From positions 1 through 36,797 of the forward strand of contig JAPPLG010000015.1 of the NCBI GenBank assembly GCA_028819545.1: 36,797 nucleotides of DNA, written 5' to 3'. Under the pieces are notes generated by a model. The model made no database searches. It worked only from the letters and a program-made list of their open reading frames with translations, and had not been told where the DNA came from. This document shows positions 1 through 36,797 of this stretch, one piece after another; the first letter of the stretch is position 1, and the number at the start of each line of letters is the position of its first letter. The position numbers and the translations under genes were made by a program. This stretch comes from Bdellovibrionales bacterium. Its GTDB lineage: Bacteria; Bdellovibrionota; Bdellovibrionia; Bdellovibrionales; UBA1609.

Positions 1-26
1 GGTAACCCTTATCTTTTCAACCTTTG

Positions 27-812
27 TCAGATCAAATCGTAACTAGTACATATTATTTGATTATCAGCCATTTTAATGCCAAGAGGCTTTTCATAGTAAC
101 AATAATGAGTCTTTGAAGCGCCCCATTTATCACTAATAAAAACAACATGAGGTTGAATCGACTCCATCATTTCTTTAGAATAGCCAGATTCCCTTCCATG
201 ATGTGGAGCTACTAAGAGTCTTGTATGTGCCTTAGCTATAATACTTTGTAGGTCTCTACTATTTTGACTCCAAAGTTCTGTCCAACCTTTCGGCTCAATA
301 TCTCCTGGGCAAACAAAAAGAACCCCTTGATATAGCATAAAAGTTACAATAGAAGTATTATTACCTTCTAGTTTGGAACCATCCGGGAATGTTCCGTAAG
401 TTAGACAACACTGTTTATATTCAATTCCTCCATTGTAATTCGGATTTATAGGTAATTTATATTCAGGAATCACACCTGTAAACTCATGATGTAAGTACAA
501 CATATATTTTTGATAATCTGCTTCTCCAGAACCTACAAACTCTTCATCAGGAAGACTTAAATTTCTACGCAACACTCTCGGTTGTCCAAAGGCTTGCATA
601 AAATTTGGCAAATCTTCTATATGATCTTTATCAGGGTGACTGATGACAAGGTAATCGATACTTTTAACTCCATACCTGTGAGCAACATATTGGGAAGGTG
701 AAAACTCAGAAGTTTTACCTAAATCAAACCAATGATGATGACCTATAGGGGTTACTATCCACATAGAAATTCCATGCTCTACATCCCATAGTGTGATATG
801 AATTTTTCTCAC
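27..812 (-). CDS. ComEC/Rec2-like metallo-beta-lactamase-fold hydrolase
   Basis: The protein has 261 residues. It carries the metallo-hydrolase motif HPDKDH at residues 59-64, a GD pair at 170-171 and VAPHHG at 202-207, the arrangement seen in the soluble ComEC C-terminal-like MBL family (metal-dependent phosphodiesterase/nuclease fold). There is no signal peptide or membrane segment, so it is probably cytoplasmic. The start is GTG with an AAAGGA ribosome site about nine bases upstream. Stand-alone proteins of this family often lie in defence or mobile islands, and the neighbours here (DUF4268, AbiE, Fic) fit. The substrate is unknown. The protein is somewhat short for the family, and only 26 bases of sequence remain beyond its stop, so a downstream partner could be off the contig. 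Confidence 0.8.
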   Translation of the reverse strand: MRKIHITLWDVEHGISMWIVTPIGHHHWFDLGKTSEFSPSQYVAHRYGVKSIDYLVISHPDKDHIEDLPNFMQAFGQPRVLRRNLSLPDEEFVGSGEADYQKYMLYLHHEFTGVIPEYKLPINPNYNGGIEYKQCCLTYGTFPDGSKLEGNNTSIVTFMLYQGVLFVCPGDIEPKGWTELWSQNSRDLQSIIAKAHTRLLVAPHHGRESGYSKEMMESIQPHVVFISDKWGASKTHYCYYEKPLGIKMADNQIICTSYDLI

Positions 813-913
813 CTACATCTTTCCTTTAAGAGTTAATCTCATTTTCCCAGAAAATTAGCTTAACTCTATAAAGCCAGTCAATATATTTTTTGTATTTTTA
901 TTATTTTTGAAAT

Positions 914-953
914 TTAGAATGTCCTTTTGAATAATGTCAAAAGGACATTCTAA
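914..953. promoter_or_regulatory. perfect 17-bp inverted repeat (operator-like)
   Basis: TTAGAATGTCCTTTTGA (914-930) and its exact reverse complement (937-953) are separated by six bases. There is no T-run on either side, so a Rho-independent terminator is unlikely. A related half site (AAAGACCATTCTAA, 12 of 14 matches) lies at 1021-1034. It sits between the start of the leftward MBL gene and a short rightward reading frame, so a regulator binding site is the simplest reading. The rest of 813-1173 shows nothing else I can name. Confidence 0.5.
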
Positions 954-978
954 TACATAAATAAACAGGAGTCAAGAT

Positions 979-1041
979 ATGTATGTAAAATGTTTTAAAC
1001 AACATGAAATTGCACATTTTAAAGACCATTCTAACAATTGA
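979..1041 (+). CDS. possible 20-residue small protein
   Basis: ATG at 979 is preceded by AGGAG at 967-971, a seven-base spacing. The 20-codon frame reads MYVKCFKQHEIAHFKDHSNN and ends in TGA. It lies just after the 17-bp inverted repeat, so the palindrome could control it. No family is recognised. It may equally be a decayed gene start or chance; the support is only the ribosome site and the position. Confidence 0.25.
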   Translation: MYVKCFKQHEIAHFKDHSNN

Positions 1042-1173
1042 AAGAATCTATTAAACAGCAAAGGTGGTCTGTACAAAATGATAGTCCATATTTAATACCA
1101 ATAAAATAGTAGTACATAAAATTTTACACCCTTTACTCTTCAGCTTTTTTATATTCTTAATTAATGAAATCTT

Positions 1174-2112
1174 CTAAGAAGCCTTACGAGATATATTAAT
1201 CGTGTTCAAAAAAGGTTTTAAAAATTTTTCCAACTGGATCATATTATCTATCATCTCTTCTTGAATTTCATTCCACTCATGTTCTGAACTTCTATAACCT
1301 CCTTTTTCAAACCACTTAATAATCTGATATCTCTCAGAAGGTGTCCCTGCATTTCCTACATTTTTAAATTGAAAATCAAATCCTAATTTATTTTTCAACT
1401 CTTTTTTAAATCCTAGAAAATTCTCTTTTAAACTTTTTTCAAAAAGAACTGCTATAGAATACCTGTATTTATTAATACGATAAGCAAGGGCTACATCTTT
1501 ATTAACTCTATGACTTATGATGGTCCAAGACGAAGGAAACGATTTAGAAAAAAGATCTGTTTTTTCACTACTTCTGTCCAAAAGTTTTTTCCAAAAATCT
1601 TTTTTCAATTTACCTGCTTCACTCAACTCTTTTTTCTGCTTACCTACTGCTTTCATCTCTATACTTGGTCTGCAAACAACTTTTAAAAAGGGTGCAGGCT
1701 TTGACTCATCAATTTGATAGCTTTCCAACTGAATTAAATAAAAATCTTTATCTGTAAACTCATTAAGCCAGTTAATTACATTCATATGCTCTTCTCTTAC
1801 TGTTTTTGCAATCCACACAGCTACTCTAGTTTCCATATTTATCATGTAAGTCATAATTTGTCCTAAATGCTTATGATTGGTCTGTTCCAATTGATTTTCT
1901 ATAATAATTTTTTCACCCTCTTTGGTTGTGGCGCTAATATCTACCCTGAAATTAGAGTTATCCCATGAACATTCTGTTTCCGATTCCTCTAAATCTAATC
2001 CAATGGCTTCCCCAAGAATATCAAGATTATCATTTAACCAATTAGTAAAATCTGTATCTTCACGAGACCATATTTCTCTCAACTCAATCTTTTTTAATTT
2101 TCCTATTTGCAT
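1174..2112 (-). CDS. DUF4268 domain protein, PD-(D/E)XK nuclease-like
   Basis: The protein has 312 residues. The N-terminal half carries a PD-(D/E)XK-like core: VDISA with Asp58, then IIIENQLEQ with Glu72-x-Gln74 where ExK is usual, and a following helix ending in HLGQ. The C-terminal part ending near 300 (WFEKGGYRSS...W) matches the DUF4268 domain as I know it. Such proteins are common beside restriction-modification and other defence genes; their exact activity is uncharacterised. The start ATG has AAGGAG seven bases upstream. A 37-codon reading frame lies upstream on the same strand (2252-2365). The Lys-to-Gln change in the active-site motif is known in variant nucleases, so loss of activity should not be assumed. 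Confidence 0.75.
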   Translation of the reverse strand: MQIGKLKKIELREIWSREDTDFTNWLNDNLDILGEAIGLDLEESETECSWDNSNFRVDISATTKEGEKIIIENQLEQTNHKHLGQIMTYMINMETRVAVWIAKTVREEHMNVINWLNEFTDKDFYLIQLESYQIDESKPAPFLKVVCRPSIEMKAVGKQKKELSEAGKLKKDFWKKLLDRSSEKTDLFSKSFPSSWTIISHRVNKDVALAYRINKYRYSIAVLFEKSLKENFLGFKKELKNKLGFDFQFKNVGNAGTPSERYQIIKWFEKGGYRSSEHEWNEIQEEMIDNMIQLEKFLKPFLNTINISRKAS

Positions 2113-2251
2113 TTGATTTCTCCTTTTTAGATCATTAACTTATCGGGGTTTTTCCTGAAAATATAACAATTAAAAAAATCCTAAAGAAGAAAAACTCAAA
2201 ATTTCTTTGTCAGTACTGCTGTTTTAAAATTAACATTTTTTAGAGTTATAT

Positions 2252-2365
2252 TCAGATTTGTACATATATCGTCGGGTTTCCTGCGGGATTCCATATAAAC
2301 CATCTAGCTTTCTCAAGATATACTCTATTTTCTATAGGCGTTTCTATATGCGTTTTCATAGTCAT
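2252..2365 (-). CDS. small 37-residue protein, unknown
   Basis: An ATG at 2365 is preceded on the minus strand by AGGGAG three to four bases upstream, and a second in-frame ATG at 2359 has a better nine-base spacing. The product begins MTMKTHIETPIENRVYLEKA and ends in WNPAGNPTIYVQI; it has a charged N-terminus and an aromatic tail. It precedes the DUF4268 gene on the same strand with a gap of about 140 bases. No family recognised. It could be the N-terminal remnant of a larger protein. Confidence 0.35.
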   Translation of the reverse strand: MTMKTHIETPIENRVYLEKARWFIWNPAGNPTIYVQI

Positions 2366-2367
2366 TT

Positions 2368-2416
2368 TCTCCCTAGTTTTTAAGTTTCTTCCCTAGTTTT
2401 CTCCCTAGTTTTTTGA
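2368..2416 (-). repeat. three tandem Shine-Dalgarno-like repeats
   Basis: On the minus strand AAAACTAGGGA(G/A)(A) occurs three times in a row (plus-strand TCCCTAGTTTT units), the last copy forming the ribosome site of the 37-codon frame. Slippage-prone short direct repeats at a ribosome site could vary translation, but that is inference. Confidence 0.5.
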
Positions 2417-2422
2417 GTACAG

Positions 2423-2500
2423 GTATTTACAGTGGCGTTTACAGTAGCATTTTCAGGGGCGTTTTATCTCAACTACTACAATTTTTGACTTATAAAAATG
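2423..2500 (+). repeat. left half of the island border repeat
   Basis: GTATTTACAGTGGCGTTT at 2423-2440 is identical over 18 bp to 5968-5985. In both places TCAACT and then a TTTTGA-(C/A)TTATAAAAA-ATG stretch follow. At 5968 this leads directly into a copy of the GGTAGAGTGG hairpin repeat; here the hairpin half is absent. It marks the border between the DUF4268 block and the mobile-mystery block. Confidence 0.6.
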
Positions 2501-2548
2501 CTGATTTTTGTAAAAATACCTTAATTTTTAAGGTGTTTTGACACCTTT

Positions 2549-2637
2549 TTGGTGCATTACAGTGCATCAAGTACATACTATTCTGGTGCGTTATAATGCA
2601 CCAAATGAACGTTTTTTGGTGCATTATAGTGCACCAA
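2549..2637 (+). promoter_or_regulatory. three operator-like palindromes before the XRE/Fic operon
   Basis: Three 22-bp palindromes of the form TTGGTGCA-N6-TGCACCAA lie at 2549-2570 (right half TGCATCAA), 2583-2604 (left half CTGGTGCG) and 2616-2637 (perfect). Their starts are 34 and 33 bp apart, about three helical turns, so bound dimers would lie on one face of the DNA. They end 43 bases before the XRE regulator start, beside a TTTACA (2642-2647) and CATAAT (2668-2673) pair that may form part of the promoter. Autoregulation by the encoded XRE protein is the natural inference. A further hairpin, AAGGTGT-TTTG-ACACCTT, is at 2530-2547. Confidence 0.7.
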
Positions 2638-2680
2638 ATACTTTACAAAGATAGTTTTTTATGCTGTCATAATACTCAAT

Positions 2681-3181
2681 ATGACAATAAATAAAAAGAA
2701 ACTCAAAAGTCAAAGACTCATAATAGAGAAAAAAATCAGTCCATGGAAAAAACTAAGAACAGATAAAAGACCTCCAAGCGGATGGTTAAAAGCTGTACGA
2801 GGAGCCCTTGGAATGAACACCAGACAATTAGCAAAAAGATGTGGTGTTCATCATTCATCAATTTTAAGAATCGAAAAAAGTGAAGTTCAAGATAAAATCT
2901 CTATTGAATCTCTTAAAAAAATTGCTTCAGCTATGAACTGTCAACTAGTGTATGCTATTGTCCCAAAAGTTCAATACAAAAACCTTGAAGAAATCATAGA
3001 TAAACAGGCAACGCTTCTTGCTCATAAGTTAATTAAAAAGGTTAATCATACGATGCAACTAGAAGCTCAAGGAACTTCTTCTAAAGAAATACAATATCAA
3101 ACAAAAAAATTAGCCAATGAATTAAAAGATAAAATGAATTCAAGAATTTGGGAAAAAAGTTTGAAATATAAAAATAAATGA
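2681..3181 (+). CDS. mobile mystery protein A, XRE-type regulator
   Basis: The protein has 166 residues. An XRE/HipB-like helix-turn-helix occupies about residues 35-90 (AVRGALGMNTRQLAKRCGV, then SSILRIEKSE and a LKKIASAMNCQLVYAIVP tail). Length, motif order and the partner gene match the family named mobile mystery protein A, which is almost always paired with protein B. It overlaps the Fic gene by four bases (ATGA), implying translational coupling. There is no clear Shine-Dalgarno before the ATG, so translation may be leaderless or nearly so. It probably represses its own operon through the three palindromes upstream and may act as antitoxin to the Fic partner; both are inference. Confidence 0.88.
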   Translation: MTINKKKLKSQRLIIEKKISPWKKLRTDKRPPSGWLKAVRGALGMNTRQLAKRCGVHHSSILRIEKSEVQDKISIESLKKIASAMNCQLVYAIVPKVQYKNLEEIIDKQATLLAHKLIKKVNHTMQLEAQGTSSKEIQYQTKKLANELKDKMNSRIWEKSLKYKNK

Positions 3182-3780
3182 GTCGTTTTAAACCAATATA
3201 TCCTCCCGGTGCAACTCCACTTGATCCAAATGAAATTGAAGATCTAATTCCTGATTACATTACAACTCAAAGAGAGTTAAATGTTTTGGAACAACAAAAT
3301 ATTATAGAAGGAATAAATTGGGCTGAACAACAAAAAAATCCAGATGTACTTAGTATAACATTCAATAACAAATTACATGAAAAAATGTTTAATCAGGTAT
3401 GGAGATGGGCAGGAAAACAGCGGACAATGGACAAAAATATTGGTTGCCACTGGCAACAAATACCAACACAATTGAATCATCTCTTTCAAAATACTCATTA
3501 TTGGATTGAAAATAAAACTTATAGGTGGGTTGAGCTAGCTACTCGTTTTCATCATAAATTGGTTTTCATTCATGTTTTTCCTAATGGCAACGGCAGGCAT
3601 GCCCGTCTGATGACAGATATGCTTCTAAAGTTCAACAATCAAGAACCATTTACCTGGGGAGAAAAAATGCACTCCTCTCCGATTCAAACTGAAGGCAAAA
3701 CTCGCAAAGCTTATATATCAGCACTTAAAAAAGCAGACAAAAATGATTTTATTGATTTGATTAAATTTGCCAAAAGTTAG
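3178..3780 (+). CDS. mobile mystery protein B, Fic-family enzyme
   Basis: The protein has 200 residues. The Fic active-site motif reads HVFPNGNGR at residues 132-140, with the catalytic His, the phosphate-binding GNG and the Arg all kept. Fic proteins transfer AMP or related groups from nucleotides to target side chains. The N-terminus (YPPGATPLDPNEIEDLIPDY, then TTQRELNVLEQQNI) is characteristic of the mobile mystery protein B family. Its ATG overlaps the stop of the XRE gene, so the two are made together. The pair probably behaves as a toxin-antitoxin or addiction module of mobile islands; the target is unknown. No sign of damage. Confidence 0.9.
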   Translation: MSRFKPIYPPGATPLDPNEIEDLIPDYITTQRELNVLEQQNIIEGINWAEQQKNPDVLSITFNNKLHEKMFNQVWRWAGKQRTMDKNIGCHWQQIPTQLNHLFQNTHYWIENKTYRWVELATRFHHKLVFIHVFPNGNGRHARLMTDMLLKFNNQEPFTWGEKMHSSPIQTEGKTRKAYISALKKADKNDFIDLIKFAKS

Positions 3781-3804
3781 GAAATATTTTTCTTAAAAGA
3801 CGAA

Positions 3805-3860
3805 AGCGACCTCTCGGTCGCCTCGTACCCCGTCGTTCGAAAACTACGGGGGATGTTTTA
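3805..3860 (+). terminator. paired hairpins after the Fic gene
   Basis: GCGACC-TCTC-GGTCGC forms a strong short hairpin (3806-3821), followed by CCCCGT...ACGGGG (3828-3851) and then TGTTTTATT. They lie 25 bases after the Fic stop. Together they could terminate the rightward operon, although the T-run is imperfect. Confidence 0.5.
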
Positions 3861-3904
3861 TTAATAGTATTGGATTAAATAATAAAATAATCAAGTATAA
3901 AAAA

Positions 3905-3960
3905 ATCTCTTGAGTTCGGCATATCACTCCTTTAGTGGTGATAGCGTACAGTCAAGAGAT
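3905..3960. other. nested inverted repeat, 56 bp
   Basis: ATCTCTTGA (3905-3913) pairs with TCAAGAGAT (3952-3960). Inside, TATCAC (3922-3927) pairs with GTGATA (3938-3943), with an alternative inner CACT/AGTG pairing. The result is a stem with an internal loop and a second stem. It lies in the gene-free gap between Fic and AbiEii. It could be a small structured RNA or a mobile-element end; nothing here decides between them. Confidence 0.4.
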
Positions 3961-4001
3961 AGATACTCATTAATATACCGGATATTTATTATAATCGTCA
4001 A

Positions 4002-4038
4002 TGGTAGAGTGGTTTTCCTTAGAAAACTGTTGCGTGAT
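4002..4038 (+). repeat. island border repeat, copy A
   Basis: TGGTAGAGTGGTTTTCCTTA followed by GAAAACTGTTGCGTGAT. The core GTTTTC-CTTA-GAAAAC is a perfect hairpin. It lies 36 bases beyond the 3' end of AbiEii, at the border of the Fic and AbiE blocks. Confidence 0.75.
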
Positions 4039-4073
4039 GTTTGATAAAATGTACTAGCTACTACACCTAACTG

Positions 4074-4982
4074 TCACTGAAAAAGCTTCTCTTCCAATAA
4101 TTTATATTGAACATTTCTTTTTCTTGATGACATTTTTTTAAGATTCAAAATTTTCCACCTAACACCAGGAAGAGTCTGAATATGCTCAATTCCCAAGAGA
4201 CTCCAGTCAGGCTCCAGTCTTTTGAAGCCAACTAAAAATTTCTTTTCTTCCATAGTGAGTGTTTCTTTTATTGCAGTTATTAATAGTTTTCTCACATGTT
4301 TTAGATCTTCGATTGTAAATTCGACATTTGTCATCCCTTGAAACTCCTGTATTTCATTTGATGAAATATCTTTTAAATTTGGCATTATAACCTCATGAAT
4401 AGGTCGTGGACTGGAAATTAGATATACGAGAAATGCTTTTCTTATTTCTTCAGTAATACCTGTATTTTCAAGCAAACACTTTATATCAAATAAATCTCTT
4501 GGATGTTGTCTGCTGAGTGCCGCATGAATTTTCCCTCCAAAAACATCAGCATAACTTAAACACTTAACTTCTATTTTCTGATGAAATGTGTCCGAGATAT
4601 ATTTGGATGTGGTTTTTATCTCAGGACTGAAGACTGAACCTCTAAGAACAAAATTAGGCTCTACTTTTATTTGTGCATGATTGTTGCTCACAAATAATCT
4701 AACTTCATTTTGTGCATTAAGAGAATGTGATGATCTAACTATAAGACCTCTTTTTTCTAAAGAAAGTTTCATCTCTTTTAAAATTTCATGAATATTTTTA
4801 AAACTTATTTCCCTTTCTTCTACTGGCAGGTAGCAAAGATCAATATCTACCGATAACCTTGGGACATTTGTATAAAAAAAATTGATAGCTGTACCTCCTT
4901 TAAGAGCCAATCGATTGTCTTTCATCACAACAGGTAAAACATCCAGTAACAGTTCAACTTGGTGTATGTAATTTTCTCTCAT
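4074..4982 (-). CDS. abiEii: AbiEii-family nucleotidyltransferase toxin
   Basis: The protein has 302 residues. The DNA polymerase-beta-like nucleotidyltransferase signature is present: LKGGTAINFF (Gly29-Gly30) and RLSVDIDL with Asp46 and Asp48. It is followed by the family block ADVFGGKIHAALSRQHPRDLFD near residues 145-168. AbiEii enzymes are the toxins of type IV toxin-antitoxin and abortive-infection systems; relatives transfer pyrimidines to tRNA acceptor ends. It follows the AbiEi gene by 30 bases on the same strand, so one transcript is likely. The start is ATG. The catalytic residues look intact, so an active toxin is expected. Confidence 0.92.
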   Translation of the reverse strand: MRENYIHQVELLLDVLPVVMKDNRLALKGGTAINFFYTNVPRLSVDIDLCYLPVEEREISFKNIHEILKEMKLSLEKRGLIVRSSHSLNAQNEVRLFVSNNHAQIKVEPNFVLRGSVFSPEIKTTSKYISDTFHQKIEVKCLSYADVFGGKIHAALSRQHPRDLFDIKCLLENTGITEEIRKAFLVYLISSPRPIHEVIMPNLKDISSNEIQEFQGMTNVEFTIEDLKHVRKLLITAIKETLTMEEKKFLVGFKRLEPDWSLLGIEHIQTLPGVRWKILNLKKMSSRKRNVQYKLLEEKLFQ

Positions 4983-5012
4983 CTTTTTTTAACATCCTTT
5001 TTCATATAAACT

Positions 5013-5780
5013 TCAATTGGAATAATTATCATATACAGGCACAGTGATGTTATAAGTTTTATCCAACTTTCCTTCTTTAATTATAACTCGTTTTCCCTGC
5101 CCTAACTGAATTCGGCGAGTGTTTAAGCTCTTCATTACAGGCAGTTTTAGCTTATCAGCCATATAAAGAAAAACCCTTTTGACTTTTATTGAGGAACAAT
5201 TCTCAAGCAGTTTTTGAACAAGTAAACCCCTTAAGTTCAAAAGGCCTTCAAAATATCTTTCCAGCGTTTCAAATGAATCTTTTAATTCAAGATGGCTTAC
5301 CATCTCCATGATGGCTCGCTCTCTGGACGAAAGGATAAAATGAAACTTTGATCTGTTATATTTCATAAGACCTAAATCAGGTGGAAATAAAGAGGAAGTT
5401 CTAAAATGAAAGATCACTCCCCAATTATTGTTTTTTAACCATATAGGGACTCTCATGTTATCCCTATTCACTATATACACAGGGATCTTCTTTCCCATCT
5501 TTACAAAATGCCCCAAACCCTGCAATTCAAGAGCTGTTTGACCAGCCACATGAAAAGGGAGCTGTAACTCTTTTTGAGCAGTCAATACAGCTGATTGCCA
5601 ATTCAATTTGTCTTTGGCCTTTATATAAGCTCCCCCACCAAGCTTTTTGATAAGCTTTTTCTTTACGCATTGATAGACGGCTTGACGGCTGATACCATGA
5701 GACTCAAACCAAGAGTGTGTATGGACAGCCTCATCCTGCCAATTCAGGAACAACCGGTCTTTTGTAGGTTTTCTTTTCAC
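5013..5780 (-). CDS. abiEi: AbiEi-family antitoxin, winged-helix regulator
   Basis: The protein has 255 residues. The N-terminal winged helix (ESHGISRQAVYQCVKKKLI, then LGGGAYIK, about residues 28-54) and the following AbiEi antitoxin core (VAGQTALELQGLGH, RERAIMEM) are recognisable. The start is GTG with AGAGG five bases upstream. AbiEi proteins neutralise AbiEii without binding it tightly and repress their own promoter by binding inverted repeats. The operator here may be the palindrome at 5869-5889. The gene precedes abiEii in the usual order. Confidence 0.88.
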   Translation of the reverse strand: MKRKPTKDRLFLNWQDEAVHTHSWFESHGISRQAVYQCVKKKLIKKLGGGAYIKAKDKLNWQSAVLTAQKELQLPFHVAGQTALELQGLGHFVKMGKKIPVYIVNRDNMRVPIWLKNNNWGVIFHFRTSSLFPPDLGLMKYNRSKFHFILSSRERAIMEMVSHLELKDSFETLERYFEGLLNLRGLLVQKLLENCSSIKVKRVFLYMADKLKLPVMKSLNTRRIQLGQGKRVIIKEGKLDKTYNITVPVYDNYSN

Positions 5781-5868
5781 AATTACCTCTATTTAGTTTA
5801 AAAATATCACAAAATATTAATAAATAATATATAAATTGTATAAAAAATAAACTTTTTTTTAATTTATA

Positions 5869-5889
5869 GGTAAAAACAGGTTTTTATCC
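5869..5889 (-). promoter_or_regulatory. candidate AbiEi operator
   Basis: GGTAAAAAC-AG-GTTTTTATCC is an inverted repeat with one bulged base, about 90 bases upstream of the abiEi start. AbiE operons are usually autoregulated through such repeats. Assigning it to AbiEi is inference. The rest of 5781-5967 is very AT-rich with no gene. Confidence 0.35.
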
Positions 5890-5967
5890 TTTAAGGTAAT
5901 ACTTGTCAGACAAAAGAAAATTCAGGATGTACATCAAGAATAACAATATATAATCATAACTGACCCT

Positions 5968-6054
5968 GTATTTACAGTGGCGTTTTTTCAACTTCCAAAC
6001 CTTTTGAATTATAAAAAATGGTAGAGTGGTGTTCTTAGAAAACTGTTGAGTGAT
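5968..6054 (+). repeat. island border repeat, copy B (full module)
   Basis: The left half GTATTTACAGTGGCGTTT (5968-5985) matches 2423-2440 exactly. It runs through a TTATAAAAAATG link into the hairpin half TGGTAGAGTGG...GAAAACTGTTGAGTGAT (6019-6054), which is one base shorter than copy A. With copy A it brackets the AbiE pair as direct repeats about 2.0 kb apart. Confidence 0.75.
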
Positions 6055-6119
6055 TTCCTATTTGTCATTTTCGCAAAGCCAGAATCCAGACATGAAAAAA
6101 CTATCCCATGATTTACTCA

Positions 6120-6683
6120 TCATTTATCTTTAAATTCTGTGACACAAGTACTTTCGTCAGACTTTGCAGTATTAAGTGGATCAGGTATTTCCTTACCATC
6201 AATTGTGACTGTATAAAGTACACCAATGTTATCTACTGCATCATGCTTTACACCTTTTTCATTGAAATCTATAGTAACTTGCGCTGTTCCAGTAGTACGA
6301 CTATTAAATGTAAATTTTTTATCTTTTATAAAGTTCAAAAATTTAACTATAGATGATCTTTGCTTTGACGTGAAAGCACATCGAGTTGTTATTTTAGAAG
6401 AAAGATTGGGATATTTTGGGTCAGACATAGACGTCTTTTCTACAGTTACACATTTTCCACTTTGAATTCCAATAATCTGATAATCTGTTTGCATTGTTAA
6501 ACCAGCAAACAAAAAAGCATCTTTTTTAAAAGTACCTGGCTTACAAGATAACGATACAGGGAGACAGTCTTTGATTCTCTGGTATAAGAGGTATTCCCTG
6601 CCTGATTCACACTGCTCAGAATGCCCAAAAAAAGAAATCATTAACATAATTAAAAAAAATATATTACGAAAATAATTTATCAC
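6120..6683 (-). CDS. small secreted protein, unknown
   Basis: The protein has 187 residues. An N-terminal signal peptide (NIFFLIMLMISFFGHSEQ, cleavage near residue 22) indicates export. The mature part has six cysteines (25, 40, 47, 78, 102 and 180), which could form disulfides. Start is GTG with GGAG eight bases upstream. It is alone between a border repeat and the DUF488 operon, transcribed leftward, with a dyad AAACTATTG...CAATAGTTT (6696-6704 and 6735-6743) before it. No family recognised. Periplasmic or surface location is inferred; function unknown. Confidence 0.65.
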   Translation of the reverse strand: MINYFRNIFFLIMLMISFFGHSEQCESGREYLLYQRIKDCLPVSLSCKPGTFKKDAFLFAGLTMQTDYQIIGIQSGKCVTVEKTSMSDPKYPNLSSKITTRCAFTSKQRSSIVKFLNFIKDKKFTFNSRTTGTAQVTIDFNEKGVKHDAVDNIGVLYTVTIDGKEIPDPLNTAKSDESTCVTEFKDK

Positions 6684-6926
6684 TTTTATTACTCCAAACT
6701 ATTGCAAATAGGATTTGATTGTTGATTGAATATACAATAGTTTCGGTAAACCAAATGTGAAACTTTAGTGAATGTCCCTCTTTTTTCATTCTTAACTCAC
6801 ATTTCGACTTAGGCAAGGTCTGCTTTGTTTAGAAAGAAGTGTGGTCTTCCATAAATTGTACCATGTCAATGATATCCTCTAGTTCCAATCTCTTCTTCTC
6901 GAAACGATCCATAACAATATAAAGAA

Positions 6927-7733
6927 TTATAACAAAGACATTTGATTAGTTAACGGGGGATAAAATACACCTATTATAATAAAGGGGTTAGGACTAATAT
7001 TATGAAATTTCTTTGTAGTTCCTAAAAATAAATATAAATCCTTCTGCTTGAGTTCATCAAAAAATTTTTGTTTAACTTTTTGAATTGCTTCTTGTTCATT
7101 TTCATATTTCCAATATAGAGCCCCTAATTCCCAATCCTCAATCATAAGGGTTGATTTAGTATCCTCCTCATCTATAAATGAATAAGAAAATTTATAAGGT
7201 AACTTTTTCACTCTTTGAAAAATTTCATATGAGTTTTGATCAGAATCAAACAAATTAAGTTGACGAGATTCTTCTTCTATTTGTTTTATTTTTTGAGCAT
7301 CCCATTCCCTTTCCGTTGGTTCAATCTTAAAATCCACAATTTCTTTTGGTTTAAAAATAGCAAGAGATGTTTTTTGATTTTTAGCATTTGCAATAAGATC
7401 TTTCATATTTGTAAAAATAGTTTCTTGAAAGATAATATTTTTTTTATCTCCCCAATGTTCCACCTTCTCTTTGATGTTTATAGACTGACCACGATTTATC
7501 GGTTTGTGGCTTTCTGGACGAAAGTCATCTGTATTTCTAATCACATCTAGTTCTATCCATTGATATTTTTTATATTGATTTTTCCATTGAAGTTTCCTAA
7601 AGGGCACAGGATAAATTCTAATCCAATTACCTTTTTCTGTAATACCTGCTGTACAAACAAGCTCATCATACTTCGCTGATAAAGTAGGATAAGTTTTTAC
7701 AGTAATAAATACTCTTATTTTTTCAGGATTCAT
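6927..7733 (-). CDS. DUF488-operon partner protein, unknown function
   Basis: The probable start is the ATG at 7733, giving 268 residues. This ATG overlaps the TGA of the preceding gene (ATGA), a typical coupled junction; a longer frame to 7799 would overlap that gene by 70 bases. The N-terminal part reads RVFITVKTYPTLSAKYDELVCTAGI and GNWIRIYPVPFRKL, a beta-rich pattern. I recall similar proteins encoded next to DUF488 genes and described as having OB-like folds, but I am not certain of the family name. No catalytic motif is evident. It most likely works with the DUF488 protein upstream. Confidence 0.6.
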   Translation of the reverse strand: MNPEKIRVFITVKTYPTLSAKYDELVCTAGITEKGNWIRIYPVPFRKLQWKNQYKKYQWIELDVIRNTDDFRPESHKPINRGQSINIKEKVEHWGDKKNIIFQETIFTNMKDLIANAKNQKTSLAIFKPKEIVDFKIEPTEREWDAQKIKQIEEESRQLNLFDSDQNSYEIFQRVKKLPYKFSYSFIDEEDTKSTLMIEDWELGALYWKYENEQEAIQKVKQKFFDELKQKDLYLFLGTTKKFHNISPNPFIIIGVFYPPLTNQMSLL

Positions 7734-8617
7734 AGATGTTCTATTGTAAGACCACGATTTTTCTTTTGTAAGGTAGAAGAAATACAATGCCTGTGACACT
7801 TTTCAGGTTCAACCTCAAAGCAAGTTAAAGCTACTCTCCTGTTTGAATTTAGATTATTAATAATAATATCCAATTCACTTTTACCAAAAGGTAAAATTTC
7901 TTTTGTATAAATAGAAAATAAATTTTTATAGTCTTGCTCAGATTTTAAATTTTTTCTTAATTGTGAGCTAATTCCCAAGTTTGGAATATGAAGGTACTGT
8001 ATATTTAATTCGATTAGCTTTTTTTGTAAAGATCGCTTTGAAAACCCATATTTTCGACTAAGGGGATTTTTTCTGACATCACATAAAATTTTTATATTGT
8101 TTTTTATAAGAAGATTAAGATATTCATCTATACTACGACCTTCATATCCAATAGTAAAAAGACACCTTTCCTTTTGTTTCGGTTTTTCATTTAAAATGCT
8201 TTTCTTTTCTTTTTTATTCAAACCAGCTTTTTCAACTATCTCGCTGTTAATAGCATAATAAGGGTAGTCAGAATATATTTTGTATAACAATGCTCGTTTA
8301 GACATTGCTCCATATTCTTTTTTAATATCTAAAATGTGTTCTTTATCCTGTAGATCTATTTCAGATAAAAAATTGCAATTTTTACTTAAAATCCACTTTT
8401 TTTCATTCTTCAATAAATACCCAGCATTTATTAAACCCCTTCTGTCATTATAGGACTCAAAAGAAAAACACCCATAGTGATAAGGCACAAAGCTGTAATA
8501 TTTTTTGTCTAAAAGGTTTGAAATCAAAAAGAAACACTTTTGAAATCTTAGATTCTCTACAGAACCACCAAAAGCCTCAATGGTAGCCAATAACATTTTT
8601 TTTCTATAAGAAATCAT
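7730..8617 (-). CDS. DUF488 protein with Panacea/SocA-like N-terminus
   Basis: The protein has 295 residues in two parts. Residues 1-75 (LRFQKCFFLISNL...SFVPYHYGCFSFESYNDRRGLINAGYL) resemble the N-terminal helical domain of Panacea/SocA-like proteins. Residues 153-285 are a DUF488 domain: FTIGYEGRSIDEYL, CDVRKNPLSRKYGFSK and CFEVEPEKCHRHC, with conserved Cys and His residues that could bind metal or act in chemistry on a nucleic-acid substrate. DUF488 activity is not established. Start ATG follows AAGAAGAG nine bases upstream. It is coupled to the downstream gene by ATGA. The operon lies between border repeats and may be a defence or addiction module (inference). Confidence 0.75.
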   Translation of the reverse strand: MISYRKKMLLATIEAFGGSVENLRFQKCFFLISNLLDKKYYSFVPYHYGCFSFESYNDRRGLINAGYLLKNEKKWILSKNCNFLSEIDLQDKEHILDIKKEYGAMSKRALLYKIYSDYPYYAINSEIVEKAGLNKKEKKSILNEKPKQKERCLFTIGYEGRSIDEYLNLLIKNNIKILCDVRKNPLSRKYGFSKRSLQKKLIELNIQYLHIPNLGISSQLRKNLKSEQDYKNLFSIYTKEILPFGKSELDIIINNLNSNRRVALTCFEVEPEKCHRHCISSTLQKKNRGLTIEHL

Positions 8618-8791
8618 TGTGATAAACTCTTCTTATAAATGTTAACATATTTACAATTACTTTACTGTAAATTCAGCCTGACTGGAAGAAATAACACCCT
8701 AAGTAACAGGGCTATTGTCCAAGGGTTAATTCCACTAAGTTTTCACCACATTGTTGTATTCTTTTTTGCAGTTAATGCAAATTATAAAAAA

Positions 8792-8828
8792 TGGTAGAGT
8801 GGTTTTCCTTCGAAAACTGTTTCGTGAT
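8792..8828 (+). repeat. island border repeat, copy C
   Basis: TGGTAGAGTGGTTTTCCTTC followed by GAAAACTGTTTCGTGAT differs from copy A at only two positions. The hairpin core is kept (GTTTTC/GAAAAC). It is preceded by the same ATTATAAAAA link seen at copy B. Confidence 0.75.
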
Positions 8829-8856
8829 GCTTGCGTGATTTTTGCGTGATTATCTG

Positions 8857-8893
8857 TAGTAGAGTGGTATTTCTTATAAAAATTTTTGTGTGA
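8857..8893 (+). repeat. island border repeat, copy D (degenerate)
   Basis: AGTAGAGTGGTATTTCTTAT followed by AAAAATTTTTGTGTGAT; the two ends match the family but the hairpin is decayed. Confidence 0.5.
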
Positions 8894-8900
8894 TTATTTT

Positions 8901-8937
8901 TGGTAGAGTGATGTTTCTCAGAAAAACTGTTGCGTGA
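8901..8937 (+). repeat. island border repeat, copy E
   Basis: TGGTAGAGTGATGTTTCTCA followed by GAAAAACTGTTGCGTGAT, close to copy A. It is followed by TTTTTGCGTGG. Confidence 0.65.
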
Positions 8938-9138
8938 TTTTTGCGTGGTCGATCAGTTATCAGCAGTTACCAGCGGTTATAAACAGGATGCAAAAGTAGT
9001 TTTTTGTTAAACGATTCACTTATTTTGACAGCTTGAACCCCCTCTCGGCTCGCCGGCACCTCCTACCAAAAATTCTTTTTTTAATTTTTTGTTTTGGCCC
9101 CCAATTGACTATACACCTTCATAATAAGGAGGGAGTAG

Positions 9139-9498
9139 TTGAAGGAATTAATAAAGGTTAAACGAAAATGCTTTACGAAAGCACAAAAGATCAGTATTTT
9201 AAACGAGTTAAACATAAGCGGTATAACTTTGTCAGAGTTGGCCAGGAAATATCAAATCAGTTCTGTTGCGTTGTACAGGTGGAGGAGAAAAATGAACAAG
9301 GAGATCACACCCTTATTTCCGGACTATCAGCATGTTGTTTCTGAGCTAGAAAAGACAAAGAAAGAAAATGAACAATTAAAAAAGGCATTAGGTGAACTGG
9401 CTGTAGAAAAGCAGATACTTCAGACAAGCAATGAGATTTTAAAAAAAAGGCAGATGCAGAAAATGTTTTCATCACGAAAAAAGTCATTAAGGAAGTAG
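9139..9498 (+). CDS. IS3-family transposase OrfA
   Basis: The protein has 119 residues. It has an N-terminal helix-turn-helix (FTKAQKISILNELNISGITL, then ELARKYQISSVALYRWRRK) followed by a leucine-zipper-like coiled coil (HVVSELEKTKKENEQLKKAL, about residues 65-103) used for dimerisation. The start is TTG, chosen because AAGGAGGG lies five to six bases upstream. It overlaps the orfB frame, and an A8 run at 9441-9448 provides the slip site for making OrfAB. Confidence 0.92.
   Translation: MKELIKVKRKCFTKAQKISILNELNISGITLSELARKYQISSVALYRWRRKMNKEITPLFPDYQHVVSELEKTKKENEQLKKALGELAVEKQILQTSNEILKKRQMQKMFSSRKKSLRK
9441..9447 (+). promoter_or_regulatory. programmed -1 frameshift site (A AAA AAA)
   Basis: The orfA frame reads AAA AAA AGG here, preceded by an A, giving the canonical A-AAA-AAA heptamer. 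The orfB frame is open from 9435. A -1 slip after codon 103 would join the frames as KKKADAENVFITKKVIKEVG and give an OrfAB of about 399 residues. IS3 elements are known to work this way. Confidence 0.8.
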
Positions 9499-9506
9499 GT
9501 TTAAGC

Positions 9507-10337
9507 GTGAGTAAGGTACAGGTATGTAAAACCCTGGGTGTGTGTCGGTCTTCTATTTATTGGAAAGGGAGGGATGGTAGATTGAGCAGATATAATAAGA
9601 CAGAGGATATTTATGTCTTGGAAGAAATCAAGGAAGTATTAAAAGACAGGCCTAGTTACGGATATAAGCGCGTCACAGTGATGTTAAACAAGAGTCGTGC
9701 CAGGAAGGGTTTAAATAGTTTTAACAAAAAGAGAATTTACAGGATTATGGACAAAAATGGTCTGCTTTTGAGGAGAGAGAAAGCCAAGAAAAGAGTATTT
9801 AAGAAAACAGGAGAGATTATCATATGTGTTTCAAATGTCAGATGGTGTTCAGATGCTTTTGAAATTATTTGTTTTAATGGAGAGAGGGTGTATGTGGCTT
9901 TTGCTCTGGACTGCCATGACAGGGAATGTTTAGCTCACGTGGTCCGTAATCGCCCTCTGTCGGCAAAAGATATTCAAGAGTTGATGCTACTATCTATAGA
10001 AAAGAGGTTTAAGATCACAAAAGCCCCCAGGAGGATCCAATGGCTGAGTGACAGAGGAGCTATATATCGCTGTCATGAGACTATACGTATGGGACGTTAT
10101 TTAGGGTTAAGAAGCTGTTTTACAGCTCCCTATACTCCTGAATCCAATGGAATGTCTGAAGCTTTTGTAGCAACGATGAAAAGAGACTACGTCTACACTT
10201 CTGACTGTAAAGATGCACAAACTGTCATGAATTTAGTTAAAAAATGGATTAAAGACTACAATAATGTGGCTCCACACTCTGGACTGGGTATGAAAAGTCC
10301 TGTAGAATATAGAAAATTAATTAACCAGGCTGTCTAG
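9507..10337 (+). CDS. IS3-family transposase OrfB, DDE integrase core
   Basis: The conventional start is a GTG at 9507, but the frame is open from 9435 and the functional product is probably the OrfAB fusion made by -1 frameshifting. The protein has 276 residues. The HTH_21-like segment RPSYGYKRVTVMLN is followed by the rve integrase core with the DDE triad: Asp in RWCSDAFEI, Asp in WLSDRGAIY and Glu in NGMSEAFVATMKRDYV. All three catalytic residues are present and there is no internal stop, so the element may be active. Confidence 0.92.
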   Translation: MSKVQVCKTLGVCRSSIYWKGRDGRLSRYNKTEDIYVLEEIKEVLKDRPSYGYKRVTVMLNKSRARKGLNSFNKKRIYRIMDKNGLLLRREKAKKRVFKKTGEIIICVSNVRWCSDAFEIICFNGERVYVAFALDCHDRECLAHVVRNRPLSAKDIQELMLLSIEKRFKITKAPRRIQWLSDRGAIYRCHETIRMGRYLGLRSCFTAPYTPESNGMSEAFVATMKRDYVYTSDCKDAQTVMNLVKKWIKDYNNVAPHSGLGMKSPVEYRKLINQAV

Positions 10338-10384
10338 TTGAAACGGGGGCCGCGACACTTTCTCTCACTCACACACTATATAAA

Positions 10385-11701
10385 TTACAAATCACTGTTT
10401 TTGGAGATAGGAATTTTCTTTCCTGAATAAAATCTCCAAGTTTTATGAATAATGAGACGAGCCCCTTTGCCAAAACTAAAGTAAGCCCATATCCATTGAA
10501 GCAAAACAAATACCTTATTCTTAAATCGAACCAAATAAGTAATATGCACAAAAACCCAAGCCAGCCAGGCAAGAAATCCCGTTAACTGAATCGGACCAGA
10601 ACTGGCAACAGCTCTGGAACGTCCAATAGTAACCATTATGCCTTTATTAACATACCGGAAAGAAGATCGAGATTTTCCACTCATTTCATTTTTTATCAGT
10701 CGAGCAACGAACCTCCCCTGCTGAATAGCAACAGGAGCTAATGCAGGTAAAAACTCTTTCTCATCTTTTTTATCAACACAACAAGCCGCCTGATCCCCTA
10801 ACACAAAAACATTAGGATTTTTTGGAAGACTTAAATCACCACCAACAAGAATACGACCATCTGTATGCTTTTGAACATCTATACTTTCAGTCAACTGTGA
10901 AGGTTTAACACCCGCCGCCCAAATAATTGTATGAGCATGTAAAAACCTATCACCTACCTTAACCCCATGTTTGCTGAGAGGGCCTGCTCTCTGATTTAAC
11001 AAAACCTCCACTCCCATATCTTCCAAATCACTCTTAGCCCTGTCCGAAAGTTTTTCTGGAAATGCATTTAAAATTCTTGAACCTGCTTCAATTAAAACAA
11101 CACAAGTTTTTTTAAGATTTGCGTTTTTATAATCCTTGTAAAGAGTGTTTCTGGCCATCTCAGAAATAGCTCCTGCCATTTCAACTCCCGTAGGCCCTCC
11201 TCCCACAACAACAAAAGTTAAATATTGCTCTCTTTTCTTTTGATCTTTTTCTCTTTCAGCCAATTCAAAAGCCAATAAAATTCTTCTACGAATTTCAGTT
11301 GCCTGCTCAATAGTTTTAAGACCCGGAGCATACTCTTCCCACTCATCATTTCCAAAATAAAAATGTTTAGATCCACAAGCTATAAGTAAGTAATCATAAC
11401 TTAACCATTCATTATCAAAGTTTATTTTTTTATTTTCCAGATCAACCTGACTAACTTCTGCCATCAGAACATCCACATTTTTATATCTGGAAAAATAACT
11501 TCTTAACGGAACAGATATTTCAGAAGGGTTAAGCCCTGCCATTGCAACCTGATAAAGAAGAGGCTGAAATAAATGATGATTTCTACGATCAACAAGAGTG
11601 ACCAGGATACCCTTGCAGTTTCCAAGAGTTTTAACAGCACTAAATCCGGCAAAACCGCCGCCAATAACGACAACTCTTTTTTCTTGAGCTTTCTTCAACA
11701 A
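10385..11701 (-). CDS. ndh: NADH:quinone oxidoreductase type II (NDH-2)
   Basis: The protein has 438 residues, usual for single-subunit NDH-2. It passes electrons from NADH to quinone at the inner face of the cytoplasmic membrane without pumping protons. The FAD-binding GGGFAG is at 14-19 and the NAD-binding GGGPTG at 167-172. Also present are IIWAAGV and the second FAD contact NVFVLGDQAA. The hydrophobic/amphipathic tail (FLAWLAWVFVHITYLVRFK) anchors it to the membrane. The start is one of two adjacent TTG codons at 11701 and 11698; GAGG lies two or five bases before them, favouring 11698. The IS3 element ends 27 bases beyond its stop, so a terminator may have been displaced. Confidence 0.93.
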   Translation of the reverse strand: MLKKAQEKRVVVIGGGFAGFSAVKTLGNCKGILVTLVDRRNHHLFQPLLYQVAMAGLNPSEISVPLRSYFSRYKNVDVLMAEVSQVDLENKKINFDNEWLSYDYLLIACGSKHFYFGNDEWEEYAPGLKTIEQATEIRRRILLAFELAEREKDQKKREQYLTFVVVGGGPTGVEMAGAISEMARNTLYKDYKNANLKKTCVVLIEAGSRILNAFPEKLSDRAKSDLEDMGVEVLLNQRAGPLSKHGVKVGDRFLHAHTIIWAAGVKPSQLTESIDVQKHTDGRILVGGDLSLPKNPNVFVLGDQAACCVDKKDEKEFLPALAPVAIQQGRFVARLIKNEMSGKSRSSFRYVNKGIMVTIGRSRAVASSGPIQLTGFLAWLAWVFVHITYLVRFKNKVFVLLQWIWAYFSFGKGARLIIHKTWRFYSGKKIPISKNSDL

Positions 11702-11806
11702 AACCTCATAGGTGATTTTGCCATAAATTTATTTCCCAACTCACTTTAACTGCTACCCTAATGAATAGCTAGAAATATTGTCTATTTTTACTAATTTTTT
11801 ATTTGA

Positions 11807-12502
11807 TTATTTACTTGCATCAGAGAGTAGACCAGAGAAAAGTTCTTCTCTTGCCCCATAATGTTTTAAAAGTGAAACCATACGATCATCTCCCAACTCA
11901 CGAGCTATCTCCAAAGAAGTGCTTCCAGTTTTATTTCTTAGATTCACCTCTGCTCCATTTTTAAGAAGACGATCAACTTCATCATAATTACTAGCAATGA
12001 CCTCATCATGAAGATGTGTATTACCGTCCCCTCCAACAAATAAAGCATTTTCAGGGATAAAGGTATAACAGGTTTCGGATATATCATTACTCTGATCAGG
12101 AACTTGATTGTAATTTAAACTAAATGAATCAAACAAACCAAACATACTGCTATTAGCTTCCCCTACAACTTCATAATTAAGTAAATCCAAAGCTCTAAAT
12201 GATTCATATGCTGACTCATCATCAATAACCAGATTTAAAGATTCTGGTACAAATACCCATTTTGTAATAAATGAAGAAATATTATCGGATCCAGAATAAA
12301 AATGACCAACATAATCAGTTTGTCTATAATGATAATGATCAGACATCTTTAGGCAACCAAAAGCCGGCAACTCAAACTGCAATGTGTATCTTGAAATCCC
12401 CTTCCAAAAACCGGCAGTGACTGTCATATTATGTTCAGTAGAATTTCTGATAATGTAAGAAAGAAGCTTTGTCTCCAGAAAATGCATTCCACATAAAAGC
12501 AA
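11807..12502 (-). CDS. ankyrin-repeat protein, probably frameshifted
   Basis: The open frame has 231 codons from a weak TTG. The C-terminal part holds two ankyrin repeats (about 159-190, GNTHLHDEVIASNYDEVDRL and NGAEVNLRN; and 192-216, TGSTSLEIARELG...). The first 150 residues form an unrecognised domain. Directly upstream, in another frame, an ATG at 12530 begins a good signal peptide (MKNIFILFLIAFMWNAFSGD) that runs into a stop. Joining the two frames by a one-base change gives a coherent exported protein, so either the gene is a recent pseudogene or the assembly has an indel. It follows the giant lipoprotein gene on the same strand by about 120 bases. Confidence 0.65.
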   Translation of the reverse strand: MLLCGMHFLETKLLSYIIRNSTEHNMTVTAGFWKGISRYTLQFELPAFGCLKMSDHYHYRQTDYVGHFYSGSDNISSFITKWVFVPESLNLVIDDESAYESFRALDLLNYEVVGEANSSMFGLFDSFSLNYNQVPDQSNDISETCYTFIPENALFVGGDGNTHLHDEVIASNYDEVDRLLKNGAEVNLRNKTGSTSLEIARELGDDRMVSLLKHYGAREELFSGLLSDASK

Positions 12503-12530
12503 TAAGAAAAAGAATAAATATATTTTTCAT
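12435..12530 (-). pseudogene. out-of-frame signal peptide of the ankyrin gene
   Basis: This 31-codon frame starts at ATG 12530, encodes Lys plus a hydrophobic core and a polar NAFSGDK cleavage region, then stops at TGA 12435-12437. The downstream ankyrin frame is open across the same bases. It is interpreted as the true 5' end of that gene, disconnected by an indel between about 12440 and 12500. The low-complexity T-rich stretch here makes both a real slippage and a base-call error possible. Confidence 0.55.
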
Positions 12531-12650
12531 GTGATGGATTGTAATTTAAGCAGAATGGTTTTTAAACTTAAAAAAACAACCTGTGTACATTTTACATACG
12601 TGCTTATAGAAATCTTAACAAAGTTATCCAAAAAATATTATTAAAAATTC

Positions 12651-15600
12651 TTAATGGATACTTTCCTGAGGTACAGCCACCCAGTTGCCGCCAAGATCCA
12701 TCACACGATCAAAGAACCCCTTAGACTTTGCTTTATCAGAGTCATAATAATTAATTAAATCCGGATAGGTATAAATACCTTTATAAAACCCGGACCAATC
12801 CAAAGCATTTCTTTCAAAAGATTCAACTAAGTTACGATCTATTTGATCTCTATCCAAGCTTAAATGCTTAATCAGAGCATTCATTCCAAAAGGATTGTCT
12901 AATTTAGATTCCCTATTATAAGCTACACTATGAGTTAAGCTGATAAATTTATCCATTTGCTCCTGCCCTCTAATAATTTCTGTATATGGACGATTGTGAT
13001 AAATGGTTCTGCTCATAAACTCGTAAGCATGACCTCCAAAAAACTGATGAATATAATAATAGTTTTCAGGGACTACTCTGGATTCTAAACTTTCTTTATC
13101 GCAGATCAATAACCCTGAATCTGTATAAGGGGCTCTCATTAAAGAGACAGCATCTTCAGACACCTGAGAAGGCAAATTAGAAGACCAAAACAAACTTAAA
13201 TTTTTCCAACTGCTATTTGATACATCTTCAAAGGCATTGGTTTTGGGACGAATTACAAGACAAGATCTATGTCTCTTTAAAGCTAAATCCACCTCCACAT
13301 GATTGACAGCTAATAAAATAGACTTAGTAGAGTCGCTGGTATTATATTCTGTAGAACTGACTGTACCTGTTCGAGCCGCTTCCGCACCTACACCTGTTCC
13401 AAAAGAAGCCCTCAATATTTCATTAAACCCACTGGAAGAAAGCCTCAAAACCTTTGCAAAACCTTTTCCAAGAAATTCTTTTGGAGTTTCTATTCTCAAC
13501 TCACCTCTCACACTTGAAGCAATTTGTTGTCTTTCACTATGCTCCACCCTTGCCTGAGCACCCATAGAAGCCTGAGTTGTCAAAGAGTAAACACGTCCAT
13601 TTTTATACTCAGTTTCATTTGAATACGTATCCAGCTCACCCACTACAACTTTTCTTTCAATATGAAAGAACTTTAAAGGATCTCTTCGGCATATATAAAA
13701 AGGATGAGTTGTATCTGAAATTTTATTATGATCCATAAAAGGTTCATAGCCATTACTTCTATAAATCCCTTGAAACCACTGCGCTACAGCTGAACCATTC
13801 CTTGAAATATTTTTAAAATCATCAAAACGCACATCTTCAAACTGATATTCCTCTGCCACTCTGATATATTCATTATTGTACAAAAACTCCAACTCAGATA
13901 TTGATTTATTGTAAAGATTTTCAACATGATCAAAAGTTAAATAATTCTTATAATACTCTGTAAACCAGAAAGTACACATGGATTGCAAGAAATCCTCAGA
14001 TAGCTCTAAATTTACATCTTTACTATGTTGTACAACCTGAGTCAGGTTTTCACCATTAGCTTCAAAACCTCGACTGTGACGGGCATTGTCCAGCTTTGCC
14101 AGGAAGTCCATATTATTTTCCACAAACACCAAGCCTTGTGTTTTAGCAAAGCATCGAGCCATCTTTTTCGTTAAAGACTCCTCATTAGGAGGGCTGCATA
14201 CACAGTCTTGATAATCTAAATCTGATTCGCTTAAATCATTGCCATGATCAATATATGTAGTGGCCTTGTGGGATCTCTCATCACAAAAACTCCCTTCCTG
14301 AGCTTGAACCTGCATATACTCTTTTAGCGGATCTACACCTCTTTTTCTTTCTTTAGAAAAATCTCTATATGTAAAGTATTTTCTAATTTGATGCTGAATT
14401 GTGGTGCCAGATACTTGATCCCGAACTGTTGTTTCAGGTATCGGACTCTCAGAATCCTCCAAATTTGCACTACAGACATAAAGACCTAAAGCTAATTCTT
14501 CCGGCAGACTTTCCACTCCTTTTAAGTCACTGGAAGAAATAGATGAAATTTGTTCTTCTATGCCTTTGCAATATTGATTAAAACTATTAATATCTACACG
14601 ATCCATAGAATCTACAAAACGATCAAAGTGCGCAGAATAAGCTTTGGCAGTTCTGTTCCAATCCGATCTAACAGACCCTCTTTGAGTTTGATTATTGACA
14701 TGATTTAAAGCATTTTCCATTATTGTTAGCTGTTGCTTTTCCACATCCATTTGATATTTGGATTTTCCGGAAACAGCTATAGGGTTTAGATCAAATACTT
14801 CACTATAATTACGTTCTGTAGGCCACACGATATTAACCATTCCAAATTCTGTGGTAAAAAAGAGACCCCAATGCGCTGGTGTTCTAAGTTGGTGACATCC
14901 CTCATGAGGGGCCTCCCCTTCAGCACATGTTGGAAATGGTTTAAAGGTGGTGTTTTCTATATCCAAATTACATCTATTTGCACCAGGACGCTCAGGTGAT
15001 AAATATTGATACTCCCCTGGATCCGTAGGGTAAATTTCAATTAGAATACTATTTTTAGAACCTAAATGTCGAAAGTGCTCAACATTAAAACCAAATTTTA
15101 CAAAGGTACTGAGAACACCATTTTCTGAATAAGCTAAAGTGTCAAAATGAGCAATATAATCATCCTTGGTAAAGCAAGAAACTCGATCACCTGCTTCACA
15201 TCCACTCCCAAAAAATTGTGTGGCGTTAGCAGTTTTAAGATGCTCCCCATAAGCATCATAGCCTGTCTCCTGATAAACATCTTTAACTTTTGAAAGAGCC
15301 TGCTCAAATTCTCTTGTACGTTCATCCAATGCATCCAAACTTAAATTTTCATTTGCTGTACTTGTAGGAGTTGTTAATTTTTCAAAAGTCCTTGCAAAAC
15401 TTTTCTGGTGAGTAATGAAATCCATATCCTCAATCAACCGCAAGCCCCCTTCAAGAGGATTTAATGAAGCACGGTCTAGAATCAACTCTTTACCTTCAGC
15501 AGTTTCCTGTGGGCCTTTTGCTATGATAAACCTAACTAAATAATACCCTATAGGAAGCACTCTTGGAATCTGCCAAATATCTTCACCAGGGGAATCCCTT

Positions 15601-17726
15601 CTGACCACACTCGGCTGTAAAAACATTTGAAGGTTTTTTATAGTTTGAACATCTAAGGAAGATTCAATTTTATAAGAAGGTTCTATAATGACATTTCTGT
15701 ATTCATTAAGCCTTAAAACAGGAGGGTCTAAATTCTCAGAAAACATAGCGCCTTCTAAATCAGATTCAGCAACCTTTAACGAGTCTTCTAAAGATTCAAG
15801 TTTTGAACATTGTGTCTTCTTGCATTCACCGTAAACTTCATCAGCTTCATGCCAGTTTTCATAAGCTTGAGTAAATTCCTGATAAGTCAAAAACCCATAT
15901 TCCCAAGGGTTAAGACCGATATATTTAGATTCCTCCAGATCACCTGTACTAAAAGTTAATTTTTTCATAAAGTACTTTTGCACATCATACAACTTATGAG
16001 AAAGCTCATAGGTAAACTGGATACAGCCTCTTTCATCCGCCCGCCTGTTATCAACTATTTTCCGAATTTTTTCTTTAGGATCCGGCCCTACAACAATACG
16101 ATCTTCCGAATCACGATCTATCACCATATCCTGAGCTGTCACAGTCACTGGTCGTTTTTCAAGGTATTGATTAATTCTAGGATCTCTTAGGCAAACCTCA
16201 CCCAAGTACACCACCCAACGACTTACTGGAGACGAACAGGTATCTCCTGAAGCTTTAATACGGGCAAATCTCATTCGGGATAAATCCAAAGCTAAACCTT
16301 TGGAATAATCAAAACCATACTCTCCCACTGTAGGCTTATATTGAGCATAAATATCATCTGCATCACCTTGATCAAACCTATCAAACATCTCCTTATACTC
16401 TTTAATTCTTTCTCTTGCAGATTCCACCTTTGAAATACTGACTTTATCCAAGTCCAGCAATTGATCCGGGGAAGACTCAGAGCTTTTTAATGACAATTTC
16501 ATAGACGTCCCATGAAGATCTCTAACAGATTTATCATTAATATCGTACACCCCATAAAAAGGCTCCATATTCTCTTCACCTCTAGACTCCACCTTCAAAA
16601 GGATAACCGACGTCCCTTCTGTAGTTTCATAAGGAATATGCAATATAGCATTATCCAAACGAATATACTCACTGCCTGCAATAGCTGTCATGGTCTTCAT
16701 AGGCCGGTGAAGCATATAAAATTTTGTACCATTGCCATCACTGGAGTCTCCTTCCACTTGAGATAAGAGATAAGCAGTAACATTAAACTCTGATCCGGGT
16801 GTTACATATTCACGCTTAATACGCCCAGATTCATCATCAGAGGTAACATGAACATAAATTTTTAGATCAAGTTTTAAAAATCCGCCTTTTCTATCAAGGC
16901 TCTCATTTTCATTACACTGTTCATCAGTTAATGAATCATCACAAATATTATAAATTTCTTTGTAATTAGATTCTGTTGGACGCACTTTACGAGACGGGCT
17001 AAATTCAATTTCCTCTACCCATAAGAAAGCTTTTTCTGCATGTTCATCCAAGTGTTTAAAGGCCTGATCTAAACTTCCCTCTTCTTTACACTTATCAAGA
17101 GCTGATTGATCAGGTCCATGCAACTTTAATTTTTCGCGCTCATCATGAAGATAAAAAACTGTCTTATTATCTGCAAGATAATCATTTTCATCTCCAAATT
17201 GCGGTCGAAGATCAACCACTTTAGGATCCGGCACCCAAGGATTAATCATCATTGGAACCACACGCGATCCACTACGATGGGCAATAACTCTTTTAAAACC
17301 AATCCATTTTTGTTCTGCAGGCAAGGCAAAATTATATTTTTCAGACCATTTTAAACACCCATCATTATCCGTAGGCGCCAAAACACAACCCCATTCCACA
17401 TTCTCACATAATGTATCTTTAACTTTTTCTTCGGGCCACCGCTGGTCGCTAAAAGTATGAATAGCGAAAGTACGATTTCTCATTGGCTGTTTCTTGAAAG
17501 AATCTTTTATACAGGCCTTAAACTTAATAAGAAAGTCGGACTTCAAAACATCTTCATTTGAAGAATCTGCAAGTCTTGTAAATTCATACTCAACCTCATC
17601 CACATCAAATGCGGCTCTATCTGCACCATCTGTTAAACAAACAGGAGGGGCATCCTGCCTAGAAAGCTGAGGCAGACAGGAGACTGTAGTAAAGAAAATT
17701 AATAATATTAAACTATATTTTGTCAT
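12651..17726 (-). CDS. very large exported lipoprotein, unknown (1691 residues)
   Basis: An N-terminal lipoprotein signal (KYSLILLIFFTTVSC, lipid-attachment Cys17) sends the protein to a membrane, probably the outer one. The mature part of about 1675 residues is acidic and aromatic-rich, with scattered Cys pairs (such as CVCSPP) and many potential Ca-binding acidic stretches, but no obvious repeats and no domain I can name. No further membrane segments stand out. Its ATG overlaps the stop of the outer-membrane protein gene by 14 bases, so the two are almost certainly translated together and probably form one cell-envelope complex. Size and location suggest surface adhesion, secretion or prey/host contact; this is inference only. 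Confidence 0.75.
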   Translation of the reverse strand: MTKYSLILLIFFTTVSCLPQLSRQDAPPVCLTDGADRAAFDVDEVEYEFTRLADSSNEDVLKSDFLIKFKACIKDSFKKQPMRNRTFAIHTFSDQRWPEEKVKDTLCENVEWGCVLAPTDNDGCLKWSEKYNFALPAEQKWIGFKRVIAHRSGSRVVPMMINPWVPDPKVVDLRPQFGDENDYLADNKTVFYLHDEREKLKLHGPDQSALDKCKEEGSLDQAFKHLDEHAEKAFLWVEEIEFSPSRKVRPTESNYKEIYNICDDSLTDEQCNENESLDRKGGFLKLDLKIYVHVTSDDESGRIKREYVTPGSEFNVTAYLLSQVEGDSSDGNGTKFYMLHRPMKTMTAIAGSEYIRLDNAILHIPYETTEGTSVILLKVESRGEENMEPFYGVYDINDKSVRDLHGTSMKLSLKSSESSPDQLLDLDKVSISKVESARERIKEYKEMFDRFDQGDADDIYAQYKPTVGEYGFDYSKGLALDLSRMRFARIKASGDTCSSPVSRWVVYLGEVCLRDPRINQYLEKRPVTVTAQDMVIDRDSEDRIVVGPDPKEKIRKIVDNRRADERGCIQFTYELSHKLYDVQKYFMKKLTFSTGDLEESKYIGLNPWEYGFLTYQEFTQAYENWHEADEVYGECKKTQCSKLESLEDSLKVAESDLEGAMFSENLDPPVLRLNEYRNVIIEPSYKIESSLDVQTIKNLQMFLQPSVVRRDSPGEDIWQIPRVLPIGYYLVRFIIAKGPQETAEGKELILDRASLNPLEGGLRLIEDMDFITHQKSFARTFEKLTTPTSTANENLSLDALDERTREFEQALSKVKDVYQETGYDAYGEHLKTANATQFFGSGCEAGDRVSCFTKDDYIAHFDTLAYSENGVLSTFVKFGFNVEHFRHLGSKNSILIEIYPTDPGEYQYLSPERPGANRCNLDIENTTFKPFPTCAEGEAPHEGCHQLRTPAHWGLFFTTEFGMVNIVWPTERNYSEVFDLNPIAVSGKSKYQMDVEKQQLTIMENALNHVNNQTQRGSVRSDWNRTAKAYSAHFDRFVDSMDRVDINSFNQYCKGIEEQISSISSSDLKGVESLPEELALGLYVCSANLEDSESPIPETTVRDQVSGTTIQHQIRKYFTYRDFSKERKRGVDPLKEYMQVQAQEGSFCDERSHKATTYIDHGNDLSESDLDYQDCVCSPPNEESLTKKMARCFAKTQGLVFVENNMDFLAKLDNARHSRGFEANGENLTQVVQHSKDVNLELSEDFLQSMCTFWFTEYYKNYLTFDHVENLYNKSISELEFLYNNEYIRVAEEYQFEDVRFDDFKNISRNGSAVAQWFQGIYRSNGYEPFMDHNKISDTTHPFYICRRDPLKFFHIERKVVVGELDTYSNETEYKNGRVYSLTTQASMGAQARVEHSERQQIASSVRGELRIETPKEFLGKGFAKVLRLSSSGFNEILRASFGTGVGAEAARTGTVSSTEYNTSDSTKSILLAVNHVEVDLALKRHRSCLVIRPKTNAFEDVSNSSWKNLSLFWSSNLPSQVSEDAVSLMRAPYTDSGLLICDKESLESRVVPENYYYIHQFFGGHAYEFMSRTIYHNRPYTEIIRGQEQMDKFISLTHSVAYNRESKLDNPFGMNALIKHLSLDRDQIDRNLVESFERNALDWSGFYKGIYTYPDLINYYDSDKAKSKGFFDRVMDLGGNWVAVPQESIH

Positions 17727-18939
17727 ACTCTGTACCTATTTCAAAACTAAGATAGTTGGGGTTACCAATAGACTGCCTTGCATCCGGAGTGGACCGAATC
17801 GTAGCATACTGTAAATCAAAAAAGACATTGTATTTTTCAAAAATAGACTTAACTCCCAAGATCACTCCATAACGGCCGGAGTGCACATATCGGTCTGAGT
17901 TGTAGTAAGCAGGTGAAGCGTTACTGTCATTATTAAAGTACTCCAAACTCAAAACCATAATCACCTCTTTAGCGATAGGAATATGAAGTCCCATCCACAT
18001 ATTATATCCAAAAGCTTTTGCTCTAATTGAATTAACATCAATATCTCCAGATGCTTGTTGTTGAATTGGGCTGTCTTCATCTATATCTCCAGCTTTAACT
18101 CTCTGATATGCACCAACAGTTGCTCCTATATTCCAAAGAAGAGAAGCATCAAATTCCAAACCCAATTCCGGAAATAAATTATATCGAGCTGTAGCTCGTG
18201 TATAAAGACCATAAAAAGGATATAGAAATTCTGCATCCGGACCAAAGTAGTCCTGACGCACTTCGTTTCCGTAAACCCGTCCATACTCTGCAGTTGCTGA
18301 TGATAAATTTCTAAAATAAAAGGCTGTAAGATTTCCTGTAGTCTGCACCTCATTTTGAACAAAGGATGAAGCAAAAAGAGAAGCTGTATAAAATGTTGCA
18401 ATATCCTGAACTTGCTCTAAATGTTCCAAGCCTGTCTCACTTGAAGGTATGGTTTGTTGAACTACTAGTTTTAAATTGTCCATGTATTTCAGCAAGGCTT
18501 TATGATGCAAAATATACTCCTGTTGAAACCCCAAAAATGTCCAATCTGAGATTAAAAGAGGTGCATTTAGAAAATCTTGATTGATCAATCCTGCTCTTAC
18601 AAATAGGGGTTCAGATTCTAAAGGCCGCACAGATAAATACATATGAGCTGGATAGATTTGATCATTACTTTGTTTGCTAACATAAGTGGATTGAGTCGCC
18701 CCTTGTCTGGTATCCAAAATATATTCCGCACTAAAATCAACTGTAGGCAAAAAAGAATGATTTAATAAACCATAGAGTTTAGAGATAAGAAGAATATGGT
18801 TTCCGGCTTCATCAAAGTAATTACGGTTTGTGGTTGACAGCTTCCACTCTACATCCTGGAACATAGAGGAGTGTCTGTATACCCTGGCATGGGATATAAA
18901 AACAAAGAATAAGCTGATAAAAATAAGGATAAATTTCAT
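17713..18939 (-). CDS. outer-membrane beta-barrel-like protein, unknown
   Basis: The start is set at the ATG at 18939 because AGAGGAAA lies just upstream and a clean signal peptide follows (KFILIFISLFFVFISHA, cut before RVYRHSS); the open frame extends to 19011 but that part has no such features. The mature protein is about 390 residues, with repeated alternating aromatic/hydrophobic strands (NLKLVVQQTIP, LYTRATARYNLF, GLEFDASLLWNIGATVGAYQ, MVLSLEYFNN, GRYGVILGVK, NVFFDLQYATI, YLSFEIGTEY), the pattern of an outer-membrane barrel. It is the first gene of the operon with the giant lipoprotein. A Pho-box-like array lies 100 bases upstream. No specific porin family is recognised. Confidence 0.7.
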   Translation of the reverse strand: MKFILIFISLFFVFISHARVYRHSSMFQDVEWKLSTTNRNYFDEAGNHILLISKLYGLLNHSFLPTVDFSAEYILDTRQGATQSTYVSKQSNDQIYPAHMYLSVRPLESEPLFVRAGLINQDFLNAPLLISDWTFLGFQQEYILHHKALLKYMDNLKLVVQQTIPSSETGLEHLEQVQDIATFYTASLFASSFVQNEVQTTGNLTAFYFRNLSSATAEYGRVYGNEVRQDYFGPDAEFLYPFYGLYTRATARYNLFPELGLEFDASLLWNIGATVGAYQRVKAGDIDEDSPIQQQASGDIDVNSIRAKAFGYNMWMGLHIPIAKEVIMVLSLEYFNNDSNASPAYYNSDRYVHSGRYGVILGVKSIFEKYNVFFDLQYATIRSTPDARQSIGNPNYLSFEIGTEYDKI

Positions 18940-19016
18940 AAAGTTTCCTCTTACTGCTTTGTATTGTAAGTAATGTTCAGAGAAAGTAAATAGCGAGTGA
19001 AAAATTTTCACTGAAT

Positions 19017-19071
19017 CTTATAAAAACCTGGCAGAAACCTTCACAAAATCTTTACACAATCTTTACAATAG
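19017..19071 (-). promoter_or_regulatory. Pho-box-like direct repeats and promoter
   Basis: Three consecutive 11-bp units on the plus strand, CTTCACAAAAT (19039), CTTTACACAAT (19050) and CTTTACAATAG (19061), have TT(T/C)ACA at an exact 11-bp period. This is the arrangement bound by PhoB/PhoP/OmpR-type response regulators. On the minus strand the promoter-proximal unit overlaps a TTGTGA (-35 position), followed after 18 bp by TATAAG (19017-19022). The target is the outer-membrane protein/lipoprotein operon starting at 18939. The remainder of 19072-19271 shows no gene. Confidence 0.55.
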
Positions 19072-19271
19072 AGACTAGCTTTTATACACCTTTTGCATCT
19101 ATATCTGGACTTTGATGTAAACTCTCTGCAATACACATCATCCTGAAATACTGTCACCCCCGCAATATATGTCATCCCTGTAAATGTTCACTAATTCGCT
19201 GACAAAATTACTTCCTCGCCCTCTCACATAACTTGTTCATCTCACGGGGTGTCTTCTGATCTAATCCCTAA

Positions 19272-20588
19272 TCAGGAAAGACGTTTATCAAATTTATTTC
19301 TGTACTGATTATGTCCGGCACAAAGCAGTCTTAAGTTATCGGTCCTGGAACTCCCTCCCAATGCATAGGGCTGAATATGATCTATCTGAAGTAAATGTTT
19401 TGATTTGCACTTTTTCTTGGTTTCAGAGCAGATATAACTGCATTCCGCATGATCTCTGGTCCAGATGAAGCGTCTGATTTCAGCTGGAATATATCTGGAG
19501 TTTTGCTTGTTAAATCGTTCTGAATCATCTTTATTTTCACACTTTGATGGATAGTTTATTTTTGCTTTAATACTCTTATTCTCAAAAATACACTGTTTTG
19601 AAATAGCTGTGTTTTTTATTTCTGATTGCTGATTATCCTGAGTTTGAACTTTTTGAATAGATTGATTTTTCTTGATTTGATCAGTCCGATTGGATTTTTC
19701 TTTGTTTTTTAATTTTCTTCTTGGATCATATTTCTTTAATCCTAATTCTGTAAGTAAAGTAAATAACTCAATATAGGACATATTAAGTTTTTTATGAGAA
19801 AGAAGATTTTTTAGTTCTTCCAGTTTCTTTTTTAAGTTTTCATCCATTATAATTTTCAATTCTGTTTTGCCGTTTCCAATAAACCTAAGCTTCTCTTTTG
19901 GAATAGATATTTCAGGATCCACCTCACAAAGAAGTTTTTCAGTTTGACGACTGGACTTACCTTCAATTTTCTTTAATAAATTCAGCTTTTGATTATGGTC
20001 AAATTTCAGATTATTGGTGTTCTCTTTTGATTCGGGTTTAATGCACCCAGTTGCCGGCGCCGAAGTAAATTCATCACTTGGTAATTCTTTATTAGTTTCC
20101 TCTTTTGATTCAGATTTAACACACCCAGCTGCCGGCGCCGAAGTAACTTTTCTATTTTGCTTTTCAAAAAAGGTTTGAAGCTGTGAAACTGTAGTTAAAT
20201 TAAGTTCTCCTGTTTTAAGTTTAGCAGTTGTTTCTGGCATCTCGCGACAAAGCTTCATAGCTTTGATTCTTCGATAGGCTGAACCATGGCTATATCCCAG
20301 CTCTTTAACTGTATAGTCAAATAAACTGGAAAAGCCTCTTTTAAAATGCAGTTTTCTATATTCTATTTCAGATAGGTGTCTAATAACTTGAATGCTTATA
20401 TTTCTTTCTTTTTGAGCTAAAAGTCTAGTTTGAAAAAGTAGTTTTTGATCGCTCAGATTTTTAAACTCTGAGTCTTTTTTTACGAAGTGTTCTGTAGTTG
20501 TGTAGGTTTTTTTGATCTCTTTTCCTAAGTGTCTTTTAATAAAATTTTCTCTTGTGCTTTTTTTATTTTGTACTTCAATATTTAACAT
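19272..20588 (-). CDS. HNH endonuclease-domain protein
   Basis: The start is placed at the ATG at 20588, eleven codons inside the open frame, because AAAGGAGAT lies directly before it; this gives 438 residues. The C-terminal HNH motif is intact: CSYICSETKKKCKSKHLLQ, DHIQPYALGG, then NLRLLCAGHN. The N-terminal part (SEIEYRKLHFKRGFSSLFDY, GYSHGSAYRRIKAM) resembles the winged-helix-like start of HNH proteins common in Bdellovibrionota-type genomes. The middle carries a duplicated segment TSAPA(A/T)GC(V/I)K(S/P)ESKE encoded by unusually GC-rich DNA. These genes are often multicopy, and a remnant of another lies at 20837-20977. Probably a DNA endonuclease, perhaps of selfish or mobile character. 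Confidence 0.75.
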   Translation of the reverse strand: MLNIEVQNKKSTRENFIKRHLGKEIKKTYTTTEHFVKKDSEFKNLSDQKLLFQTRLLAQKERNISIQVIRHLSEIEYRKLHFKRGFSSLFDYTVKELGYSHGSAYRRIKAMKLCREMPETTAKLKTGELNLTTVSQLQTFFEKQNRKVTSAPAAGCVKSESKEETNKELPSDEFTSAPATGCIKPESKENTNNLKFDHNQKLNLLKKIEGKSSRQTEKLLCEVDPEISIPKEKLRFIGNGKTELKIIMDENLKKKLEELKNLLSHKKLNMSYIELFTLLTELGLKKYDPRRKLKNKEKSNRTDQIKKNQSIQKVQTQDNQQSEIKNTAISKQCIFENKSIKAKINYPSKCENKDDSERFNKQNSRYIPAEIRRFIWTRDHAECSYICSETKKKCKSKHLLQIDHIQPYALGGSSRTDNLRLLCAGHNQYRNKFDKRLS

Positions 20589-20836
20589 TTTATCTCCTTT
20601 TGTTTTTAAATTGATAACCAATATAACATGGCTTTTTAAAATGAAATTTCAGCAATAGTAGAGATGATTTTTGAAAGACTTATTATGAAGGAAATAAAGC
20701 TTGTAGAACGATTGTTTCTATTTAAAATAGAAAAAGAGATTCGAAGATATTAGAAAATAACTATACAACAAATTAAAAGAGATAAAAATCTGGTCAAGTT
20801 TTTTTATAAAAAATTATTTTATTATTGCAGTACGTA

Positions 20837-20977
20837 ACTGAACTCCCTCCGGTGCTGGCAACTGAGTATGTTAAGCCCGAACCAAAAGAAAAAGTTAATA
20901 AAGCAGAAGTACCAAGTGGTGATTTTACTTCAGCGCCGGCAACTGGGTGCATTATATTAGAATCAAAGAGAGTATAA
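20837..20977 (+). pseudogene. fragment of a second HNH-family gene
   Basis: Read in one frame this stretch gives TELPPVLATEYVKPEPKEKV, then a link ending in GDFTSAPATGCIILESKRV and a stop. It matches the duplicated TSAPATGCIKPESKE segment inside the HNH gene next door, on the opposite strand. No HNH motif, start codon or ribosome site is present, so it is a relic of a related gene or of an inverted partial duplication. The remainder of 20589-21042 has no other recognisable gene. Confidence 0.6.
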
Positions 20978-21042
20978 AAATTTACAAATTATAAATATAA
21001 CTACTGGGTCCCCGCCTTCGCAGACAGAAGTTCAGTAAAACA

Positions 21043-21271
21043 AGTCATTCTGAACTTGTTTCAGAATCCAGTCGTACATACAAGATGGATTCCGGATGCA
21101 TGACTGATTCCTGTGTTCGTGGTGAATGACTGTGCTTTTGAATTTTTTTGCAAGCATTCGCTCAGCAGTTTTGCTTGGCAGCTACACTGCTTCGTAGTCC
21201 GGAATGACGTACTCTCGCAGGAATGGTGTGAACACATACAGCAAAACGCATGTTTGAGCTTTGAGTTGCTT
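21043..21271 (+). repeat. dispersed repeat (MITE-like), copy 1
   Basis: It begins GTCATTCTGAACTTGTTTCA, whose TTCTGAAC/TTTCAGAA is a dyad. It continues through TTCGCTCAGCAGTTTTGCTT and TGCTTCGTAGTCCGGAATGA and ends GCAAAACGCATGTTTGAGCT. The same blocks in the same order occur in reverse at 33778-34045. It has no coding potential and lies in the gap before mpl's 3' end. Short CTTCGCAG/GGGTGACGAG motifs at 21010-21040 and 21330-21365 look like fragments of related repeats. Confidence 0.75.
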
Positions 21272-21377
21272 ATACACAAAGTATTTTAGCTGTCTCTACT
21301 TTTAAAAAGAAGTGATATGTTTTGCTGGACTGCCTTCGCAGGGGTGACGAGTACACGCAGGGATGATGAAGACAAAC

Positions 21378-22832
21378 CTAAATAAGATTTGTGAGCAAAG
21401 AATGAATGCCGCCAAAAGGCCCATTACTCATCACCACTATCACCGACTTCTTCTTTATAGACCGAACAATTTCCTGAGCCATCTTCTCCACATCATCATA
21501 CAAATAAGCCGAAGTTCCCCGCACATTTAAATCCTGCACTAAATTTTTAGAAGAAAATCTCTGATCCTCCTGAATCTCAAACTCCCGAAAAGGAGGAGCA
21601 ACAAACACACGATGAGCATGAGAAAAAGCATTCACATAATGTTTTTGAAAAACACTCCTTCTGGACGAAGCGGAACGCGGCTCAAACACAGCAATAATAT
21701 CATAATCCGGATAACGCTCCTTCAAAGCACTTAAAGTTGCTCTTGCGGCCGTCGGATGATGAGCAAAGTCCTCAATAACAATACCCCGATCAGATTCCTT
21801 TAAAACTTGAAAACGTCTTCTCACCCCCTGAAACAAAGAAAGCCCCTTGATAATTTTCTCCTGATCCCATTTTAATTCACTACATAAAGCAAAAGTTCCC
21901 AAAGCATTCATCGCATTGTGAAGACCAAATACAGACAATTGAATTTTCACTTTTTTCCCACTCGGACATCTTATAGAAAATGTCTGAAACCCCTCTTTGT
22001 TATTTGGATTTCGATCTTCTAATCGATAATCCCCCGTTGTCACCCCGTATGTAATCACATTTTTAGACGAAGCATGATTGATAATATCCCGAATATTTTT
22101 ATCTTCACCATTAGCCACCAAGAAACCATCCTGAGGAATAGAACGAAGAAGCATTTCAAAACTGCTCTTTACTTTTTCCAAATTTTCATAAATATCCACA
22201 TGATCAAACTCAATACTCGTTAAAATAACCGAAAAAGGCTGATAGTGAATAAACTTCGGCCGCTTATCAAAGAAAGCTGTATCGTACTCATCCCCCTCAA
22301 TCACAAACCACGAAGAATCTGTCTGTTTAAAAGACTGATTAAAATTATTAGGCACCCCTCCAATCAAAAAACTGGGATTGTTACCCACAAATTCCGCAAT
22401 CCAAGCCATCATAGAACTGGTTGTAGACTTTCCATGAGTGCCCGAAATAACCAAACTTTGTTTTTCCTGAATCAAAGCAAAATGAATAATTTCAGGTAAA
22501 CTTAAATAAGGAATTTCAGAATTTATCAAAGCCTTTGCTTCTTCATTATTTGATGAAATAGAGTTGCCCACAACAACCAATTTAATAGGAGGCTGAATAC
22601 GAACAGCAGAATACCCCTCCATCAAAGGAATATTCATTTCCTTCAATTGTTCAGACATGGGAGGATAAGCTCCCGCATCACTACCCTGCACCTGAAAACC
22701 CCGGCCTTTTAAAATGCCAGCCACACCGGCCATTGCTGTACCTGATATACCTATAAAGTGAATTCGATCGCCTGCTTTTAAAGTTACAGAAGTGAGTTGT
22801 CCCTTAGAACCCTTATGCGCCATTAACTGCAT
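21378..22832 (-). CDS. mpl: UDP-MurNAc:L-Ala-gamma-D-Glu-meso-DAP ligase
   Basis: The protein has 484 residues. It is a Mur-ligase-family enzyme that attaches recycled murein tripeptide to UDP-MurNAc in the cytoplasm, saving cell-wall peptide. The N-terminal nucleotide fold starts FIGISGTAMAGVAGILK. The ATP P-loop GTHGKSTT is at 131-138, and the Mpl-specific stretch EGDEYDTAFFDKRPKF is near 179-194, followed by EFDHVDIY and the C-terminal EPRSASSRR block. Its ATG directly follows the stop of ldcA (TAA-ATG) with GGAGAG inside the end of ldcA, so it is translationally coupled. It is the last gene of the operon and pairs functionally with the LD-carboxypeptidase. Confidence 0.95.
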   Translation of the reverse strand: MQLMAHKGSKGQLTSVTLKAGDRIHFIGISGTAMAGVAGILKGRGFQVQGSDAGAYPPMSEQLKEMNIPLMEGYSAVRIQPPIKLVVVGNSISSNNEEAKALINSEIPYLSLPEIIHFALIQEKQSLVISGTHGKSTTSSMMAWIAEFVGNNPSFLIGGVPNNFNQSFKQTDSSWFVIEGDEYDTAFFDKRPKFIHYQPFSVILTSIEFDHVDIYENLEKVKSSFEMLLRSIPQDGFLVANGEDKNIRDIINHASSKNVITYGVTTGDYRLEDRNPNNKEGFQTFSIRCPSGKKVKIQLSVFGLHNAMNALGTFALCSELKWDQEKIIKGLSLFQGVRRRFQVLKESDRGIVIEDFAHHPTAARATLSALKERYPDYDIIAVFEPRSASSRRSVFQKHYVNAFSHAHRVFVAPPFREFEIQEDQRFSSKNLVQDLNVRGTSAYLYDDVEKMAQEIVRSIKKKSVIVVMSNGPFGGIHSLLTNLI

Positions 22833-23726
22833 TTAACTCTCCTCTAAATTTATAAAAGGAGAATTAACCTTTAAAAAAGCTTTACCTTTTCCAAAATTTA
22901 ACTCAGCCCTTGTTCCAAAAGGCAACGGATCATTCACTTTCCCATGGCCGCAAGGCAAATCCAAAAGAACCGGAAATGACACCTCTCTGGCGAAAGGTTT
23001 TAAAACCTGTTGAACCATCTTATTGTTATACTCCTTTTGCCATCTTCCAAAAATAACAGCGCGAACCTTTTTAAAAACACCACTGTTTTTCATCTGCCAT
23101 AAAGCCCGGTGTACACGATAAGGCTCCTCATTCACATCCTCTAAAAAGAAAATACCCTTTCTGGACACATTCCATGGAGTGCCTATAGTGTTTTGAATAA
23201 GTGTTATATTTCCCCCGGTAATTTGAGAAATAATTTTTTTATTTTTTTGTTTGTTTAATACTTTTAAATTGGAAAAACTTACTTGAGATGACCCTGAAAT
23301 TAATTGATTAAACTTTTTTTGAGAAGAAACAGAAGTCAAAAGCATTTCTCTTAATACAGGAAAGTGTAAAGTCGGCCACTGAAGTCTCTGATGAATCCAA
23401 TCATGAAGTACAGTCACATCACTATGACCTATAAAAACTTTTTTAACTTCAGGAGCTTTTTTCAAAGCAGATAAAAACTTTAGCAGTCTTGTACTTCCAT
23501 ACCCCCCTCTTAAACTCCAAATCAAAAAAGAATCTTTAGCCCATAAAGCCCGCTTAAAATTTTCAAATGCTACAGAATCACTTTGAGCAAATAAAGAAGA
23601 ACCCTTTATAGGGCCTTTCAAGCGAGGTTTTAAATTCATTTTTTTCAAAAACTTCAAAGATCTTTTTACATCTTCTACAGAAACAGAAGAGGCCGGAGCT
23701 ACAATATCTACAATATTAGAAACCAT
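22833..23726 (-). CDS. ldcA: LD-carboxypeptidase, peptidase family S66
   Basis: The start at ATG 23726 (297 residues) is favoured because the conserved family N-terminus IVDIVAPAS begins here and it lies one base past the purF stop; the open frame runs further upstream inside purF. The enzyme removes the terminal D-Ala from recycled murein tetrapeptide. The triad is complete: Ser102 in IGHSDVT, Glu196 in FFLEDVNEEPYR and His261 in CGHGKVNDPLPFG. The structural SLRGGYGS stretch is at 71-78. No signal peptide, so it is cytoplasmic. Being directly before mpl, it supplies the tripeptide that Mpl reuses. Confidence 0.93.
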   Translation of the reverse strand: MVSNIVDIVAPASSVSVEDVKRSLKFLKKMNLKPRLKGPIKGSSLFAQSDSVAFENFKRALWAKDSFLIWSLRGGYGSTRLLKFLSALKKAPEVKKVFIGHSDVTVLHDWIHQRLQWPTLHFPVLREMLLTSVSSQKKFNQLISGSSQVSFSNLKVLNKQKNKKIISQITGGNITLIQNTIGTPWNVSRKGIFFLEDVNEEPYRVHRALWQMKNSGVFKKVRAVIFGRWQKEYNNKMVQQVLKPFAREVSFPVLLDLPCGHGKVNDPLPFGTRAELNFGKGKAFLKVNSPFINLEES

Positions 23727-23727
23727 C

Positions 23728-25119
23728 CTACACGCTTCCTGTTTCAACATTCGTGGGATACTTTCCTGTAAAACAAGCTCGACAATAACCTTTATTTTCC
23801 GGATCCACCGCCTTAAGCAGATTTTCAACAGACAAAAACTCTAAAGAATCCACTTTTAAAAACTCTTTAATCTTATCTACACTTTTTGTAGAAGCAATGA
23901 GTTGCTCTTTTTCAGGAGTATCCACTCCATAATAACAAGGATCTGTCACAGGAGGAGAAGCAATTCGAAAGTGAATCTCTTGTGCTCCAGCAGAACGTAA
24001 AATTTTTACAATGGCTTTGGAAGTTGTCCCTCTAACTAAAGAATCATCCACCACCACTATAGACTTACCTTTAATTAAAGAGTGCTGAGGGTTTAATTTA
24101 ATACGCACCCGAAAGTTTCTAATGCTCGGACTGGGATGAATAAAAGTTCTCCCAATATAATGATTACGAATAATTCCCAATTCAAAAGGAATGCCGCTTT
24201 CTTCAGCATAACCCAAAGCCGCCGATACACCGCTGTCTGGTACAGGAATCACTAAATCGGCTGACACAGGTTTTTGCAGAGCCAAAGCCCGGCCCATGTT
24301 TTTCCGGCTCATATAAACACTGGAACCAAAGACATGACTGTCAGGACGGGCAAAATAAACGTGTTCAAAAATACAAGCCTTTCTATCTTCTTTCACATCC
24401 ATAAATTCAGAAGAAATACCGTCTTTGGAACAAACAAATATCTCACCCGGCGCTATTTCTCTGACATACTCTGCTCCCAATAAATCAAAAGCACAGGTTT
24501 CAGATGCGGCAATGTAAGCAGTCTGCCCGTTGTCTAACACTTTCTTCCCCAACACCAAAGGACGAAAACCCCTTGGATCACGAACAGCAATCAATTGATC
24601 CGAAGTCAATAATACCAAACTGTAAGCCCCCTCAATATGAGATAAAGCTTTTTTTAAAATTTTTAAAAAAGAAGATTTTTTATCAGAATATTTTTCAATT
24701 AAATGAACCAAACACTCTGTATCTCCTGTCCCCTTAAAAGCAAAACCTTCTTCAGTTAATTGTTTTTTCAGACTTAAAAAGTTTGTGAAATTTCCATTAT
24801 GAGCCAAACTTAGATCTTTATCATGAATCACAGCTGTTAATGGTTGAATACTTTGTGCATCCTGACTTTGCCCTCTTGTGGAATAACGAGTGTGGCCAAT
24901 AGCTGAAAACCCTTTAAGACGACTAAGGTTGGATTCATCAAAAACATCCCCAACCAAACCTAACCCTTTGTGCACATGACAGCGATCTGAATCAAAAGAG
25001 ACAATACCAGCCCCCTCTTGACCTCGATGTTGTTGAGCATACAAACCCAGGTAAGTTAATACACTGGACTCAGGATGATTCCAGATACCAAAGACAGCAC
25101 ACTTATCCTGAAGTTTCAT
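23728..25119 (-). CDS. purF: amidophosphoribosyltransferase
   Basis: The protein has 463 residues. It catalyses the first step of purine synthesis, moving the glutamine amide nitrogen to PRPP. The catalytic Cys is residue 7 after a six-residue leader (MKLQDK), so a short propeptide is probably removed to expose it. The glutaminase part has YAQQHRGQEGAG and HTRYSTRG. The PRPP loop VVVDDSLVRGTTS is at 355-367. Cys249, 395, 446 and 449 match the four ligands of the Fe-S cluster in the Bacillus-type enzyme. Its ATG overlaps the uvrA stop (ATGA), so it is coupled to uvrA. Confidence 0.96.
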   Translation of the reverse strand: MKLQDKCAVFGIWNHPESSVLTYLGLYAQQHRGQEGAGIVSFDSDRCHVHKGLGLVGDVFDESNLSRLKGFSAIGHTRYSTRGQSQDAQSIQPLTAVIHDKDLSLAHNGNFTNFLSLKKQLTEEGFAFKGTGDTECLVHLIEKYSDKKSSFLKILKKALSHIEGAYSLVLLTSDQLIAVRDPRGFRPLVLGKKVLDNGQTAYIAASETCAFDLLGAEYVREIAPGEIFVCSKDGISSEFMDVKEDRKACIFEHVYFARPDSHVFGSSVYMSRKNMGRALALQKPVSADLVIPVPDSGVSAALGYAEESGIPFELGIIRNHYIGRTFIHPSPSIRNFRVRIKLNPQHSLIKGKSIVVVDDSLVRGTTSKAIVKILRSAGAQEIHFRIASPPVTDPCYYGVDTPEKEQLIASTKSVDKIKEFLKVDSLEFLSVENLLKAVDPENKGYCRACFTGKYPTNVETGSV

Positions 25120-27620
25120 ATTTTCAAAGCCCTTTTAAGATACTTTCCTGTAAGATTGTTTTTTACACCAGCCACCTTTTCAGGTGATCCACATGTTAAA
25201 ATACGCCCTCCAAAGCGTCCTCCTCTGGGACCCAGATCTAAAATATAATCACAAGATTTAACCACATCCATATTATGTTCAATAACAACCACCGTATTCC
25301 CTTTATCCACTAAACGATTCAAAACATCCAGCAATTTTTTAATATCATCAAAATGAAGGCCTGTCGTCGGTTCATCCAAAATATAAAGGGTGTTTCCGCA
25401 ATTCCTCTTGGACAATTCACGGGTGAGTTTAATTCTCTGAGCCTCCCCTCCTGAAAGAGTCACAGAGGATTGTCCTAATGTCAGGTAAGAAAGCCCAACA
25501 TCATCCAAACTTTTCAAATGCCGGTAAATTTTAGGATGCTCTTTAAAAAAGAGTACAGCCTCACGAATGGTCATTTGTAATATATCTGCAATATTTTTAT
25601 CCTTATAAAAAATATTCAGAACATCTGTGGAATATCTTTTCCCCTGGCACATTTCACAAGGGATTACAGCATCCGACAAAAAATGCATCTCCTGTACAAT
25701 TTGTCCGGCCCCTTCACAATAATCACAACGACCCCCCTTTACATTAAAACTAAAGTGGGAGGGTGTATAGCCGCGCACTCTGGATTGAGGAAGCAAAGCC
25801 ATAAATTGTCGAATGAGCGACATAACTCCCACATATGTGGCAGGCACTGATCTTGAAGTTCTCCCAATGGGTTTTTGATCCACTAAAATAACTTTCTCAA
25901 TAGATTCACAGCCTAAAACTTTTTCAAACGGCAAAGGTTGAAGAAAATGATCTTTATAAATCTTTTTCAACAAAGCTTTATAAAGAGTATCAACAATCAA
26001 AGAACTTTTACCGCTCCCAGAAACTCCTGTGACACAAATAAAAGCTTTAAGAGGAAGTTTCAAATGTACATTCTTTAAATTATTTCCTTTTGCCCCAATC
26101 ACCTCCAACCAAGTTTGAAATTTTTTTCTTCTTTGTAGAGGAGTGATAATCTTTTTTCTCCCGGAAAGATAATCTCCTGTTAAGCTCTTCTTATTTTTTA
26201 CAATATCCCTTAAAGCCCCTTGAGCCACCAAACGCCCCCCTCTCCTGCCTGCTCCAGGGCCGATATCCACAATATGATCGGCAGTGCGAATTGTGGTTTC
26301 ATCATGCTCCACAATTAAAACTGTATTATCCCGATCTTTGATCTTTTGTATTAATTCCAAAAACACATTACCATCTGCAGGGTGAAGGCCAATACTGGGT
26401 TCATCCAGAATGTACAGCACCCCCCGCAAAACAGAAGAAATTTGAGAGGCTAAACGAATTCTTTGAGCTTCCCCCCCTGACAACGTTCGAGTGGCCCGAC
26501 TCAAACTTAAATAAGAGACACCCACTTTTTTTAAAACATCCAGGTCATAAAGAATTTTTTGAATAATATTTTGTGCAATGACTTTATATTTAGATGCAAA
26601 TTTAAGTTTTTTCAAAAAATTCTCCAACTCCTCCAAATCCATGGAAGAAAGCTCTTGAATATTTTTATTCTTGATCACAACAGACAAGGCTTCCGGACGT
26701 AGTCTTTGACCCTCACAAACAGAACAAATTTTAGAAAAAAATATTTCTTCTTCATCTTCATCATAACCCAAACCATTGCACTTCGGACAAGCTCCCTTTG
26801 GAGAGTTAAAACTAAAGAGTTTAGGCTCCACTTCCAAAGCTGAAAAAAAACAAACAGGACATGAGGCATTCAATGAATAAGTTTTAGTGGAATGAGGCTT
26901 ATCCATTTCAATAGATACAAAACCCTCTGACAGTTCAGCAGATAACTCCACACTTTTTAATAAACGATCATAATATTTTTTTTCTGTAAACATTTGGTCC
27001 ACTAAAATTTCAATATGATGAGCTTTATTCTTAGAAAGTTTTTTAACCTGATCCAAGTTTTTAATCTGACCATCCACTCTGGCCCGAACAAAACCCATTT
27101 TCATATGTTTCTGAGCAATATCCTGCATAAAACCTTTTTTCCCTCGGACAACAGGAGAAAAGACTTTGAATGACAACTTTTTTTTCTCTTTCAATACACT
27201 CTTCACCACATTTACAGCAGAAGTCGCCGTAAGAGGTACACGATGAACAGGGCAAATAGGAGTGCCCAATTTTGCATATAAAAGACGTAAATAATCGTAC
27301 ACTTCTGTCACTGTCCCTATAGTGGAACGTGGATTTGAACTAATAGTCTTTTGATCAATAGCCACAACAGGGGAAAGTCCAAAAATAGAATCGACATCCG
27401 GAGGTTTTAATTTTTCCATAAAATAACGGGCATAAGAGGAAAGACTCTCAATATAGCGCCTTTGCCCTTCAGCATAAACAGTGTCGAAAGCCAAACTGGA
27501 TTTACCGCTTCCGCTCAATCCGGTTAAAACTGTAACTTTATTTCTTGGAATAAAAACATTAATAGATTTTAAATTATGCTCTCTGGCTCCTCGAATCCAA
27601 ATACCTTCTGTTGCTTTCAC
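25116..27620 (-). CDS. uvrA: excinuclease ABC subunit UvrA, short form lacking the insertion domain
   Basis: The protein has 834 residues, about 100 fewer than the usual 940. UvrA finds bulky DNA lesions and loads UvrB. Both ATPase halves are intact: Walker A GLSGSGKSS (34-42) and GVSGSGKSS (532-540), signatures LSGGEAQRI (380 and 722) and Walker B ILDEPSIGL (405) and ILDEPTTGL (747). The UvrB-binding region (about 120-250) and the second zinc module (Cys632, 635, 655, 658) are present. In the first half the zinc Cys254/257/278/281 lead after only 17 residues to CSVCEGQRLRPE (299-310), where normal UvrA has about 120, so the insertion domain is missing. The gene starts 20 bases after folE2 and overlaps purF by four. 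Confidence 0.95.
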   Translation of the reverse strand: MKATEGIWIRGAREHNLKSINVFIPRNKVTVLTGLSGSGKSSLAFDTVYAEGQRRYIESLSSYARYFMEKLKPPDVDSIFGLSPVVAIDQKTISSNPRSTIGTVTEVYDYLRLLYAKLGTPICPVHRVPLTATSAVNVVKSVLKEKKKLSFKVFSPVVRGKKGFMQDIAQKHMKMGFVRARVDGQIKNLDQVKKLSKNKAHHIEILVDQMFTEKKYYDRLLKSVELSAELSEGFVSIEMDKPHSTKTYSLNASCPVCFFSALEVEPKLFSFNSPKGACPKCNGLGYDEDEEEIFFSKICSVCEGQRLRPEALSVVIKNKNIQELSSMDLEELENFLKKLKFASKYKVIAQNIIQKILYDLDVLKKVGVSYLSLSRATRTLSGGEAQRIRLASQISSVLRGVLYILDEPSIGLHPADGNVFLELIQKIKDRDNTVLIVEHDETTIRTADHIVDIGPGAGRRGGRLVAQGALRDIVKNKKSLTGDYLSGRKKIITPLQRRKKFQTWLEVIGAKGNNLKNVHLKLPLKAFICVTGVSGSGKSSLIVDTLYKALLKKIYKDHFLQPLPFEKVLGCESIEKVILVDQKPIGRTSRSVPATYVGVMSLIRQFMALLPQSRVRGYTPSHFSFNVKGGRCDYCEGAGQIVQEMHFLSDAVIPCEMCQGKRYSTDVLNIFYKDKNIADILQMTIREAVLFFKEHPKIYRHLKSLDDVGLSYLTLGQSSVTLSGGEAQRIKLTRELSKRNCGNTLYILDEPTTGLHFDDIKKLLDVLNRLVDKGNTVVVIEHNMDVVKSCDYILDLGPRGGRFGGRILTCGSPEKVAGVKNNLTGKYLKRALKI

Positions 27621-27639
27621 TCTTCTCTCACTTAAAAAA

Positions 27640-28509
27640 TTATTTCCAATTTTTCATTGTTCTGGCCACAGTATTAAAAGGATGAAGACTTTCAAAATGC
27701 CCTATCTCCACGTGATAAGCTGTAATCCACTCTTGCTTTTCCAAATAATGTTTGATTCTTCGAATGGCATCTTCTGAATACATCAAGTTTTGACTATTCA
27801 AATGAGCAAACTGTTTCTCATCTTCCCTTTTCACCGCCACTTGAACGGATGTCGCCAAAACCTCTTCCACATCTGTAATAACAGAACTCAGATAGTTTTC
27901 ATCCTGCTTTGTTTTAATCTGAATATTGGCCTGACTTCTTTGTGCATGAGCTGTACCTGCAATAGATTGTTCTTTTCCAAGCCAATTGAGTATTTGATCC
28001 GCATTTGGCGCATCTTTCTTAAATTGATCTTTCACCAGCTCTCTGGCCAAAGCCGCAGAACAAGGGCAAGTGGAAGAATAAAGAAGCTCCACACCGCTGA
28101 TGAAATCTCCTTGAGTGTTCATCTCATAAAAACAAGGATAAACACGAAATCCCGTTCGTGAACTGACTAGAGATTTTTGCCTCACTATACTTTTCCATTG
28201 GATTTTTAAATGTCCGGATAAACAGTGATCTTCCTGCACATCCACAATTTTTTTTAACAGAGTTCTCATTGTCTTTGGACTCAACACTTCATTTTCAGAA
28301 AACTCATGAAGTGTATGATAAATTCTCGACATATGGATTCCTCTTTGATGAGGGTCATCCAATGACACTACAGCTTCGATCACAGCTAAAACAGACTGTA
28401 CTTCACCTTCCCACTGAATTTTCAGAGGTATTTCTATATCCTTTAAACCCACCTGTTCTAATGGAAAAGGATGGGTTGAGGGTTCTTTAGAGACATCCAC
28501 ATCAGGCAT
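27640..28509 (-). CDS. folE2: GTP cyclohydrolase IB
   Basis: The protein has 289 residues. It converts GTP to dihydroneopterin triphosphate for folate and, through queuosine-type pathways, modified bases; the IB (FolE2) type can use metals other than zinc. Family blocks: LDDPHQRGIHMSRIY (50-64), SSTCPCSAALAREL (145-158, metal-binding Cys), TAHAQRSQANI (186-196) and YHVEIGHFESLHPFN near the end. The ATG is the first of the frame. It is the first gene of the folE2-uvrA-purF-ldcA-mpl run; the gap to uvrA is 19 bases. Confidence 0.95.
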   Translation of the reverse strand: MPDVDVSKEPSTHPFPLEQVGLKDIEIPLKIQWEGEVQSVLAVIEAVVSLDDPHQRGIHMSRIYHTLHEFSENEVLSPKTMRTLLKKIVDVQEDHCLSGHLKIQWKSIVRQKSLVSSRTGFRVYPCFYEMNTQGDFISGVELLYSSTCPCSAALARELVKDQFKKDAPNADQILNWLGKEQSIAGTAHAQRSQANIQIKTKQDENYLSSVITDVEEVLATSVQVAVKREDEKQFAHLNSQNLMYSEDAIRRIKHYLEKQEWITAYHVEIGHFESLHPFNTVARTMKNWK

Positions 28510-28549
28510 TCTGAAGATCAGATCACAGATTCAAGACCCTAGTCAAATA

Positions 28550-29482
28550 CTAGTTTTTTGTAATTTCCACCTGTAAAGGAGCTGTAGAGGATTTCAAATG
28601 CAAATCTCTTTGAGGAAAGGCAATAACAATATTATTTTGCCTGAATAATTCATTAATTTTAAATCGGATTTCACTTTGAATCTTTTTCATATCCATAACA
28701 GTAGCGATTTTAGCCCAAAAATAGAGGTCAAATACAATGGAATTATCACCAAAATCAGAAATTAAAATAACAGGCTTGGGATCTTTTTTAACTTTTTCAT
28801 TCTCACCTGCCGCCTGCGCCAGTAATTCTTTCACTTTTTCAATGGGGGAACCATAAATCACACCCACCTGAACATCAGACCGAATCACTTCATCTGAAAG
28901 TGTCCAATTCAATACAGATTTGCTGAGAAAATAGTTATTCGGAATAATAATATGTTTATTATCCACTGTATAAATGCGAGTGGCTCTGGCGCCGATATAT
29001 TCCACATGCCCCCGTACAACATCTTTTTGATCTAAAAGCTCTACAACATCTCCGGTACGAATAGGATGTTCCAGCATAATCACCAAACCGCTTAAAAAAT
29101 CATAAATAATATTTTGAGCACCAAGACCCAAACCCACAGCAAAAGCACCACCCACAATGGTGAAAGCTGTTAAAGGGATATTCAAAAGCTTTAACACAAA
29201 CAAAATCAGGAAAATCATCATGATGTAGAAAGCATAGGTCTTGGCACTATGACGAAAAGCCGGCTCCACATCAAAATGAGTTAAAATTCTTCGATCCACC
29301 TGATTGGATAACGCACGAATCAGCCTGTAACCGATAAAAAATGCAGTCAAACTGATAATAACCCGCCCTAAGGTAATAGGGGTTTTGTCCACAATAGAAA
29401 AGAGTTCGTAACTAAAAGCTACACTAAGCCAGTCATAGGCTTGGCCAAAGAAAGTTTCAATTTGAAGCATAAACTTTTTCAT
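28550..29482 (-). CDS. mscS: small-conductance mechanosensitive channel
   Basis: The protein has 310 residues. Three membrane segments (about 36-58, 84-102, 106-150) are followed by the cytoplasmic vestibule. The pore helix GGAFAVGLGLGAQNIIYDFLSGL carries the Gly/Ala packing pattern of MscS, and the beta domain EHPIRTGDVVEL, ATRIYTVDNKHIIIPN follows. It releases solutes from the cytoplasm on osmotic downshock. It lies 40 bases upstream of folE2 on the same strand and may be co-transcribed with it, though it has no functional link to that operon. Confidence 0.94.
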   Translation of the reverse strand: MKKFMLQIETFFGQAYDWLSVAFSYELFSIVDKTPITLGRVIISLTAFFIGYRLIRALSNQVDRRILTHFDVEPAFRHSAKTYAFYIMMIFLILFVLKLLNIPLTAFTIVGGAFAVGLGLGAQNIIYDFLSGLVIMLEHPIRTGDVVELLDQKDVVRGHVEYIGARATRIYTVDNKHIIIPNNYFLSKSVLNWTLSDEVIRSDVQVGVIYGSPIEKVKELLAQAAGENEKVKKDPKPVILISDFGDNSIVFDLYFWAKIATVMDMKKIQSEIRFKINELFRQNNIVIAFPQRDLHLKSSTAPLQVEITKN

Positions 29483-29647
29483 GATCTTTTGATATTATTA
29501 TACTAATTTCTTTCTTTTTAGATTATTTTTTATATAGCTTAGTCTTTAGTCTATGCTACAATTATTAATAGTCTTACTTTAGGAGAAAAAGTAAAACATT
29601 TATTTTCAAATCAACATTGTGTTCAAATATTAGTCAGGAGGATTTAT

Positions 29648-30454
29648 TTGAAATTAAATAAAAGAGGTTTTTCCTTAGTAGAAGTTTTAAGCGCTACAGC
29701 TTTAATTGCTGTTCTATCTGTATTTTCTGTCACTCAATACAATAAACATAAAACAAAGTCTTACACAAAAGAAGCAAAACTGCAATTGGGACACCTGCAC
29801 CGCATGGAGGCCGCTTACCATATGGAACATAATACATTTACATTTGAAGTAAGTGGTAATTTGTTTCCAAAAGGCACTATTTTATATAATGTTGGCTTTG
29901 CTCATGCGGCAATGGACTTGAAAGTCAACCCATGTCGTACAGGTGATTCAGCTATTGTAAATAATTACTATGAGCTTTGCGGAGATGACTTAACTACAGG
30001 CCGTCCGGAATGCGGCTTTAGAAGTAAAAAAGGAAATGTCCCCAGCCTCACCAGCGCATATTTACATCTTAGGTCCATGCACTACCATAAACCCAACCAC
30101 AACTGCAGAGATAACAATTCACCTCCACCTGATTGGGCAGATGTCAGCGCCTCATGTACAATATCTATTATTTCAAGTTTATCCACTGCAGAACTTCAAA
30201 AAGTACGCGAAGAAAGCGCTCTTGGAGCTATTGCAGATAAAAACTATCACAAATATATAGCTTATGCTGTTGGAGATATTTTAGATCCACTTACTTTTAG
30301 CACAACAGACCTTAACAAACTGGATGTTTGGAGAATCAATGGGAATGGATTTTTAGAACACTGTAATGACCCTATGGATGACAACACTTCAAATACATGC
30401 CACACCCCTGCTATGGGAAAAACTGAAGGTGATCCTAATGCATACTGCAGTTAA
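29648..30454 (+). CDS. type IV pilin-like/pseudopilin protein
   Basis: The protein has 268 residues. A short basic leader ends in KRG, followed by FSLVEVLSATALIAVLSVFS: the prepilin-peptidase site Gly|Phe with Glu at +5 and a hydrophobic assembly helix. The C-terminal part is unusual, with eleven or so cysteines and Asn/Asp-rich stretches (PCRTGDS, GRPECGF, CNDPMDDNTSNTC), so it is probably disulfide-stabilised outside the cell. Start TTG is preceded by CAGGAGGA five bases upstream. It is the only gene on this strand here and converges on cpaF with one base between stop codons. Role in a pilus or secretion pseudopilus is inferred. Confidence 0.85.
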   Translation: MKLNKRGFSLVEVLSATALIAVLSVFSVTQYNKHKTKSYTKEAKLQLGHLHRMEAAYHMEHNTFTFEVSGNLFPKGTILYNVGFAHAAMDLKVNPCRTGDSAIVNNYYELCGDDLTTGRPECGFRSKKGNVPSLTSAYLHLRSMHYHKPNHNCRDNNSPPPDWADVSASCTISIISSLSTAELQKVREESALGAIADKNYHKYIAYAVGDILDPLTFSTTDLNKLDVWRINGNGFLEHCNDPMDDNTSNTCHTPAMGKTEGDPNAYCS

Positions 30455-30455
30455 T

Positions 30456-31565
30456 TTAAGAAGCTTTTTTCTTTAAAAATTTTTGTCTGGAAAAAGGCAG
30501 TTTATGATCTTCAATCTCTGCCATAAACGAAGGAACATGGCCTGTGGCTGTAGCAATTCCTGAAAAACCTCCATCTTCCTGTCTGATCAGACGATCCAAA
30601 TGATAAATATCTTTGACTATATATTGGTCTCTTTCATCTTTACCCAAAACTTCTGAAATGGAAGCAATTCTTCGAACACCGTCCTGATAGCGGGAAGTTT
30701 GAATCACAATATCCACTGCAGAACTAATTTGCTGAATCAAAGCTTTTTCACTCAACTGAGAATCTGCACCCTGAGCCAGGGCCTGAAGTCTGACCATGGC
30801 CGCTTTAGGGGTATTGGCATGTAAAGTTCCAAAACAACCCTTGTGCCCTGTATTCATGGCCTGCACCAAGTCCAAAGCTTCACTGCCTCGAACCTCTCCA
30901 ATAATAATCCTGTCCGGTCTTAAACGAAGACTGCTTTTTACTAACTCCTCAATAGTCACTGCGGACAAACCTTCATCCGGATTGGCCATTCGGGTTTCAA
31001 AAAATACGATATGCTCATATTCAATTTGAAGTTCACTTGAATCTTCAATCACAATCAACCTTTGCCCTTTAGGGATACGGTTACAAATCATACTGAGCAA
31101 AGTTGTTTTTCCTGAGCCTGTACCTCCGCTGACAATAATATTTTTTCCAAGTTTTACACAAATATCTATAAACTGAGCCATCTCCACAGACATGGAGCCA
31201 TATCTGATAAAATCCTGAAAAGTAAATTGTGTTTTGGAAAATTTACGAATAGCCATAGTTGTACCTTTTCTGGCACAAGGAGGAATCACCACATGAATAC
31301 GATAACCATTGGGCAGTCTGGCATCAAGACGTGGATTTTCATCCCCAATTTGTCTGCCCACACTTTGAGCAATATTATTGGCCACTGCTCTTAAAGAGTC
31401 TTCATCCTGGAATTTATGAGAGACTTTTTCGATTTTACCCGCTCTTTCAACCCAGATTTCATTAAAAGAATTCACCATGACTTCCGTCACAGACTCATCT
31501 TTCAGTAAATCCCAAATAGGGGAAAGAAAGTTCTTAATTGCTGATTCAAAAACCGATCCATCCAT
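30456..31565 (-). CDS. cpaF: CpaF/TadA-family secretion ATPase
   Basis: The protein has 369 residues. It is a hexameric ATPase that powers Flp/Tad-type pilus assembly or type II/IV-like secretion. The N-terminal domain (VTEVMVNSFNEIWVER, DARLPNGYRIHVVIPP) is followed by the core: Walker A SGGTGSGKTTL (146-156), Asp box IVIEDSSELQ, Walker B RIIIGEVRGSEALDL (219-233) and His box GCFGTLHANTP (243-253). All catalytic parts are present. No other tad genes are in the window, so its pilus partners must be elsewhere. A GDENPRLDAR motif is typical of the CpaF branch. Confidence 0.93.
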   Translation of the reverse strand: MDGSVFESAIKNFLSPIWDLLKDESVTEVMVNSFNEIWVERAGKIEKVSHKFQDEDSLRAVANNIAQSVGRQIGDENPRLDARLPNGYRIHVVIPPCARKGTTMAIRKFSKTQFTFQDFIRYGSMSVEMAQFIDICVKLGKNIIVSGGTGSGKTTLLSMICNRIPKGQRLIVIEDSSELQIEYEHIVFFETRMANPDEGLSAVTIEELVKSSLRLRPDRIIIGEVRGSEALDLVQAMNTGHKGCFGTLHANTPKAAMVRLQALAQGADSQLSEKALIQQISSAVDIVIQTSRYQDGVRRIASISEVLGKDERDQYIVKDIYHLDRLIRQEDGGFSGIATATGHVPSFMAEIEDHKLPFSRQKFLKKKAS

Positions 31566-31604
31566 AGCCTTATAAGGATCGGAATTTTACTGCATTTTCA
31601 TAAA

Positions 31605-33611
31605 TTAAAGCAGAGGGGCAATCACCAAAGCCACAATAGACATCAGCTTAATTAAAATGTTCATCGCAGGCCCGGTGGTATCTTTGAAGGGATCTCCAAC
31701 AGTATCTCCAATCACTGCCGCTTGATGAACAGCGCTTCCTTTTCCTAAAGCAGGATCATCTACACTCTCTACATATTTTTTAGCATTATCCCAAGCACCA
31801 CCGGCATTCGCCATCAAAAGAGCCAAAGCCACACCTGTAATTAAAGCGCCCACTAAAGTTCCCGCCAAAGCCGTGGCATTTAAACCAAAACCAATTAACA
31901 CAGGAGAAACTACAGCTAACACACCAGGAAAAATCATTTCTTTTAAAGAAGCCTTCGCCGCAATATCCACACAACGACGGGTATCCGGAACAGCTGTACC
32001 TTCCATTAAACCCGTAATCTCTTTAAATTGTCTTCGAATTTCTTCCACCATTTTTTCAGCTGTTTTACCCACAGAATTCATCGTCAAACTAGCCGCAAAA
32101 AGTACAATAGCTGAACCTAAAAACAAACCTACAACCACATAGGGATCCGTAATATCCATACTCACAGAACTGGAAACAGCCTGTTTAAAAGCCACAAACA
32201 AAGCCAAAGCAGTAAGAGCCGCAGAGCCAATGGCAAAGCCCTTGCCGATAGCCGCCGTTGTATTTCCTACAGAGTCCAACTGATCTGTGATTTTTCGAAC
32301 TGAAGGCCCCAAGCCTGACATTTCCACAATACCTCCGGCATTGTCTGCCACAGGCCCGTAAGCATCAATGGTCATGGTTAAACCCACTGTGGCCAGCATA
32401 CCCACAGCCGCCATGGCAATCCCATAAAGACCGGCAAACTGATATGAAGTTAAAATAGTGGCAACAATAAATAACAAAGGAGCAAAGCAGGATTCCAAAC
32501 CTACAGCAATTCCTGAAATAATATTGGTGGCAGGCCCTGTTTTGGAGGCTTTAACAATTTTAAAAATAGGTTTTGAGGAAGTATAGTATTCCGTGATTTT
32601 ACCAATAAGGAGACCTGCAATATGTCCTACAAAAATTGCGACATAAATTTTCCAGCCCATTTCCATTGTAGAAAATAGTAAAACACCGGTAATAACCAAA
32701 AATAAAATAGCCCCTACAATTTGAGAGAAAAATAAAGCTGTTGCAGGAGACAGTGATTTAAATAAATTCACGCTGAACAATCCCAGGAAAGAAGCCGCAA
32801 GCCCCGCCACACAAATAAAAAGAGGAAGTAAAATCAATAACTCTGAGGTTGCTGATTCACCAAAATACACTTGAATGCCTCCCATAGTCGCGGCAATAGC
32901 CATAGACGCCACCATAGCCCCGACATAAGATTCAAAAATATCCGCACCCATGCCTGCAACATCACCCACATTATCTCCAACATTGTCTGCAATCACACCC
33001 GGGTTTCTGGGGTCATCTTCCGGAATACCGGCTTCCACTTTACCGACAAGGTCCGAGCCGACATCTGCCGCCTTGGTGAAAATACCTCCGCCTACACGTG
33101 CAAAAAGAGCAATAGATGAAGCTCCCATGGAAAAACCTGAAATGACGGAAACAGAAGATAAAGAAAACCACTCAAACACATAGTGAATTAACCCCAAACC
33201 CAACAGTCCAAGACTAGCCACACTCAAGCCCATCACAGAACCGCTGTCAAAAGCCACCTGCAAGGCTTTTGCGATACCTGTTTGAGCCGCCTCGGCTGTT
33301 CGAACATTTCCTTTGACTGCCGCTTTCATTCCAATAAACCCGGCTAAAGCAGAACAAATAGCTCCTAAAATAAAAGCAGACATCATCATCCAGCTCATAA
33401 ACATCCACAACAAAATCGCTACAACAAGAATAAAGAAAGAAAGTCTGAAATACTGAGCCCGCATAAAAGCCATAGCTCCCAAATGAATTTGAGAGGCAAT
33501 AGCCTGCATTTTTTCGTTACCGGCAGAATATTTTGAAAGCTGATAATAACTAAAGAGGGCATAAAGTAAACCTGCAAAACCCACTAAAGGAACAATAACA
33601 CTATAGTCCAT
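31605..33611 (-). CDS. hppA: membrane-bound pyrophosphatase, K+-dependent type
   Basis: The protein has 668 residues and about 16 membrane helices. It couples PPi hydrolysis to H+ and/or Na+ pumping. The substrate site [34 protein letters not shown] (182-216) and the later DNAGGIVEM and [12 protein letters not shown] are intact. The stretch [14 protein letters not shown] has Ala where K+-independent enzymes have Lys, pointing to the K+-dependent group, and [11 protein letters not shown] also fits that group; whether it moves Na+ or H+ cannot be read here. Start ATG follows AGAGG. A weak TTGAAG-N17-TAAAAA promoter is visible upstream. Confidence 0.95.
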
Positions 33612-33777
33612 AGAACACCTCTAATTTGTAAAAATGAATAAAAGTTTTTAACTTGGTTTGCCTGAATCTTCAAGGGAATTTCTTTTAAAAAAAGAAACAA
33701 AAAGCCTGGATTCTCTTTGTAACAGGGTTTCACTATTGTATTTTGATAAAAGCTATATCTGAAAGGCTTTATATCAA

Positions 33778-34045
33778 GTCACTCAAAGCTCAAACATGCG
33801 TTTTGCCACAGAGTGGACCAGCCACTCTGTGATCAAATCCGAACTCACTTGAACCAATACGTCATTCCTGTATGTAAAGTCATTCCGGACTACGAAGCAG
33901 TGGAGCTGCCAAGCGAAACTGCTAAGCGAAGGCTTGTAAAAAATCTGAAAGCACAGGTATTTATTACAAAAACAGGAATTCAATCATATATCCGGACTCC
34001 ACCTCACATATACGACTGGATTCTGAACCAAGTTCAGAATGACTT
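33778..34045 (-). repeat. dispersed repeat (MITE-like), copy 2, inverted
   Basis: On the minus strand it carries the same ordered blocks as copy 1: GTCATTCTGAACTTGGTTCA, the TTCGCTTAGCAGTTTCGCTT block, the TGCTTCGTAGTCCGGAATGA block and GCAAAACGCATGTTTGAGCT. It also holds a perfect 10-bp stem CACAGAGTGG/CCACTCTGTG (33807-33816, 33822-33831) that copy 1 lacks. A further fragment (CTGCACTACTTCGTAC...) is at 34076-34112. A 113-codon frame across it is not a gene. The remaining bases 33612-33777 hold only the hppA leader. Confidence 0.75.
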
Positions 34046-34143
34046 TTTTGAGAATTTTTGTCTGGCGCCTGCACTACTTCGTACTTTTGTTCGGAATGCA
34101 GTTATTGACAAAAAGTGCGAGAATATACTATTGATTTTAGATT

Positions 34144-34506
34144 ATGAGTTATGAGTTTTATAAAATTTTACATCTTATCAGCCTGATTGCCCTATTTTTA
34201 TCTCTGGGAATGCTGATTATCGGACCTAAACCCTTTAAAAAAATTATTATGTCTTTGCACGGCACAGCTCTTCTGCTTCTCTTTGTCTCCGGCTTTGGCT
34301 TGATTGCAAAACTGCATATTCCTCTAAAAATCCTGTCCCCCTTATGGTTCTGGCAGAAAACATTGGTGTGGGTTGTTCTTATTGGTCTCACCCCTTTATT
34401 TTTAAATAAAAAAGAAAAACCAATGACTGCTAAGAAAATAACTCTTTTTATTTCGATTCTGTTAGCACTGGCTCTCTATGCTGTCTGGCAAGTCACCTAT
34501 CGCTAA
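34144..34506 (+). CDS. small integral membrane protein
   Basis: The protein has 120 residues with four predicted membrane helices (about 7-27, 36-55, 68-87, 97-116). The pattern HLISLIALFLSLGMLI ... MSLHGTALLLLFVSGFGLIAK ... PLWFWQKTLVWVVLIGL, with His in the first two helices, recalls SirB2/CopD-like small membrane proteins, but I cannot fix the family. It is a single rightward gene between a dispersed repeat and the leftward protease-like gene. No ribosome site of note. Confidence 0.7.
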   Translation: MSYEFYKILHLISLIALFLSLGMLIIGPKPFKKIIMSLHGTALLLLFVSGFGLIAKLHIPLKILSPLWFWQKTLVWVVLIGLTPLFLNKKEKPMTAKKITLFISILLALALYAVWQVTYR

Positions 34507-34552
34507 CCCTCCAAAACTCAACAACTTATTCAGAAAACAAGTCCAAATAAAA

Positions 34553-36103
34553 TTAATTCATAAATTGATCTGCACAACTGAACAGAAGAGATGAACCCTT
34601 TGAGTTTCGTCGTCTGACTATAGATTGAATAACAACTTTTGCCTGATCATGATCCTGAAATGTCCTGTTGTAAGAAGCGCCTAAAGCTCCGCCATTAGTT
34701 TTTGCACCTGCCTCCTGTAAAGCTTTCAAAAAAACTGTCGCCTGAACCTTATTTTGAGGGACACCCCTTTCAGTAGATAATAAAACTTGAGCTCTGGAAT
34801 CCCCTAACTCCGCCAACTCCTCAAATATCGCCCTGCCTTTTTCCTGATCAGCAACATCACCTAATCCATAATACAGTCCAAACCCAAAATAAAAATAACT
34901 ATCAATATAATTATTCACAGCAAACCCTCTTTGCATTAACTTATTATTCCAAAAATTTTCCAATTTCTCATCTGCCGGAAAACCTTTTAAAAGGCCCCGA
35001 TAACCCCGAACTAAAAGTAATTGAGCAATAACATTATTTTGTTCTGCGGCTTGATAGAGCAATCTCATTGCCTGATCTACATTCCTGGAACTGCTTTTAT
35101 TGGCTAGCAACAGTCTTCGAGCAAATATGACTTGCAGATACGCATTACCTTCATCTGCAAACTTTCGCATTAAAAATGTATTTCTGAGTTCATCTGATGG
35201 AGTATCTTTATAACCAGAGGGTTTAAAGAAAAACATTAATTGTGCAACTCCATGACCTGCCTCAGCGGCTTTTTCAAGATATTGCATATATTGATCAAAG
35301 TATCGTTGCTCTACAGCACCAGCTATTTTAAAAATCCTGCTTAAAGCATATAGAGCCGTTGTGTCGCCTTTCTTTGCTAATCTCTCAAGTTTTGCTCTCG
35401 CTTGAATAAAATAACGTTTTGCAAATGCAACACTTGTAATCCCAAGACTTTCCTGCAACAAATAAGGAGAAAATTTTTGAGCAAAAAGAACATAAAGAGA
35501 ACTTGGAAGATCTCCTAAATGTTCATCAAAAACCCCTATGACTTGTCCATCCTGATTCAACATAGGTCCACCATACATCCCTGCTATATTTTCAAGCGCA
35601 TTAACTTTATAAGAAGTCGCCGCATGATGTGTCTCGGGTTTTGAAAGGGGCGAATCTATCCTTCCACTAACTGTATGTATATTTTTTTTATTTTGTAAAA
35701 AACCAAAGACATAGAATGGATCACTTTCAGAAACTGGAGAGTTCGATAATTGTAAAAACGGCCCATTATAACCTTCCACTTCCAAAACAACCTGATTATG
35801 TAAGAAAGACATAAACTTAATGGATTTCACTTCCAACATTTCCCCGTAAACGACAATAAAAATACCCAACTGAGCAGATGATCCTCGAGTGTTCTGAAAT
35901 AACGGCCGCACTACATCCAGAGAAGTGACAAAAGTTTTATTATCCCGTACGAAAAACCCTGAACCTATACTATGTTCAGTGACAACTTTAAACACAGCAT
36001 CTACAGATTTTTCAACTGCAACAGGGGCAACAGCAGTTTCAGCAAGCACACAATAATTTATTAATGAAATTAAAATGATGAACAAGTAGATATGTTTATT
36101 CAT
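34553..36103 (-). CDS. exported trypsin-fold pseudoprotease with Sel1-like repeats
   Basis: The protein has 516 residues. A signal peptide (IYLFIILISLINYCVLAE, ends near 22) is followed by a trypsin/HtrA-like domain, about 30-220, recognised from GSGFFVRDNKTFVTS and the GGPMLNQDGQVIGV turn. The three catalytic places are changed: the His of TSxHVV is Asp63 (TSLDVV), the expected Asp is Asn103 (LHNQVVLEVE) and the Ser of GNSGGP is Tyr177 (GMYGGP). It should not cleave peptides. Residues about 235-470 are Sel1/TPR-like helical repeats (AKKGDTTALYALSRIF, EKAAEAGHGVAQLMFF, YQAAEQNNVIAQLLL, EELAELGDSRAQVLL). It is probably a periplasmic binding scaffold. Confidence 0.8.
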   Translation of the reverse strand: MNKHIYLFIILISLINYCVLAETAVAPVAVEKSVDAVFKVVTEHSIGSGFFVRDNKTFVTSLDVVRPLFQNTRGSSAQLGIFIVVYGEMLEVKSIKFMSFLHNQVVLEVEGYNGPFLQLSNSPVSESDPFYVFGFLQNKKNIHTVSGRIDSPLSKPETHHAATSYKVNALENIAGMYGGPMLNQDGQVIGVFDEHLGDLPSSLYVLFAQKFSPYLLQESLGITSVAFAKRYFIQARAKLERLAKKGDTTALYALSRIFKIAGAVEQRYFDQYMQYLEKAAEAGHGVAQLMFFFKPSGYKDTPSDELRNTFLMRKFADEGNAYLQVIFARRLLLANKSSSRNVDQAMRLLYQAAEQNNVIAQLLLVRGYRGLLKGFPADEKLENFWNNKLMQRGFAVNNYIDSYFYFGFGLYYGLGDVADQEKGRAIFEELAELGDSRAQVLLSTERGVPQNKVQATVFLKALQEAGAKTNGGALGASYNRTFQDHDQAKVVIQSIVRRRNSKGSSLLFSCADQFMN

Positions 36104-36153
36104 CTTAAATTTCTAACATTGTAAAAAATTCATAGTGTATGACTTAATTGTTG

Positions 36154-36747
36154 CTAAACTACCTTAGAAACGGCTGTTTTTCTAGGCTTTGGATCATGCA
36201 ATATGCGGGCTTTTTGCTTAGATTCTTTAATCCTTTCTTCATATAGGGCTTGATATTCTTCTCTCTGTTCTTTTGTTAAAACAAGGTCTCCAATAATTGT
36301 ATGTGCAAAAACTAACTCAATCTTTTTCTTTTCAGTCTTGTCAAGTTGTGCAACATATTCAAAACAACCTTTAGAAAAATGCCAAGCTACAAATACACCT
36401 TTTGTTTGTCCTTTTGCACTCATACATCCTGATAAGTTTCTTATGTCTTTTACTCCAATATTTGATTGATGATTCTTTATTTCTACTGGAATTGTTTTGC
36501 CTGAATCTACCCATCCATCTACTGGTTTACTTGATGGATTATGTATCCACCCTTGAAACATACAAATCTTTTTTTCAAAATCTGTATCGTCTATATTAAG
36601 CCATTCATTTCTAGTTAGTGGAGGGTTTACTTTAATTGGATAACAGTCAATTTCTTTAAGCCGATCTATCATAACTCTATAAGCTACGGGTGAAACATCT
36701 CCCGTTGTAAAACGACGATTTAGTTGACTGCACACTGAAGCCGTTGT
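36154..36747 (-). CDS. 3' part of a DNA methyltransferase with fused PD-(D/E)XK domain (partial)
   Basis: The frame is open through 36747 and into the G run, so the 5' part is missing. The first residues, TTASVCSQLNRRFTTGDVSP, then VAYRVMIDRL, match the end of an N4/N6 DNA methyltransferase, where GSGTT is followed by a helix and GIDIS. A spacer with FQGWIHN then leads to a nuclease-like domain with Asp73, Asp77 and Glu85-x-Lys87 (PVDGWVDSGKTIPVEIKNH), the arrangement of Mrr-like domains fused behind some methyltransferases. It would be a self-contained modification-restriction protein or a methyltransferase with a degenerate nuclease. GTG at 36735 would be only an internal codon. Confidence 0.7.
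   Translation of the reverse strand, partial: TTASVCSQLNRRFTTGDVSPVAYRVMIDRLKEIDCYPIKVNPPLTRNEWLNIDDTDFEKKICMFQGWIHNPSSKPVDGWVDSGKTIPVEIKNHQSNIGVKDIRNLSGCMSAKGQTKGVFVAWHFSKGCFEYVAQLDKTEKKKIELVFAHTIIGDLVLTKEQREEYQALYEERIKESKQKARILHDPKPRKTAVSKVV

Positions 36748-36797
<50 letters not shown>

Follow-up and report, generated by a model that had tools for sequence, protein, structure and literature searches.

Genomic islands at tRNA genes have been described as Islander-type islands (PMC4383910), and arm-binding integrases have been sorted into classes with their tRNA preferences (PMC8138268). In CIME accretion, the att sites of a decayed element persist and attR receives the next incoming element (PMC5704250), and the ssrA islands of Dehalococcoides comprise integrase-less islands in tandem (PMC3146451). 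An additive flexible island at tRNA-Lys with repeated tRNA ends and the tycheposons (PMC10872708), as well as the dif/pdif modules of Acinetobacter plasmids (e.g. PMC6449649), are further points of comparison. Little is understood of the way in which defence islands gain and lose single defence or toxin-antitoxin (TA) operons. The locus described here is a variant of the known tRNA-island/CIME accretion and not a new integron.

The locus occupies the left part of a 36,797-nucleotide contig from a Bdellovibrionales bacterium (the window, by which we mean the whole stretch of DNA that was analysed). An earlier note on this DNA had proposed a cassette-like layout and asked whether each interval between copies of a short repeat holds one self-contained accessory module. 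The gene content agrees: the intervals hold an XRE-Fic pair, AbiE genes, and a DUF488 pair with a small protein, respectively. PDC names in the following list denote candidate defence systems.

27-812 and 1174-2112 (27-2112), minus strand: candidate defence genes at the left, PDC-M48B-like and PDC-S11
2681-3780, plus strand: module of an XRE regulator and a Fic protein (PADLOC PDC-S04)
4074-5780, minus strand: AbiEi/AbiEii toxin-antitoxin module
6120-6683, minus strand: small protein with no family match, sharing its interval with the DUF488 pair
6927-8617, minus strand: PDC-M19B and the DUF488 protein PDC-M19A (PADLOC), a candidate defence pair
9139-10337: IS3-type transposase pair, then ordinary core genes

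The AbiE block (4069-5836) has a homologue with 76% DNA identity in another genus (L178), within an array ending in an attR; the repeat of the window is absent beside it. Homologues of NDH-2, a gene of the right flank, were found in relatives when an empty tRNA-Val site was sought there. The window also contains an inverted repeat of ~250 bp (21038-21271 and 33776-34049, 12.5 kb apart, with blocks 84-94% complementary), and its last 50 bases (36748-36797) are all G, which suggests an artefact of sequencing or assembly where the contig ends.

Five copies of the repeat were found in one orientation, at 4000-4040, 6017-6055, 8790-8830, 8855-8896 and 8899-8940. All are intergenic, so that the earlier description of same-orientation copies between gene blocks is borne out; copy 1 sits between convergent genes, and copies 3-5 form a single tandem cluster (8790-8940). 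The longest exact repeats between copies measure 24 bp (6007/8780) and 21 bp (4000/8790), against a maximum of 18 and a mean of 13.3 in 200 dinucleotide shuffles of 2423-8960, and the five-copy repeat is therefore beyond chance. A profile of the copies recovered its own members in the 1.45-Mb genome with E values of 1e-9 to 1e-12 and no sixth copy (next match E 0.03); the repeat thus belongs to this locus and is not spread among core genes, the pattern that the earlier note had set against its own proposal. The right half of the repeat reads AAAACTGTTGCGTGAT; TTGCGTGATTTTTGCGTGAT, and the copies are as follows.

4000-4040, plus strand: copy 1, one arm unit (GCGTGAT) after AAAACTGTT
6017-6055, plus strand: copy 2, degenerate arm unit (GAGTGAT)
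8790-8854, plus strand: copy 3, running into three arm units TCGTGATGCTT GCGTGATTTTT GCGTGATTATC
8855-8896, plus strand: copy 4, degenerate outer arm GTGTGATTATT
8899-8948, plus strand: copy 5, its right half being the outer arm of a complete attachment site

The repeat had been taken for a hairpin reminiscent of integron attC sites. The GTTTTC-N4-GAAAAC stem is present in copies 1 and 3 only and imperfect in copies 2, 4 and 5. RNA-fold z-scores for copies 1-5 (-1.0, +1.65, -0.5, +0.45 and -0.3) are no better than shuffles, and pair counts gave no stem covariation beyond shuffles (153/500). Shuffle-level folding and the missing covariation rule out a hairpin/attC identity, and what can be recognised in the sequence instead appears to be the arm site of a tRNA-specific integrase. 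Assignment of the repeat to an Rfam family, a tRNA or a terminator was also dropped, with no Rfam match and no terminator call at the copies. The 18-bp match at 2423 and 5968 (GTATTTACAGTGGCGTTT), once read as the left half of the repeat, is exact, but its sequence differs from the left half of the 37-bp repeat, and at 2423 it is a portion of a 12-bp tandem repeat.

2426-2464, plus strand: 12-bp tandem repeats TTTACAGTGGCG, with the 18-bp match at 5968-5985 of the same sequence

Three such 12-bp tandem sets adjoin one another at 2329-2464 (TTTCTATAGGCG, TTCCCTAGTTTTC and TTTACAGTGGCG), and the third has one further occurrence, at 5968. They are spaced as integrase arm repeats are; no integrase was matched to them.

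A family search with 8780-9010 gave homologous stretches elsewhere, as well as exact 21-bp matches with a tyrosine integrase gene on one side and a tRNA on the other. As read from the sequence, the right half of the repeat is an arm-type direct repeat of a lambda/Tn916-type tyrosine integrase. The arm-type site consists of 11-bp units GCGTGATTTTT with AAAACTGTT in front. In the whole genome, the arm unit TGCGTGATTTTTGCGTGR was found only at 8832, at 8931 and at position 5317 of a second contig (C13) when up to 2 mismatches were allowed, while the reversed sequence, used as a control, gave zero matches. The site on C13 lies between an integrase gene and tRNA-Val(tac). In the window, copy 5 runs into what appears to be a complete attR:

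8929-9041, plus strand: complete attR arm with two arm units, three 10-bp accessory repeats, an AT-rich box and TTGAACC
8954-8980, plus strand: 10-bp repeats CAGTTATCAG / CAGTTACCAG / CGGTTAT, conserved in related att arms
9055-9070, plus strand: exact 16-bp copy of the tRNA-Val(tac) 3' end, CCGGCACCTCCTACCA, the chromosomal border of the island

The arm at 8929-9041 matches the arm profile with an E value of 1.6e-26. Relatives' arms align to it with two arm units, two or three GCGGTTA-type 10-bp repeats, which are possibly excisionase sites, and a conserved AT-rich box, after which come TTGAAACC and a tRNA 3' end. Part of copy 3 (8831-8870) also matches the profile (E 0.0017). In this comparison the accessory repeats, the core and the tRNA end are all missing from copies 1 and 2, and a reading of copy 2 as the AT-rich box of an att arm was dropped (E 1.2, not significant). 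The left half of the repeat, GGTAGAGTGG, is absent from the other att arms. Because of the arm match and the 16-bp tRNA copy, the left part of the window is most likely the distal end of a tRNA-Val island.

The earlier note had asked whether a recombinase gene accompanies the repeat. There is no integrase gene in the window, hence no IntI beside the array, and one with a matching arm stands beside tRNA-Val on C13:

C13:3973-5154: tyrosine integrase with a predicted N-terminal arm-binding domain, beside tRNA-Val(tac)

Its catalytic residues R231, K272, H335, R338, H361 and Y370 are invariant in 14/14 members of its clade. The N-terminus is predicted to form three strands and a helix, as in arm-binding integrases. 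The model, of moderate confidence (mean pLDDT 75.5, pTM 0.56), matches the folds of the Tn1549 and lambda integrases best. The integrase with its matching arms is of the arm-binding type, not IntI, and it would bind and recombine the putative arm sites. The clade has five members in this genome and many in five related genomes, the same 6 being its only carriers out of 141 genomes at order level; searches of viral and plasmid collections gave nothing closer than distant relatives. Most members stand next to a tRNA gene, the tRNAs being of many kinds, and a direct repeat of 11 or 12 bp lies in the gap between integrase gene and tRNA. The Val-tac, Ile-gat and Pro-ggg tRNA genes that an integrase island adjoins encode their CCA end; many other tRNA genes do not.

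The arm types match at the two ends of the tRNA-Val island, which lie on C13 and on the window's contig (C15); the orientations are compatible and both ends stop at contig ends. The two contigs would make up one island. The first 53-76 bases of the window (1-76) recur at the ends of two other contigs (C25 and C30) with 88-100% identity, and the assembly therefore breaks at a multi-copy sequence.

Three further attR sites in the genome end in tRNA 3' ends, namely of tRNA-Pro(ggg), tRNA-Ile and tRNA-Pro(tgg), matched over 20, 28 and 14 bp, respectively, the last match being the weakest. All three have an arm type that is also seen next to a clade integrase. The 16-kb tRNA-Ile island lies whole on a single contig, and its arm units are confined to the two ends. 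Across the family, the arm profile found 54 sites in exactly the 6/47 genomes that hold the integrase clade; these genomes represent three genera, and the co-occurrence is an association, not six independent events. Weak matches to the five-copy profile in relatives, several of them inside genes, are probably due to chance, whereas those in L029 and L031 led to genuine arms. Exact matches to the arm pattern in unrelated genera were left aside, as chance could produce them.

At related loci, the same arms end single TA or defence modules that are in tandem and integrase-less. L062, L053 and L148 have tandem att sites around small modules, including AbiE, AAA_14/DUF4143 and BrnT, and in L062 near-identical complete att sites ~1.5 kb apart enclose one module and no integrase. 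A 3-kb integrase-less element at tRNA-Trp in L060 is bounded by a 20-bp direct repeat and keeps both attL and attR. At the same tRNA, the congener L065 has the terminal part and the arm in common with L060 (88% identical), and the cargo differs: an ATPase gene in L060 and restriction-modification genes in L065. Such integrase-less modules presumably moved in trans. An AAA-ATPase gene of L060 (5416-6913) has 88% DNA identity to one of L181 (745-2240), the two MAGs belonging to two genera, which suggests that this cargo was transferred recently. Directly inside the arms lie genes of the AAA_14/DUF4143, NYN, AbiE and BrnTA families, among others; those just outside are core for the most part, except for DUF4143 genes of tandem neighbours. 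A doubled outer arm occurs in L178 too.

We consider it probable that the left 9 kb of the window are the integrase-distal end of the tRNA-Val(tac) island, that the repeat carries the arm site of the integrase on C13 and that copies 1-4 stem from accretion. The tyrosine integrase would have inserted a genomic island at tRNA-Val(tac), with copy 5 (8899-8948) opening the complete attR (8929-9070). Copies 3 and 4 would be tandem duplicates of the adjacent outer arm, and copies 1 and 2 decayed arms, the former ends of elements accreted successively, each of which would have brought a TA or candidate defence module. Counted against this account are the separate contigs of integrase and window, the incomplete copies 1-2, the unmatched left half GGTAGAGTGG and the AbiE block of L178 without a repeat. 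The cassette idea of the earlier note survives in outline, with modules, an integrase and specific sites, and fails in its mechanism.

The same material can be read in other ways. Homologous or slipped recombination alone, with arms duplicated locally, modules swapped between islands and the integrase now inactive on the island, is possible though unlikely. The three degenerate tandem copies at 8790-8940 resemble slippage, the tRNA-Trp cargo differs between congeners beside an 88% identical terminal part, and the AbiE block is common to L178 without the repeats. Yet slippage alone does not account for the position of copies 1 and 2, 2-5 kb off at the borders of modules, and the tRNA-end copies and the tandem complete att sites of relatives are left unexplained. 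We regard it as quite improbable that the intervals are true cassettes, moving as circles in trans like integron cassettes or dif modules after the integrase, or a sister of it, recombines the internal copies. One module per interval and the common orientation of the copies would fit, as would relatives such as L062 in which complete att sites flank a single integrase-less module, and the AAAC-N-GTT of the copies could be a poor core. Against this stand copies 1 and 2, which lack the conserved accessory repeats and core, and the complete tRNA-Ile island, which has no internal arm; nor, with one genome of the genus covered, was any circle or strain difference seen. An unrelated dispersed element, whether a MITE, a terminator or a REP-like hairpin, is scarcely credible: the copies are intergenic and copy 1 lies between convergent genes, but there are only five in 1.45 Mb, all in one island, without a terminator call, an Rfam match or a conserved stem.

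The attachment arms can be read directly from the DNA. Since the ends of an island share its private 11/12-bp arm repeat and bear a copy of a tRNA 3' end, borders, integrase pairing and probable past insertions can be taken from the sequence, and this applies across a group of genomes of small size. Excision in trans is directly testable. It is doubtful, and offered as speculation, that these Bdellovibrionales possess an integron-like system, in which a clade of tRNA-specific arm-binding integrases acts in trans to shuffle individual TA or defence operons from one tRNA island to another, each operon with its own arm, and the arms diverge so that parallel islands avoid cross-recombination.

Among known systems, integron attC cassettes are alike in having one module per interval and repeats in one orientation; here, in contrast, there is no conserved hairpin, the integrase is arm-binding, the sites are tRNA 3' ends and the modules lie in both orientations. 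The dif/pdif modules likewise place accessory genes, including toxin-antitoxin genes, between short recombination sites, but they rely on the host XerC/XerD and dif-like sites rather than on a dedicated arm-binding integrase at a tRNA, and the module borders, judged by eye, show no resemblance to the dif consensus (XerC/XerD 11-6-11). The tRNA-Lys additive island and the tycheposons also occur in small genomes with cargo marked by tRNA 3'-end repeats or by a tRNA and a tyrosine recombinase; the cargo here is TA or candidate defence, and the comparison covers the tRNA ends, the recombinase and the cargo. CIME and Dehalococcoides islands share the tandem units, several of them integrase-less, that end in copies of the target gene end. 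They differ in that the cargo here is very small, often one TA or defence operon, with no ICE parent identified, in the serine integrase of the Dehalococcoides ssrA islands, as opposed to a tyrosine integrase, and in the incomplete internal copies of the window. Islander-type islands likewise have an integrase gene next to a tRNA that is regenerated, the displaced 3' end of the tRNA at the opposite border and arm repeats near both ends; what sets the present case apart is that one clade serves many tRNAs, each island having a private 11/12-bp arm repeat, and that arm-like copies persist inside the island of the window.
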